Source: Alphaproteobacteria bacterium (GTDB lineage: Bacteria > Pseudomonadota > Alphaproteobacteria > Acetobacterales > Acetobacteraceae). Taken from it: 64,000 nt of DNA. The DNA lies in contig VGDM01000015.1 of the NCBI GenBank assembly GCA_016869715.1, positions 1-64,000 of the forward strand, in the 5' to 3' direction. Position 1 is the first letter of the stretch, and each line of letters begins with the position of its first letter. The notes under the pieces are model-generated. The model was given only the letters and a program-made list of their open reading frames with translations. It was not told the DNA's origin and did not search any database. Positions 1-64,000 of the stretch are shown here, in pieces. The position numbers were made by a program, and so were the translations under genes.

Positions 1-912
1 CAGCATGAAGCCGAGCGTATGCGCGCTTGGCATATCCTTCTGCCCGGCAACATCCAAAAGCGCCGCAAGCCCAATCCGCCCGCGCTTGGCGAGCACCTTC
101 AACCCCTGCGCCACCAGCGCGCGATTAAAGCCCGTGAGCGGCATGACATCGCACACCGTCGCCAGCGCCACGATATCCAGCAGCGCGAGAAGATCGGGTT
201 CACTTCGGCGCGCGAACCACCCGGCACGACGCAACACGCGCAAGCTTGCTGTCGCTGCCAGAAACGCGACCGCCGTCGCGCAAATATGCCGCAAGCCCGA
301 TGGACAATCCATGCGATTGGGATTGACCACGGCAAGCACCGCCGGCAGCGCGCCTTCCGCCTTGTGATGATCCAACACCACAACATCCGCGCGACCATCC
401 GCTGCCGCCAAGGCAGCGCCCGCCGCAATGCCGCAATCCACGCAAATGATCAGTGAAGCGCCGGCATCGCAAAGTGTCGCAATCGCTGGAGCATTCGGCC
501 CATAGCCTTCGCGGATGCGATCCGGCACATAAGGGGTTACTTGGCAGCCCAGATCACGCAAAAACCGTGTCATTAGCGCACCCGCGCAGGCACCATCCAC
601 ATCATAATCGCCAAACACCGCGACATGTTCGCCGCTCCGCACCGCAACCGCGATGCGATCCGCCGCCGCTTCCATATCCGCGAGCCGCGAGGGGTCCGGC
701 ATCAATGCGCGTAGCTTGGGTTTTAGGAAATCCGCCGCATCATCAAGGCCAATGCCGCGCGCGGCGAGCAAGCGCCCCAGCATCTCCGGCACTTCAAGCC
801 GCTGCGCAATGCCAAGCCCAATCCGCGCATCGCCCGCGCGCCATTGCCAGCTGCGCCCGGTAACGCTGTGCGCCACGCCAAGCACTGGGCCGGGGGCCGC
901 GCTCTCATCCAT
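1..912 (-). CDS. recJ: Single-stranded-DNA-specific exonuclease RecJ, N-terminal part (truncated by window edge)
   Basis: Minus-strand reading from ATG at 912 gives MDESAAPGPVLGVAHSVTGRSWQWR...VAVFGDYDVDGACAGALMTRFLRDLG...VVVLDHHKAEGALPAVLAVVNPNRMDCPSGLRHICATAVAFL, with DHH-family motifs (DYDVDG, DHH). Frame remains open to window start. Confidence 0.93.
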   Translation of the reverse strand, partial: MDESAAPGPVLGVAHSVTGRSWQWRAGDARIGLGIAQRLEVPEMLGRLLAARGIGLDDAADFLKPKLRALMPDPSRLADMEAAADRIAVAVRSGEHVAVFGDYDVDGACAGALMTRFLRDLGCQVTPYVPDRIREGYGPNAPAIATLCDAGASLIICVDCGIAAGAALAAADGRADVVVLDHHKAEGALPAVLAVVNPNRMDCPSGLRHICATAVAFLAATASLRVLRRAGWFARRSEPDLLALLDIVALATVCDVMPLTGFNRALVAQGLKVLAKRGRIGLAALLDVAGQKDMPSAHTLGFML

Positions 913-929
913 ACAAAATTTTGTCCCGG

Positions 930-1940
930 TCAGGCAATGAAGGCACTCTGCTTGCGCGCGAAATTATGATGGCCTTCCACATAGCGCACCGTGCCGGATT
1001 TGGACCGCATGACGATGGAATGAGTATAGGCGCCACCAGCAAAGCGCCGCACACCGCGCAGCATGGCGCCACTGGTCACGCCCGTCGCCGCGAACATCAC
1101 ATCGCCCTTGGCCATTTCCTCAAGGCTGTATTTGCGATTGGGATCGGTAATGCCCATGGACCGCGCGCGGGCGACTTGATCCTCATTTTCAAACATCAGC
1201 CGGCCTTGCATCTGCCCGCCAATGCAGCGCAAGGCCGCTGCCGCCAACACACCCTCAGGCGCGCCGCCCGAGCCCATATAGATGTCCACGCCCGCTCCGG
1301 GTTGGCTCACAGCAATAACGCCGGAGACATCGCCATCACCCAACAGCATGATGCGCGCACCGGCGGCACGGCAGGCGCGGATCATTTCCTTATGCCGGTC
1401 GCGGTCCAGCGTGCAGACCATCAGATCGCCAATGTCGCATTTCTTGGCGCGCGCCAATTCGCGCAAATTCTCCTCTGTCTTCGCATCCAAATCCACAATG
1501 CCTTCCGGCAGCCCAGGCCCGATCGCGAGCTTGTCCATGTAGATATCGGGCGCGTGCAAAAATCCGCCCTTTTCCGCCAGCGCCACTGTGGCAATCGCAT
1601 TCGGGCCGCCCTTGGCGGTGATGGAGGTCCCTTCCAGCGGGTCCACCGCAATATCCACTTCCCTCCCGCCGCCGGCCTTGGCGTAAAGCCCGACCTTTTC
1701 GCCGATATAGAGCATCGGCGCCTCATCCATCTCGCCCTCACCGATCACAACCGTGCCGGTGATGGCGACCGTATCAAAAGCCTTGCGCATGGCTTCCACT
1801 GCGGCGCCATCGGCAGCGTTCTTGTCGCCCCGGCCAATCCAGCGGGAAGACGCCAGCGCCGCGGCTTCCGTCACGCGCACCAATTCAAGCGCCAGATTAC
1901 GATCAACCACCGGGCCGGGCGAGGGGGTGGGTTTGGACAT
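930..1940 (-). CDS. glpX: Class II fructose-1,6-bisphosphatase GlpX
   Basis: 336 aa ORF with ALASSRWIGRGDKNAADGAAVEAMR, GEGEMDEAPMLYIGE and DPLEGTSITAKGGPNAIA motifs; next to recJ. Confidence 0.95.
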   Translation of the reverse strand: MSKPTPSPGPVVDRNLALELVRVTEAAALASSRWIGRGDKNAADGAAVEAMRKAFDTVAITGTVVIGEGEMDEAPMLYIGEKVGLYAKAGGGREVDIAVDPLEGTSITAKGGPNAIATVALAEKGGFLHAPDIYMDKLAIGPGLPEGIVDLDAKTEENLRELARAKKCDIGDLMVCTLDRDRHKEMIRACRAAGARIMLLGDGDVSGVIAVSQPGAGVDIYMGSGGAPEGVLAAAALRCIGGQMQGRLMFENEDQVARARSMGITDPNRKYSLEEMAKGDVMFAATGVTSGAMLRGVRRFAGGAYTHSIVMRSKSGTVRYVEGHHNFARKQSAFIA

Positions 1941-2001
1941 AGGCGGGGCGTCTCCGATTCGTTCAAACAGGATTTAGCATGGCGCGGGGCAAAACGCGGC
2001 G

Positions 2002-3045
2002 TCAGGCAGACGCTTCCGCAAGGAAACCCTGCACCGCCTGGAATAGCGCGCCGCGATTGCGTTCCATCACAATCGTATGCGTGCCATCGCCGAGCACCAC
2101 CAGGCGCTTGCCGGGGCTATTTGTCAGCAGCGGGAAAATCGCAAGCGCCATGCTGGGCGGCGTATCGCGGTCCCATTCCGCCACCACCAACAGGGTGGGT
2201 GCCGTGACCTTGGCCGGGTCCCAGAAGGGGCGCCCGGCCTGCGCATATTCCCGGCTATCCAGCAGCACGCCATTCGGCGCGCGCAGTGTCTGAGGGTTCC
2301 GCCGCATGCCTTCCGGATCGGTCGCCCAAGTCACGCCGGCCCAATGTTCAAACCAGCCGGGCGGGATCAACCCTGCGCGCTTGGCCCCCGGCACGCCGGT
2401 CATCCAACGCTCTCGCGCCTGTGCCTGCGTCACGGTCCGATAGGCGCCAAGCGTCGCAGCGGCGGCGCTACCCGCAAGGCTCGGCGCATCGCGCAGCCAG
2501 GGCGGCGCAAACAGCACCAGGCGTTCCACCAGGGCAGGGTTATCGGCAGCAAAACGGCCCATCAGCGTGCTGCCCCAGGACCAGCCGATATGCACCAGCT
2601 TCGCGATATTGCGCCTTTCCCGAATGAAGGCAGCGGCGCTGCCGATATCCTTCACCGCCGTCTCACCGCGCACGGTGGGCGGATTGGCCTCGGGCGGTTG
2701 GCTCATTTCCGGCGGGCGGGTGCTGCGGCCATAGCCGCGAATATCCAGGCACCACACGTCAAACCCTTGGCCGGCGATGTAATCCATCCAGGACAAGCCG
2801 CCCAAGGGCAGATCGAAGGTCGTATGCGCCGGATAGGTCGCGCCATGGGCGAAGATCACCGTCCGCGCTGGGGAAAAGCTCGTCAGGTTTTCCGGGCGCT
2901 TGTTGCGCAAAAACAGCTCAGTCCCCGCATTGCCGGCGGGGATCATGAATTCCTCGGTCACCAGCGCTGGCTGGGCCTGGGCGGTGGTGGCAGAGGCAAG
3001 CAACGGTGCGGCCAAGGGCGCGGCCAAAATGGTGCGTCTATTCAT
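2002..3045 (-). CDS. Alpha/beta hydrolase with N-terminal signal sequence
   Basis: 347 aa; MNRRTILAAPLAAPLLASATTAQA export signal; FAHGATYPAHTTFDLP, GWSWGS nucleophile elbow, C-terminal GDGTHT. Confidence 0.85.
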   Translation of the reverse strand: MNRRTILAAPLAAPLLASATTAQAQPALVTEEFMIPAGNAGTELFLRNKRPENLTSFSPARTVIFAHGATYPAHTTFDLPLGGLSWMDYIAGQGFDVWCLDIRGYGRSTRPPEMSQPPEANPPTVRGETAVKDIGSAAAFIRERRNIAKLVHIGWSWGSTLMGRFAADNPALVERLVLFAPPWLRDAPSLAGSAAAATLGAYRTVTQAQARERWMTGVPGAKRAGLIPPGWFEHWAGVTWATDPEGMRRNPQTLRAPNGVLLDSREYAQAGRPFWDPAKVTAPTLLVVAEWDRDTPPSMALAIFPLLTNSPGKRLVVLGDGTHTIVMERNRGALFQAVQGFLAEASA

Positions 3046-3108
3046 CGGAAACTCCCTGTCTTTTGCTGCTTGTATAACCCTGGACCGCCCGAAAATCAGC
3101 CTGCCAAA

Positions 3109-4119
3109 TCAATCCGATTCGGGCGGGATGACATTGGTGTACAGCCCTTCCACCAGCACATCGCGCATGGTCTCCGCGCTTTTCAGGCGAATATCATCCC
3201 AGGCTTGCGGCGTGTGAAAAGCGATATGCGGTGTGATGATCAGCCGGCCCGCGAGCCATTCTTCCTTGTTGCGATAGGCTTGCAGAAGCGATGGCACGGG
3301 CTCCACCGGCGGTTCCACCGGGATCACATCTAGCCCCGCCGCCGCCACATGCCCATCGCGCAACACACGCTCCAAAGCATCAATATCCAGAATGGGGCCG
3401 CGTGCCGTATTCACCACCACGGTGTCCTTGGGCAGCAAGCGCAATTCACGCTCCCCAACCAAGCCCCGCGTTTTGCGCGTGAGGGGACAATGGATCGAAA
3501 GCACGTCGGCTTGCGAGAGCATTTCATCCATGGTCCGGCAGCGTGTTACACCAATGGCGCGGTCTGAGCCATTGGGCAGCGCCGGGTCATAGAACACCAC
3601 GCGATAGCCAAGCGCCTTGGCGCGCAGGGCGGCGGCTGTGCCGATACGCCCGAGGCCCAGAATGCCAAAGGTCTGCACATCCTGCCGGCGCACCGCCGGG
3701 TGCGGCATCACCGCCCATTTCGCGGGCGTCGGGCCACGCTGCATGTCGTGATAAAGGGTCAAGCCGCGCCGTAGCCCAAGCGCCATGAGCACCGCGAATT
3801 CCGCCACTTCCTGCGTGCCGTAATCTGGCACATTGCAGACCTTGATGCCCCGCGCCGCGCAGGCTGCGCGATCCACCCTATCATACCCAACCCCCATGCG
3901 GGTCACGACCTTAAGCTTCGGGAAACGCGCAATCTGATCCGCGGGCACCGCCATCCTCAGCGTCATCAGCCCTTCCGCCTGCTGGCAGAGCTCATCGGGC
4001 AATTCCGCGAGCGATGTCTTGCACGCCCCCTGCAGAATGCGCACGCCTGGCCCCATGATGCGCTGTTCCAAATCCGTCTCGAGGTAGAGCCCTTCCGGTT
4101 CAAGTACGGTCAATGTCAT
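3109..4119 (-). CDS. D-isomer-specific 2-hydroxyacid dehydrogenase (NAD-binding, CtBP-like)
   Basis: Start at MTLTVLEPEG (4119); FGILGLGRIGTAAALRAKALGYRVVFYDP and VVNTARGPILDIDAL motifs. Confidence 0.9.
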   Translation of the reverse strand: MTLTVLEPEGLYLETDLEQRIMGPGVRILQGACKTSLAELPDELCQQAEGLMTLRMAVPADQIARFPKLKVVTRMGVGYDRVDRAACAARGIKVCNVPDYGTQEVAEFAVLMALGLRRGLTLYHDMQRGPTPAKWAVMPHPAVRRQDVQTFGILGLGRIGTAAALRAKALGYRVVFYDPALPNGSDRAIGVTRCRTMDEMLSQADVLSIHCPLTRKTRGLVGERELRLLPKDTVVVNTARGPILDIDALERVLRDGHVAAAGLDVIPVEPPVEPVPSLLQAYRNKEEWLAGRLIITPHIAFHTPQAWDDIRLKSAETMRDVLVEGLYTNVIPPESD

Positions 4120-4227
4120 CTGGCATTCCCTTGTATGAGTGATTGCGGGGCAGGATGGGGCGGGCGGGCGGGACTGGCAATGCCGCCGCGCTCGCTTATC
4201 CTCGGGCTTTGGACAGGGAGCGGGAAC

Positions 4228-4977
4228 ATGGCGGCAAGACGCATTTTGATTACCGGGGCAGCGAGCGGCATTGGCGCTGCCACCGCCCGCGCCTTCGCCG
4301 CGCCAGGTATGGCGCTGATGCTGCACACCAGGGCCAATCGCGAAGCCTTGGCGCGCGTGGCCGCCGCTGCGCGGGAGAAAGGCGCAGAGATCACCGAAGC
4401 CTTCGCAGATTTCACCGAACTCGAGGCCCCGGCGCGCTTGGTGGCCGCAAGTGTGGCGGCACTCGGTGGGCTTGATGTGCTGGTGGCCAATGCCGGCTTT
4501 GCCGACCGCACACCCATCGCGACCCTAACCGATGCCAGCTTTGCCAAAAGCCATGAGGCGATCACCTTCAGCCTGCTGCGCCTGGCCCGCGCTGCCGCGC
4601 CGCATCTGAACGCCGGAGACAATCCGCGCCTGATTGCGGTTTCTTCCTTTGTCGCGCACCTGTTTCGCAATGATGTCACCACCTTCCCGGCCTCCGCCGC
4701 CGCCAAGGCCGCAGTGGAAGCGCTGGTCCGCGCGCTCGCGATTGAATGGGCGCCAAAGGTCACGGTGAATGCGGTGGTGCCTGGCTACACGCGCAAAGAC
4801 CCCGGCGCCCATGCCGCGCTATCGGCGGCGCAATGGGAGGAGATCATTGCGCGCATTCCACTGAAGCGCCTTGGCACGCCGGATGATGTGGCAGCGACCA
4901 TTGCCTTTCTTGCCTCATCGGGCGCGGGCTATATCACCGGGCAATCCATCCATGTCAGCGGCGGGGTGGTGATGTGA
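4228..4977 (+). CDS. SDR family oxidoreductase
   Basis: MAARRILITGAASGIGAATARAFA (GxxxGxG); C-terminal LGTPDDVAATIAFLASSGAGYITGQSIHVSGG. The longer ORF start at 4135 is probably upstream non-coding sequence. Confidence 0.9.
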   Translation: MAARRILITGAASGIGAATARAFAAPGMALMLHTRANREALARVAAAAREKGAEITEAFADFTELEAPARLVAASVAALGGLDVLVANAGFADRTPIATLTDASFAKSHEAITFSLLRLARAAAPHLNAGDNPRLIAVSSFVAHLFRNDVTTFPASAAAKAAVEALVRALAIEWAPKVTVNAVVPGYTRKDPGAHAALSAAQWEEIIARIPLKRLGTPDDVAATIAFLASSGAGYITGQSIHVSGGVVM

Positions 4978-6236
4978 TGCGGCGCATTGTGCTCGCCCTG
5001 TGGCTGCTGCTTTCCGCGCCTGCACTGGCGCAGGATCTGTCGGGGCATGGCGGCCCCGTGCGCGCGGTTTTGCCCCTGCCCGATGGGCAGCACATTGTCT
5101 CCGCCGGCTTTGATCACGCCGTGATCCTGTGGGATGCGCGGGCTGGGCAGGCGCGCGCGGTGGCGCGCTGGCATCGCGGCAGCGTCAATGCGCTTGCCCT
5201 GCTGCCCGATGGGCGCATCGCCAGCGCCGGCGAAGGCGGGCGCATCGCACTTTGGGCGCCGGGGCTTGGTGCTGCGCCCGCCCAAATCCTGGAAGGGCAT
5301 AGCGGGCAGATTGCAGGGCTTGCCGCGAATGGCGGGTATTTGGCGTCGGCCGCCTGGGATGGCACCGTGCGGCTTTGGAATCTTTCCGATGGCAGAGCGC
5401 AAATCCTGGAAGGGCATCGCGGCCTGGTCAACGCTGTCGCCTTCCGCACCGATGGCGCGCTGATCAGTGCCGGCTTTGATGGCACCATCCGCCTGTGGGC
5501 CGCTGATGGCAGCAATCAGATCATCGCTGAAGCGGGCCTGCCGCTGAATGCCCTTGTGGCTCTGCCTAACGGGGGCCACGCCGCCGGCGGCGTGGATGGT
5601 GTGCTGCGCCTAATCACTCGCAATGGTGCCATGCGCGAAGTGGAAGCAGGCGCCCGGCCCATTGTTGCCCTCAGCCTTGATGCCTCAGGCGCGCTTCTCG
5701 CGGTCGCGTCTCTTGGCGGCAATGTGACGATCTGGGGGCTGGAGACAGCGCGCCTGATGCACACGCTGGAAGGCCCTGGCCTGCCGGTTTGGTCCGTGGC
5801 CTTCGCGCCCGATGGGCGGCTGCTTTGGACCGGCGGTGCTGATCGGCAAGTTCGCCGCTGGAATGCGCTGACCGGCCGCGCTATTGGCCCCATCGCCGCC
5901 CCCGCCGCCACCTACCTGCCAGCCGGCCTGGATGCGCATGGCGCGCAAGTGTTTCGCGCCTGCAGCGCCTGCCATGCCCTGACCGTCGAGGCCGGCCCCA
6001 TGGCCGGGCCGCATCTGAATGGCATTTTTGGCCGCCGCATGGGGTCCCTGCCTGGCTATGCCTATTCGGAACGCCTCGCACGCGGGGATATCATTTGGGA
6101 CGCAACCACCATCGGCGACCTATTTACGCGCGGGCCGGATGTGGTGACGCCGGGCACGAAAATGCCGGTCCAGCGCGTGGATAATGCGGAAGATTTGGCG
6201 GCGCTGCTGCGGTTCTTGGAGCAGGCGACGCGATAG
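4974..6236 (+). CDS. WD40-repeat protein fused to C-terminal class I c-type cytochrome, with signal peptide
   Basis: MRRIVLALWLLLSAPALA signal; repeated GH..V..V..LPDG..I.SAG.D..V.LWD blades; C-terminal FRACSACHALTVEAGPMAGPHLNGIFGRRMGSLPGYAYS...GTKMPVQ. GTG/ATG start overlaps the preceding SDR stop. Confidence 0.88.
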   Translation: MMRRIVLALWLLLSAPALAQDLSGHGGPVRAVLPLPDGQHIVSAGFDHAVILWDARAGQARAVARWHRGSVNALALLPDGRIASAGEGGRIALWAPGLGAAPAQILEGHSGQIAGLAANGGYLASAAWDGTVRLWNLSDGRAQILEGHRGLVNAVAFRTDGALISAGFDGTIRLWAADGSNQIIAEAGLPLNALVALPNGGHAAGGVDGVLRLITRNGAMREVEAGARPIVALSLDASGALLAVASLGGNVTIWGLETARLMHTLEGPGLPVWSVAFAPDGRLLWTGGADRQVRRWNALTGRAIGPIAAPAATYLPAGLDAHGAQVFRACSACHALTVEAGPMAGPHLNGIFGRRMGSLPGYAYSERLARGDIIWDATTIGDLFTRGPDVVTPGTKMPVQRVDNAEDLAALLRFLEQATR

Positions 6237-6238
6237 GC

Positions 6239-7114
6239 TTAACCCACCTCCATCGGCAGGCTCTCATCCTTCGCCCATTCATTCATGGAGGCATCATAAA
6301 CCGCGATATCCTCATGGCCCAGCTGATGCAGCAGAAAGGCATCAAAGGTCGCGGCAATGCCGCCACCGCAATAGATCAGCTTCCGCTTCGTTTTATCCGC
6401 ACCAATCGCGGCAAAGGCCGCCGCCACCTGATCCGGCGCCTTCAGCTTGAAGCTGCCCGCGTCAAACAAGGATGCCGCCGGCAGATTGACGCTGCCCGGG
6501 ATGCGCCCCGGTCGGCCATAGCGCGCATTCTCCCCGCTATGGAGATCAGGCGCCAAAGCATTGATGGAACAAGTGCCGCCATCACCAATCGCGGCCAGCA
6601 TTTCATCGCGCCCAACAAACAAACCGGGCCGAGGCTTGGCGCGGAGAGACGCGGGGGCATAACGGGTCTCAGCGGTGGCAAGGGCGCGGCCTTCTGCCGC
6701 CCAGGCATCAATCCCGCCATCCAATATCGCCGCATTGTCGAAGCCAATCGCGCGCATCATCCACCAAACGCGCGTCGCCCATTGCGGGGTCTTGCGGGAA
6801 TAGAGCACCACGCGCGTGCCATCGCCAATGCCACGCGCCGCAAGCCGCGCCGCCAGATCATCGGTTGCTGGCATGGTGAAGTTGAAGCGGCTCGTGCGAT
6901 CAGAAAGCTCGCCCTGCACATCAAGGAAACCGGCGCCCGGGATATGGCCGGCATCGTAATCCTCTCGCCCGCTCTTGATGCTGTAGGGGCGGCCTGTGCC
7001 GGCTTCATACAAAAGATAGGTGGTGCAATCGAAAACGCGAAGGTTCGGATCATCCAGATTGGCCGCAAGCCATACGGTGCTGACAATCGCGTCCGGGTGG
7101 GCGTAAGCGGCCAT
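6239..7114 (-). CDS. sseA: Sulfurtransferase (two rhodanese domains; 3-mercaptopyruvate sulfurtransferase/SseA-like)
   Basis: 291 aa; GHIPGAGFLDVQ, DGGIDAWAAEGRALA, RIPGSVNLPA and active loop YCGGGIAA. Confidence 0.9.
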   Translation of the reverse strand: MAAYAHPDAIVSTVWLAANLDDPNLRVFDCTTYLLYEAGTGRPYSIKSGREDYDAGHIPGAGFLDVQGELSDRTSRFNFTMPATDDLAARLAARGIGDGTRVVLYSRKTPQWATRVWWMMRAIGFDNAAILDGGIDAWAAEGRALATAETRYAPASLRAKPRPGLFVGRDEMLAAIGDGGTCSINALAPDLHSGENARYGRPGRIPGSVNLPAASLFDAGSFKLKAPDQVAAAFAAIGADKTKRKLIYCGGGIAATFDAFLLHQLGHEDIAVYDASMNEWAKDESLPMEVG

Positions 7115-7174
7115 GGGTTCCTCCTGTTCTCTTGCGCTGATCCTGCGCCCAGAAAGGCGCGCACCGCAAGCGGA

Positions 7175-7840
7175 TCACGCCAGCAGGCGATGAATTGTCA
7201 CGTCTCGTGTTTCACGATCTTCCAATTCGCGCGACGTCGGCACGTTGTAGCACGCGATGGGATCGAGCCCGGCCTTCGGCAAATAGGCGCGGCCCGGATC
7301 GGCGATCAGCACCTCTGCCCCCGTCGCGACAAGGCCACGCAGCCAGGGCAGGATATGCGTGGTCATGGGTGCTTCGTAGCAAACATCGCCCGCGAAAATT
7401 ACATCCCAGCGACAGGGCGCACCCACGACATCGCCGGGCGGCGTTGCCACCGCCACGCCATTCAAGGCGGCATTCAGCCGTACGGCGGCCAGCGCCAAAG
7501 GGTCAATTTCCGCCGCTTCCACCAAGGCAGCGCCGGCCTGCGCGGCGGCGATGGCGGCAATGCCGCAGCCGGCGGCGAAATCCAGCACGCGCTTGCCGGC
7601 GACCAGCTTGGGTTGATCCAAGACCGCCCGCGCCAAAGCCTGCCCGCCCGGCCAGGCAAAGGCCCAGAAGGGTGGTTCAATGTTCTGCTCGGCGAGCCAG
7701 GCTTCAGTCGCCTGCCAGATCGGCGTGATCTCACTTGCCAAATGCAAAGCGATTTCCGGCACCAAGGGCGCGCGAGACACCGCCGTTTGCGCCGCGACAA
7801 ATTCCTCTGCCGTCAAAGCCGGCCCAACAGCAAGGCCGCG
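7175..7840 (-). CDS. Class I SAM-dependent methyltransferase (ETFB-lysine/PrmA-like)
   Basis: PFWAFAWPGGQALARAVLDQPKLVAGKRVLDFAAGCGIAAIAAAQAGA. Exact start uncertain (track ORF extends to 7888 and overlaps ubiA). Confidence 0.75.
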   Translation of the reverse strand, partial: RGLAVGPALTAEEFVAAQTAVSRAPLVPEIALHLASEITPIWQATEAWLAEQNIEPPFWAFAWPGGQALARAVLDQPKLVAGKRVLDFAAGCGIAAIAAAQAGAALVEAAEIDPLALAAVRLNAALNGVAVATPPGDVVGAPCRWDVIFAGDVCYEAPMTTHILPWLRGLVATGAEVLIADPGRAYLPKAGLDPIACYNVPTSRELEDRETRDVTIHRLLA

Positions 7841-8712
7841 GCAATTGCCAACCCGACATCGCGATTGGCCTTGAACAGCCGCAAGCACAGCGTCGGGTCG
7901 GCGATATCAAGCTGGATCACCTGCCGCGCCAACATTGCACCGGGCAGCGCAAGCCCCGGCACATACCAAGGTGCCAGCCCCGCCAGCCACCCGGCCAGCA
8001 CAAGCAATCCCATGGTCAGCGCGTAACACAGGATCAGGAAGGGCCTGGTCCTGTCCCCCAAGCGCAGCGCGGATGATCTGATGCCCACCAGCGCATCATC
8101 TTCACGGTCCTGATGCGCATAGATCGTATCATAGCCCAAAATCCAGAAAAACCCGGCGGCCCAAAGTGCCAATGCCGCCAGATCGAGCCCGCCCGTCACC
8201 GCCGCATAGCCCATCGGCGCGGCCCAGGAGAATATCACCCCAAGCACCGCTTGCGGCCAGTCCGTCACGCGCTTGGCCAGAGGGTAGAGCAGCACGGGCA
8301 ATAGCGACGCCACCCCCAACCACTGCGCGGCGCGGTTCAATTGCAGCAGGATCAGCAAGGCCGCCGCCAATACCAGCGCCAGAAACACCAGCGCATGCCG
8401 CGCCCGCAAAGCCCCGGAAGGCAGCGGCCGCCCCGCCGTGCGTTCCACCTGCCGGTCCAAATCCCTGTCCCATAGATCATTCACCATACAGCCCGCGCCG
8501 CGCATCAGCACCGCGCCCAGGCCAAACAAGGCGGTCAGCCACAGCCCCTGGCGCCAATCCGGCGCCACCATGGCAAAGGCCCAAAGACCCGGCAGGAACA
8601 GCAGCCAGGACCCGATAGGCCTATCGAGGCGCATCAGCAGCGCATAGGGGCGCCATGCCTGGGGCAGGCGCGCCACCCAACCACTGGTGCGGATATCGGT
8701 ATGGCCACTCAT
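7813..8712 (-). CDS. ubiA: 4-hydroxybenzoate octaprenyltransferase
   Basis: 299 aa membrane protein; MVNDLWDRDLDRQVERTAGRPLPSGALR and GYDTIYAHQDREDDALVGIRSSALRLG motifs. Confidence 0.95.
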   Translation of the reverse strand: MSGHTDIRTSGWVARLPQAWRPYALLMRLDRPIGSWLLFLPGLWAFAMVAPDWRQGLWLTALFGLGAVLMRGAGCMVNDLWDRDLDRQVERTAGRPLPSGALRARHALVFLALVLAAALLILLQLNRAAQWLGVASLLPVLLYPLAKRVTDWPQAVLGVIFSWAAPMGYAAVTGGLDLAALALWAAGFFWILGYDTIYAHQDREDDALVGIRSSALRLGDRTRPFLILCYALTMGLLVLAGWLAGLAPWYVPGLALPGAMLARQVIQLDIADPTLCLRLFKANRDVGLAIAAALLLGRL

Positions 8713-8741
8713 GGGGCTATAAAGAGGGATGGAACCCTGCC

Positions 8742-9461
8742 ATGTCCACCCCGCGCCTTCAGTTTGAAACCCACCTTGCCGCCGGCCGTGAGATCGAGGC
8801 TGAGCCCGGCCAGGCGCATCATCTAGGCGCCGTGCTGCGCCGCGGCTTGGGCGATGCCGTGGCGGTCTTCAATGCGCGGGATGGCGAATGGACAGGGCGG
8901 ATCACGGCACTGCGCAAAGATCGCTGCCGTATCGCGCTGGAAGCGCAAAACCGCGCACCGACGCCGGAACCTGATCTGCGGCTTATGGTGGCGGTGTTGA
9001 AGCGCGATGCCATGGAATGGCTGGTGGAAAAGGCGACCGAATTGGGTGTCGCATCTATTTATCCCGTGCTGACGCACCGGTCGATCGCGGATCGGGTGAA
9101 TCAGGCGCGGCTGGCCGCCATTGCCCGTGGCGCGGCAGAGCAATGTGAAAGGCTCAGCCTACCTGTGATCCACGCCGCCATGCCGTTGCACGCGGCGCTC
9201 GGCGCCTGGGATGGCACGCCGATCTTCGTGGCCGCCGAGCGTAGCGGGGCGGCACCCTTGCCAAATGCCCTCGCTGGGCAGCGCGTTCCGCTAGGGCTAT
9301 TGATTGGTCCGGAAGGAGGCTTTGACCGCGTCGAACTTGACGCCGCCCGAAGCTACCCCTTTGTTAAAACCATCGGCCTTGGCCCCCGCATCCTGCGGGC
9401 GGAAACGGCGGCGGTTGCGGGGCTTGCGGTCCTTGCCGCCCTGGCGGGTGACTGGTCCTGA
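8742..9461 (+). CDS. rsmE: 16S rRNA (uracil(1498)-N(3))-methyltransferase
   Basis: VAVLKRDAMEWLVEKATELGVASIYPVLTHRS and LLIGPEGGFDRVELDAARSYPFVKTIGLGPRILRAETAAVAGLA. Confidence 0.94.
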   Translation: MSTPRLQFETHLAAGREIEAEPGQAHHLGAVLRRGLGDAVAVFNARDGEWTGRITALRKDRCRIALEAQNRAPTPEPDLRLMVAVLKRDAMEWLVEKATELGVASIYPVLTHRSIADRVNQARLAAIARGAAEQCERLSLPVIHAAMPLHAALGAWDGTPIFVAAERSGAAPLPNALAGQRVPLGLLIGPEGGFDRVELDAARSYPFVKTIGLGPRILRAETAAVAGLAVLAALAGDWS

Positions 9462-9503
9462 ATAAGTTTCGCGCCGTCCCGGCGGCGCCCCTGGAAGGTT
9501 TTG

Positions 9504-10847
9504 ATGTCTAATCCCGGCGAGTCCGATCCCACCCCCATCACCTCCACCCGCCAAATGGCGGAATGGTTCACTGCCGGCTGCAAGCCCAAATCCGCCTGGC
9601 GCATCGGCACTGAGCATGAAAAATTTGGCTTCCGCCTGACGGATTACGCGCCGCCCCCCTACGAACCCCAGGGCATTCGCGCCATGCTTGAAGGGCTGAT
9701 GGCGAAGGGGTGGGAACCCATTCTCGATCGCGGCAACCCGATTGGCCTGAAGCGCGGCGCGGCTTCCGTCAGCCTGGAACCGGGCGGGCAGTTTGAGCTT
9801 TCCGGCGCTGCCTTGCCCAACCTGCACGAGGTTTCCGCCGAGCTGTTCCAGCATTTGGATGAGGTGCGCGACGTCGCCGCGCCCTTGGGCCTTGGCTTCG
9901 CGCCGATTGGCTTTCATCCGCTCGCCAAGCGCGAGGATATGCCCTGGATGCCGAAAGGTCGCTACGCGATCATGCGCAATTACATGCCGCGCGTCGGCAC
10001 CATGGGGTTGGATATGATGCTCCGCACCTGCACCGTGCAGGTGAACCTCGATTTCGGCGATGAAGCGGATATGGTGGAAAAGCTTCGCGTATCCTTGGCG
10101 CTGCAACCGCTTGCCACGGCGCTATTCGCCAATTCCCCGATCGCGGAGGGCAAGAAGAACGGCTATCGGAGCCTCCGCGCCCGGGTCTGGACCGATACGG
10201 ACCCGGACCGCACCGGCATTCCTGGTGTGGTGTTTCAAGATGGCTTCGGCTTTGAACGCTTCACCGAATGGGTGCTGGATGTGCCCATGTATTTCATCAT
10301 GCGTGACGGCCGATGGCTGGACGCGGCGGGGCAGAGCTTCCGCGCCTTCGTAGAAGGGCGGGCAGAGAAATTGGCTGGCCAATCCGCCACCATGGGCGAT
10401 TGGGCGGATCATGTGACGACCGTTTTCACCGATGTGCGGTTGAAGCGCTTCCTGGAAATGCGCGGCGCGGATGCCGGCGCGCCTTCCATGCTGAATGCGC
10501 TGCCTTCCTTCTGGGTGGGCTTGATTTATGATGACGCCGCGCAAAAGGCGGCGCGTGCCCTCACGCGGGGTTGGAGTGTTGCTGAGATTCGCGCGCTGCG
10601 TGAAGCCGTGCCGCGCGAAGGGCTGACCGCGACCATCCAGGGCCGGTCCTTGCGCGATTTCGGGCGCGATGTGCTGGCCATTGCGCGTAATGGGCTGGCG
10701 GCGCGCGGGCTGGATGAAGGGCTATTTCTTGACCCGCTTGATGAAATTATAGCCAGCGGCGAAACCCAGGCAGATCGCTGGCTTCAACGATTTGACAGGA
10801 TTTGGCATGGCGATGCGCGGATGATACTGCGGGAAACGGCAATTTAG
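9504..10847 (+). CDS. gshA: Glutamate--cysteine ligase (alphaproteobacterial/plant type)
   Basis: AWRIGTEHEKFGF, GAASVSLEPGGQFELSGAALPNLHEV, YMPRVGTMGLDMMLRTCTVQVNLDF. Confidence 0.93.
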   Translation: MSNPGESDPTPITSTRQMAEWFTAGCKPKSAWRIGTEHEKFGFRLTDYAPPPYEPQGIRAMLEGLMAKGWEPILDRGNPIGLKRGAASVSLEPGGQFELSGAALPNLHEVSAELFQHLDEVRDVAAPLGLGFAPIGFHPLAKREDMPWMPKGRYAIMRNYMPRVGTMGLDMMLRTCTVQVNLDFGDEADMVEKLRVSLALQPLATALFANSPIAEGKKNGYRSLRARVWTDTDPDRTGIPGVVFQDGFGFERFTEWVLDVPMYFIMRDGRWLDAAGQSFRAFVEGRAEKLAGQSATMGDWADHVTTVFTDVRLKRFLEMRGADAGAPSMLNALPSFWVGLIYDDAAQKAARALTRGWSVAEIRALREAVPREGLTATIQGRSLRDFGRDVLAIARNGLAARGLDEGLFLDPLDEIIASGETQADRWLQRFDRIWHGDARMILRETAI

Positions 10848-10936
10848 CTGAATTTTGTGCAATCCGGGAGCGTGTCAGAAAACTGAAACTTTTTTTTATC
10901 CCCTCCGGCGAAGTTGGAACACCATTTGCTGGAGGA

Positions 10937-13187
10937 TTTTCAAGGCCACCACCGCGCGTCGTTTTCTGGGATTGCGCCTCCGCTTGCTTGTGCTGGCGCT
11001 TTTGCCCGCCATTTTCGTGGCCCTGCTTGCGGCTGCCGGCGCCTTTTGGGCGGTGGAAAGTGATCATAATGATCAGATGAACCAGGCGCTCACGCGCGCC
11101 TCATCGCTCGCGGAGCGTGAATTGGACAATTCCGCGCGCCGCATGTCGGGCTACGCCGCTACTATCGCGGCGCGGCTGCGTGATATTCTGGTCGGCGCCC
11201 TCGCGGGGCTGCGCGCCCTGGACCCGACAGTCGCCGTGCTGGAAATCACCGATACATCGGGACGCATTATGATGCGCGGGCATGCGCCAACGCGCTTTGG
11301 TGATGACAAGTCAAAAGTCCCGGATATTGCCGCGGCCCTATTGGGAAATCCCCCGGCTGGGGAGCGAGGTTTCACCAACCTCTGGCCAATTCGCAACAGG
11401 TGTGGCGCTGCCGGTCAGGAATGCTGAGGGCCGCATCATTGGCACCATCAAGGTGGCAACGCGCCTGACGCCCGCCGTAGTCGCGGAACTTGGCAAGCTT
11501 GTCGCCGGTGAGGCTGCGCTTTTCGGCACCGGGCAATTGGTCACCAGCACGGTCGAGGGGTTGAAGGCCAAAAGCCTTCCTGAAGTCATTCTGAATGCGC
11601 AGCGCCGGGACGAAGCCATCAGCGGTTTGCAAGTGACTCTGCCTGGCAAGCGTGCCCATGTGATCACGCTACAGCCGCCACGTGACCTCTCTGGAAATGC
11701 TGCCGGCGCCATGATGATCGCCCTGCCGCGTGCGGGCTTTGATGCCGCGATGCAGAAGGTGTTTTGGTTGATTGGTCTTGCCGCGTTGGCGGCGCTGGCG
11801 CTCGCCCTCCGGTTTCATTGATTGCAGCGCAGCGCTTTGCGCGGCCTCTCACGGATATGGCCGGCGCCATGGGGCGTTTGGCTGAGGGCGACACGGCGCT
11901 CACAATCCCCGGCCGTGGCCGCAGTGATGAGGTCGGTACCATGGCCGAAGCACTGGAGAAATTCCGCGAACAGGCGAAAGCCAATGCAGCCTTTGAAGCG
12001 GCTGCTGCCATTGAGGGTGCAGCGCGGGATCGGCGCCAGACCATGGTAGAAAGCCTGACGCAGGAATTCGGTGGCTCGGTCGCGTCCATCATGGATCGGC
12101 TGCGTGATTCCGCCGGTGGCATGCGTGATGCCTCCATCTCAATGGCATCAGCATCGGAACAGACCCGCGATCGTGTGGCTGATACGGCGGAAGGGGCGCA
12201 GCAGAATTCCAGCAATCTCGCCGCTGTCGCCGCCGCGACCGAGGAGATGACAGCCTCCGTCCCGAAATCTCTCGTCAGGTCGCGGAAGCGGCGAGGGCAG
12301 CGCAGCATGCGGCGGAACGCGCCAATACGACCGATGCCACGGTGCGTGGCCTCGCTGAATCGGCTGATCAGATTGGCGATGTGGCGCGGTTGATCACGGA
12401 TATCGCGGGCCAGACCAATCTTTTGGCCTGGGACGCCACGATTGAAGCGGCACGTGCGGGCGATGCCGGCAAGCGCTTCGCAGTGGTGGCATCCGAAGTG
12501 AAAACGCTGGCGTCGCAAACTGTCCGAGCGACGGACCAGATCAGCGCACAAATCAGCGCCTTTCAGGCCGCAACCGGCGATGCGGTGGGTGCGGTGCAGG
12601 AAGTGGCCAATGCCATTCAGCGCATGAATGGTGTGGCGGGCGCGATTGCCGCCGCGGTTGAAGAACAGGATGCGTTGACGCGTGATATCTTGGCCAGCGT
12701 GCAATCCGTGGCCAAGCAAAATGATGAAGGGGCTCGCGCGATGCGTGAAGTCTCGGACGTTGCCGAAGGGGCGCGCGCTTCCAGTGGCACAGTGAAAACC
12801 GCGGCTGAGACGGTGGCCGATGTCACGGGCCGGCTGGGTGAGCAGGTGGATGACTTCCTGGTTGGGACGCGCACCGATTGGGAAAGGGTGAATGGCGCCG
12901 GCACACCGATGCTGATCGCGGCCAAGGGTGGTACGGCTCAGGAGGCCGCCTTGATCGAAATCGCGCGGGATGGCGCAAGCCTGCATGGCGATGGCGCCTT
13001 CAAGCCCGGCATGATGGTAGAACTGGCCCTGCCGGGTGCGGGCGCGGCCTTCACCTCGCGCGTGGTGCTGGCAGAAGGCGGGCGCATCGGCCTTGCATTT
13101 GCGCAGAATGCGGAAAGCGTCGCCGCCGTGGATCGGCTGATCGCGGCGGTGCGCGGCGCAATCAATCCCGCCGCGCAGGGGGGTTAA
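10937..13187 (+). pseudogene. Methyl-accepting chemotaxis protein, broken into at least four reading-frame segments
   Basis: Consecutive segments in different frames: TM/sensor (ORF 10855-11427), sensor continuation (11282-11821), HAMP (11764-12393), signalling domain (12342-13187). Degenerate hairpin-tip region [24 protein letters not shown] versus the usual [24 protein letters not shown]. Confidence 0.88.
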
Positions 13188-13267
13188 GCGCGCGGCCTGA
13201 TCCGCCTGGACTATCCAAGGCACAAGCCCGCCCCTAAAGTCGGTCTTTTTTAAGCGCCTCGTCACGC

Positions 13268-14236
13268 TCAATCCGCGGTCGCGCCGGAACTGCGCACCAC
13301 TTCGGCCCATATCTGCGCTTCCCGTCGCACGAAATCGGCTGCCGCAGTGCCAGAAAGGCCGGGATCGGCGAGCGAGAGTGCCGCGAGGCGCGCCTTCAAT
13401 TCCAGATCCGCCATGGCGCGCGGCACTTCGGCAGCAAGCCGCGCCAAGGAACTGGATGATTGCCGCGCCGGGGCGAAAAGCCCAAACCAGGTGGAAGCGG
13501 CAAAGCCCGGAAAGCCCTGCTCGGCCACTGTCGGCACATCGGGCAGTGTCGGGTCACGCTCGGCCCCCGCGACGGCAATCGGGCGCACCCGGCCTTCTCG
13601 GATCAACGGCAGGGCGGGCGGCAGGCTGGTGCTGCCGATCGGCGCCTGATTGGCCAGCACGGCAGTCGCGGCCTGGGCGGGGCCGAAGGCAACCGGCGTG
13701 GCCTCCACCTTGGCCACAGTTCGGAATAGCAATTCAGCCCCCAGATGCGGCGTTGTGCCGGTGCCGGAATGGGCATAGGCCAGGCCGGGATTGGCGCGCA
13801 CATGGGCCAATAGCTCGGTCAGGTTGCGCGCCGGCACGGAAGGATGGACGAAAAACACATTGGGTGCGGTCGCGACCACTGCGATGGTCGTGAAATCAGC
13901 CAAGCCATACCCCGCTGCGCGATAGAGCGATGGGTTCACGCAAAAGGCCGTGCTGTGCATCAGCAGCGTATGGCGATCAGTCGCCCCTTTCACCGCCTGG
14001 GTGCCGATATTGCCCCCGGCGCCGCCGCGATTTTCGACCGGCACGGATTGACCAAGCAGCGACTCCAACCGCGCTGCCAGGGCGCGCGCCACGACATCGG
14101 TGGAACTGCCGGGCGGGAAGGCCACGATGATGCGAAGCGGGCGTTCCGGCCAGGCGGCACGCGCGAGGCGCGGCGCCGCCAAAAGCGCCCCACCGGCAAT
14201 CAGCGCCGCGCGGCGGCCCCATAGGTGCTTGGTCAT
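13268..14236 (-). CDS. Tripartite tricarboxylate transporter (Bug family) substrate-binding protein
   Basis: MTKHLWGRRAALIAGGALLAAPRLARA signal; WPERPLRIIVAFPPGSSTDVVARALAARLESLLGQSVPVENRGGAGGNIGTQAV. Confidence 0.92.
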   Translation of the reverse strand: MTKHLWGRRAALIAGGALLAAPRLARAAWPERPLRIIVAFPPGSSTDVVARALAARLESLLGQSVPVENRGGAGGNIGTQAVKGATDRHTLLMHSTAFCVNPSLYRAAGYGLADFTTIAVVATAPNVFFVHPSVPARNLTELLAHVRANPGLAYAHSGTGTTPHLGAELLFRTVAKVEATPVAFGPAQAATAVLANQAPIGSTSLPPALPLIREGRVRPIAVAGAERDPTLPDVPTVAEQGFPGFAASTWFGLFAPARQSSSSLARLAAEVPRAMADLELKARLAALSLADPGLSGTAAADFVRREAQIWAEVVRSSGATAD

Positions 14237-14436
14237 GTTTTCCTTCCGCATTGGATGCCATCCTGTAGCATGGCCCGCAGGCCAAAGCCCGCAATGCGCG
14301 AATCATGCCTGAATATCGCCCCGGGGGGTATGCCGAACTTGCGCGTCCCTATAGCCTTGCTCCAGTGTAAGCACTGAGGAAGGATGACCCCCTAACCCGG
14401 GGTGTCACAAGCAAGGCAAGGACGACAGGAACGCTC

Positions 14437-15306
14437 ATGACGGATACTCGATATTTGGCGCCGCAGACGCTTGATGAAGCAGTCAGCGCCTTTGCTGCGG
14501 CACAGGGGGCTGCTCGGATTCTGGCAGGCGGCACGGATCTGCTAGTGCAGATGCGCGCTGGCATCGCGACGCCTGGCTTGATTGTGGATATTAAGAGAAT
14601 CGGCGAAATGAATCGCATTACGGAAAATGCCGATGGCAGTTTTACCGTAGGTGCGGCGGTCTCCGCCGCTTCTCTTTCCGATCATCCGCGCTTCGGTACG
14701 GTCTGGCCGGGGGTGCTGGAAGCGGTCAATCTGATTGGATCAAAGCAGGTGCAGGGCCGCGCCTCACCGGGGGGCAATCTCTGCAATGGCTCGCCCGCCG
14801 GGGATAGCGTGCCGGCCATGGTCGCTGCCGGCGCGGTGGTCACGATCCAGGGGCCAAATGGCCGCCGGCAAATGCCGGTAGAAGCCTTTCCTGCAGGCCC
14901 CGGCAAAATCAACCTCGGGCCCGGTGAAATCCTGGTGAGCTTCACCCTGCCCGCGCGCCCGACAGGTTCGGGTGATGCCTATTTGCGCATGATCCCGCGC
15001 ACGGAAATGGATATCGCCGTGGTGGGCTGCGGTGTCAGCCTGACCATGAAGGATGGCGTTTGCACCGCCGCGCGCGTTGGCCTTGGCGCCGTGGCGCCGG
15101 TGGTGATGCTGGTGGAAGCCGCCGGGAAGGCGCTTGTGGGCACCAGGCTGGAACCCGCCGCGGTCGCCGCTGCTGCTGCGGCTTGCAGCGCCGCCTGCCG
15201 CCCCATCAATGACAAGCGTGGCACCATTGCCTATCGCACCAAGGTCGCGGGCGTGCTGTTGAAGCGCGCTGTCGCCATTGCCGCTGAACGCGTGAGCCGG
15301 AGCTGA
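14437..15306 (+). CDS. Xanthine/CO dehydrogenase family FAD-binding subunit (CoxM-like)
   Basis: LAPQTLDEAVSAFAAAQGAARILAGGTDLLVQMR and QGRASPGGNLCNGSPAGDSVPAM. Confidence 0.92.
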   Translation: MTDTRYLAPQTLDEAVSAFAAAQGAARILAGGTDLLVQMRAGIATPGLIVDIKRIGEMNRITENADGSFTVGAAVSAASLSDHPRFGTVWPGVLEAVNLIGSKQVQGRASPGGNLCNGSPAGDSVPAMVAAGAVVTIQGPNGRRQMPVEAFPAGPGKINLGPGEILVSFTLPARPTGSGDAYLRMIPRTEMDIAVVGCGVSLTMKDGVCTAARVGLGAVAPVVMLVEAAGKALVGTRLEPAAVAAAAAACSAACRPINDKRGTIAYRTKVAGVLLKRAVAIAAERVSRS

Positions 15307-15310
15307 CCTC

Positions 15311-15790
15311 ATGTCCAAAATGCATGTTTCTACGACCATCAATGAGGAACCGATGGAGTTCCTGTGCGACGCGCATGACAGCATGCTGGATGCGCTGCGT
15401 GGCCCGCTTGGCCTGACCGGCGCCAAGGAAGGCTGCGGCACCGGGGATTGCGGCGCCTGTTCCATCACCGTGGATGGCCGCCTTGTTTGCGCCTGCCTGA
15501 TGCTGGCGGTGGAATCCGAAGGCAAGTCACTCGGCACCATTGAAGGCATGTCGCAGGGTGGCGATCTGCACCCGCTGCAGCGCAAATTCCTGGAAATGGC
15601 CGCGCTGCAATGCGGCATCTGCACGCCGGGCGTGCTGATTGCCGCGAAATCCTTGCTGGAAAAAAACCCGAATCCGACGGAAACCGAAGTGCGCTTCGGG
15701 CTTGCTGGCAATCTTTGCCGCTGCACGGGTTACGACAAGATTGTGCGCGCCGTGCTTGAAACCGCCGCTGAAATGAGGGGGGCCGCCTGA
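15311..15790 (+). CDS. (2Fe-2S)-binding subunit of xanthine/CO dehydrogenase family (CoxS-like)
   Basis: GAKEGCGTGDCGACSITVDGRLVCAC and CGICTPGVLIAAKSLL...LAGNLCRCTGYDKIV. Confidence 0.95.
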   Translation: MSKMHVSTTINEEPMEFLCDAHDSMLDALRGPLGLTGAKEGCGTGDCGACSITVDGRLVCACLMLAVESEGKSLGTIEGMSQGGDLHPLQRKFLEMAALQCGICTPGVLIAAKSLLEKNPNPTETEVRFGLAGNLCRCTGYDKIVRAVLETAAEMRGAA

Positions 15791-18030
15791 TGAACGATAT
15801 GTCCAACAAATGGATTGGCAAGAACACGATCCGCCCGGATGGTGCGGAAAAGGTGACGGGCCGCGCTGCCTATGCCGCCGATACCAATATGCCCGGCATG
15901 ATCTGGGGCAAGGTGCTGCGCAGCCCACATCCGCATGCGCGGATCATTTCCATCAATACCGCCGAGGCGGAAGCGCATCCCGGCGTGAAGGCCGTGGTCA
16001 CGCATAAGGATTTAGTGGATTTCCCGCTCGACAAGTCGGTTATGCTCGGCATTCAGGATATGCGCTGGATGTGCCGCAACATCATGGCGCGCGAAAAGGC
16101 GCTGTTCCATGGCCACCCGATTGCCGCCATTGCCGCGATTTCCGAAAAGGTGGCGGCCGAGGCGCTGAAGCTGATCGAAGTGGAATATGAGGTTCTGCCC
16201 TTCGTGATTGACGCGGAAGACGCGATCAAGCCCGATGCGCCGATCCTGCATGATTTCATCAAGTTTGACGGCAAGCCTTCCAATATCGCCGGCAAGCTGG
16301 AACATAAGCTTGGCGATGTGGATGCCGGTTTTGCGGAAGCCGAAGTGGTGGTGGAACGGAGCTTCCGCACTGCCCCCGTGCATCAGGGCTATATCGAAAC
16401 CCATGCCTGCCTGGTCAGTGTTGCTGATGGTAAGGCAACTGTGTGGAGTTCAAGCCAGGGCCAATTCATGGTCCGCGCGATGTGCTCCTACCTCACCGGC
16501 CTGCCGCAGAGCGATATCCGTGCCATTCCGGCCGAAATCGGTGGCGGCTTTGGCGGCAAGACGATTGTCTATCTGGAACCGGTGGCGCTGTTGCTCGCCA
16601 AGAAATCCGGCCGCCCGGTGAAGATGGTGATGACGCGCGAAGAAGTGATGCGCGCGACGGGCCCGACCTCGGGCTCCTACAGTACCGTCAAGATTGGCGC
16701 GAAGAAGGATGGCACCATCGTTGCCGCGAAGGGCACTTTCCACCTGCAGGCGGGCGCGCTGCCAGGTTCGCCCATTCGTGGTGCGGCGGGCTGCGCCTTT
16801 GCGCCCTACAACATCCCGAATGTGCATTCGCTGGGCTTTGACGTGGTGTCCAACCGTTCCAAGGTTGCGGCCTATCGCGCTCCGGGCGCGCCGATTGGCG
16901 CTTATGGTGTGGAGTGCGTACTGGATGAAGTGGCCGAAAAGCTTGGCATGGATCCCCTCGCGCTCCGCCTGAAGAACGCCGCACAGGAAGGCACCAAGGC
17001 CGTGCATGGCCCGGTCTATCCGCGCATCGGCTTCAAGGAAACCATCGAAGCCGCCTTGGCGCATCCGCATTACAGCGCGCCACTTGGCCCCAATCAGGGT
17101 CGCGGTGTCGCGAGCGGCTTCTGGTTTAATGCTGGCGGTGAATCTTCCGCGCAGGTGAACATCACGGAAGATGGCAATGTGGTGGTCACCACCGGGCATC
17201 CGGATATCGGTGGCTCACGCGCTTCTATCGCCAATATCACCGCGGAATTGCTTGGCATTGATTACAAGCGCGTTTCCGTGCTGATCGGCGATACCGCGAC
17301 GATTGGCTATTCCAACCTCACCGGCGGCAGCCGCGTGCTATTCGCCTCCGCAATGGTGGTGACGCAATCATCGGAGAAGGTCATCACCCAGCTCAAGGAA
17401 CGTGCGGCGAAGATCTGGAAGATCGACCCAGAAGCGGTGATTTGGGATAATGGCGAAGCGCGCCCTGCCGGCGCCAATGCGGGTCAATTCCCGCCGCTGA
17501 GTCTCAAGGAAATCGCGGCCAGGGCAACGGAAACCGGCGGGCCAATCGGGGCTGGTGTGCAGTTGAACACCACGGGTGCTGAAGGCGGTTTCGCGACCCA
17601 TATCTGTGATGTGGAAGTGGACCCGGAACTCGGTACCGTGATGGTGCTGCGCTACACGTCCTTCCAGGATGTCGGGCGTGCGGTGCACCCGGCCTATGTG
17701 GAAGGCCAGATGCAGGGCGGTGCCGCGCAGGGCATCGGCTGGGCGTTGAATGAGGAATATATCTACAACGCCAAGGGCCAAGTGGATAACCCCGCCTTCC
17801 TTGATTACCGCATGCCGGTCTGTTCGGACCTGCCGATGCTGGATGCAGTAATGCTGGAAATCCCCAATCCCAAGCACCCGCAAGGCGTGCGTGGCGTGGG
17901 CGAAGTGCCGCTGGTGCCGCCACTGGCCGCGATTTCAAACGCCATGTATCGCGCGACGCATAAGCGCTTCTACGCGCTGCCCATGTCGCCGCCGCGCGTT
18001 TTGGAAAAGCTAGAACAGGCGGCTGAATAA
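15790..18030 (+). CDS. Xanthine dehydrogenase family molybdopterin-binding subunit (CoxL-like)
   Basis: 746 aa; [86 protein letters not shown]. Confidence 0.95.
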   Translation: MNDMSNKWIGKNTIRPDGAEKVTGRAAYAADTNMPGMIWGKVLRSPHPHARIISINTAEAEAHPGVKAVVTHKDLVDFPLDKSVMLGIQDMRWMCRNIMAREKALFHGHPIAAIAAISEKVAAEALKLIEVEYEVLPFVIDAEDAIKPDAPILHDFIKFDGKPSNIAGKLEHKLGDVDAGFAEAEVVVERSFRTAPVHQGYIETHACLVSVADGKATVWSSSQGQFMVRAMCSYLTGLPQSDIRAIPAEIGGGFGGKTIVYLEPVALLLAKKSGRPVKMVMTREEVMRATGPTSGSYSTVKIGAKKDGTIVAAKGTFHLQAGALPGSPIRGAAGCAFAPYNIPNVHSLGFDVVSNRSKVAAYRAPGAPIGAYGVECVLDEVAEKLGMDPLALRLKNAAQEGTKAVHGPVYPRIGFKETIEAALAHPHYSAPLGPNQGRGVASGFWFNAGGESSAQVNITEDGNVVVTTGHPDIGGSRASIANITAELLGIDYKRVSVLIGDTATIGYSNLTGGSRVLFASAMVVTQSSEKVITQLKERAAKIWKIDPEAVIWDNGEARPAGANAGQFPPLSLKEIAARATETGGPIGAGVQLNTTGAEGGFATHICDVEVDPELGTVMVLRYTSFQDVGRAVHPAYVEGQMQGGAAQGIGWALNEEYIYNAKGQVDNPAFLDYRMPVCSDLPMLDAVMLEIPNPKHPQGVRGVGEVPLVPPLAAISNAMYRATHKRFYALPMSPPRVLEKLEQAAE

Positions 18031-18054
18031 GCCACCTTTCTGAATGGGGCATCG

Positions 18055-18089
18055 GGCCCGGAGGCTTCGGCTTCCGGGCCTTGCTTTTT
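18055..18089 (+). terminator. Rho-independent terminator after coxMSL-like operon
   Basis: GGCCCGGAGGC-TTCG-GCTTCCGGGCC (11-bp stem with one G-U, UUCG tetraloop) followed by TTGCTTTTT. Confidence 0.9.
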
Positions 18090-18114
18090 GTGAGAAGCAC
18101 AACAGGAGAAAACT

Positions 18115-18447
18115 ATGATTGACACCAAGCTCGGCACCGGGGCCGAAGCCACACCTGGGCAGCACATCACGGTGCATTACACGGGCTGGCTGTTTGACGG
18201 CGCGGCGCCCGAAAACAAGGGGTGCAAATTCGATTCTTCGCGCGACCGCGCGGAGCCCTTTTCCTTTCTGCTTGGCGCTGGCCATGTGATTGGCGGCTGG
18301 GATCAGGGTTTTGCGGGGATGAAGGTGGGCGGGCAGCGCACGCTCATCATCCCGCCCGAGCTTGGCTATGGCTCACGCGGCGCGGGTAGCGCCATTCCGC
18401 CCAATGCAACGCTGATTTTTGAGGTTGAATTATTGGGCGTTGGTTAA
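18115..18447 (+). CDS. FKBP-type peptidyl-prolyl cis-trans isomerase
   Basis: 110 aa; [15 protein letters not shown]...[53 protein letters not shown]. Confidence 0.95.
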
Positions 18448-19167
18448 GGCCCCCTGCGCGACCCTCACCCATTCCCAATAACGCGGCTGGCGGCCTTCGC
18501 GCAGTGCCTTGGCTTCATAGCGGGTCGGTGGCCAGCTAGACGGGCGGGCTTCGGCAAGGACGCCCGCGGTAAAGAAGGGTTGAGCGCCCATGCAGTCAAG
18601 CACCCATTCCTGATAGGTCGGATCATCGGAGGCGATGCGCCAAATCCCGCCCGGCTTCATGGCGCGCGCCACCATGGGCAGCAATTCCGGATGCACAAAA
18701 CGCCTTTTGGCATGCCGAGCCTTGGGCCAGGGGTCGGGGAACATCAAAAACAGCCGATCCAAGGCGGCTTCCGGCAGCGCGCTCAGCAAATGCCGCGCAT
18801 CCGGTGGCCATAGGGACAAATTGCGCGGCAAGGCACCGCTCGCTTCCGCCCCCTCCGGCACCAGGCGCGTGAGCAAAGCGCAAAGCCCATTCTCGAAGAC
18901 TTCTGCGGCGATATAGGCAACCCCGGGATGTGCCGCGATCTGGTCAAGCGTGTGTTCGCCACCACCAAACCCGACTTCCAACCAAAGCGGCACATCACCC
19001 ATGCCGAAGGCGGCGCGCGGATCGGCGGCTTGCGCTTGGGTTAGCCGAAGGCGCGGCAGGGTTTCTTCGAGCAAGCGCTGCTGGCGTGGGCGCAAGGGGT
19101 GGCCTCGGCGTCGGCCATAAAGCCGGTCCGGCACACCATCAGCCAACGGGGGACGATCAGCGGTCAT
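18430..19167 (-). CDS. trmB: tRNA (guanosine(46)-N7)-methyltransferase
   Basis: [54 protein letters not shown]. Convergent 18-nt overlap with the FKBP gene. Confidence 0.94.
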
Positions 19168-19187
19168 GCGCAGTCCTGAAAAGAAAA

Positions 19188-19214
19188 GGGCGGCAGGCTT
19201 ACACCCACCGCCCC
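19188..19214 (-). terminator. Probable Rho-independent terminator downstream of metK
   Basis: Minus strand: GGGCGG...CCGCCC stem followed by TTTTCTTTTC, 3' of the metK stop at 19236. Confidence 0.6.
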
Positions 19215-19235
19215 AAAATTCATCCGATCAGCGCC

Positions 19236-20423
19236 TCAACGCCCAAAGGCGCGCCGCAACTCAATCGCCAGATCGGTCATTTCCCAGGTGAAGGTGCCCC
19301 TGGTGGTATCCGGTACGCGGCCGAAATGGCCATAGGCGCTGGTCGGCACATAGATCGGGCGGTTCAGCTTCAGATGTTCACGAATGCCGCGCGGGGAGAG
19401 ATTGACCATGCCGCCAATCACCTTCGCCAACTTCGCCTCATCCACATCCTTGCCCGTGCCATGCAGGTCGAAATAGACCGATAGCGGCTTGGATACGCCA
19501 ATAGCGTAGCTCAACTGAATGGTGCACTTATCCGCGAGGCCAGACGCCACGACATTCTTCGCGACATAGCGCGCGGCATAGGCCGCCGAGCGGTCCACCT
19601 TGGTCGGGTCCTTGCCGGAGAATGCGCCACCACCATGCGGCGCCGCCCCACCATAGGTATCCACGATGATCTTGCGCCCGGTCAGGCCGCAATCGCCATC
19701 CGGCCCGCCGATCACGAACTTGCCCGTGGGATTCACGTAAAATTCGCTATCCGGGCACATCCAGCCCTTTGGGAGCACGGCTTCCACAATCGGGCGCAGC
19801 AGGCGCTTGATGTCGGCCTGTTCCAAAGCTTCCTCATGCTGGGTGGAGACAACGATGGAAGTGGCCCCCACCGGCTTGCCATCCACATAGCGCAAGGTCA
19901 CCTGGCTTTTCGCATCCGGCAGCAGCCCGGCCACGGCGCTATCCTTGGCGCGGCGCAGCGTGCTGACATGGCGCAGGATTTCATGCGCGTAGTAAAGCGG
20001 CGCCGGCATCAATTCCGGCGTTTCGCGGCAGGCATAGCCGAACATGATGCCCTGGTCGCCCGCGCCTTCATCCTTATTGCCGGCAGCATCCACACCCTGG
20101 GCGATATGCGCCGATTGGGCATGCAAATGGCAGGCAATATCGGCGTGCCGCCAATGAAAGCCTTCCTGCTCATAGCCGATGTCGTGAATGGCAAGCCGCG
20201 CGAGATGGATCAGATATTCCGGGGTGATTTCCGCGGGGCCGCGCACTTCGCCCGCCAGCACCACCCGATTGGTGGTGACCAGCGTTTCGCATGCGACGCG
20301 GGCATAGGGATCGGCGGTCAGGAAGGCATCTAGCACGGTGTCTGAAATGCGGTCTGCCACCTTGTCCGGATGGCCTTCGGAAACGGATTCCGAGGTGAAA
20401 AGATATTCGCCCGTATCGCGCAT
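19236..20423 (-). CDS. metK: S-adenosylmethionine synthetase (methionine adenosyltransferase)
   Basis: [68 protein letters not shown]. Confidence 0.97.
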
Positions 20424-20561
20424 GGCGTGGTTCGGCCTCTTGTCGCGGGATTCGCTGGTTCAGCCCAACGATGCTCTGCCCCGGAAAGCCCGCGGCGAGG
20501 GGCGTATTGCAGGGGGGTGTGGCAGGGTCAAGGCAGGGGGCGCCGCGACCCTCGATTATTT

Positions 20562-21617
20562 TCAACGCGGCGGCAGCACCCGGGCAGCGCGATAGCCTTC
20601 GATCTGGTCGGCAAACATGGCCCAGCTATCCCGGAAACCCGCAAAACCCGCCTGACGCGCCGCCGTCATGGAAGCCGTCACATCATAATCCATATTCAGC
20701 GCAAAATCGGCGAATTCCCAACTGGCGACGTGTTCGATGGGCAAAATCAACCCATGCCGGGCGCGTAATTTCTCCCAAATCGGGGCCTTGTCGGCCATCC
20801 AGTGCGCCATGGACAGTGTCCTGACGCCGCCCGGCGCCACACCAAATAGCCCGGCCAGATGGGGCCACATGTCGCACCAGCGGAAGGCATCGCCATTGGT
20901 GACATTAAAGGCACGGTTCGCCGCGCGCGGTTCGCCCAGCATCCACAGAATGGCCTCCGCCAGCAATGAGGCATCCGAGACCTCATGCAGCGCCGTGAAG
21001 GCGCCGGGCTTGCCGGGGAAGTCAAAAGCCACGCCCAATTCACGGCAAATCGTGGCATAGGCACCAAGGGTCGAGACCATGTTGCGGGCGCGGCCAGGTG
21101 CGACATCCAGCACGAAATTGGGCCGGCTCGCGGACCAGGACCAGGCTTTGCCGCGCTGGCGTTCGGCCACCATATCCTGCTGGTCATAGTAGAAATTGGG
21201 CGGCAGGTGTCGCGGGTCATCTTCGCGCGCCGGCGTCGGGAAGGGGCCGATATGCAGCCCATACCATTTGCCGCCATGGATCATGTGCAGGTGCTGAAAG
21301 CGCGGCAGTGATGCCTCGGCCGCGTCCAGCAGATTGCGCAGCATGGTAACATTGCCGGGCACATCTTCCACGCCGGTTTCGCCATGCGGCGCGCGGGAAG
21401 CGTAAACGATATGGGTAATGTCGGGCCGCTCCGCGATGGCGCGCGTGAGTGCCGGCCCATCCCAAAGATCGGCGGTGATCCAGGGGATGCCCGCGCCAGG
21501 ATCGCGCCGCGTCAGGCCAATTGGCGTGAAGCCAGGGTCGCTATGCGCGGCCTCGAGCACGCGACTTGCCGCCGCGCCGCTGGCGCCGACAATAAGGGTG
21601 ACGCGGGTATTTGCCAT
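20562..21617 (-). CDS. NAD(P)-dependent SDR / PRISE-like (iridoid synthase-type) oxidoreductase
   Basis: MANTRVTLIVGASGAAASRVLEAAHSDPGFTPIGLTRRDP; WSASRPNFVLDVAPGRARNMVSTLGAYATICRELGVAFDFPG. Confidence 0.85.
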   Translation of the reverse strand: MANTRVTLIVGASGAAASRVLEAAHSDPGFTPIGLTRRDPGAGIPWITADLWDGPALTRAIAERPDITHIVYASRAPHGETGVEDVPGNVTMLRNLLDAAEASLPRFQHLHMIHGGKWYGLHIGPFPTPAREDDPRHLPPNFYYDQQDMVAERQRGKAWSWSASRPNFVLDVAPGRARNMVSTLGAYATICRELGVAFDFPGKPGAFTALHEVSDASLLAEAILWMLGEPRAANRAFNVTNGDAFRWCDMWPHLAGLFGVAPGGVRTLSMAHWMADKAPIWEKLRARHGLILPIEHVASWEFADFALNMDYDVTASMTAARQAGFAGFRDSWAMFADQIEGYRAARVLPPR

Positions 21618-21735
21618 GGGCGTATCCTCCTGCGGGGATGAACCCATGGGCGCGGGCGCGATGCAAGCCACACGGCATTCTTGACCTGCGGGCGCATCAC
21701 GCCTTATGTAATCAATTATTGGTTACAGAACCAAT

Positions 21736-21818
21736 CCTCGCGATTTGTCCGGTCTTCTTGCGGCGAGGTTCCGAAAGGGCGTGGGTGGCGACACCCCCGA
21801 AAACAAACGCGCTAAAGG
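21736..21818 (+). promoter_or_regulatory. SAM-II (SAM-alpha) riboswitch upstream of metZ, with an extra hairpin in the linker
   Basis: P1 CCTCGC(21736-41)/GCGAGG(21763-68) closing loop GATTTGTCCGGTCTTCTTGCG (family hallmark GAUUU..CCG..UUGC); A-rich linker containing GGGTG-GCGA-CACCC hairpin; 3' pseudoknot strand CGCG(21808-11) able to pair with loop TGCG(21759-62); hallmark GCTAAAGG at 21811-21818; located directly 5' of an O-succinylhomoserine sulfhydrylase gene. Confidence 0.85.
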
Positions 21819-21948
21819 GCCGCGGGGTTATCATGCCCCGTTCCCGCTAGGGGCTGGACACAGCATTGTGTGAGAGGTCCCAGCCGTGCCGAAAATTTCT
21901 CGCCCCACCCGCCCCCTTCACTCAGCAGCGCAGCCTGGCGGCGCGCAA

Positions 21949-23154
21949 ATGATGGGCCATAACGGCGACCCCGTGCGCGCCCTTCGCCCCGCGACGCAGC
22001 TTGTGCGCGGCGGGCTCATGCGCTCCAATTTTGATGAGCTGGCGGAGGCGATGTATCTGACCTCGGGCTTTGTCTATGACAGCGCGGCCCAGGCGGAAGG
22101 CACCTTTGCGGGGACAGAAGCGCATTACCAATATTCGCGTTTCGGCAACCCGACCGTCAGCATGCTGGAAGCGCGCCTGGCGGCCCTGGAAGGCGCGGAA
22201 GCCTGCCGAGCGACGGCAACCGGCATGGCGGCGGTGCATTCCGCGATGCTGTCCCACTTGAAGGCAGGCGATCGCGTGGTGGCATCCCGCGCGCTGTTCG
22301 GGTCCTGCCATTGGATCGTCTCCACCCTGCTGCCGCGTTATGGCGTGGATACCGAATTCGTGGATGGCAGCGATCTGACGCAATGGTGCGCGGCCCTGTC
22401 GCGCCCCGCGACCATGGTGCTTTTGGAAACGCCATCCAACCCCATGCTGGAAATCGTTGACCTGCGCGCCGTGTGCGACTTGGCGCACAAGGCCGGCGCG
22501 CTGGTGGTGATGGATAATGTCTTCGCCACCCCCTTGCTGCAAAAGCCGATGAGCTTCGGCGTTGATATTGTTGTCTATTCCGCGACCAAGCATTTTGATG
22601 GCCAGGGCCGCGTTTTGGGCGGCTGTGTGATGGGGTCCAAGAAATGGGTAGATGAGGTGTTGCAGCCCTTCATCCGCAATACCGGCCCATCGATTAGTGC
22701 CTTCAATGCCTGGGTGATTCTGAAGGGGCTTGAAACCCTGCATCTGCGCGTGCCCGCCATGTGCCGCAGCGCTTCCGCCATTGCCGATATGCTCGCAGAA
22801 CGGGCCGAGGTTGCGCGCGTGCTCTACCCCTTCCGGGCGGACCATCCGCAGCAGAAGCTGGCCATGGCGCAAATGTCCGCCGGCGGCACGCTGGTGAGCT
22901 TTGACATCAAGGGCGGCAAGGAAGCCTGTTTCCGCTTCATGGATGCGCTGAAGCTGATTGATATCGCCAATAATCTTGGTGATGCGAAATCCATGGCGAC
23001 CCACCCGGCCACCACCACCCATATGCGGGTCGGTGCTGAGGAACGCGCGAAGCTTGGCATTACCGATGGCACGGTGCGGCTGTCCGTGGGGCTTGAGGAT
23101 GTGGCTGATCTGATTGACGATCTGGCCGAAGCGTTGGATGCTGCCACCGGTTGA
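21949..23154 (+). CDS. metZ: O-succinylhomoserine sulfhydrylase
   Basis: PATQLVRGGLMRSNFDELAEAMYLTSGFVYDSAAQAEGTFAG...YSRFGNPTV; PLP lysine region YSATKHFDGQGRVLGG. GTG at 21886 is an alternative upstream start. Confidence 0.94.
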   Translation: MMGHNGDPVRALRPATQLVRGGLMRSNFDELAEAMYLTSGFVYDSAAQAEGTFAGTEAHYQYSRFGNPTVSMLEARLAALEGAEACRATATGMAAVHSAMLSHLKAGDRVVASRALFGSCHWIVSTLLPRYGVDTEFVDGSDLTQWCAALSRPATMVLLETPSNPMLEIVDLRAVCDLAHKAGALVVMDNVFATPLLQKPMSFGVDIVVYSATKHFDGQGRVLGGCVMGSKKWVDEVLQPFIRNTGPSISAFNAWVILKGLETLHLRVPAMCRSASAIADMLAERAEVARVLYPFRADHPQQKLAMAQMSAGGTLVSFDIKGGKEACFRFMDALKLIDIANNLGDAKSMATHPATTTHMRVGAEERAKLGITDGTVRLSVGLEDVADLIDDLAEALDAATG

Positions 23155-23223
23155 GGCATTTTTCATAAAATTCTTTACAAAAGACCCCTTTGCGGTGCTG
23201 AATTGGGTTTGAGGAAGGCACAA

Positions 23224-23637
23224 ATGAACGAAAGGGAAACATTCGTCGCAACGACGCGTGGGATAAGGGTTGCCGTGCGCGCCTTTTATCTCGCGGAGCA
23301 ATCCATGCCTGAAAGCGCCCAATTCGTTTGGGCCTATCAGGTGGAAATCGCCAATCTGGGGCGGGAGACTGTGCAGCTGATCCGCCGCACCTGGCAGATC
23401 ACGGATGGCACGGGCCGCACACAACAGGTGCAGGGTGCGGGCGTGGTGGGTGAACAGCCCATCCTGGAACCTGGGGGACGGTTCGAATATACCTCCGGCA
23501 CGCCACTCGACACGCCATCGGGTTTTATGCGCGGCGCCTATCACATGGTGGTGCGCGACACTGGTGAAGCGTTCGATGTCGCCATACCGGATTTCAGCCT
23601 GGACAGCCCGCATCTGCCTTCAGCGCGGTTGCATTAG
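23224..23637 (+). CDS. apaG: ApaG protein (DUF525)
   Basis: RVAVRAFYLAEQSMPESAQFVWAYQVEIANLGRETVQLIRRTWQITDGTGRTQQVQGAGVVGEQPILEPGGRFEYTSGTPL. Confidence 0.95.
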   Translation: MNERETFVATTRGIRVAVRAFYLAEQSMPESAQFVWAYQVEIANLGRETVQLIRRTWQITDGTGRTQQVQGAGVVGEQPILEPGGRFEYTSGTPLDTPSGFMRGAYHMVVRDTGEAFDVAIPDFSLDSPHLPSARLH

Positions 23638-23657
23638 AACCTGCCCGACGCGCATGT

Positions 23658-24226
23658 GTGCATGAGCCCGCCCGCTTTTTTGATCCCCTTTTCCAATCCG
23701 AAACGCAGAGAAAAACCACGCGCGGCGCTGATGATCTCCTCGTCATTCGGGCACGCAAGGCATCCGACGCCGAAGGGCTGGCGCAATTGGTCAATCTTCC
23801 TGGCTATCGCTACGGGACAATGCGTGTGCCCTTTCACTCCGTAGATGAAGTCGCCGGCTGGATTCAGAATACCCCTCCAGCGAAGCTGGAGTTGTGGCTG
23901 CGGTTGACGACCAGATTATCGGGCAGGCGGGCCTCAGAAGGCTCAGCGGTCGGCAGCACCACGCGGCCTATCTCGGCATGGGCGTGCATGATGGCTGGGT
24001 GAGGCGCGGTGTGGGCACGGCGCTCACGGCGGCGGTGCACGATGCTGCCGACAATTGGCTTGGCATCCGTCGCATACAATTGACGGTCTATGTGGATAAT
24101 GCGCCCGCCATTCATCTCTATAAGCGTTTTGGCTTCGTCGTTGAGGGAACGCATCAAGCCTATGCATTGCGCGATGGCCGTTATGTGGACGCCTATGCCA
24201 TGCCGAGAATTTCTGCCCCGCCTTGA
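23658..24226 (+). pseudogene. GNAT-family N-acetyltransferase split by one frameshift
   Basis: Frame 1 (23658-24002) carries LLVIRARKASDAEGLAQLVNLPGYRYGTMRVPF; continuation VAAVDDQIIGQAGLRRL...GMGVHDGWVRRGVGTALTAAVHDAADNWLGIRRIQLTVYVDNAPAIHLYKRFGFVVEG is in another frame. The shift lies near 23870-23895. Confidence 0.82.
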
Positions 24227-24241
24227 AAGCTCCCGCCCCCC

Positions 24242-24943
24242 TCAATTCTCCTTATACCGATACCCAATACCATAAAGCGTTTCGATCTGGTCGAAATCCT
24301 CATCCGTTTGGCGGAACTTTCGGCGGATGCGCTTCACATGGCTGTCAATCGTGCGGTCATCTACATAGATATTCTCGCCATAAGCGGCATCAATCAGCTG
24401 ATCGCGGTTCTTCACCATGCCGGGGCGCAGCGCGAGTGCCTTCACCAGCAAAAACTCCGTGACCGTCAATTGCACCGGCTTGCCCTTCCAAAGGCAGGTA
24501 TGCTTCGTCTCATCCAGCATCAGATCGCCGCGCGCCAACACACCACCGGGCGGGGCGCCTGAACCTTCCGCGCGTGCACCTTCATTCCGGCGCAGCAGGG
24601 CGCGAATGCGTTCCAACAATAGCCGCTGCGAAAAGGGCTTAGTGATGTAATCATCCGCACCAAGCCTGAGCCCCATCAGCTCATCCACTTCCTCATCCTT
24701 GGAGGTCAAAAACACCACCGGCATATTGCTGCGCTGGCGCAGCCGCTGGAGCAATTCCATGCCATCCAAGCGCGGCATTTTGATATCCAGCACCGCGAGG
24801 TCGGCCGGCTTCGCGAGCAAGCCCTGCAGCGCGCTTTCCCCATCCGTATAGGTGCGCACCTGATAGCCTTCCTGTTCCAGGGTCATGGAGACGGAAGTGA
24901 GGATATTGCGGTCATCATCCACAAGGGCGATGGTTTGCGGCAT
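24242..24943 (-). CDS. chvI: Two-component response regulator, winged-helix, ChvI-like
   Basis: [39 protein letters not shown]...[72 protein letters not shown]-terminal [18 protein letters not shown]. Confidence 0.9.
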
Positions 24944-25056
24944 TCCTTTGTACCTCTGACGCGGCAGCGACATTCTTTTGACGCGGCAGTGATTATAGTG
25001 CGAGCCAATTGTGGCAATAGAGCAGCAAAGATTTGCGTAACCGCTGGTGGTCAGGT

Positions 25057-25168
25057 CGCTGCTGTCGGTTCCCGATAGCAGCGTGAATCGGCCCACCAAA
25101 TATGGGGCTAGTGGTGCGCTGGGGCGGTTTTAGATCGGGAATGGTCAGCATGAACGGCACCACTAGCC
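25057..25168. repeat. Dispersed hairpin-rich repeat element, copy A
   Basis: 112 nt, ungapped alignment with 58539-58650 at about 79% identity by hand. Contains hairpin CGCTGCTGTCGG-TTC-CCGATAGCAGCG (25057-25083) and perfect 12-bp inverted repeat GGCTAGTGGTGC(25106-17)/GCACCACTAGCC(25157-68) around a 39-nt loop. Confidence 0.85.
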
Positions 25169-25281
25169 GATTCCGCAAATCGGCATAAGTTACTAAATAA
25201 GCTATATTTCGCAGAGCAAGAAACTCGATTTGATAGTGTCATCAAATCGAATATTGCTCTGCGCCGGGCCGGAGAAGGGCG

Positions 25282-26028
25282 ATGGAACAGTATGATGCCA
25301 CAATGGAAGCGCGGCGACTGATCCGCGCGGGCCGGGCGGCAAGCCTCGCGACCGGGCAGGATGGCCAGCCCTTCGCGAGCCTCGTTACACCCGCCAGCGC
25401 GTCGGATCTCTCGCCGCTCATGCTGCTGTCATCGCTTTCTGAGCATACGCGGCATTTGCAGGACGATCCGCGCTGCGCCCTGCTGATCACCGGCATGCCA
25501 ACCAGCCCCAATCCGCAAACCGCGCCCCGCATCACCGTGACCGGGATCGCTGAGCTGGTGCCGGCGGAGCAGGTGGCGGCGCTCAAGGCGCGCTGGCTGG
25601 CGGTGCATCCCTATGCCGCGCTTTATGCGGATTTCGGCGATTTCGCGCTGTGGCGTGTGACCATTGGTGGCGCGCTTTTGGTGGGGGGCTTTGCCCGGGC
25701 AGCGCGCCTCAAGGCCAGCGCGCTTGCGCCGGATGCAGCAGCGGTGGCCGCCGTGGCAGCGGCCGAGGCCGAAATCATCGCCCATGTGAACCAGGACCAC
25801 CCGGATGCCGTGGCCGCCATCGCGACCGGGCTATTGGGCGGCACCGCCGGCCCCTGGCGGCTGGTCACGGTGGACCCCGATGGCTGCGATATCTCGGATG
25901 GCGAGGCATCCCGCCGGCTTTCCTTCCCCGCGCCTGTCGCCGATGCGGATGCCGTGCGTTCGGCGCTGATCAGGGCAGCGCGGGAAGGGCGGGCGGCCCA
26001 AGGCGGGCAAGCCCCACCCGCCCCCTGA
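25282..26028 (+). CDS. HugZ/pyridoxamine 5'-phosphate oxidase-like FMN-binding split-barrel protein with C-terminal DUF2470-like region
   Basis: EARRLIRAGRAASLATGQDGQPFASLVTPA...LLSSLSEHTRHLQDDPRCALLI; C-terminal HVNQDHPDAVAAIATGLLGG...VTVDPDGCDISDG. Confidence 0.88.
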   Translation: MEQYDATMEARRLIRAGRAASLATGQDGQPFASLVTPASASDLSPLMLLSSLSEHTRHLQDDPRCALLITGMPTSPNPQTAPRITVTGIAELVPAEQVAALKARWLAVHPYAALYADFGDFALWRVTIGGALLVGGFARAARLKASALAPDAAAVAAVAAAEAEIIAHVNQDHPDAVAAIATGLLGGTAGPWRLVTVDPDGCDISDGEASRRLSFPAPVADADAVRSALIRAAREGRAAQGGQAPPAP

Positions 26029-26122
26029 ACCTGCCGCAATTCTGCCGCGACCATCCCTGATAAAACGATGAAAATTAGTCCATGCGTCGCGTCTCATACG
26101 CGGTTGGAGGGGTATTCCATAG

Positions 26123-27718
26123 ATGATTGGCGCTACTGCACCCTTGGCCGGGACCGGTGTGACCGGGGCTGAAATCATTCATGCCAATCTGATGCCGCCG
26201 GCGCTGATTGCCCATGCGCTACGCCGCAATGAAGGCCGACTTTCCGCCGATGGCGCCTTTATCGCCGAAACCGGCACCCACACTGGCCGGTCCGTGCAGG
26301 ACAAGTTTGTGGTAGAAGACCCCGAAACTCGCGCCGATATCTGGTGGGGCAAGGTCAATCAGCCCATGGCGCCGGAACGCTTCCTGGGCCTTGCCGCCCG
26401 CGTGCGCGGCTGGCTCGGCGCACGGCCCGAGCTTTTCACGCAGGATCTTTATGCGGGGGCCGATCCCGCGCACCGCGTGCGCGTGCGCCTGGTTACCACC
26501 AATGCCTGGCATGCGCTGTTCGCGCGCAATATGTTCATCCGCCCGGTACCAGCGGAATTGGCGGGCTTCGAGCCTGATTTCACCATTCTGCATGCGCCGG
26601 AATTCCAGGCCGATCCCGCCCAGGATGGCTGCCGGTCTGAAACCGTGATCGCGCTTTCCTTTGCAGCCAAGACCATTGTGATCGCCGGCACATCCTATGC
26701 CGGGGAAATCAAGAAGAGCATCTTCACCGTCATGAATTGGCTGCTGCCGGCCAAGGGCGTGCTGCCCATGCATTGCAGCGCCAATGTCGGCGATAAGGGC
26801 GATGTCGCGCTGTTCTTTGGCCTGTCCGGCACCGGCAAGACCACGCTGTCTTCCGACACAGAACGTAACCTGATCGGCGATGATGAACATGGCTGGTCAG
26901 ATGCCGGCGTCTTCAATTTTGAAGGCGGCTGCTACGCCAAGGTGATCAAACTGAGCCGTGAAGCTGAGCCGCAAATCTGGGATGCGTCACATCGTTTCGG
27001 CGCGGTGCTGGAAAATGTGATCGCTGATGCAGCGGGCAGGCTTGATTTGAATGATGGCAGGCTCACGGAAAATACCCGTTCCTGCTATCCGCTACCCTAT
27101 ATTCCGAATATCATCGAAGGCGGCGCTGCTGGCCTGCCGCGCAATGTGGTGATGCTGACTGCGGACGCTTTCGGCGTGCTGCCGCCGATTGCCAAATTGT
27201 CCCCGGCGCAGGCCATGTATCACTTCCTGTCAGGCTATACCGCGCGGGTTGCGGGCACGGAAAAGGGCCTGGGGAAGGAGCCTCAGGCGACGTTCTCCAC
27301 CTGCTTTGGTGCGCCCTTCCTGCCGCGTCGGCCGGAGGTTTATGGCCAGATGTTGGCGGAGCTGATGGCACGCCATGGCGCTGATTGCTGGCTAGTGAAT
27401 ACCGGCTGGACTGGCGGTGTTTATGGTACCGGAAATCGCATGCCTATCAGCGTCACGCGCGCCCTGCTGCGCGCCGCGCTTGATGGCAGCCTGGCGCGCG
27501 TGGAATTCCAGCGCGATCCTTTCTTCGGCCTGATGGTGCCGAAGGCCCTGCCCGGCGTGCCGAGTGAAATGCTCAACCCGCGCAATACCTGGGCCGATAA
27601 GGCCGCCTATGATCGCACGGCGCGCGATCTGGTCTCGCGGTTCGAAGCGAATTTCGCGATCTATGCCGATGCGGTGGATGCGGATGTAAAAGCCGCTGCC
27701 ATTCGCGCTGCCGCATGA
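26123..27718 (+). CDS. pckA: Phosphoenolpyruvate carboxykinase (ATP)
   Basis: MHCSANVGDKGDVALFFGLSGTGKTTLSSDTERNLIGDDEHGWSDAGVFNFEGGCYAK. Confidence 0.97.
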   Translation: MIGATAPLAGTGVTGAEIIHANLMPPALIAHALRRNEGRLSADGAFIAETGTHTGRSVQDKFVVEDPETRADIWWGKVNQPMAPERFLGLAARVRGWLGARPELFTQDLYAGADPAHRVRVRLVTTNAWHALFARNMFIRPVPAELAGFEPDFTILHAPEFQADPAQDGCRSETVIALSFAAKTIVIAGTSYAGEIKKSIFTVMNWLLPAKGVLPMHCSANVGDKGDVALFFGLSGTGKTTLSSDTERNLIGDDEHGWSDAGVFNFEGGCYAKVIKLSREAEPQIWDASHRFGAVLENVIADAAGRLDLNDGRLTENTRSCYPLPYIPNIIEGGAAGLPRNVVMLTADAFGVLPPIAKLSPAQAMYHFLSGYTARVAGTEKGLGKEPQATFSTCFGAPFLPRRPEVYGQMLAELMARHGADCWLVNTGWTGGVYGTGNRMPISVTRALLRAALDGSLARVEFQRDPFFGLMVPKALPGVPSEMLNPRNTWADKAAYDRTARDLVSRFEANFAIYADAVDADVKAAAIRAAA

Positions 27719-28128
27719 GTGGTGGCTTTGATTGGCTGAAGCCGGCCTCTGCCGAGGCCGGCAAGCGCAATGTCTTGGGCGGCGCTTTGCTGCCCTGTTC
27801 GGTGGCGCCCATCACCGGGTTCTTTCGTGATGGCTGCTGCAACACGGGGCCTCGGGATATCGGGTTGCATGTGGTCTGTGCCGAGGTCAGTGCTGAATTT
27901 CTGCAATTCAGCAAGGCAGCCGGGAATGATCTTTCCACGCCGCGCCCGGAATATGGTTTTGCCGGGCTTTCGCCGGGGGATCGCTGGTGCCTTTGCGCTG
28001 CACGTTGGGAAGAAGCGCGCCGCGCGGGATTTGCGCCGCCCGTTTTGTTGGAAGCAACGCATGAAGCGGCACTGCAAATCTGCGCGCTGGATGATCTGAT
28101 GGCGCATGCCTTGGATGCGCCGGCGTGA
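27715..28128 (+). CDS. DUF2237 family protein
   Basis: NVLGGALLPCSVAPITGFFRDGCCNTGPRDIGLHVVCAEVSAEFLQFSKAAGNDLSTPRPEYGFAGLSPGDRWCLCAARWEEARRAG. Confidence 0.88.
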   Translation: MSGGFDWLKPASAEAGKRNVLGGALLPCSVAPITGFFRDGCCNTGPRDIGLHVVCAEVSAEFLQFSKAAGNDLSTPRPEYGFAGLSPGDRWCLCAARWEEARRAGFAPPVLLEATHEAALQICALDDLMAHALDAPA

Positions 28129-28763
28129 CGCCAACGCGGTTTTTCCTGGTCCGCCACGCGCTGGTGGAGCCCTCTGCCCGCGCGGTGCTCTATGGCAGTA
28201 TGGATGTGGCCTTGTGCGATCTGGCCTTGCAGGAAGAAGCCGCATCCTATCGCTGGTTGGCTGAGCGGCTGCCGCGGCCGGCGCGTTGGTTTGTCACCAA
28301 CCTATCCCGTACCCGCGCCACTGCCGCGGCAGTGTTTGCGGCGGGCTATCCTGACGCGGATTTGGAAGCGGAGCCCGATTTTGCCGAACAGCACCTTGGC
28401 GATTGGCAGGGCATCCCGCATGAAGCCTTGCCTGCGCTGCTGACGCGCCCGGCGCACCCCTTCTGGCCCCATGCCGGTGAGGAACTTCCCCCCGGCGGGG
28501 AGAGCTTCCGCGACGTACAGGCGCGTGTTGCCGCCGTGCTGGAACGCCTGGCGACGCTATTGGAAGGCCACAATATTGTGATTGTAGCGCATGGTGGTTC
28601 GATCCGCGCCGCTTTGGCCCATTCCATGGGGCTTTCGCCGGATCAGGCCTTGGTCTTCAGCATCAAGAATCTGTCCCTGTCGCGCATTGAAAAACACGGC
28701 CTTGATTGGCGCGTGGCGTCGGTCAATGAGGAACCTTGGACCCCAACGCCAATAGGGGTTTGA
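28125..28763 (+). CDS. Histidine phosphatase family protein
   Basis: FFLVRHALVEP (RH motif variant), LSRTRATAAAVF, FAEQHLGDWQG, NIVIVAHGGSIRAAL. Confidence 0.88.
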   Translation: MTPTRFFLVRHALVEPSARAVLYGSMDVALCDLALQEEAASYRWLAERLPRPARWFVTNLSRTRATAAAVFAAGYPDADLEAEPDFAEQHLGDWQGIPHEALPALLTRPAHPFWPHAGEELPPGGESFRDVQARVAAVLERLATLLEGHNIVIVAHGGSIRAALAHSMGLSPDQALVFSIKNLSLSRIEKHGLDWRVASVNEEPWTPTPIGV

Positions 28764-28836
28764 GCGCAGCCCGCAAGAAACCCTTCCCCTGACGCGAGTC
28801 CTTGGTGTAGAGTCCTTCGAATCAACGGGTTGGGAA

Positions 28837-29640
28837 ATGGTTTTCATGCGCCCTCTCATGCTTTTTAGCGTCTTACTCCTTGGCATGCTTGGCTTTTCCG
28901 GCGGCGCGCGCGCCCAGGCCGAAGAACAGGCCTTGGTGGACCGCGCCACGCTCACGCTGCAGGAAATGATGGGCCCGGCGGATAACACCGGCGATGCCCG
29001 CGCGCTGCTGCGCAACGCCAGGGGCGTCTTGATCTGCCCCAGGGTCTTCCGCGCCGGCTTTTTCATCGGCGGTGAGTTTGGCGAATGCGTACTCGCTGCG
29101 CGCGGTGGTGGCGGGTCCTGGTCCTCGCCCGCCTTCTATAGCCTGGTCGGCGGCAGCTTCGGCCTCCAGGCCGGCTTTCAGGATGCGCAGGTGATTTCGC
29201 TGATCATGACGCAAAAGGGCCTCAACGCCGTTCTGGATAGCCAGTTCAAATTCGGTGCCGAAGCCGGGCTTGCTTTCGCGACCCTCGGGCGCAGCATCCA
29301 GGGCGCCACAACGGCGGCAGTGGGGGCGGATATCGTTACCATTGGTCGCAGCCGCGGTCTTTTCGCTGGCATTACCCTGGATGGCGCGGTGCTGTCGGCC
29401 AATAGCTCCGCCATGCGGGCCTATTTCGGGCGAGAGGCGGGAGGGCGGCAGGTGGTAGTGGCGATGGAATTGCATAACCCTGGCAGCGACCCGCTGCGCG
29501 GCGCGCTGATGCGCCTTGGTGGGCCGGGAAGCGGTAGCGGCAATTCGGCGGCCCCCTCAGGCGGCACCACGCAAGGCAGCGCTGTGCCCGGCCGCGTTCA
29601 GACGGAAAGCTTGCCGCCTGCTTCCGGTGGTCACCGCTAA
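28837..29640 (+). CDS. SYLF-domain (YSC84-related) lipid-binding protein with signal peptide
   Basis: RNARGVLICPRVFRAGFFIGGEFGECVLAAR...SWSSPAFYSLVGGSFGLQAGFQDAQVISLIMTQKGLNAVL. Confidence 0.88.
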   Translation: MVFMRPLMLFSVLLLGMLGFSGGARAQAEEQALVDRATLTLQEMMGPADNTGDARALLRNARGVLICPRVFRAGFFIGGEFGECVLAARGGGGSWSSPAFYSLVGGSFGLQAGFQDAQVISLIMTQKGLNAVLDSQFKFGAEAGLAFATLGRSIQGATTAAVGADIVTIGRSRGLFAGITLDGAVLSANSSAMRAYFGREAGGRQVVVAMELHNPGSDPLRGALMRLGGPGSGSGNSAAPSGGTTQGSAVPGRVQTESLPPASGGHR

Positions 29641-29661
29641 GATAAGGCGCTTTGCCGTCAT

Positions 29662-30144
29662 TTGACTTTTGGCGTGGCTGACAAAACGCCCTTCTGGAAA
29701 AGCAAGACGCTCGACGAGATGTCTCGGGCGGAATGGGAGAGCCTGTGTGATGGTTGCGGGCGCTGCTGCCTGCATAAGCTGCGCGGTGAGAATACCGATG
29801 CGCTCGCCTACACCGAAGTGGCGTGTCGGTTATTGGATTTACATAGTTGCCTATGCTCCGATTATGCCGAACGCAAGAAGCGCGTGCCGGATTGCGTGAA
29901 GCTGACGCCGAAAAAGCTCGCCGCGATTGATTGGCTGCCGCCTAGTTGCGCCTATCGCATGGTCGCCGAGGGTCGGGATTTGGCCTGGTGGCACCCGCTG
30001 GTCTCTGGCGATCCGGAAAGCGTGCATCGCGCGGGTGTTTCTGTGCGCGGGCGCGCGATTGATGAACGCAAGGCGGGGGCCTTAGAAGATCATGTGGTGC
30101 GCTGGCCGGGGATGATGCCGCGGAAGGTGAAAAATGGCGCTTGA
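29662..30144 (+). CDS. YcgN-type cysteine cluster protein
   Basis: [73 protein letters not shown]. Confidence 0.93.
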
Positions 30145-30907
30145 GTCCGGGTCTTGAATGGGCTCATCATCGCCGAATGGAGACGACGCCATCTGAGGAC
30201 AAATCCTTGGCCACGACCATTTGGTCGTTGGTTCTATGGCTTGGCCTTTTCCTGATAACGCAGGCGTGTACGGTCGCCGTCAGCCTCGTACTGCTCAAAA
30301 ATATCGCTGGGCTTGACGCCATCGCAGCAGGCAATATCGCCATGCTCTGCGGCGCCATCGCTTCCTATGCGCTTTTGTTCGTTGTGGCCAAGCGCGATGC
30401 CAGACTATTTCCTGCCGCACGTAAGGAGGGCGGTCTTGGTGTCGCCGCCAAGGGTTTTTTGATTTTTACTGCTTTTTTGCTGCCCTTTGCGGTGCTTGGT
30501 TTGCGAAAGCTCCTGTTTGGGCTTGATCTCCAACCAGGACCCAGCCCGATTGTCTTGGCTCAACAGTTTCAGGGCCTTGATGTCTTCGTCTTTTGGGGGT
30601 TTTTATTCTCTCGTAAGGTGTATTCATCATCATTGCACCAATTGTTGAGGAAAGTTTTTTTCGGCAATGGGTTTGGCGTCGCCTGGAGGAATGTGGCCTC
30701 TGGTTGACTATCGGCCTTTCAGGCGCAGCTTTTCTGCTGATGCATTTACGTGGCCCGCTTGGTATGCTCTCACTCCTGCCCTTCACCTTGCTCGTGAGCT
30801 TTGCGCGGGCCAAGACCGGTAGTCCAAGGTTGAGCATGTGGCTGCACGGCATCAATAACCTCATCACCTTTGCCGGCGCCGAGATGGTTCTACGACTGTT
30901 TCAGTAA
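30141..30907 (+). pseudogene. CPBP-family intramembrane metalloprotease split by a frameshift
   Basis: TM segments in ORF 30141-30707; catalytic motif APIVEESFFRQWVWRRLEECGLWLTIGLSGAAFLLMHLRG reads in the frame of ORF 30704-30907. Shift near 30603-30640. Confidence 0.75.
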
Positions 30908-30966
30908 TTGACGCCGCCTGCTATCCGCGCGACGAAGGCACAATAAGCCTTACGAAGGAAGCCCCA

Positions 30967-31905
30967 ATGAAGGATGCGATTTATGGCGGCGTTAATGCCG
31001 CGGTGCTGACAGCGATGAAGCCCGATCTGACCCCCGATCTGGATCGTATGGCGGCGCATGCCAAATGGCTGATGGCCAATGGCTGCACCGGGCTTGGCGT
31101 GCTGGGCACGACCGGTGAGGCCAATTCCTTCGGCCTGCATGAACGCAAGGCCATTCTGGAAGGGTTGATTGCGCGCGGCATTCCGGCAGCGCGCATGATG
31201 CCAGGCACGGGCTGCGCGAGCCTGATGGATAGCGTGGAACTGACCAAGCATGCCCGCGATGCCGGCTGCCCCGGCGTGCTGATGCTGCCGCCCTTCTACT
31301 ATAAGGGTCCGTCGGATGATGGGCTGTTTGCCTATTTCTCGGAAGCCTTGAACCGCATTGGTGGCGGCGTGAAGGTGTACCTCTATCACTTCCCGCAGCA
31401 ATCGGCGGTGCCCTTCAGCCTTGCCCTGCTGGAACGCCTGATCAAGGCCTTCCCTGGCACTATCAAGGGTGTCAAGGATTCAGCGGGCGATTACGCCAAT
31501 ATGCAGGCCATGGTGCAAGCCTTCGCCAAGGATGGGTTTGAGGTTTATTCCGGCAGCGATGAATTCCTGCAAAGGATCCTGGCCGAAGGTGGGGCGGGCT
31601 GCATCACCGCGGCATCGAATGGCAATTCGTATTGGGGCGGCATTGTCTATGCCAAGCGCACGGGTGCCGAGGCCGATGCGGCGCAGGCTGTCTTGAACGC
31701 AACACGCAAGGCCGCGACTTCCGTGCCGCTGATCCCAGGGCTCCGTGAGATCATTGCGCGTAGCACGGGTGATGCGGGTTGGCGCAGCATTCGCCCGCCG
31801 CACCTGCCGCTGAATGCCGCTCAGGCCGAAGCGGCTTGGGCCGCCTGGGGTGCGGCGGGGGCGCTGCCTCTGCCGGGGCTATCGCCCGCCAAGGCAGCGG
31901 AATAA
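30967..31905 (+). CDS. Dihydrodipicolinate synthase/N-acetylneuraminate lyase family protein (DapA-like)
   Basis: GCTGLGVLGTTGEANSFGLHERKAILEGLI...VYLYHFPQQSAVPFS...TIKGVKDSAGDYANM. Confidence 0.9.
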   Translation: MKDAIYGGVNAAVLTAMKPDLTPDLDRMAAHAKWLMANGCTGLGVLGTTGEANSFGLHERKAILEGLIARGIPAARMMPGTGCASLMDSVELTKHARDAGCPGVLMLPPFYYKGPSDDGLFAYFSEALNRIGGGVKVYLYHFPQQSAVPFSLALLERLIKAFPGTIKGVKDSAGDYANMQAMVQAFAKDGFEVYSGSDEFLQRILAEGGAGCITAASNGNSYWGGIVYAKRTGAEADAAQAVLNATRKAATSVPLIPGLREIIARSTGDAGWRSIRPPHLPLNAAQAEAAWAAWGAAGALPLPGLSPAKAAE

Positions 31906-31909
31906 CGCC

Positions 31910-32224
31910 GTGAAAGAACCTTTGCGCTGCCGCCCGCCGGCGGTCGCAACCGTGCAAATTGATGATGCCAATGTGCGTGTCACGCGCTGGGATTTTGAAC
32001 CCGGCGCGGAAACCGGCTGGCATCGCCATGGCATGGCCTATGTGGTCGTGCCGGCAACCGATGGCACGCTATTGGTCGAATTGCCGGGCGGTGAGACGAT
32101 GACGGCGGAACTCAAATGCGGTGTGGCTTATGCGCGCGCCGCAGGGGTTGAGCATAATGTCGTCAATGGAGGCACCGCGCCGCTATCCTTTGTGGAAACC
32201 GAACTCAAGCATTTGATCGGTTAG
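31910..32224 (+). CDS. Cupin-domain protein
   Basis: VRVTRWDFEPGAETGWHRHGMAYVVVPATDGTLLVELPGG...GVEHNVVNGGTAPLSFVETELK; GTG start. Confidence 0.82.
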   Translation: MKEPLRCRPPAVATVQIDDANVRVTRWDFEPGAETGWHRHGMAYVVVPATDGTLLVELPGGETMTAELKCGVAYARAAGVEHNVVNGGTAPLSFVETELKHLIG

Positions 32225-33161
32225 GCCTGCCGGGCAGCGTCACCAACGCCAGCCCGATAAAGACCAAGGCCGCTGCCGGGATGGTGAGCCAGCCCGGCAC
32301 CTCGCCAAAAATCGCGAAACCCCAGATCAGCCCGGTGATGGTGACGATATAGCCGACCTGCGATGTCACCACGCCGCCCTGGGTCGCGAGTGATCGGAAA
32401 TAGATCAGATAGGCCAAAGCCAACAGCACGCCTTGCGCCATGGTGATGGGCAGACCGGCCATATCCACGGCGCGAATTTGTCCGGTTGAAAAGGCAATCA
32501 TCGCCATGATGAGTGCCGCCGCGCCGCAGGTACCCGCTGCCAACGCCAAGGGCGCGGCACCGCGTGGCGCAAGCTTCACACCAGCGATATTCGCCACCGC
32601 ATACCAAACCGGCGTAAAGGCCGCGAGCAAGGCCCAAGGCAGCGCCTCAGGGTCCGGTAGCGCGGCACCTGGCGCCATGGCCAATCCAATGCCGACCAGG
32701 CCCAAAATACTGCCACCAATGCGCCGCCAGGATACTTTCTCCATGCGTAGCGCCATGGCGCCCAGCACCGTCAGCATGGGAGAAAGCGGAATCAGCAGGG
32801 AAAAGAAACCCGCTGGAATATGCTGCAAACTGGTGAAGCCGAACAGGTTGGACAGCACAAGCCCGGTCAGCCCTGAAACGCCGTAATGAAGCATATAGGG
32901 CCGCTTCAGCGCAGGGATTTCACCGCGCGCAAAACAGACCGCGAACAAGGTGACGGCGCTGAAACCGGAGGCGCCCAAAGCGATCATCAAGGGCGGCCAA
33001 CCCATACCGCCCAAGGTCTTCACGAAAATCGGCGTGGCGCCCCAAATGGTGCCAAGCGAGAATAGCGGCAGAATGCCGTTGAGCGCGAAACGCATGGCAA
33101 GACTCGCGCGTGAAACCGCCCCATTGTCAAGCGGTTGAAAAATGGTGGCGCTTGACGGCAT
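32205..33161 (-). CDS. EamA/DMT-family transporter
   Basis: Multiple TM segments; GTIWGATPIFVKTLGGMGWPPLMIALG; LGLVGIGLAMAPG. ATG at 33161 or 33095. Confidence 0.85.
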   Translation of the reverse strand: MPSSATIFQPLDNGAVSRASLAMRFALNGILPLFSLGTIWGATPIFVKTLGGMGWPPLMIALGASGFSAVTLFAVCFARGEIPALKRPYMLHYGVSGLTGLVLSNLFGFTSLQHIPAGFFSLLIPLSPMLTVLGAMALRMEKVSWRRIGGSILGLVGIGLAMAPGAALPDPEALPWALLAAFTPVWYAVANIAGVKLAPRGAAPLALAAGTCGAAALIMAMIAFSTGQIRAVDMAGLPITMAQGVLLALAYLIYFRSLATQGGVVTSQVGYIVTITGLIWGFAIFGEVPGWLTIPAAALVFIGLALVTLPGRPNRSNA

Positions 33162-33170
33162 GGTGCGGTG

Positions 33171-33890
33171 ATGTCTTTGCCCGATTCGGAAATGGTGCTG
33201 CTGCGCCCCGGCTTGCTGGGGCCGGCAGAGCTTTGCCCGGTGCGCTGGCGGCGTTCGGAACGCGCGCGTTCGATCAGCTTGCGCATTGATCCCCGCGCGG
33301 GTGATGTGGTGGTGACGCTGCCCATGCGCGCGAGTCGACGCGCGGGTATGGAACTTCTGACGACGCACGCCGCCTGGGTGCTGCGCCGCATCAAGGCTTT
33401 GGCGCCGAGCATTTCTCTGGCGCATGGTGCAGCAGTGCCGCTTGGTGGCGTGCCGCATCCGGTGCTGCATGATCCCAACAGACGCGGTGGTGCCTTTGTG
33501 GAAAATGGCGCCATTATCGTGACGGGTAGGGTGGAATTTCTGCCGCGGCGCTTGCGCGATTTCCTGCAGGTCGAGGCAAAGCGGCGCATTCTTCCGCTGG
33601 CTGCAACACATGCCGAAAAGCTTGGTGTCGCCATCAAGGCCATTCGCGTGAAGGATACGCAAAGCCGCTGGGGGTCTTGCGCGCCGGATGGCACGCTAGC
33701 CTTCTCTTGGCGCCTGGTCATGGCGCCGGCTGCAGTGCTGGATTATGTTGTCGCGCATGAGGTCGCGCATTTGCGGGAGCTGAACCATTCTCCACGCTTT
33801 TGGGCGCATGTCGCGGCGCTGGCCCCGCATCGTGAAGAAGCCGAGGCCTGGCTGCGGGAAGAAGGGCCGGCGCTGTTGCGCGTTGGCTGA
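33171..33890 (+). CDS. SprT/YgjP-like (DUF45, M48-type) metallopeptidase
   Basis: SRWGSCAPDGTLAFSWRLVMAPAAVLDYVVAHEVAHLRELNHSPRFW (HExxH). Confidence 0.92.
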   Translation: MSLPDSEMVLLRPGLLGPAELCPVRWRRSERARSISLRIDPRAGDVVVTLPMRASRRAGMELLTTHAAWVLRRIKALAPSISLAHGAAVPLGGVPHPVLHDPNRRGGAFVENGAIIVTGRVEFLPRRLRDFLQVEAKRRILPLAATHAEKLGVAIKAIRVKDTQSRWGSCAPDGTLAFSWRLVMAPAAVLDYVVAHEVAHLRELNHSPRFWAHVAALAPHREEAEAWLREEGPALLRVG

Positions 33891-33914
33891 GACACAAAGG
33901 GATTGAGGGGCGCG

Positions 33915-34925
33915 ATGAAGGCCGTTGGATACCGGAAATGCCTGCCAATTGATCAGGCGGATGCGCTGATTAATCTGGATCTCGTAACCCCCGCCGCGCC
34001 AAGCGGCCGCGACATAGTGGTGGAAATCCACGCCGTATCGGTTAACCCTGTGGATACCAAAGTGCGCCGCCGCGATGACCCTGGTGAGGCGCCGCGCATC
34101 CTCGGCTTTGATGGCGCGGGCGTGGTGCGCGCGGTCGGGCCCGATTGCACGCTGTTTCGCCCTGGTGATGAGGTGTTCTATGCCGGCGTGATCAATCGCA
34201 CCGGCACCAATGCTGAACTGCATCTGGTTGATGAACGCATTGTTGGGCGCAAGCCGCGCAACCTGAGCTTTGCCGAAGCCGCTGCCGTGCCGCTGACCGC
34301 AATTACCGCCTGGGAAGGCATGTTTGATCGGCTTGGCGTGCCACAAGGTGGCGGGCAGGGGCAGACGCTATTGGTGATTGCTGGCGCGGGCGGCGTTGGT
34401 TCCATGGTGATCCAGATGGCGCGCGCGCTAACCGGGCTGACGGTGGTGGCCACCGCATCGCGCGTAGAAAGCCTGCAATGGTGCCGCGATTTGGGCGCGC
34501 ATCATGTGGTGGATCATCACGGCGATATCTCCGCACAGATGAAGGCGTGTGGCTTGCGCGGCGCCAATTACATCTTTTCCGCCCATACTACTGCAAAAAA
34601 TTGGGCGGCGATGGTGGAAGCCGTCGCCCCGCAAGGCCGCATTCTATTGATTGAAAGCCAGGCGCCGGTGGATGCTCGCGATGTGATGCGGAAATCAGTC
34701 TCGATCCATTGGGAGCTGATGTTTACGCGCCCCTTATTTAATACGCCCGACATGATCGAACAGCATCGGCTGTTAGATGCGGTCACCGGGCTGATCGAAG
34801 CCGGGCGCATGCGCGGTACCATGACGCGCAAACTGGGTAAAATAACCGCGGCCAATCTGACGCAAGCGCATGTGTTGGTGGAAAGCGGCAGCATGATCGG
34901 CAAGGTAGTACTAGAAGGTTTTTAG
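33915..34925 (+). CDS. Zinc-binding alcohol dehydrogenase family / quinone oxidoreductase
   Basis: VVEIHAVSVNPVDTKVRRR...ILGFDGAGVVRAVGPDCTLFRPGDEVFYAG...LLVIAGAGGVGSMVIQMAR. Confidence 0.92.
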   Translation: MKAVGYRKCLPIDQADALINLDLVTPAAPSGRDIVVEIHAVSVNPVDTKVRRRDDPGEAPRILGFDGAGVVRAVGPDCTLFRPGDEVFYAGVINRTGTNAELHLVDERIVGRKPRNLSFAEAAAVPLTAITAWEGMFDRLGVPQGGGQGQTLLVIAGAGGVGSMVIQMARALTGLTVVATASRVESLQWCRDLGAHHVVDHHGDISAQMKACGLRGANYIFSAHTTAKNWAAMVEAVAPQGRILLIESQAPVDARDVMRKSVSIHWELMFTRPLFNTPDMIEQHRLLDAVTGLIEAGRMRGTMTRKLGKITAANLTQAHVLVESGSMIGKVVLEGF

Positions 34926-34952
34926 ATCGCGTGTGGTCGTGACAAGGTAGTA

Positions 34953-35972
34953 ATGATGCAAAACCCCTTTGTGCGATTGGCAGAAATCCATCGCGGCGCG
35001 GTGCTGGAAAGCATTCATCACGGTATCGCCGTCGTGGTGGACAGCGATGGGCGCCAGGTGCTGGTAATGGGTGATCCTGCCTTCGTCACCTTTCCGCGTT
35101 CCTCATTGAAACCCTATCAGGCGGTCGCTTTGGTGGAAACTGGTGCAGCGGATGCGCTGGGGCTGAGTGAAGAACACCTCGCCCTTTCCTGCGCCTCCCA
35201 TGGCGCTGAGGATTTTCAGGTGGCGTTGGTACGCGATTGGCTGGCGCGCATGGGGCTTTCTGAATCAGCGCTGGTTTGCGGGCCGGATATGCCGCGCGCG
35301 GCAGCGGATCAGGCGAAGATTTATCGCACCGGTGGCGATCCTTCGCGCATCTATCATAATTGCTCCGGCAAGCATTGCGGTTTTTTGAGTGTCTCGCAGA
35401 AGCTTGGCGCGCCGGTGTCGGGTTATGATGATCCCGCGCATCCGACGCAGAAGCTGTATCTGGAGATCCTGTCGGAATTGCTCGGCAGCGATGCGGGGCG
35501 GTTGCAGGCGGGTGTGGATGGTTGTGGTTTGCCGGCTTTGGCGCTTACCATGCAGGCCATGGCGCAGGCGGCTGCGCATTGGGCGGCGCGTAAGGTGGCA
35601 AGGCCCGCGCGGCGCAGCGCAATTGAAAGATTGCAAGCTGCCATTGCGAAGTATCCGGATCATCTTTCCGGGCGGGATCAGGCGACCAGCCGCATTGTGC
35701 GCGCCACCAATGGCCGTGTGCTACTGAAAGGCGGTGCAGAGGGTTTCGTGGTGGGGTTTGTGCCGGATCAGGGCTTGGGGATTGCGGTGAAAATCGCCGA
35801 TGGTGCGTCGCGCGCCAAGATGGGGGTTTTCGCGGCATTGCTCGGCCGGCTTGGCCTGCTGGATGCTGCCGCCACAGCCGCGCTGGTGCAGGCGGTGGAA
35901 GGCGATATCTCGGACAGCAATGACAGGCCGGTTGGGCGCATTGCTGTAACGCTGCCGCAGCAATCCACATGA
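34953..35972 (+). CDS. Asparaginase (asparaginase II / AnsA thermolabile type)
   Basis: PRSSLKPYQAVALVETGAADALGLSEEHLALSCASHGAEDFQV; IYHNCSGKHCGFL; VDGCGLPALAL. Confidence 0.92.
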   Translation: MMQNPFVRLAEIHRGAVLESIHHGIAVVVDSDGRQVLVMGDPAFVTFPRSSLKPYQAVALVETGAADALGLSEEHLALSCASHGAEDFQVALVRDWLARMGLSESALVCGPDMPRAAADQAKIYRTGGDPSRIYHNCSGKHCGFLSVSQKLGAPVSGYDDPAHPTQKLYLEILSELLGSDAGRLQAGVDGCGLPALALTMQAMAQAAAHWAARKVARPARRSAIERLQAAIAKYPDHLSGRDQATSRIVRATNGRVLLKGGAEGFVVGFVPDQGLGIAVKIADGASRAKMGVFAALLGRLGLLDAAATAALVQAVEGDISDSNDRPVGRIAVTLPQQST

Positions 35973-36754
35973 GCGGGCGTTTCGATATCAGCATTGACAC
36001 CCGCGGTGTGGCGCGCCTCACGGTCGCGCATGATGCCAAGCTGAATACGCTGAACCCCGCGCTTCTGGACGCAGCAACCGCCACGCTGCATGATCTTGCG
36101 AAACAGCGGGACCTGCGTGCGGCGGTGCTGACCGGGGAAGGCGGACGCGCCTTTATCGGTGGGGCCGATATTGGCGCCATGGCGGCGCTCAATACGCCGG
36201 CAGAAGCGGAAGATTTCATCCGCCGCATCCATGGCATTTGCGCGGCCATTCGCGATCTGCCGGTGCCGGTGATTGCGCGCATCAATGGCTGGTGCCTTGG
36301 TGCTGGGCTGGAAGTCGCCGCCGCTTGCGATATGCGTATCGCTGTGCGGGAAGCGAAATTCGGCATGCCCGAAGTGCGCGTTGGCATTCCTTCCGTAGTC
36401 GAAGCCGCGTTATTGCCCGGCCTGATCGGCTGGGGCCGCACCAGGCGCTTGCTGCTGCTGGCTGAAACCATCTCGGCCGCTGAGGCGCTTGGCTGGGGGC
36501 TTTTGGAAGAAGTCGCGCATCGCGAACGCATTGATGCGCGCATTGAAGCCTGGATCGACAATTTGCTGGCGGCGGGGCCCGAGGCCATTCGCCTACAGAA
36601 ATCACTGATCCGGCAATGGGAAGATCGCCCGATCAGTGAGGCAATTGCCGTCGGCATCACCGCCTTCGGAGCATCCTGGAAAACCGATGAGCCCAAGCGC
36701 ATGATGCGTGCCTTTCTGGAAGAACAAAAAAAGGAGCGCAAGAAGGAGCCATGA
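35969..36754 (+). CDS. Enoyl-CoA hydratase/isomerase family protein
   Basis: AFIGGADIGAMAALNTPAEAEDFIRRIHGICAAIRDLPVPVIARINGWCLGAGLEVAAACDMRIA. Confidence 0.93.
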   Translation: MSGRFDISIDTRGVARLTVAHDAKLNTLNPALLDAATATLHDLAKQRDLRAAVLTGEGGRAFIGGADIGAMAALNTPAEAEDFIRRIHGICAAIRDLPVPVIARINGWCLGAGLEVAAACDMRIAVREAKFGMPEVRVGIPSVVEAALLPGLIGWGRTRRLLLLAETISAAEALGWGLLEEVAHRERIDARIEAWIDNLLAAGPEAIRLQKSLIRQWEDRPISEAIAVGITAFGASWKTDEPKRMMRAFLEEQKKERKKEP

Positions 36755-36785
36755 GCCTGTGCCTCAGACCGGCAGGCGGCGCGTT

Positions 36786-37487
36786 TCAGACATGCAAATA
36801 AGTATCGCGAATCTCCGGCACGGCGGCCAGGGCCGCGCTATCACCCTGCCACACCACGCGGCCTTTTTCGATCACCACATGCCAATCAGCGAGGCGCATC
36901 ACAGCGGCTAGGTTCTTGTCAATCAATAGGATCGCCTGACCTTCGGCGCGCAGCTTCGCCATCACTTGCCAAATCTCGGCCCGGATAAGCGGCGCCAGAC
37001 CCTCGGTCGCTTCATCCAGCACCAATAGTCGCGGATTGGTCATCAAGGCGCGCCCAATCGCGAGCATTTGCTGCTCGCCGCCGGAAAGCTTGGCGCCGGA
37101 TTGGCGGCGCCTTTCAGCGAGGCGCGGGAACAGCGCATAGATCGCCGGTAAATCCCATCGCGGCGCACCGCCAGCGCGATTGGCCGCGGTGGCGACGAGG
37201 TTTTCCTCAACGCTGAGTGTCGGGAATATCTGCCGCCCCTCTGGCACCAGCCCAATTCCGCGCTGCGCGATGCCATAGGGCGCGGCGCCGGTAATCTCCT
37301 GCCCATCAAAACGAATATGTCCGGCACTCGGGCGGATCAGCCCCATAATGGCGCGCACCGTGGTGGTCTTGCCCATGCCATTGCGGCCAAGCAGCGTCAC
37401 CACCTGGCCCGCGCCCACGCCAAAGCTGATGCCGTTCAGCACCTGGCTTTCGCCATAGCCGGCGACAATACCCCCCAGCGTCAGCAT
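36786..37487 (-). CDS. livF: Branched-chain amino acid ABC transporter ATP-binding protein
   Basis: LLGRNGMGKTTTVRAIMG, PEGRQIFPTLSVEENL, LSGGEQQMLAIGRALMTNPRLLVLDEATEGLAP. Confidence 0.94.
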   Translation of the reverse strand: MLTLGGIVAGYGESQVLNGISFGVGAGQVVTLLGRNGMGKTTTVRAIMGLIRPSAGHIRFDGQEITGAAPYGIAQRGIGLVPEGRQIFPTLSVEENLVATAANRAGGAPRWDLPAIYALFPRLAERRRQSGAKLSGGEQQMLAIGRALMTNPRLLVLDEATEGLAPLIRAEIWQVMAKLRAEGQAILLIDKNLAAVMRLADWHVVIEKGRVVWQGDSAALAAVPEIRDTYLHV

Positions 37488-38239
37488 TGGATTTCTTCTT
37501 CGCCGAGATAGGCTGCGCGCACTTCGTCACTCGAGCGGATCTCGGTGGTGCTGCCACTCGCAATAATGCGCCCTTCGGCGAGCACGGAAATCCGATCCGC
37601 CAGTGCGAAGACCGCCTGCATGTCATGTTCCACCAGCAGAATCGCGTAGCGGGATTTCAGCCGGCGCAGTAGCGTGATCAGGCGTTCGGTTTCCTCGGGC
37701 CCCGCACCAGCAAGCGGTTCATCGAGCAATAGCAACCGTGGTTGGGCGGCGAGTGCAATGGCAATTTCCAAGGCGCGCTTTTCGCCATGGCTGAGCGCGC
37801 CCGCCATGATCGCCGCGCGATTCGCCAAGCCGACCTCATTCAGGGCATGGCGTGCGGCTTCGTTCAACGCTTCTTCCGCTGCAGCAGCACGAAAGAAGCG
37901 AAAGGAAGAACCGCTTTTCGCCTGTGCCGCCAGGGCGACATTTTCCAGTACCGAAAAACCCGCTATGATGTTGGTGATCTGAAAGCTGCGCGCCAAGCCC
38001 GCATGCACGCGGCGCGGGACAGAAAAGCGCGTGATGTCCACGCCCGCAAAAACGACCTGCCCCGCATCGGGCGCGACCGTGCCGGTAACCTGATGGATCA
38101 GCGTGGTCTTGCCCGCACCATTGGGGCCGATCAGCGCGTGAATCTCGCTGGGTTGCACTTCCAGGCTGACATCATTGGTCACCGCAAGCCCGCCATAATG
38201 CTTGCGTAAGCCCTGGATGCTGAGCAGCGCCTCAGCCAC
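37481..38239 (-). CDS. livG: Branched-chain amino acid ABC transporter ATP-binding protein
   Basis: IGPNGAGKTTLIHQVTGTVAPDAG, GLARSFQITNIIAGFSVLENVAL, LSHGEKRALEIAIALAAQPRLLLLDEPLAGAGPEE; GTG start. Confidence 0.94.
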   Translation of the reverse strand: MAEALLSIQGLRKHYGGLAVTNDVSLEVQPSEIHALIGPNGAGKTTLIHQVTGTVAPDAGQVVFAGVDITRFSVPRRVHAGLARSFQITNIIAGFSVLENVALAAQAKSGSSFRFFRAAAAEEALNEAARHALNEVGLANRAAIMAGALSHGEKRALEIAIALAAQPRLLLLDEPLAGAGPEETERLITLLRRLKSRYAILLVEHDMQAVFALADRISVLAEGRIIASGSTTEIRSSDEVRAAYLGEEEIQC

Positions 38240-39167
38240 GACGCGTCCCCAAAAAGCCAATCAACCCGCCGCGCATGAAAAGCACCGCCAAAATGAGCAG
38301 CGGGCCAAAGATCATTTTCCAATGCGCCGTCAGGTTCGGTAGCCAGGTTTCCAACATCACAAACAGCACCGCGCCAAGGATGGCCCCGGAAAGCCGCCCC
38401 AGCCCGCCCAGGATCACCATGAAAATAAGCTCACCGGAACGCTGCCAGCTCATGTAGGCAGGTGCGACGAATTCGGTGGCATTGGCGAACAAAACGCCCG
38501 CAAGCCCCACCAGCGTGCCGGCAATGACATAGGCCAGAAGCCGATACGGGTAGGGCGCGAAACCCGCCGCCTCTGCACGCAGCGGATTTTCCCGCGCCGC
38601 GCGCAAGACACGCCCGAAACGCGACGCCAGCAACATGGCGCAAAACCCCCAGCACAACACCAGAAAACCGAGGCAGAGGTAATGAAAGAATAGCCGGTTC
38701 TCCATCAGCCGTGAACCGAACATCTCGGTCCGGTCATACATTGTATAACCATCATCCCCGCCATAGGCCGCGAGTGATGATGCGGTGAAGAACGCCATCT
38801 GCCCGAAGGCGAGCGTGATCATGATGAAATTCACGCCCTCAGTCCGGATCGCAATCGCACCGGTCAGCAGGGAAAACGATGCAGCGGCGGCGATCGCCAC
38901 GGGCAGCACGATGGTGATATCGGTCAGCCGATGCGCATCCAAGATGGCAACGGCATAGGCGCCAACACCCATCGCCGCGGCATGGCCAAGGCTTGCCAGC
39001 CCCGCGCCGCCCACCAGGAAGGAAAGCGAAACCGCCGAAGCCGCCAGGATCATCATGCGCGCAAACATGGTCAGGTAGTGATTGGCGCCAAGCCCGATGA
39101 AGGGCGCGAGCGCAAGTGCCACCAGCACCAGCAGCGTCAGCGCCACATCAAGCCGCAGGCGCGGCAT
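38232..39167 (-). CDS. livM: Branched-chain amino acid ABC transporter permease
   Basis: Hydrophobic; SLSFLVGGAGLASLGHAAAMGVGAYAVAIL...GGLGRLSGAILGAVLFVMLETWL. Confidence 0.92.
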   Translation of the reverse strand: MPRLRLDVALTLLVLVALALAPFIGLGANHYLTMFARMMILAASAVSLSFLVGGAGLASLGHAAAMGVGAYAVAILDAHRLTDITIVLPVAIAAAASFSLLTGAIAIRTEGVNFIMITLAFGQMAFFTASSLAAYGGDDGYTMYDRTEMFGSRLMENRLFFHYLCLGFLVLCWGFCAMLLASRFGRVLRAARENPLRAEAAGFAPYPYRLLAYVIAGTLVGLAGVLFANATEFVAPAYMSWQRSGELIFMVILGGLGRLSGAILGAVLFVMLETWLPNLTAHWKMIFGPLLILAVLFMRGGLIGFLGTRRG

Positions 39168-39168
39168 G

Positions 39169-40092
39169 CTAACCACTCCTGGCTGGGAAAAGCCCGCGCG
39201 GGCGGAAGGCCAGGATCGCCGCCATAGCGATATAGACCAGCATGGAAGCGAGCGCCGCGCCCGTTTGCCGCGCGGCAGATGGATCGAGAAACAGCCGCAT
39301 CAGATCAGGCATCAGCGATTTGCCGAGCGTATCCGTCAGCCCCACAATCACGGCCGCAATAAAGGCACCGCGAATGGACCCAATGCCGCCAACGACAATC
39401 ACCACAAAGGCCAGGATCAATACATGATCACCCATGCCTGGCTCTACCGAGAAAATTGGCCCGGCCAGCGCGCCAGCAAATCCCGCCAGCATGGCGCCAA
39501 AGGCAAAGACCAACATGAATAGCCGGCGAATATCCACCCCAAGTGCTGAAACCATAGGCGCATTCGTGGCGCCCGCGCGCACCAACATGCCAAGCCGCGT
39601 GCACTCCACCAAAAACCAAAGGCCAAGCGCGGTGGCGATGCCGGCACATAATACGGCGATGCGATACAGCGGATATTGCAACCCCGGCATCAGCACCACG
39701 CCGCCTTCCAGCAGAGCGGGGACGGGCACTTGCAGCGGCGCGGCACCCCAAATGGCCTTCACCGCCTCATTGAGAAACAAGATCACGCCAAAGGTTGCGA
39801 GCACCTGCGACAAATGATCGCGATCATACAAATGCCGAAAGATCAGTACTTCCAGCAACAGGCCGAAGATCAGCGCTGCCGGTAGTGCCAGCAAAAGTCC
39901 AAGCCAGAAGGACCCTGTCGCCGCTGCCAAGGCAGCGCCAAGATAGGCCCCCAGCATATACTGCACCCCATGCGCGAGGTTGATGAAATCCATTACGCCA
40001 AACACCAGCGTGAGGCCCGCCGCCACCAGGAAAAGCAGAATGCCAAGTTGCAGGCCATTCAAGGCCTGCACTAGGAAAAGCCCCGTGCTCAC
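39169..40092 (-). CDS. livH: Branched-chain amino acid ABC transporter permease
   Basis: LQLGILLFLVAAGLTLVFGVMDFINLAHGVQYMLGAYLGA; FVVIVVGGIGSIRGAFIAAVIVGLTDTLG. Confidence 0.93.
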   Translation of the reverse strand: MSTGLFLVQALNGLQLGILLFLVAAGLTLVFGVMDFINLAHGVQYMLGAYLGAALAAATGSFWLGLLLALPAALIFGLLLEVLIFRHLYDRDHLSQVLATFGVILFLNEAVKAIWGAAPLQVPVPALLEGGVVLMPGLQYPLYRIAVLCAGIATALGLWFLVECTRLGMLVRAGATNAPMVSALGVDIRRLFMLVFAFGAMLAGFAGALAGPIFSVEPGMGDHVLILAFVVIVVGGIGSIRGAFIAAVIVGLTDTLGKSLMPDLMRLFLDPSAARQTGAALASMLVYIAMAAILAFRPRGLFPARSG

Positions 40093-40099
40093 GCGTCAA

Positions 40100-41281
40100 T
40101 TAGCGCATGCGGCATTCGGCGACCCAAGGGTCCACGTTATTCTCAAGCACTTTACGCACGATTTCGGTCTGGAACTTGCCATCAGCACGCTTGGCCACGC
40201 GCGTCAGCCAGAAATCCTGCACGGGGAAGTGATTCGCGCCAATCTTGAAATTCCCGCGCACCGAGGTGAAATCCGCCGCGCGCAACCCAGCACGCAGCGC
40301 ATCCTTGTCGGCCAAGCGGCCACCGGCACGGCGAATGGCGGAATTGAGCATCATGGCACCATCATAGGCTTGCGCGGCGTAACTCGCCGGCACGTAATTG
40401 AAGGCGGCCTCGAAATCCGCGACGAAGCGGCGATTGGCCGCATTGTCCATATTTGGCGCCCAATTCGATCCCGAAAAGAAACCAACCGCCGCATCCTGCT
40501 GCGCGGGTAGCACCGCCTCATCCACCGTGAAGGTGGACAGGAAGGGGATATTTGCCAAGCCGGCCTGGCGATATTGCCGCACCAGATTCACGCCAAGCCC
40601 GCCCGGCATGAAGGTGAAAATCGCATCCGGACGCGCCGCCGCGATCTTCGAGAGCTCGGCCGCGAAATCAAGCTGCGTGAGCGGCACATAGACCTCATCC
40701 ACCACTTCGCCCTTGAAGCGGGATTTGAAGCCAGCCACCGCATCGCGCCCGGCCTGGTAGTTCGGCACCAGCACAAAGACGCGGCGATAGCCCTGATCTT
40801 CGCAGACCTGGCCGATCACGGCATGCACCTGATCATTATTGTAGGATGTCGCGAAGAAGAAGGGATTGCAGCCACGCCCGGCAAGGGGGGAAGGCCCGGC
40901 ATTGGTGCTGATAAGGAAGGTATTGGCTTCCGTAACCGGGCGGACAATGGCTTGCAGAATATTGGAGAAAACAACGCCGACGATGAAATCGCAGCGGTCG
41001 CGTTCGAGTGCGGTGCGCACCTTGGTCACCGCCACATCTGGCTTCAATTCATCATCAATCATCACGGTCTCGGCGGTCAGGCCACCCAGCCGGCCATTCA
41101 GATGGCGCAGCCCCATCAGGAAGCCATCGCGCAATTGCGTCCCCAGCGCCGCTTGCGGGCCGGTTTGCACGGCAATCAGGCCGATCTTCACCCCGCCCGC
41201 GGGTTGCGCATGCAGAATGGCGGGCGCTGCCAGCAGCCCTAAGGCGCCGCCCATGGCGGCACGACGTGAAAGAGAGCTCAT
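40100..41281 (-). CDS. ABC transporter substrate-binding protein (LivK-like, periplasmic)
   Basis: MSSLSRRAAMGGALGLLAAPAILHAQPAGGVKIGLIAVQTGPQAALGTQLRDGFLMGLRHLNGRLGG. Confidence 0.93.
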   Translation of the reverse strand: MSSLSRRAAMGGALGLLAAPAILHAQPAGGVKIGLIAVQTGPQAALGTQLRDGFLMGLRHLNGRLGGLTAETVMIDDELKPDVAVTKVRTALERDRCDFIVGVVFSNILQAIVRPVTEANTFLISTNAGPSPLAGRGCNPFFFATSYNNDQVHAVIGQVCEDQGYRRVFVLVPNYQAGRDAVAGFKSRFKGEVVDEVYVPLTQLDFAAELSKIAAARPDAIFTFMPGGLGVNLVRQYRQAGLANIPFLSTFTVDEAVLPAQQDAAVGFFSGSNWAPNMDNAANRRFVADFEAAFNYVPASYAAQAYDGAMMLNSAIRRAGGRLADKDALRAGLRAADFTSVRGNFKIGANHFPVQDFWLTRVAKRADGKFQTEIVRKVLENNVDPWVAECRMR

Positions 41282-41316
41282 TTTTAAGCCTCCACGGTTG
41301 AAATGCCTAGTTTGTA

Positions 41317-42150
41317 TTACTGCGCGAAGCCTGGGCGCAAGGCAAGGCGCTGCGCCATTTTGCCCGCATGAATCATCAAGGGATGGGCGGGGTCCATGAA
41401 GGGGTCCAGCACGGTGAAGTGATTGGCGCCGGGGAGCGCTTCAAAACTACCACCCCAATGGGAAGCGAAATCGCGGCTTTGGCGGATGAATTCATCGCTC
41501 TCCGCCCCACCCACCACGACATGCAAAGCCTCAAAAGCGGGCGGCGGCAGCAGGCGGGGCGATAGCGTCACGATATCCTGCCCTGTCAGGTTCAGGGCCT
41601 TGGCGATGCTGGTACCCTTCAACGGCCCCAATTCAAACACGCCCGAGACGGGCAGCGCGGCCCCGACCATCCCGGCCGGCAGGCCAGGTTCCCAAGCGGG
41701 CCAATCGGTCGCCAGCAGCAGGGCGGCCAACTGCCCGCCGGCGGAATGCCCTGCCGCCAGCAGCCGCCCGCCTCGGCGCCGATGCAAAAAGGCCGCGGCG
41801 CGGCGCATTTGCGTGGCGATGTCGCCCAAAGTCACCTCGGGACAAAGGTCATAGGACGGCACTGCCACCGCGACACCTTGGCCAGCCAAGCCCCGCGCGC
41901 AATGACTTACAAAACTCCGGTCCAGCGCTTGCCAATAGCCGCCATGGATAAAGAGTGCCATCGGCGCGGCCCCGTCATCCGGGGGCAGAAACAAGTCGAG
42001 CTTCTCCCGCGCCCCCGCGCCATAGGCAAGGTTGAGTTCTGCCCTGACGCCGCTCACGCGGAAGGCAGCGGCATCACGCGCCCAGTCAGCGATGATTTCG
42101 GCGCTTTCGGGCACGCGGGCCCGATTATTGTACTCCCGTTCGGCGTCCAT
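41317..42150 (-). CDS. Alpha/beta hydrolase (kynurenine formamidase-like)
   Basis: EYNNRARVPESAEIIADWARDAAAFR; FIHGGYWQALDRSFVSHCARGLAGQGVAVAVPSYDLCPEVTLGDIATQMRRA; AGHSAGGQLAA. Confidence 0.88.
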   Translation of the reverse strand: MDAEREYNNRARVPESAEIIADWARDAAAFRVSGVRAELNLAYGAGAREKLDLFLPPDDGAAPMALFIHGGYWQALDRSFVSHCARGLAGQGVAVAVPSYDLCPEVTLGDIATQMRRAAAFLHRRRGGRLLAAGHSAGGQLAALLLATDWPAWEPGLPAGMVGAALPVSGVFELGPLKGTSIAKALNLTGQDIVTLSPRLLPPPAFEALHVVVGGAESDEFIRQSRDFASHWGGSFEALPGANHFTVLDPFMDPAHPLMIHAGKMAQRLALRPGFAQ

Positions 42151-42194
42151 GGCCGTATCTGAAACGGGAAAGCCATGACAGGCAAGGCGGGGCG

Positions 42195-42755
42195 ATGCGG
42201 GTTTATCTGGCGGGGCCGGAGGTGTTTCTGGCGGATCGTGACGACATCGCCGCGGCCAAGAAGGCGACTTGCGCGGAATACGGGATGATTGGCGTTTTCC
42301 CGACCGACCCGGCGCCAGGCGCGCTGCCTGCCGATACCGATTGGATGCAGATCTACCTGGGCAATGAGGCGCATATCCGTGGCTGTGATGCGCTGATTGC
42401 GAACCTCACACCCTTTCGCTGCGCCTCGGCCGATCCCGGCACGGCTTATGAGCTTGGTTTCATGCGCGCGCTTGGCCGGCCGGTGCTGGGCTACAGCAAT
42501 GCGGCGGGGAATTTCACCACACGTAATTTGGCGTTACTAAGTGGTGCTGTGCATCGCCGCGCATCGGGCGCCTGGGAAGACGCTAATGGCATGGAGGTAG
42601 AGGATTTCGGCCTGACCGATAACCTCATGCTTGATGGTGGCATTACAGCTTCGGGTGGTGTCTTGGTGGTGAACCACATTGCAGAAGCCGCGCACTGGCA
42701 CGACCTGATGGGTTTTAGCCGCTGTGTTGCGCATTTGGCGGGAATGAAGCGCTAG
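42195..42755 (+). CDS. Nucleoside 2-deoxyribosyltransferase family protein
   Basis: MRVYLAGPEVFLADRDDIAAAKKATCAEYG...NEAHIRGCDALIANLTPFRCASADPGTAYELGFMRALGRPVLGY. Confidence 0.92.
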   Translation: MRVYLAGPEVFLADRDDIAAAKKATCAEYGMIGVFPTDPAPGALPADTDWMQIYLGNEAHIRGCDALIANLTPFRCASADPGTAYELGFMRALGRPVLGYSNAAGNFTTRNLALLSGAVHRRASGAWEDANGMEVEDFGLTDNLMLDGGITASGGVLVVNHIAEAAHWHDLMGFSRCVAHLAGMKR

Positions 42756-42867
42756 CGTCATCTTCCAAAATAGTTCAGGATAAAGTGTGATCTGCGTCAC
42801 TGTTTCATGCTTGCGGTGATCTCATTGTAGCAAAGCCGCGCGCGACGTTCTGTTCATGAGGAACCCC

Positions 42868-43170
42868 ATGCCCAAAATCGCCATCATCGTTGAATTCAAG
42901 ATCAAGGAAGGTCAGCACGCTGTCTTTGATGACATCATCCGCGAACATGCCCGCCTGACGCTGCAGGAAGAACGCGGCTGTGAGCGCTTTGATGTGCTGC
43001 AACCGCTCGACAAGGACGGTGCGCATGACAAAAGCCGCGTCATGCTGTGCGAAGTTTATCAGGATCGCACGGCGGTGGATGTGCATACCAAGAACCCGCG
43101 CCTGGCTAGGGTGCGCGATTCCTACGCGCCGCTGATCGAAGGCCGCACGCTGACGCTTTGTGAGATGTGA
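42868..43170 (+). CDS. Putative quinol monooxygenase (antibiotic biosynthesis monooxygenase domain)
   Basis: MPKIAIIVEFKIKEGQHAVFDDIIREHARLTLQEERGCERFDVLQPLDKDGAHDKSRVMLCEVYQDRTAVDVHTK. Confidence 0.88.
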   Translation: MPKIAIIVEFKIKEGQHAVFDDIIREHARLTLQEERGCERFDVLQPLDKDGAHDKSRVMLCEVYQDRTAVDVHTKNPRLARVRDSYAPLIEGRTLTLCEM

Positions 43171-43594
43171 GGCGAAGGGCGCTGGATCACGCCCGTCAGC
43201 CCCAACGCAGTAAGGGTAAATTCCTGCAGGCTTGTCTCAGGGGCCGGGAGAATTAGCGCCAATTGATGGGAGGAATTTATTTTTTGCTCGCTCAAAACGA
43301 GTACCTTTAGTGAGGCTCTCTCTCCTGAGATCTCCCTCGAATGGAAGACGATGACGCGTATCTACGGGAAATGGGTATTGATGGGGATGAGCGTCGGACT
43401 AATTGGGCCTGCCATGGACTCTTTTTTTGTAGGAGCTTGTCAGATGAGCAGCAGTTTTGGGCGGGTTTCGCAATAACCGTAATTGCGATGTTGCCTGTAC
43501 ACGCGATTAATAAAAGAAGAAATTCGTGAAAAATTTAAAAAACTTACAGTGAGGGCGGCTTTTTTCGTCCAATCCTAATATGGCTTTGACTTCC

Positions 43595-44074
43595 TCAAGC
43601 CTCGTTCATCCGCGCCGCAAGCGCAAGATCCTCTGTGCTCATTTTATGGGCCGGGAGGATCGGCACCAATTGATGTGGCTCATAAAGCCGCTTCAACGCG
43701 TCCCAATCCCGCAGGACACTTACATAAATCCAGCGGCAATAATGCAGCTGCGTAACATGCGCCCGTGCAGCCTCTCTACCAATCAGGCTGCTGAGCGCCT
43801 CAATTTCCAGCCAATTCACCATCAGATGGAGATGCGTTAAGGAAAGCGTATCGGCGCCTTCGCCGCCCCCAATGGGTGGATCAGGATAGCGGCCTCCCAG
43901 TGCGGCCCATACCCCGCGCCACTGATCGCTACGCTTATGGGAATACCAGGTCACATACCAATGCAACTGTTCGTGGAGATAGATTGCCAGCAAACCAAAG
44001 TCGCTTCAATAAATGTACTGCGTATTCAAGTTGATCACCGGATGGCTATGCAGCAGCCTTGTCGGCGTTATCAC
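43595..44074 (-). pseudogene. HExxH-containing hypothetical protein interrupted by an in-frame TGA
   Basis: Minus-strand reading from GTG 44074: VITPTRLLHSHPVINLNTQYIY*SDFGLLAIYLHEQLHWYVTWYSHKRSDQWRGVWAALGGRYPDPPIGG...HLHLMVNWLEIEALSSLIGREAARAHVTQLHYCRWIYVSVLRDWDALKRL; the same frame is open on both sides of the stop. Confidence 0.65.
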
Positions 44075-44265
44075 GACTTCCCGGAAATATCAGAAGCGCC
44101 AAGCGCGTATTTGGTGCGAAGCGCGATCAGCCTATCGCCGATCGCCATGGCGGCACGCTCGGCATGCGACAGGTCGATCCATATCCGAATATCGGTCATA
44201 ACGCGCAGTTTTAAGTCTCAGGTTCAGCTCGGCCCCGCCAGGAGCATAGGGCCAAGCCCAAAAAT

Positions 44266-46914
44266 CTACCCCGCCAAAGCGGCCTTCACCGACGCCAGCG
44301 CTTCTGCCGCCTTCGCGGCCTCAGGCCCGCCGGCCTGCGCCATATCGGACCGCCCGCCACCGCCCTTGCCACCAACAGCGGCCGAGGCCGCGCGCACCAG
44401 CGCCACCGCATCGGCACGGCCCTTAGCGGCTTCGGCCACGGCAACCACAATGCTCGCCTTGCCTTCCGCCGTGCTGATTAGCGCAACCACATCGGCGCTG
44501 CCGCCCTTCAGAATGGCCTCAGCCAGGCCCTTCAAATCACGCGGCGGCACTTCACCCAGATCGCGCAGCGAAAGCCGCAGCCCGGCCACTTCCTCAATCT
44601 CCGCCCCGCCGCCACCGGTCGCGAGCTTCTTGCGCAGCTCCGCCACATCGCGTTCCAGCCTGCGCCGTTCTTCCACCAGTGCCGCGATGCGCCCGGCCAA
44701 TTCGCCCGGCTGCGCCTTCAAGACCGCTGCCGCCGCCGTCAGGCTTTCTTCCATTTCATTGATGTAAGCGAGTGCGGCATCACCCGTCACTGCCTCCACG
44801 CGCCGCACGCCGGCGCTGACCGCGCCTTCGGCGATGATCTTGAACAGGCCGATGTCACCGGTGCGCCGTACATGCGTGCCGCCGCAAAGTTCCAAGGAAT
44901 AGACGCCATGCTTGTCGGTCGCCGCCGGGTCATACCCCATGCCAACCACGCGCACTTCCTCACCGTATTTTTCGCCAAACAGCGCCATGGCGCCGGCTTC
45001 CACGGCTGCTTCCGGCGTCATCAGCCGCGTGATCACCTCGGCATTTTCGCGAATGCGGGCATTCACCTCGGCTTCCACCCAGGCGAGTTCTTCGGCGCCC
45101 ATGGGTTTGTTGTGAGAAACATCAAAGCGCAGCCGATCCGGCGCATTCAAGCTGCCCTTTTGCGCGACATGCGTGCCAAGTCGGCGGCGCAACGCCTCAT
45201 GCAGTAAATGCGTCGCCGAATGATGCGCGCGGATATTGGAACGCCGCGCATGCTCCACCGTGGCACTCACCGCCATGCCGGGCTTCGCTTCGCCACGCAT
45301 AATTTTGCCCAGATGCACAAAAAGATTGCCGAGCTTCTTTTGCGTATCGCGAACCTCAATGCGGCAGGCATCGCCCGCGACCATCACGCCGGTATCGCTG
45401 ACCTGGCCACCGCTTTCGGCATAAAATGGCGTCTGGTTCAGCAGCACTGCCACTTCCGTGCCAACCGCGGCGTGATCCACCACCTTGCCATCCACCACGA
45501 GCGCGGTGATCTCGCCTTCCGCAACTTCAGTGGAATAGCCGAGAAATTCGCTGGCGCCGATCTTTTCCTGCACATCGAACCAGAGGCTTTCAGTCGCCGC
45601 TTCCCCGCTGCCGGCCCAGGCAGCGCGGGCGCGGCGCTTTTGCTCCGCCATGGCGGCATTGAAGCCTTCCACATCCACCGCACGACCTTCGCCACGCAAG
45701 GCATCCTGCGTCAGGTCCAAGGGGAAGCCGAAAGTATCATACAGGCGGAAGGCAACCTCACCTGGCAGGGTCTGGCTTGATCCAAGCTTGCCGGTTTCTT
45801 CCGCCAGCAAATGGAGGCCACGCTCCAGCAGCGAACTGAAGCGCGTTTCTTCAAGCCTGAGGGTCTCAGCAATCAGTCCCTCAGCGCGCACCAATTCCGG
45901 ATAGGCCGTGCCCATTTGTCGGATCAGGGATGGCAGGATGCGATGCATCAAGGGCTCACGCGATCCCATCATATGGGCGTGGCGCATGGCGCGGCGCAGG
46001 ATGCGGCGCAGCACATTGCCGCGGCCTTCATTGGAAGGCAGCACGCCATCGGCAATCAGAAAGGCGCCGGCGCGCAAATGATCCGCCACCACGCGGTGGC
46101 TCGACCGGAACGGCCCATCCGGGCCCTGGCTGGTCGCTTCCGCACTCGCCAGAATGATCGCGCGTAAGGTGTCCGTGTCGTAATTATCGTGCTTGCCTTG
46201 CAGAATGGCGGCGAAGCGCTCAAGCCCCATGCCGGTATCAATGGAAGGTCGCGGCAGCGGGTTGCGCACCCCCGCGGGCTCTTCCAGGAATTGCATGAAA
46301 ACCAGGTTCCAGATTTCGATGAAGCGATCACCATCCTGATCGGCGCTGCCAGGCGGGCCGCCGAAAATCTTGTCTCCATGATCGAAGAAAATCTCGGAAC
46401 AGGGGCCGCAGGGCCCGGTATCGCCCATGCGCCAGAAATTATCCGATGTCGGGATGCGGATGATGCGATCATCGGCGATACCCGCGACCTTTTTCCAGAT
46501 GGCGGCGGCGTCGTCATCTTCCGAATAGACTGTGACCAAAAGCCGGTCCTTGGGCAGCGCGAAATCCTTGGTCAGCAATTCCCAGGCATAGGGGATGGCC
46601 TGTTCCTTGAAGTAGTCGCCAAAGGAGAAATTGCCGAGCATTTCGAAAAACGTATGATGCCGCGCGGTATAGCCGACATTATCAAGGTCATTATGCTTGC
46701 CCCCAGCGCGGACGGATTTTTGTGCCGTGGTGGCGCGGGAATAAGGGCGCCTTTCCTGGCCGGTGAAGACATTCTTGAACTGCACCATGCCGGAATTGGT
46801 GAACAACAGTGTCGGATCGTTGCGCGGCACCAGCGGGCTGCTTTCCACCACCTCATGGCCATTGCGACGGAAGTAATTCAGGAAGGTCGCACGGATATCA
46901 CTGCTGCTGGTCAT
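44266..46914 (-). CDS. alaS: Alanyl-tRNA synthetase
   Basis: [47 protein letters not shown]...[37 protein letters not shown]. Confidence 0.97.
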
Positions 46915-46940
46915 GTCTCGCCCATCGGGTCCGCGTTTTC

Positions 46941-47190
46941 TGGAGCATGTTGCGTTCACCTGGGTTTACGCAACCCGCTCTGGAGCTTTGTTTCGTGAGC
47001 ATCTTCACGCGTTCAGGTGATGCCATCTGAACGCGATCTGCTCTTAATGCGGAGAGGTAGCGCGCAGCGCCACGCGCGTGAAGAGGTGGCCTCGCCGTAT
47101 CGCCGCGCCGGGGCGCGGCAGAACGGCTCGGCTTGTTTGTTGGGTCGCATTTTCCGAGCCGCCAAGTGCGTCCAGTTGGCTCGAAAATGC
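46941..47190. repeat. Cluster of intergenic palindromic (REP-like) repeats between alaS and MATE gene
   Basis: Successive inverted repeats: GAGC..TTGCGT/ACGCAA..GCTC; CGCGTTCAG-(loop)-CTGAACGCG within GAGCA...TGCTC; GCCGCGCC-GG-GGCGCGGC (47102-47119); GCATTTTCCGAGCC(47147-60)/GGCTCGAAAATGC(47178-90). Confidence 0.75.
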
Positions 47191-48600
47191 TTTAATTCTT
47201 CCCGGCCAAACCCCAGGCCGGACCGCAAGCGCGCAAATCAGCCCATAGGCGGAAATGCCAAGCGCCACCGCAATGAATTGGCCCTGTAGCCCAAGCCCCG
47301 CCGCATCCATGAGCAAGGCGCCCCCCAGCACGGCAAGCCCCACGCGCGTCAGGGCCGCCAGCACCGGCCAGCGCATCCGCCCCGCCCCCATGGCGGCGAA
47401 ATAGAGCGCCATGCCCAAGCCAAAACCCGGCAAGGCCCAGCCAATGATCGCCAGCGCCTCGGTCGCAATCGCCGCCACCTCGGCGTCACTGGCAAAGGCC
47501 GCCGCCACTTGGGCCAGGAAAAGCGTAATGCCAAGGCCGATCACCCCCGTCACTGGAAAGGCCACAGCACCGCCGGTCCAGGCGATGCGCCATGCTTCAC
47601 CCCAATCCCCGGTACCCACCGCGCGTCCAACAAGGGCCGTGAGGGCGGAACCAATGCCGAAAGCCAGCGGGATCATCAAGAATTCCATGCGCGCGGAAAT
47701 GCCATAGGCGGCAATCGCCGCCGGCCCGTGTGCTGCGATGCGCGCCGTCACCAGAATAGTCGCCAAGTTCGCGAGGGTTGCCATGACGCAGGCAATCAGC
47801 CCTACCGCCAGGATGCGCCCAAAGTGCGCCTGCCTGAGCGGCGCGCGGAAATCCGGCACAAACCCCGCGCCGCCGCGCAGCACCACAAGCGCCATGATCA
47901 GCGCGGAAGCACTCATGCTGAGCGCGAAGGCCATGCCGGCGCCGGCAAGGCAAAAGCCCAGAGGTTCCATGAAAGCCCAGGAAAGCGGCGGATAGATCAC
48001 CCAGCCCCCCACCACGCCGCGCGCTGCCAGCGCATGCCGCCCGCCGCCGCGCAGGATGGACGCCAAGGTATTGGGTAGCCAGGCCGGCAGCGCGCCCGCG
48101 CCAAAGGTCCAGGCGGCAAAGGCAGCGCCAGCCTCGGCCGCGCCCGCCCCGCCGATCAAGCCCAGGATCGCACGCGGAAGCATCAAAAAGGGCAGCGCAA
48201 AAAGCGCCGCGCCGGCGGTGGCGATAGTCAGGGCATGAAAGGCAAGGGCGGCTGCCTCATCCCGCCTTCCGCCCCCCCAAGGCGCGCGCAATGGCGGAAA
48301 CCACACCTCCGCCCATCGCACCCGCCGACATTTGGGACAGCGGCAGGGTCAAGGGCAGCACCACCGCCCAGCCCGCCAGCGCCGCCTGGCCCTGCCGCGC
48401 CGCCAGCCAGGGCTCGATCAATTGCGCGATGATCTGGGTTGCGACCAACAAGCTAGTCGGCGCCGCCAGGGCCAGGATTTGCTTGAGGCGCCCCTTGCCG
48501 CTGGTGATAGCGGCATCGCCGAGTTGCTGGCAGAAAATGCTTTGGTCATGGCGCATGGGAACCCCCAGAACCGCCGCTGACAAGGCCAAGGGGGTGTTTT
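47044..48600 (-). pseudogene. MATE-family efflux transporter, two ORFs out of frame at a G7 tract (possibly phase-variable rather than dead)
   Basis: N-terminal ORF (48257-48622) ...PLSQMSAGAMGGGVVSAIARALGGRKAG*; C-terminal frame resumes GGGRRDEAAALAFHALTIATAGAALFALPFLMLPRAILGLIGG. Deleting one G of the run at 48272-48278 restores ARALGGGRRDEAAALAFHAL. Confidence 0.85.
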
Positions 48601-48697
48601 CCACAGATTTCTTTTGAGTCATCGATCATAGAACTTGTGCCTCAGCCCCCTTTCCCCTACCGTATCTTGTGTTGGGGAGATCAAAGGGGGTTGCTTC

Positions 48698-49201
48698 ATG
48701 GATTGGACGCAAGAAGCGATTGAACGACTGCGCGCCTTCTGGGCCGAAGGTCTTTCGACCGCGGAAATCGGTCGCCGCATGGGGATTTCGAAAAATGCCG
48801 TGGTTGGCAAGGCGCATCGGCTGAACCTGTCTTCCCGGCCAAGCCCGATCCGGCGCGACCCGCAGGAACGGCGCACCACGCCAAGCCCGCGCCCGCCGCG
48901 TCAGGCCCCGGTCGCCAGGCCCATGCCGAGCGCGCCGGTGATGCGCCCTCAGGCGCCGCCGCCGCAAGCCGCCCCGGTGGTGCTGGTCGCACCACCTCCA
49001 GCACTGGCGCGCAACCCTGCGCCGCCGCGCCCACGACTTGGCGGTTCACGCAATTGCTGCTGGCCGATTGGCGAGCCCGGCACCCCAGAATTCCGCTTCT
49101 GCGAGGCTGATCCCCTCGCCGGTAAGCCCTATTGCGCCGAACATGCCGCTATTGCCTATGTCAAGCCGCGCGAAAAAGAGCGTCGCGAAGACGCGGCCTG
49201 A
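48698..49201 (+). CDS. gcrA: GcrA cell cycle regulator
   Basis: MDWTQEAIERLRAFWAEGLSTAEIGRRMGISKNAVVGKAHRLNLSSRPSPI; C-terminal CCWPIGEPGTPEFRFCEADPLAGKPYCAEHAAIAY. Confidence 0.96.
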   Translation: MDWTQEAIERLRAFWAEGLSTAEIGRRMGISKNAVVGKAHRLNLSSRPSPIRRDPQERRTTPSPRPPRQAPVARPMPSAPVMRPQAPPPQAAPVVLVAPPPALARNPAPPRPRLGGSRNCCWPIGEPGTPEFRFCEADPLAGKPYCAEHAAIAYVKPREKERREDAA

Positions 49202-49250
49202 TAGTACGAGGCGCCACGCGCTGATCGCGCAGCTTCGGCCGATCAGGCGC

Positions 49251-49799
49251 TTAGCTACCGCGCCACATGAGCCGCAAGATCGGCAGGCCCCGCCGATGGT
49301 GACGGATCGCCATCGCAGCATGACCAAGTGCCATCACCACTAAGCCCCAAGCGGCGCCCTGATGCAAAGGCCGCAGCACCCCATAAAGCGCCTGATCGGG
49401 CGCGATGGGGTGCGGAATTGGCAGGATCAAGAAGAACGCGGTTTCCACTGCCACAGGCGCTGCTGCTGCACTCAGAAAGCCCAGCACCGGCACGGCAATC
49501 AGCAGCGCATAAAGCGCGCCATGACCTAGCCGCGCGGCGCCTTGCTGCCAGCCGGGCAGCGTGACACGCGCGGGCCGACCACGTCGCGTCAAAAGCCAAA
49601 GCCGCCAGACCCATAGCGGGATCAGCAGCAAGCCCAAACTCTTATGCAGCTGATAGGTCAGAATCTTCGCCAAAAGCGCTGAAAGCGGCAGCGTCACCAT
49701 CACCAAGGCCAGCAGGAAATTCACTGCCACCAAACCCGCCATGGCCCAATGCAGGCGCCGTTGTGCCACCGGCCATCCCTGAGGAGCGTCAGCCGCCAA
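49251..49799 (-). CDS. Cytochrome b561-family protein
   Basis: QRRLHWAMAGLVAVNFLLALVM...YQLHKSLGLLLIPLWVWRLWLL...LHQGAAWGLVVMALGHAAMAIRHH. Confidence 0.9.
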   Translation of the reverse strand: MAADAPQGWPVAQRRLHWAMAGLVAVNFLLALVMVTLPLSALLAKILTYQLHKSLGLLLIPLWVWRLWLLTRRGRPARVTLPGWQQGAARLGHGALYALLIAVPVLGFLSAAAAPVAVETAFFLILPIPHPIAPDQALYGVLRPLHQGAAWGLVVMALGHAAMAIRHHRRGLPILRLMWRGS

Positions 49800-49803
49800 G
49801 GCC

Positions 49804-50409
49804 TTATCCGATCGCCAGGCTGACCGAGACCGCCAATTGCACCCGATCTCCCGTCGCCAAGGTATCAGCTGTCATGCCGAAGGCTGAGCGGCTGATCTCG
49901 CCACGTGCGGTGCAATCCACAATCTCGGCCCCGGTTGCGGCATCGCGCCGCCGCCCGGAAAGCTTGGCCTGCATGGTGACCGGCTGGGTCACGCCGCGCA
50001 TTTCCAAGGGACCAGCGAGTTCAAACGCCTCAATCCGCCCACCTGGCTTGGCGCGGGCGGAAAAACGCGCAATCGGCCAGCGTTCCACATCGAAATAGGC
50101 GGGCGAGCGCAATAAATCCGCCGCCCCAGGATAGGCATGGGCGATGGAGCCGGTTTCCACCTGCACCGCAACACGCGCTGTCTCGGGCCTATCGGGATCA
50201 AGCGTCAATTCGCAGGTGAAGCGGGAAAACTGGCCGGTCGAGGTCAGCACCATCAGATGCCGCGCGATGAATTCCAGCCTGCCCTGGGTATGGTCAAAGC
50301 GAAAAACCTGCGCTGCCTGGGCCGGAGCGGCGGCAAGGCCAATCAGTGGCAGCACCAGGCCAGCCAAGGCTCGGCGAGGGATCAATCTTGGGGTGGGCGT
50401 CACTGTCAT
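49804..50409 (-). CDS. YceI-family periplasmic protein
   Basis: FRFDHTQGRLEFIARHLMVLTSTGQFSRFTCELTLDPDRPETARVAVQVETGSIAHAYPGAADLLRSPAYFDVERWPIARFSA; signal peptide. Confidence 0.9.
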   Translation of the reverse strand: MTVTPTPRLIPRRALAGLVLPLIGLAAAPAQAAQVFRFDHTQGRLEFIARHLMVLTSTGQFSRFTCELTLDPDRPETARVAVQVETGSIAHAYPGAADLLRSPAYFDVERWPIARFSARAKPGGRIEAFELAGPLEMRGVTQPVTMQAKLSGRRRDAATGAEIVDCTARGEISRSAFGMTADTLATGDRVQLAVSVSLAIG

Positions 50410-50530
50410 GCGATTATTCCTGCGAGCGATATGGGTAACCTGCGCCTGATTCCTATATTTCTGTTCAGCCCTTGCCTTTTGGCGGCGTTAGGGATAAGGT
50501 CAGAAAAATCATACCATCCGACCTACGGGG

Positions 50531-50558
50531 GGTGGCCTTAAAAAGGGCCGCCTTTTTT
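50531..50558 (+). terminator. Intrinsic terminator/attenuator in the leader of the rimP-nusA-infB operon
   Basis: GGTGGCC(50531-37)/GGCCGCC(50546-52) stem followed by TTTTTT (50553-58), immediately 5' of RimP coding sequence. Confidence 0.8.
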
Positions 50559-51096
50559 GTTTTTGCAGTCTGATCTTCCTCATCACGAAGGGCTTGAAGC
50601 CCGCATCGCGGAAGCGATCCTGCCCGTCCTGACGCAGCTTGGCTATGAATTGGTGCGTGTGCAGGTTTCCGGCAAGGAACGCCCCGTGGTGCAGATCATG
50701 GCGGACCGCGCCGATGAAGCGCCCTTCACCGTGGATGATTGCGAAACCATCAGCCATGCCGTGGGCGCGGTGTTGGATGTCGCGGACCCGATCCGGGTCG
50801 AGTGGATGCTGGAGGTTTCCTCCGCCGGGATTGATCGCCCGCTGACGCGCACCAAGGATTGGAACCGCTTCGCCGGCCATATCGCGACGGTGGAGCTTTC
50901 GATCCCCATGGATGGCCGCAAGCGTTTTCGTGGCATCGCCCTAGGTGCGGATGACGCCGAAGCACGGCTCAAGCTTGATGATGGCAGCGAAGTGATGCTG
51001 CCGCGCGGCAATATCCGCCGCGCCAAGCTTGTGCTGACCGATGAATTGATCGCGGCGACGGCGAAAGCCACCGCCCCAACCAGTATGACCCATTGA
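50557..51096 (+). CDS. rimP: Ribosome maturation factor RimP
   Basis: [40 protein letters not shown]...[44 protein letters not shown]. Start (TTG 50557 or 50563) uncertain. Confidence 0.92.
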
Positions 51097-51108
51097 GGAG
51101 AATGCGCC

Positions 51109-52632
51109 ATGGCCATTGATATCGCCATTGCCCGTCCGGAATTGCTGCAAGTGGCCGATGCCGTCGCACGCGAGAAAATGATCGAGCGTGAGGAAGTGCT
51201 GGAGGCCATGGAACAGGCGATCCAAAAAGCCGGTCGCGCCAAATACGGGCTAGAGAAGGATATCCGCGCCACCATTGACCGCAAGGATGGCCGCGTGAAG
51301 CTGGAACGCTTCACCGAAGTGGTGGAAGCCGAACCGGTTGAAAACGAAGCGACGCAAATCCCCTTGCGCATTGCGCAAAAGATTAAGCCGGGCATTGGGC
51401 TTGGCGAATTCATCATGGACCCGCTGCCGCCGATTGATTTCGGGCGCATCGCCGCGCAGACGGCAAAGCAGGTGATTGTGCAGCGCGTGCGTGAAGTGGA
51501 ACGCCGCAAGCAGTTCGAGGAATACAAGGACCGCGTTGGCGAAATCATTAATGGCACGGTCAAGCGTACCGAATACGGCAATTTGATGGTTGATCTGGGC
51601 CGCGCCGAAGCGCTGCTCCGCCGCGATGAAACCATCCCGCGCGAAGCCTTCCGCAATGGGGATCGCGTGCGCGCCTATATCTATGACGTGCGGGAAGAAC
51701 CGCGCGGGCCGCAAATTTTCCTCTCGCGCACCCATCCTGGTTTTCTGGCGAAGCTATTCGCGCAGGAAGTGCCGGAAATTTATGATGGCATCATCGAAAT
51801 CAAGGCGGTAGCGCGCGATCCCGGCAGCCGCGCCAAGATGGCGGTGATCAGCCGTGATAGCTCGATTGACCCCGTGGGCGCTTGCGTTGGGATGCGCGGG
51901 TCGCGCGTGCAGGCGGTGGTCGCAGAATTGCAGGGCGAAAAGATTGATATCATCCCCTGGTCGCAGGACCAGGCGACGTTCATTGTGAATGCGCTTGCCC
52001 CCGCTGAAGTCAGTAAGGTTGTGTTGGATGATGAAGGCCGCCGTGTGGAAGTGGTGGTGCCGGATGATCAGCTCAGCCTCGCCATCGGGCGCCGCGGACA
52101 GAATGTGCGCCTCGCGTCGCAGCTGACGCGCTTTGATATGGATATCCTCACGGAAGCCGAGGAAAGCGAACGCCGCCAGGAAGAATTCCGCCGCCGCACC
52201 GGGCTGTTTGTTGAAGCGCTTGACGTGGATGATGTGATCGCGGGGCTTTTGGTGCAGGAAGGCTTCGGTTCCATCGAAGACATTGTGCAGGCGCCGGATG
52301 AGGAATTGGCGGAGATCGAAGGCTTTGATGAAAGTGTCGCCGCAGAATTGAAGCGTCGCGCTGAAGCCTTCATCGAAAAGCGAGATGCCGAAATGGATGA
52401 AAGACGCCGTGACCTTGGCGTGGATGATGTGTTGATTGAAGTGGGCGGCTTCACGCCGGCCATGATGGTGGCGCTTGGCGAAAAGGGCGTGAAGACGCTT
52501 GAAGACCTGGCTGACCTCGCCGGGGATGAACTGGTCGAAATCCTCGGCGCCGAAGCGGTGGATGAGGAAACGGCCAATGCCATCGTGATGGAAGCGCGTC
52601 GTCGTGCCGGCTGGCTCGGCGATGAGGCATGA
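51109..52632 (+). CDS. nusA: Transcription termination/antitermination protein NusA
   Basis: AIDIAIARPELLQVADAVAREKMIEREEVLEAMEQAIQKAGRAKYG; S1/KH domains DPVGACVGMRGSRVQAVVAELQGEKIDIIPW. Confidence 0.97.
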   Translation: MAIDIAIARPELLQVADAVAREKMIEREEVLEAMEQAIQKAGRAKYGLEKDIRATIDRKDGRVKLERFTEVVEAEPVENEATQIPLRIAQKIKPGIGLGEFIMDPLPPIDFGRIAAQTAKQVIVQRVREVERRKQFEEYKDRVGEIINGTVKRTEYGNLMVDLGRAEALLRRDETIPREAFRNGDRVRAYIYDVREEPRGPQIFLSRTHPGFLAKLFAQEVPEIYDGIIEIKAVARDPGSRAKMAVISRDSSIDPVGACVGMRGSRVQAVVAELQGEKIDIIPWSQDQATFIVNALAPAEVSKVVLDDEGRRVEVVVPDDQLSLAIGRRGQNVRLASQLTRFDMDILTEAEESERRQEEFRRRTGLFVEALDVDDVIAGLLVQEGFGSIEDIVQAPDEELAEIEGFDESVAAELKRRAEAFIEKRDAEMDERRRDLGVDDVLIEVGGFTPAMMVALGEKGVKTLEDLADLAGDELVEILGAEAVDEETANAIVMEARRRAGWLGDEA

Positions 52633-52641
52633 GGCAGAGCC

Positions 52642-53250
52642 CTGAGCGAAGCCACCGCCCTGCCGGAGGAAGATAAGCCCGAAAAGGGGCCGCTTCGCCG
52701 TTGTATTGTCACGCGAGAAAGCCTGCCCAAGACGGAGATGATCCGTTTTGTGCTGGGGCCGGGGCGTGAAATCATCCCGGATTTGGCCGAAAGACTGCCA
52801 GGGCGGGGAATGTGGTTGAGCGCGCGAGGCGATGTGCTAGAAGGCGCCATCAGCCGGGGGGTCTTCACGCGTGCGGCGCGTGGTCCTGTGGTGGTGCCGC
52901 CCGGGCTGGCGGGGCTGCTGCAACAGGGGCTGGGTGCCAGAATTGCCGATCTGCTGGGGCTTGCGCGCCGGGCGGGTCAGGCGGTGGCGGGCTGGCAGGC
53001 GGTGCGGGAATGGGGCGCCGCGGATCGAATTGCCTTGCTGGTGCAGGCCAAGGATGGCAGCCCAGCAGAACGTGAACGCCTCATGGGCGCTGGCGTGGCG
53101 GCGATCGCGCCGCTTTGCGCCGCTGAATTGGGGCGGGTTTTTGGGCGTGACCACATTGTTCATGTGGCGGTTGCGCCAGGCCGTTTGGCGGATGCCATCC
53201 GGTCTGAAGCGGGCAGGCTTTCTGGCCTTTCCCCGCCAAATAGTGTCTAA
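52642..53250 (+). CDS. YlxR (DUF448) RNA-binding/nucleoid protein fused to L7Ae-like domain
   Basis: Frame gives LSEATALPEEDKPEKGPLRRCIVTRESLPKTEMIRFVLGPGREIIPDLAERLPGRGMWLSARGDVLEGAISRGVFTRAA...; conserved RRCIVTRE lies upstream of the first ATG (52735), so a non-ATG start is implied. Confidence 0.85.
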   Translation: MSEATALPEEDKPEKGPLRRCIVTRESLPKTEMIRFVLGPGREIIPDLAERLPGRGMWLSARGDVLEGAISRGVFTRAARGPVVVPPGLAGLLQQGLGARIADLLGLARRAGQAVAGWQAVREWGAADRIALLVQAKDGSPAERERLMGAGVAAIAPLCAAELGRVFGRDHIVHVAVAPGRLADAIRSEAGRLSGLSPPNSV

Positions 53251-53316
53251 ATCCTAAGGCTGTCCGGTTTATGCGGCGGCTCAATGTGTATCAGATAATC
53301 GGGTTCAAAGCGGCGA

Positions 53317-56247
53317 ATGAGTGACCAGAACGAGCAGGACGCGGGTAAAAGCAGGCTGAGCCTTCGGCCCGGCGGACGCCTCGAGCTTGGCAAGACGGTG
53401 GATGCGGGCAGCGTCCGCCAATCCTTCAGCCATGGCCGATCCAAGACCGTACAGGTCGAGGTCGTGAAAAAGCGCGTCGTGGCGCCAAGCACAGTGCGGC
53501 CCGGCATTGGCGTGCCCGCCGCACGCGGGGTTGGCACTACCCCGGCAGCACCTGCTGCCGCACTAAGGCCGGCATCCGTCGCGAAAGCGCCTGCCGCGCC
53601 GGCGCCAGCACCGGCAGCCCCGCCGCCCGCAGCAAATCCGGCAGTGGCAGCGCCCGACGAAGTGACCCCCCCGCCAGCCGCCGCGCCCGACGCCGAGGCA
53701 CTCGCACCTGCCTCGCGACCCGCTCCGGCGGCCATTGCGCCCCCAGCGCCAAGTTCAGCCCGCGCGCCTATGGCACCCCCGCTCACCGGCCGCGCCAGTG
53801 GCCCGCCTGGGCGCCCAGGTGCCGGTGGCCGCGAAGGTGGCGGAGGCCAAGCCGCCCGCACCACCAGCACAGGCCGGCCCTTGACGCAGGCTGAACTCGC
53901 CATGCGTCAACGGGTGCTGGAAGAAAACCGTCGCAACGAGGCGTCGCGCCAGCGGGAAGACCGTGAACGCCAAGCGCTGATGGTGCGCTCTGCCGCCGAA
54001 GAAGCCGCGCGCCGCGTGGAAGAAGAAGCCCGCGCCAAGGAAGAAGCCGCCCGCCGTGCGGAGCAGGTAGACCGCGCCGCCTTAGAAACCGCGCGTCGGC
54101 CAGCGTCGCCACCACAAGCCGCAGCACCCGCCGCAGCCCTAGGTCGCGGCCCCGCTGGTGCGCCCGCGCGTAAGGCCGCAGCGCCGTCAGAGCCGCCGGT
54201 CAAACTCACGCTCAAGGCCCGCGCTCCGTCCGATGATGATGAGGATGGACCACGCCGCCCAGCGCTGCGCCGTCCTGGTGCGGCAGCGGGCCCGGCTAAG
54301 CGGCTGGCGCCCGCGCCGGTTAAGAAATCGCCGCCCGGTGCTGATCGTCGCCGTGAAGGCCGCATTGACGTCGCCGCTGCGCTGGAAGGTGAGGATGAGC
54401 GGACGCGCTCCATCGCTTCTGTCCGCAGGGCGCGTGAACGTGAACGCCGCCAACAGGAATTGGCGCGGCTGCGGTCCGGCACGGAACGCGTGGTGCGCGA
54501 AGTGGTGGTGCCGGAGAGCATTACCGTGCAGGAATTGGCGAATCGCATGGCCGCGCGCGGCGGGGAGGTAGTGAAAACCCTGTTCCGCATGGGCGTGATG
54601 GCCACACTCACGCAAAGCATTGATGCCGATACCGCCGAATTGGTGGTACAGGAATTCGGTCATCGCGTGAAGCGTGTCAGTGAAGCCGATGTCGAAATCG
54701 GCCTGGATGGCGCGCAGGATATGGATACGGAATTGCTGCCGCGCCCACCCGTGGTCACCATCATGGGCCATGTGGACCATGGCAAAACTAGCCTTCTCGA
54801 TGCGCTCCGAAAAACCGATGTTGTCGCCCATGAAGCGGGCGGCATCACGCAGCATATCGGCGCCTATCAGATCACGGTGCCGGCCGGTGACCGGGTCACC
54901 TTCATTGACACGCCAGGCCATGAAGCCTTCACCGCCATGCGCGCGCGTGGTGCATCGGTCACCGATATGGTGGTGCTGGTGGTGGCGGCAGATGATGGTG
55001 TCATGCCGCAGACGGTGGAAGCCATTCGCCACGCGCGCGCGGCCAAGGTGCCGCTGATTGTCGCGGTCAACAAAATTGACAAGCCCGGCGTAAAGCCCGA
55101 ACGCGTGAAGCAGGAATTGCTGCAGCACGAGGTTGTGGTGGAGAGCCTGGGTGGTGAAACCCAGGAGATAGAGGTTTCCGCTACACAACGCCTCAATCTC
55201 GACAAGCTGCTGGAAGCGATTTCGCTGCAAGCGGAAATCCTTGACCTGCGCGCCAATCCGGACCGCGCTGCGGAAGGCACAGTGATTGAAAGCAAGCTAG
55301 ACCGCGGGCGTGGTCCGGTGGCGACCGTGCTAGTGCAAAAGGGCACGCTGAAGCAGGGCGATATTGTGGTGGCCGGCGCCGAATGGGGCCGCGTTCGCGC
55401 GATGTTGGATGATAAGGGCCGCCAATTGAAGGATGCCGGGCCGGCATTGCCGGCGGAAATCCTCGGCCTTTCCGGCGTGCCGACGGCGGGTGAGAATTTC
55501 ATCACTGTTGAAAACGAAGCCCGCGCGCGGGAGGTTTCTGAATTCCGCCAGCGCAAGCTGCGCGAAAAGGCCACCGCCACTGCTGGCGCTGGCCGTAGCA
55601 GCCTGACCGATATGCTGGCCCGCATCCAGGCGGGTGAGCAGAAAGAAGTCGCTGTTGTGGTGAAGGCCGATGTGCAGGGCAGTTCTGAAGCCATTGGTGT
55701 CACACTCGGCAAGCTTGGCAATGAAGAAGTGCGCGTGCGCGTGCTGCATAGCGCGGTGGGTCAGATCACTGAATCCGACATCCAGTTGGCCAAGGCATCG
55801 GATGCGGTGATCGTTGCCTTCAATGTGCGCGCCACATCGCAGGCGCGTGATCTGGCGCAGCGCGAGGGGGTCGAAATCCGCTACTACTCGATCATCTATG
55901 AAGTTGCGGATGACATTGAAAAGCTGGTTAAGGGCAAGTTGGCCCCCGTGCAGCGCGAAAAATTCCTGGGCTATGCGCAAATCTTGCAGGTCTTCGACGT
56001 CAAGCGCATCGGCAAGGTGGCCGGCTGCCGCATCACTGAAGGTCAGGTCAAGCGCGGCGCGGGCGTGCGTCTGCTTCGCGATGGCGTCGTGATCCATCAG
56101 GGCGAATTGTCCACGCTGCGCCGCTTCAAGGATGATGTACGTGAAGTCGGCAATGGCCTGGAATGCGGCATGTCCTTCGCCAATTACGAAGATATCCGCG
56201 TTGGCGATCAGATCGAATGCTATGAGACGGAGACGATAGCGGGCTGA
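53317..56247 (+). CDS. infB: Translation initiation factor IF-2
   Basis: [86 protein letters not shown]. Confidence 0.98.
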
Positions 56248-56355
56248 GCCAAGGCCGCGACCGCCCTGCCTTTCTGGCAAGCCTGGGCTGAAACGCGTGA
56301 GTACGCTAACTCCCTCTAGGTAATGGTAATTCTCTGGTCCGTAGGAGACGCTATT

Positions 56356-56634
56356 TTGCAACGCCCGTTTCGTGAACGCGTTTTCGTTGTGCTTTGGCTG
56401 CTTTCTGGCGGTGTCACAGTGGTCGCCTCTGTCATCGGAACTTTAGACTTATACTCGATAATGACTAGGCCAACGACCTGGCGCACAGGAGACCAGCTGT
56501 TTGAGGTTTTGATGCTTATGCTGGATACGCCACTTTTACTCGGCGCCCTGACCTCTTCGTTGCAATATCTTGTGTTAGGTTTTTCAATCCGCTTCTGCTC
56601 CGCCGTTCAAAGTACTAAAAGCCACCATTCATGA
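56356..56634 (+). CDS. Small hydrophobic (2-TM) hypothetical protein between infB and rbfA
   Basis: TTG at 56356 preceded by [37 protein letters not shown]...[27 protein letters not shown]; stop overlaps rbfA ATG (ATGA). Track start at 56323 is an alternative. Confidence 0.5.
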
Positions 56635-57053
56635 GCAAGCGTCAGCATCACGGCCGGGCGGAAGGTCCTTCCCAGCGCCAATTGCGCGTGGCGGAAGAAG
56701 TGCGACATGCGCTTTCCGCCACCTTCGCCCGCGAAGAATTCCGCGATCCCGCCTTGCAGGGTTTGCATGTGACCGTGACGGAGGTGCGTGCCTCACCGGA
56801 TTTGAAACACATGACTGCCTTTGTCGCGGCACTTGGGCGGGAAGTCACCAAGGAAGAACTGGCCGGCCTCAGGCGCGTGAGTTCCTTTCTGCGGCGGGAG
56901 GTTTCCCACGCGGTGCGTCTGAAATATGCACCGGACCTGCATTTCCAGCCTGATACGGCGCTGGATTATGCGATGCATATAGATGAGGTGATGCGCCGGC
57001 CCGAAGTGCAGCGTGATTTGCAAGCCAAGGCCGAAGGGGACGACAAGCCATGA
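56631..57053 (+). CDS. rbfA: 30S ribosome-binding factor RbfA
   Basis: [58 protein letters not shown]. Confidence 0.96.
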
Positions 57054-58039
57054 GCGAGGCTCGCGAAAGGCGCCCGGGCCCGCCAGGCGGTAAGCATCGC
57101 CCGCATAAGAAGCCAAAGGGTATCGCCCTTGATGGTTGGCTGATCATTGACAAGCCAACGGGTGTTGGTTCGACCGATGTGGTCACGCTGTGCAAACGCG
57201 GCTTTAATGCGCAGAAATGCGGCCATGGCGGCACGCTTGACCCGCTGGCCACCGGCGTACTGCCGATTGCCTTTGGTGCGGCAACCAAAACCGTGCCTTA
57301 TGTGATGGATGGCACCAAGACCTATCGCTTCACGCTGAAATTCGGCGAAGCACGGGATTCCGATGATGCCGATGGCAAGGTGATCGCCGCATCCGATGCG
57401 CGGCCGGATGACGCCGCCATCCGCGCCGCGCTGCCGCAATTCATCGGCGATATCATGCAGGTGCCGCCGATATTCTCCGCGATCAAGGTCGCGGGCGAAC
57501 GTGCCTATGATCTGGCGCGCGCTGGCGAAATCCCGGAAATGGCGCCGCGCCCGGCCCGGGTGGATCGGTTTGAACTGATTGAACGCCCGGATCCCGATAC
57601 GGCAGTGTTTTTCGTTGAATCCGGCAAGGGCGTTTATATGCGGAGCCTGGCGCGCGATATCGCGCGGGCCTGTGGTTCGGTTGGGCATATTGCGGCGCTC
57701 AGGCGCATGCGTGTCGGTCCATTTCACGAAAAACATGCCGTGGCCCTGGACAAGATCGCCGTTTCCGGCGATACACCCCGGGCTTCTCCGGCGCTTCTGC
57801 TGCCGGTGACGACCGCGCTGGCCGACATCCCGGCGCTGGCCCTCACCGAAGCGGAAGCCGCGCAGCTCTCATACGGCCAGCATATTCCGCTGGTCGAATT
57901 CACGGGCCGCGTACCGCGTGAGGCTGATCCCGACGGGGGTTTGGCCAGGGCGATGGTGGGAGGGCGCCTGATGGGTCTTGCCCGCTTTGAAGAAGGCTTG
58001 CTGAAGCCAGAGCGTTGGTTGGGTCAGGGCGGTTCTTGA
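57050..58039 (+). CDS. truB: tRNA pseudouridine(55) synthase TruB
   Basis: [55 protein letters not shown]. Confidence 0.97.
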
Positions 58040-58078
58040 ACCATTGCCAGGCACTGCCTGGACGAGAGGAGAAATCCG

Positions 58079-58348
58079 ATGTCGATCACTGCGGAGCGTC
58101 GCACGACGCTTATTTCCGAATACGCCACCAAGGCCGGCGATACCGGCAGCCCTGAAGTGCAGGTGGCACTTCTGTCTGAGCGCATTTCCAACCTGACCGG
58201 GCACCTGAAGACCCATTCCAAGGATTTCCATTCCCGGCGCGGCTTGCTCGTGCTGGTGGGCCAACGCCGTGGCCTGCTGGATTACCTGAAGAAGAAGGAC
58301 CAGAAGCGGTATGAAACGCTGATTGGTCGCTTGGGCCTGCGCCGGTAA
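58079..58348 (+). CDS. rpsO: 30S ribosomal protein S15
   Basis: [89 protein letters not shown]. Confidence 0.98.
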
Positions 58349-58385
58349 GGCGTTCTGCTTGGCGTGTTGCGCTGGCCAGAAATAA

Positions 58386-58408
58386 GGGGGCTTGGTGCCC
58401 CCTTTTTT
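58386..58408 (+). terminator. Rho-independent terminator after rpsO
   Basis: GGGGGC-TTGGT-GCCCCC followed by TTTTTT. Confidence 0.93.
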
Positions 58409-58538
58409 GTTCAGGAAACTCTGATTTAACCCTACCCCTCTGGCTTGTCCGTGATTTCCTGCTTTTCTTCCGGGTCAGCTATTCAAGCCATGGGCGTGAC
58501 CCCGGAGCCTGTCTCAGAATAGCTTCTCGTAGTCCCGT

Positions 58539-58650
58539 CGCCGCTGGCGGTTTCCGGCAGCGGCGTGAATCGGCCCACCAGATATACGGCTAGTGGTGCG
58601 CTGGGGCTTTTTGGGCAGGGGATAGGTCAGCATGAATCGCACCACTAAAG
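58539..58650. repeat. Dispersed hairpin-rich repeat element, copy B
   Basis: Same 112-nt layout as 25057-25168: hairpin CGCCGCTG-GCGGTTTCCGG-CAGCGGCG (58539-58565), GTGAATCGGCCCACCA core, TAGTGGTGC(58591-99)/GCACCACTA(58639-47) around an identical-length 39-nt loop. Confidence 0.85.
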
Positions 58651-58854
58651 TTGCCGTTCCTCCCCCAAAGCATCGTCGGAAACGGGCCGCAGCGCCGCCT
58701 CAACGATGCACCAGGGCGCACCGGTTGGAACGACTTTTTGAATGCCAAGCCCCGCCGCTCTGAGCAGCATACCGTACTCGGCCGGCGGGCTGCCCTGCTG
58801 ATCGACCGAGGCGCAGCCCGACAGCAAGAATAGAGCAATTAAAAACTTTCGCAT
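58645..58854 (-). CDS. Small lipoprotein-like hypothetical protein (69 aa)
   Basis: MRKFLIALFLLSGCASVDQQG: short hydrophobic signal with LSGC lipobox; stop codon lies inside the right arm of repeat copy B. Confidence 0.55.
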   Translation of the reverse strand: MRKFLIALFLLSGCASVDQQGSPPAEYGMLLRAAGLGIQKVVPTGAPWCIVEAALRPVSDDALGEERQL

Positions 58855-59243
58855 GGCAGCATCTTTCAGCATGTCCGGCCCAAGCCCCGGCCAAAGGCTA
58901 CCCCCGTTCTTTCGGAGAGGTAAAGTTTTTTGCGCCAATCCGCCGCTTTCCACCTCGCGCCGCAAGTTTCTGGTGGCAATTCCCCGCAATCCGGGCCATA
59001 TGCCTTCTCGGTGTTGCCCGGCCGGAAGCCGGGGCGCCAACCGCCGCGCTCGCTGCGGGTCAAGACAGTGTTTCAAGCCGTGGCTTCGGATAGGGACCAC
59101 CGCGGCGTTTCCGGCCACATGGGCGGCCTTTCCGTCGCGCCTTTCCGCGATGGGCCCACCCCATGCCGCCCGAGACGCCGATAAAACGGCCCCGCCACCG
59201 GGACTCCCCGGAGCTTCTGTCTTCTCCCTCTGCTTCGCATTCC

Positions 59244-59292
59244 GGGGCCATTCGGCCCCTTCTGCCGCGCTGTCGCCCAAAGGGAGCGCGGC
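59244..59292 (+). promoter_or_regulatory. Two strong hairpins in the pnp 5' leader
   Basis: GGGGCC-ATTC-GGCCCC (59244-59259) and GCCGCGC(59264-70)/GCGCGGC(59286-92), ending about 40 nt before the pnp ATG. Confidence 0.6.
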
Positions 59293-59333
59293 GTGGTTCG
59301 CGCTGGCATTGGCCAGCGCCCGAGAGGATGACG

Positions 59334-61538
59334 ATGTTCGATAATTACTTTCGCAAGGAAATCGCCTGGGGCGGCAAGACTCTGGTTCTGGAGAGCGGCA
59401 AGATCGCCCGCCAGGCCGATGGCGCCGTGATGGCCCGCCTGGGTGACACGATTGTGCTTTGCACCGCCGTTGGTGCGCGCTCTGCCAAGCCTGGTCAGGA
59501 TTTCTTCCCGCTGACCGTGCATTACCAGGAAAAGACCTTCGCCGCCGGCAAGATCCCCGGTGGCTTCTTCAAGCGTGAAGGCCGGCCTTCCGAATCCGAA
59601 ACGCTGATTTCGCGCCTGATTGACCGCCCGATCCGCCCGCTGTTCCCCGAAGGCTTCCGCAATGAAGTCCAGGTGATTGCGACCGTGTTGTCGCATGATC
59701 TGGAAAATGATCCCGATATCGTCGCCATGGTGGGCTGCTCTGCCGCGCTGACGCTGTCCGGCATTCCTTTCTTCGGCCCGGTGGGCGCGGCGCGCGTTGG
59801 CTATATCAATGGCGCCTATGTGCTGAACCCCACCTTGGAAGAACGCAAGGAAAGCGCGCTGGACCTGGTGCTGGCCGGCACTGCCGAAGGCGTCTTGATG
59901 GTGGAATCAGAAGCGAGCGAATTGACCGAGGAGGTTATGCTCGGCGCCGTCACCTTCGGCCATGCGGGCTTCCAGCCGGTGATCCAGGCGATGATTGAAT
60001 TGGCCGAAGTTGCCGCCAAGGAACCCTGGCCGCTGCCGGAGCCTTCGGAAGCCGAAGTGGTGCTGAAGAAGCGCATCGCCGAATTGGGCCGCGCCGATAT
60101 GGCTGTGGCCTATACGGAAACGCAAAAGCTGCTCCGCCAGGAAAAGGTGGGCGCGGTGAAGAAGCAAGTCATCGCCACGCTGGAAGCCGAAGGCGCTGAT
60201 GTGAACCTGGCCAAGGGCTTGCTCAAGGAATTGGAAGCGGATGTGGTCCGCAATAATATCCTTGATACCGGCAAGCGCATTGACGGGCGTGACACACGCA
60301 CGGTGCGCCCGATCATGGCAGAAGTGGGCGTGCTGCCGCGCGCGCATGGCTCGGCGCTGTTCACGCGTGGTGAAACCCAGGCGCTCTGTGTGGCGACGCT
60401 CGGCACCGGGCAGGATGAGCAGGTGATTGACGCGCTGGTCGGTGAATACCGGGAAGATTTCATGCTGCACTATAATTTCCCGCCCTATTCCGTGAATGAA
60501 ACGGGCCGCATGGGGAGCCCCGGCCGGCGTGAAGTGGGCCATGGCAAGCTTGCCTGGCGCGCCATCCATCCGCTGCTGCCGGAGAAGGAGAAGTTCCCCT
60601 ACACCGTGCGCGTTGTCTCCGAAATCACGGAAAGCAATGGCTCATCTTCCATGGCGACGGTCTGCGGGACATCACTTTCCATGATGGATGCCGGCGTGCC
60701 GCTGAAGCGCGCCTGCGCGGGCATTGCGATGGGCCTGATCAAGGAAGATCGCGGCTTCGCCGTGCTTTCCGATATTCTGGGTGACGAAGATCACCTCGGC
60801 GATATGGATTTCAAGGTGGCCGGGACGGAAATGGGGATTACCTCACTTCAAATGGACATCAAGATCACCTCCATCACGCCGGAAATCATGAAGATCGCGG
60901 TGGAACAGGCACGTGAGGGCCGGCTGCATATTCTTGGCGAAATGGCCAAGGGGCTGACCGGGGCGCGCACCGATGTGGCGGCGACCGCGCCGCGCATTAC
61001 GGTGATCAATGTGCCGAAGGACAAGATCCGCGACGTGATCGGCTCGGGCGGTAAGGTCATTCGTGAAATCACGGAACAGACCGGCACCAAGGTGGATATC
61101 GAAGATGACGGCACCATCAAGGTTGCCGCCACCAGCACGGAGGCCGCGCAGCGCGCCATTGATTGGATCAAGGGCATTGTGGCGGAACCCGAGCTTGGCG
61201 TGATCTATAAGGGGAAGGTCGTGAAGACCGCCGAGTTCGGCGCCTTCGTGAATTTCCTCGGCGCCAAGGACGGGCTGGTGCATATCTCGGAACTGGCGAA
61301 TGACCGCGTTAACAGGACCACCGATATCGTCAAGGAAGGCGATCAGGTGAAGGTCAAGGTCATCGGCTTTGACGAACGCGGCAAGGTAAAGCTTTCCATG
61401 CGCGTCGTGGATCAGGCGACGGGGGCTGATATCACCGAACAGGTTGGCGCCAAGCGCCCGCGCCCGGAAGGCGATGACCGTCGCGGTGGTGAACGTGGAG
61501 AACGCCGCGAACGCCGTGACCATCCGCGGGGCGATTGA
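59334..61538 (+). CDS. pnp: Polyribonucleotide nucleotidyltransferase
   Basis: [48 protein letters not shown]...[54 protein letters not shown] and S1 C-terminal domains. Confidence 0.97.
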
Positions 61539-61622
61539 TCCTGCCCGACCGGCCCCCCGCCCCCTTTTACCGGGGCGGGGCTTGGCCTATTACCCAGTCC
61601 ATTCAGTGGGGAGCGCCGTTAC

Positions 61623-63023
61623 TTGAAGGCCATCAATACAATCAAGATGGGGGGTGTTGATGTCCTGCCGCTCGTGGAAGGCGGTAAGGGTGTTGCCGTT
61701 TCCAATGGGCGCACTTGCGGGGCCTGGGCGTCGGCCGGTGGCGTTGGCACTTTCTCGGCCGTCAATGCCGATAGCTATGACGCGGATGGCGAAATCATCC
61801 GCCAGAGCTATCACGGCAAAACCCGTCGCGACCGGCATGAGGAATTGGTTGAATACGGCATCAAGGGCGGCATCGCCCAAGCCCAGCGCGCCTGGGATAT
61901 GGCCGGCGGCAAGGGGCGCATCCATGCTAATATCCTGTGGGAAATGGGCGGCGCGGAACGTGTGGCGCGCGGCATACTGGAAGGCGCGCGCGGCCTGATC
62001 CATGGCGTCACTTGCGGTGCGGGCATGCCGTATAAGCTCGCGGAAGTGGCGCGGGATTTTGGCATTCACTACTACCCGATCATTTCTTCTGCCCGCGCCT
62101 TTGCCGCACTGTGGAAGCGCTCCTATCACAAGACGCGCGAATGGCTCGGCGGCGTCGTTTATGAAGACCCCTGGCTGGCCGGTGGGCATAATGGGCTTTC
62201 CAATAGTGAGAACCCGAAAGTGCCAGAAGCGCCCTTTCCGCGTGTGCTGAAATTGCGACAGCAAATGGGCGAATTCGGCCTCGGTGATGTGCCGATCATC
62301 ATGGCGGGTGGCGTCTGGTGGCTGGAAGAATGGGAAGATTGGATCGACCATCCTGATCTCGGCCCCATCGCCTTCCAATTCGGCACGCGGCCTTTACTCA
62401 CGCAGGAAAGCCCCATCAGCGATGCCTGGAAGCAGCGCCTGCTGATGCTGAAGCCGGGTGATGTGCTGTTGCAGCCCTTCTCCCCCACCGGATTTTATTC
62501 TTCTGCCGTGCGCAATGAATTCCTGCGGGAATTGGAAGACCGTAACGAACGCCAGGTCGCCTATACGGCGGAAGCGATCGGTGATCATCTGTCAGAATAT
62601 GGCGTCGGGCCGCGCAAGCGCCCGGTATTCGTGACGCCGCATGATCTGGCGCGCATCGCGCATTGGGAGGCGGAAGGCTTCACGGAGGCCATGCGCACGC
62701 CGGACAATACGCTGATTTTCGTGACGCCGGAAAAATCGCGTGAAATCGTCAAGGATCAGGTGGATTGCATGGGTTGTCTTTCGGCCTGCCGCTTTTCCAA
62801 CTGGTCTCAGCATGAACCGGATTTCGACAATGGCCGCCGCGCCGATCCGCGCAGCTTCTGCATCCAAAAGACCTTGCAGGATGTCAGCCATGATGGCGCC
62901 TTGGAAAAGAACCTGATGTTCGCCGGGCATAATGCCTATCGCTTCGGGCAAGACCCTTTCTATTCGAACGGCTTCATTCCGACCGCGAAGCAATTGGTGG
63001 AGCGCATCCTGACCGGGCGTTGA
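61623..63023 (+). CDS. Nitronate monooxygenase-like (2-nitropropane dioxygenase family) TIM-barrel flavoprotein with C-terminal cysteine motif
   Basis: IHGVTCGAGMPYKLAEVARDFGIHYYPIISSARAFAALWKRSY; GDVPIIMAGGVWWLEEWEDWI...IAFQFGTRPLLTQESP; C-terminal DQVDCMGCLSACRFSNW. Confidence 0.8.
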   Translation: MKAINTIKMGGVDVLPLVEGGKGVAVSNGRTCGAWASAGGVGTFSAVNADSYDADGEIIRQSYHGKTRRDRHEELVEYGIKGGIAQAQRAWDMAGGKGRIHANILWEMGGAERVARGILEGARGLIHGVTCGAGMPYKLAEVARDFGIHYYPIISSARAFAALWKRSYHKTREWLGGVVYEDPWLAGGHNGLSNSENPKVPEAPFPRVLKLRQQMGEFGLGDVPIIMAGGVWWLEEWEDWIDHPDLGPIAFQFGTRPLLTQESPISDAWKQRLLMLKPGDVLLQPFSPTGFYSSAVRNEFLRELEDRNERQVAYTAEAIGDHLSEYGVGPRKRPVFVTPHDLARIAHWEAEGFTEAMRTPDNTLIFVTPEKSREIVKDQVDCMGCLSACRFSNWSQHEPDFDNGRRADPRSFCIQKTLQDVSHDGALEKNLMFAGHNAYRFGQDPFYSNGFIPTAKQLVERILTGR

Positions 63024-63997
63024 GGCCGATCTTGGCCGCGCCCGTCTCCCTCGCTTCTTGGGGCAGTTTTCATGTCGGCGGACGGGAAGGCACCATTGCG
63101 GATCAGCCAGCGCGTAAGGTGCGTTTCACGCCGGGCGGCGTGCCGGCCAAGGTTGATCCCAACGGCACCTATCTGATCGGTGCGCTTTACGCGCAGTATA
63201 TGATCCCCACCGCACCACGTGGGCGCTACCCGTTGCTGATATGGCATGGCGGCGGTTTGTCCGGCGTGTGTTGGGAAACCACGCCCGATGACCGCGAAGG
63301 CTGGCAGCATTATTTTCTACACCAAGGCTGGCCGGTTTATGTGAGTGATGCGGTGGAGCGCGGCCGGTCTGGTTGGTCCTTGATCCAAGAAATCACTGGA
63401 GGCACGGCGCTGACGCTGCCGATAGACAATCCCTTTGAGCGGTTTCGGATTGGCGCCGGGCCTGGATTCTATCGTCGTGGGGAGGTGCTGCGCGGCAATC
63501 AATTCCCCGCCGACGATACAAGTTATCGCAATTTCATGCGCCAGATCGTACCGCGCTTCACAACGCCGGATGAACTGAGCCTTGATGCCTGTGATGCGCT
63601 GCTTCAGCGTGTCGGGCCTGCGATGGTGATAGCACATACCCAGTGCGGGTTTTTTGCCTGGAATGCCGCGCAGCGCCGGCCGGATGCGCTGTGCGCCTTG
63701 TTGTTGGTGGAGCCAGCCTCCATTGGTGATCCGGCGCAGATCGCCAAATTGCGCGATATTCCCGTGCTGATGATCTATGGCGATTACATCCGGGAAGATG
63801 CGCGCTGGCCCGATATTCGCGCGCGTGGTGTCGCCTTTGCCGAAACGCTCCGCGCCGCTGGAGGCATGGTTGATATTGTGGACCTGCCGGAGCACGGCAT
63901 TACCGGCAATAGCCACATGATCATGATGGACCGCAATAGTGATCAGGTAGCGGCACTGGTGCAGAAATGGCTCGCCGCGCGCGGCTTATGGTCCTGA
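63020..63997 (+). CDS. Alpha/beta hydrolase family esterase
   Basis: GRYPLLIWHGGGLSGVCWETTPDDREGWQHYFLHQGWPVYVSDAVERGRSGWS...MVIAHTQCGFFAWNAA...PEHGITGNSHMIMMDRNSDQVA. Confidence 0.85.
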   Translation: MRPILAAPVSLASWGSFHVGGREGTIADQPARKVRFTPGGVPAKVDPNGTYLIGALYAQYMIPTAPRGRYPLLIWHGGGLSGVCWETTPDDREGWQHYFLHQGWPVYVSDAVERGRSGWSLIQEITGGTALTLPIDNPFERFRIGAGPGFYRRGEVLRGNQFPADDTSYRNFMRQIVPRFTTPDELSLDACDALLQRVGPAMVIAHTQCGFFAWNAAQRRPDALCALLLVEPASIGDPAQIAKLRDIPVLMIYGDYIREDARWPDIRARGVAFAETLRAAGGMVDIVDLPEHGITGNSHMIMMDRNSDQVAALVQKWLAARGLWS

Positions 63998-64000
63998 CAA

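Follow-up and report, generated by a model that had tools for sequence, protein, structure and literature searches.

The window, by which is meant the whole 64,000-nt stretch of DNA analysed, carries the O-succinylhomoserine sulfhydrylase gene metZ on the forward strand (21886-23154, GTG start) and metK on the opposite strand (19236-20423). A sequence-only reading had placed a SAM-II riboswitch directly 5' of metZ, with metK nearby, and both gene assignments were borne out, the metZ product matching TIGR01325 with 567.5 bits (cut-off 510.05). The metZ promoter spans 21681-21709 of the forward strand and consists of a -35 element (TTGACC, 21681-21686), a 17-nt spacer and a -10 element (TTATGT, 21704-21709). 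It was not listed by a simple consensus scan because the -10 element is weak; TTGACC and the downstream AT element nonetheless hold their position in nearly all leaders of the genus. The RNA is predicted to start just 5' of a hairpin termed P0 (21718-21735).

The MetZ N terminus (encoded at 21886-22000) exceeds that of most sister species by about 22 amino acids (RPTRPLHSAAQPGGAQMMGHNGDPVRALRPATQ vs. RPTRPLRPATQ), and a similar extension occurs in two relatives (L021 and L034). The best plasmid matches of MetZ are from Roseomonas, with 81% and 75% identity. Four family members (L117, L118, L098 and L073) have a tRNA gene no more than about 200 nt from the SAM-II/metZ leader; Rfam found no tRNA gene in the window. 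One assembly (G025) contains two different SAM-II/metZ leaders (L019 and L041), each at a contig end, which may represent a second copy or mixed strains.

Scanning of the full window at Rfam gathering scores gave no match at all, either to the SAM-II family RF00521 (SAM_alpha) or to any other. In a permissive scan of the 601 bases from 21500 to 22100, RF00521 was the sole match, at 21727-21794 of the forward strand (26.7 bits, E-value 6e-4). The comparison with RF00521 suggested by the sequence-only reading thus recovers the element at the expected place, although under the gathering score of 36 bits, which is a search cut-off and not a biological feature. The alignment fits P1 and its loop and then fails at the inserted linker. 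The cut-off is missed because this linker carries two hairpins foreign to the model, rather than through any degradation of the core; compact relatives, likewise located before metZ, score 50-74 bits. Furthermore, 32 leaders, taken from the sister clade and from other genera but not from the window or its own clade, served to train a covariance model (R1). R1 matched 21736-21822 with 87.9 bits (E-value 5e-17, R1 E-values being rough), as the single match in the 64 kb at E-values up to 1, and the one further match in the 3.5-Mb genome was noise (E-value 0.78). The sub-threshold Rfam match, the held-out match, the genus-wide presence of the element before metZ and the compact, over-threshold SAM-II elements in most other genera of the family make it well supported that the metZ leader is a SAM-II homologue controlling metZ.

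Each piece of the SAM-II aptamer previously listed for 21736-21818 of the forward strand was found at its position, and the functional leader reaches further, to the metZ start at 21886. The P1 hairpin (21736-21768; CCTCGC 21736-21741 with GCGAGG 21763-21768), which lies in both the RF00521 and the R1 matches, is paired in 99.5% of cells, with a C-G to G-C exchange in three sequences from other genera. It encloses the conserved loop L1 (21742-21762; GATTTGTCCGGTCTTCTTGCG), with the pattern GATTTG..CCGG..TTGCG. Two strands of this loop take part in the pseudoknot. The UGCG:CGCG pairing (21759-21762 with 21808-21811) that had been proposed as the pseudoknot exists as the short helix P2a/P1a, corresponding to the extra helix (P1a) proposed for SAM-II (PMC2258182). 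The main helix P2b, in which CGGUC (21750-21754) pairs with GGCCG (21818-21822), had gone unnamed. The stretch from the A-rich L3 strand to the 3' strand of P2b (21799-21822; GAAAACAAA) lies in the RF00521 and R1 matches, includes GCUAAA (21811-21816) and shows little or no variation across the genus; together, the A-rich linker and GCTAAAGG extend to 21818. Among 34 distinct genus leaders P2b is 100% paired, one pair showing a U-G/C-G change, and P2a/P1a is 100% paired and invariant. As judged from these alignments, the P2 pairing in the genus is a matter of conservation rather than covariation, there being nearly no variation.

Between P1 and the A-rich L3 strand sits an insert of about 30 extra nucleotides. 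The GGGTG-GCGA-CACCC hairpin that had been noted in the linker is present at 21783-21796, but it is the second of two. It is preceded by P3a (UCC-GAAA-GGG, 21770-21779), the fold of which is predicted in nearly all relatives; 94.6% of its cells are paired in other lineages, mostly as C-G with U-G changes. The stem around the second hairpin (P3b, 21780-21799) shows two-sided changes at 7 of its 8 pairs within the genus and again in other lineages. For the whole structure the covariation score is 0.28 vs. 0.12 and 0.30 vs. 0.13 in shuffled alignments, a level reached by none of 500 shuffles, and sliding the partner strand abolishes the signal. The GNRA cap that had been taken as a feature of the linker hairpin is not defining: the relatives carry GCGA, GCAA, GAAA, UUCG, CACG and other loops, and, given this variability, a specific tertiary contact of the GNRA type was rejected. 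The linker hairpins are most likely a structural insert that leaves the SAM-contacting sequence and the A-rich L3 strand untouched.

Further hairpins flank the aptamer. P0 is a 7-bp hairpin that abuts P1 near the predicted 5' end of the RNA, and its stems vary while pairing is kept (AUUGGUU/AACCAAU, AUCGGUU/AACCGAU, AUCAGUU/AACUGAU, GGCG/CGCC and GGUG/CACC). The mean arm energy of P0 is -6.22 kcal/mol, vs. -4.35 (sd 0.25) kcal/mol with swapped arms. Downstream, P4 (CGGGGU...GCCCCG, 21823-21840) occurs in relatives as the same hairpin with other sequence, at -10.18 kcal/mol vs. -7.16 (sd 0.34) kcal/mol with swapped arms. It is followed by P5, a small hairpin (CCC-GCUA-GGG, 21843-21852) whose CCC/GGG arms are kept while its loops vary across relatives. 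Comparative evidence of this kind establishes P0, P3b and P4, together with the aptamer core, at the level of sequence. In two leaders of genus g36 (L072 and L074), a hairpin is present after P1, just before GGCUAAAGAGGCC, with the canonical L3 strand GAAACAAGCGCG intact; this would be a second, independent insertion site in SAM-II.

Downstream of the aptamer lies the expression platform, on which the sequence-only reading was silent and which is more unusual than the aptamer. It contains a conserved strand that can pair with L1. This antisequestor strand (21850-21859; GGGGCUGGAC) forms 10 bp with L1 at 21747-21756, with an energy of -15.4 that was equalled or bettered by one of 200 dinucleotide shuffles. 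In unconstrained folding of the window leader, L1 lies on the antisequestor with a probability of about 0.95-0.98 for the first six pairs. Across the family, 66 leaders with the loop GUCCGG or GUCUGG have a strand after P2 that can pair with the loop, and GGCCGGAC is found in most of them. The antisequestor duplex averages -17.80 in 62 distinct leaders vs. -11.95 (sd 0.25) in dinucleotide shuffles, and 85.5% of these leaders have a run of at least 8 contiguous antisequestor-loop pairs (9.7% of shuffles). The strand lies mostly 22-29 nt 5' of the start codon. In two leaders of genus g55 with the loop GUCUGG, the loop-strand pairing is no better than in shuffles. As L1 is almost invariant, the loop-antisequestor pairing is recognised in these sequences by complementarity together with a constant position, and compensatory changes are all but absent.

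The same strand can also fold onto the ribosome-binding region, giving a sequestor hairpin (21850-21885) that includes the Shine-Dalgarno sequence GAGAGG (21872-21877). This fold is found in most relatives, with a mean arm energy in 56 leaders of -14.27, vs. -11.46 (sd 0.38) for shuffled and -12.76 (sd 0.28) for arm-swapped sequences. The pairing is thus evident across the set; in the window by itself the hairpin is no better than chance, being equalled by 22 of 100 shuffles. Taken as a whole, the window leader has an ordinary thermodynamic z-score (-0.68), which was given no weight. In some genera, among them g55 (L077 and L080) and g71 (L088), either the antisequestor or the sequestor pairing is weak. 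The antisequestor and sequestor pairings are mutually exclusive because both use 21850-21859.

We consider, with a probability of roughly 0.77, that the metZ leader is a SAM-II off-switch with an enlarged two-hairpin linker and a translational antisequestor/sequestor platform. L1 would have two competing partners, the P2b strand GGCCG (21818-21822) and the antisequestor (21850-21859). P1 and P2 would be transcribed first and, with SAM present, L1 would be held in P2b. The antisequestor would emerge later and, being free, would pair with the Shine-Dalgarno region of metZ and turn translation off. In the absence of SAM, L1 would capture the antisequestor, 22-28 nt 5' of the start codon, over 8-10 bp and the ribosome-binding site would stay open. 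We infer SAM binding, this order of events, the off sign of the switch and the role of the insert from the arrangement of the pairings.

A further pairing bears on the SAM-free state. In nested folding of the window on-state, P1 opens and its freed 5' strand pairs near the Shine-Dalgarno sequence. Family-wide, the P1 5' strand pairs with the last 24 nt before the start at -7.40 vs. -5.85 (sd 0.20) for shuffled sequences; in the window, CUCGCG (21736-21742) is complementary to UGUGAG at the metZ Shine-Dalgarno sequence (21870-21877). This could reflect either a genuine third interaction or the anti-Shine-Dalgarno-like CCUC within P1. In folding models, the partial pairing of the Shine-Dalgarno sequence to the P1 5' strand would weaken the switch, unless P1 remains closed and the L1-antisequestor pairing forms as a pseudoknot. 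A P1 closed without SAM would allow such a pseudoknot. Published probing of one SAM-II riboswitch has indicated that P1 stays formed without SAM while L1 and P2 are open, and that the L1/P2 structure forms on SAM binding (PMC10907184).

Other outputs were weighed against strand exchange. Direct occlusion would place the Shine-Dalgarno sequence in the 3' strand of P2 (AAAGGG, 21814-21819), serving either an AUG at 21833 or the distant metZ start. AAAGGG does precede this AUG, which opens a five-codon reading frame (AUG CCC CGU UCC CGC UAG), and in Sinorhizobium meliloti metA the Shine-Dalgarno sequence of the riboswitch serves a start 74 nt downstream (PMC9373788). However, AAACGGCCG, the counterpart in the sister clade and in other genera, lacks a purine run of the Shine-Dalgarno type, neither the AUG nor the stop is kept, and nearly all leaders have a normal Shine-Dalgarno sequence (GAGG/AAGG) directly 5' of metZ, which makes direct occlusion unlikely. 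The reading frame at 21833-21850 was likewise set aside as an upstream peptide, since relatives preserve neither its start nor its stop; an ATG/GTG at the start position is kept only in part of the window's clade. Transcriptional control through an intrinsic terminator is the usual platform of SAM-II and the dominant one in PMC2258182, and eight class-level relatives outside the family (L001-L008) mostly have a hairpin and U-run after P2. It is nevertheless very unlikely here, given that 21500-22000 contains no terminator-like site and that, of the family leaders checked, just three, all from genus g55, contain a run of five T. Rho-dependent termination may occur at the metZ leader.

It could also be argued that the element is a decayed relic whose pairing persists while SAM is no longer sensed, as its RF00521 score under the Rfam cut-off might suggest. 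Decay would not preserve an invariant core beside a variable insert, whereas the 34 genus leaders combine a freely varying insert with GATTTG, CTTGC, GCTAAA and both halves of P2 that are constant or almost so; such a relic is hardly credible. Finally, the complementarity between L1 and the antisequestor might be a by-product of similar GC-rich sequence, with a constitutive hairpin at the ribosome-binding site. The antisequestor strand does resemble the 3' strand of P2b, and the fixed L1 allows little covariation. This explanation appears improbable, since in many genera the GGCCGGAC motif is conserved with constant spacing to the start, in compact as well as extended leaders, and the loop-antisequestor pairing lies far outside dinucleotide shuffles.

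The distribution of the element was examined by searching RF00521 in 60 relatives, in 299 genomes of the order and in 30 chosen genomes with weak matches. In a 2014 survey, Rhizobiales and Rhodobacterales were the only orders listed with SAM_alpha (PMC4239095), and the reach of SAM-II is widened by matches at E-values of 0.01 or better in 270 of the 299 genomes of the window's order, many of them under the Rfam cut-off. Nearly all members of the genus have the element, always under the cut-off, and at every locus that was read it precedes metZ. Compact SAM-II (up to 73.8 bits) is carried by most of the family's other genera. Extended forms occur in g29, g33, g34, g60, g62, g71, g73, g79, g82 and g83, so that searches place an extended element before metZ in at least ten further genera of the family. 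Outside the family, the extended-form model yields short compact matches only (55-58 nt), and L001-L008 also have compact linkers. The strand-exchange platform is probably older than the linker insert, because the compact leaders of two Roseomonas plasmids and of some further family members (L044 and L060) carry a loop-complementary strand as well. In compact leaders of several genera (L042-L071), a CAGGACUUCCACGGCC-like motif is conserved after P4, in which CUUCCA can pair with the Shine-Dalgarno sequence UGGAGG and CGGCC with the loop; it is perhaps another sequestor design.

The SAM-II core, as these leaders indicate, can accommodate large structured inserts, and the leaders provide a checkable extension of the RF00521 seed. 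The metZ leader also offers a simple system for studying how a pseudoknot loop serves both ligand binding and ribosome access. The literature search found no paper linking SAM-II with Acetobacteraceae or Roseomonas and no earlier report of this variant, an absence that does not prove novelty. Known SAM-II outputs are terminators or a Shine-Dalgarno sequence inside P2 (PMC2258182, PMC9373788, PMC10907184), and sequestor/antisequestor off-switches are an accepted general riboswitch platform (PMC2258182). The aptamer class and the switch logic are thus both known, while their combination appears undescribed in the literature searched. It seems fairly likely that this family lineage exchanged both known SAM-II outputs for strand exchange, with the pseudoknot loop acting as the antisequestor of a remote hairpin at the ribosome-binding site, and that this platform was then overlaid by a multi-hairpin insert between P1 and P2, so that in at least ten genera the switches escape the Rfam cut-off.

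The metZ leader shares with SAM-II as first described (RF00521, metA, SAM_alpha; Corbino et al., 2005, PMC1273637) P1, the conserved loop, the P2 pseudoknot, the A-rich linker and GCUAAA, as well as a position upstream of a methionine gene in an alphaproteobacterium. It differs in having two linker hairpins, P0 before P1 and no terminator. The SAM-II riboswitches of S. meliloti metZ and metA belong to the same aptamer class and serve the same or a neighbouring pathway gene, but act through a terminator (metZ) or a Shine-Dalgarno sequence within the riboswitch at a distance from the start (metA; PMC9373788), whereas here a strand would be exchanged between the loop and the ribosome-binding site. 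Compact SAM-II elements on the plasmids of Roseomonas haemaphysalidis (NZ_CP061178, 50.6 bits with RF00521) and R. marmotae (NZ_CP061095, 61.3 bits) likewise precede metZ and have a downstream strand, GGCCGGGU, complementary to the loop, without the linker hairpins present in the window. With translational riboswitches of the antisequestor/sequestor type, the leader would share mutually exclusive antisequestor and RBS-sequestering hairpins and an off logic (PMC2258182); in the metZ leader, the partner of the antisequestor would be the pseudoknot-forming loop of the SAM-II aptamer itself.
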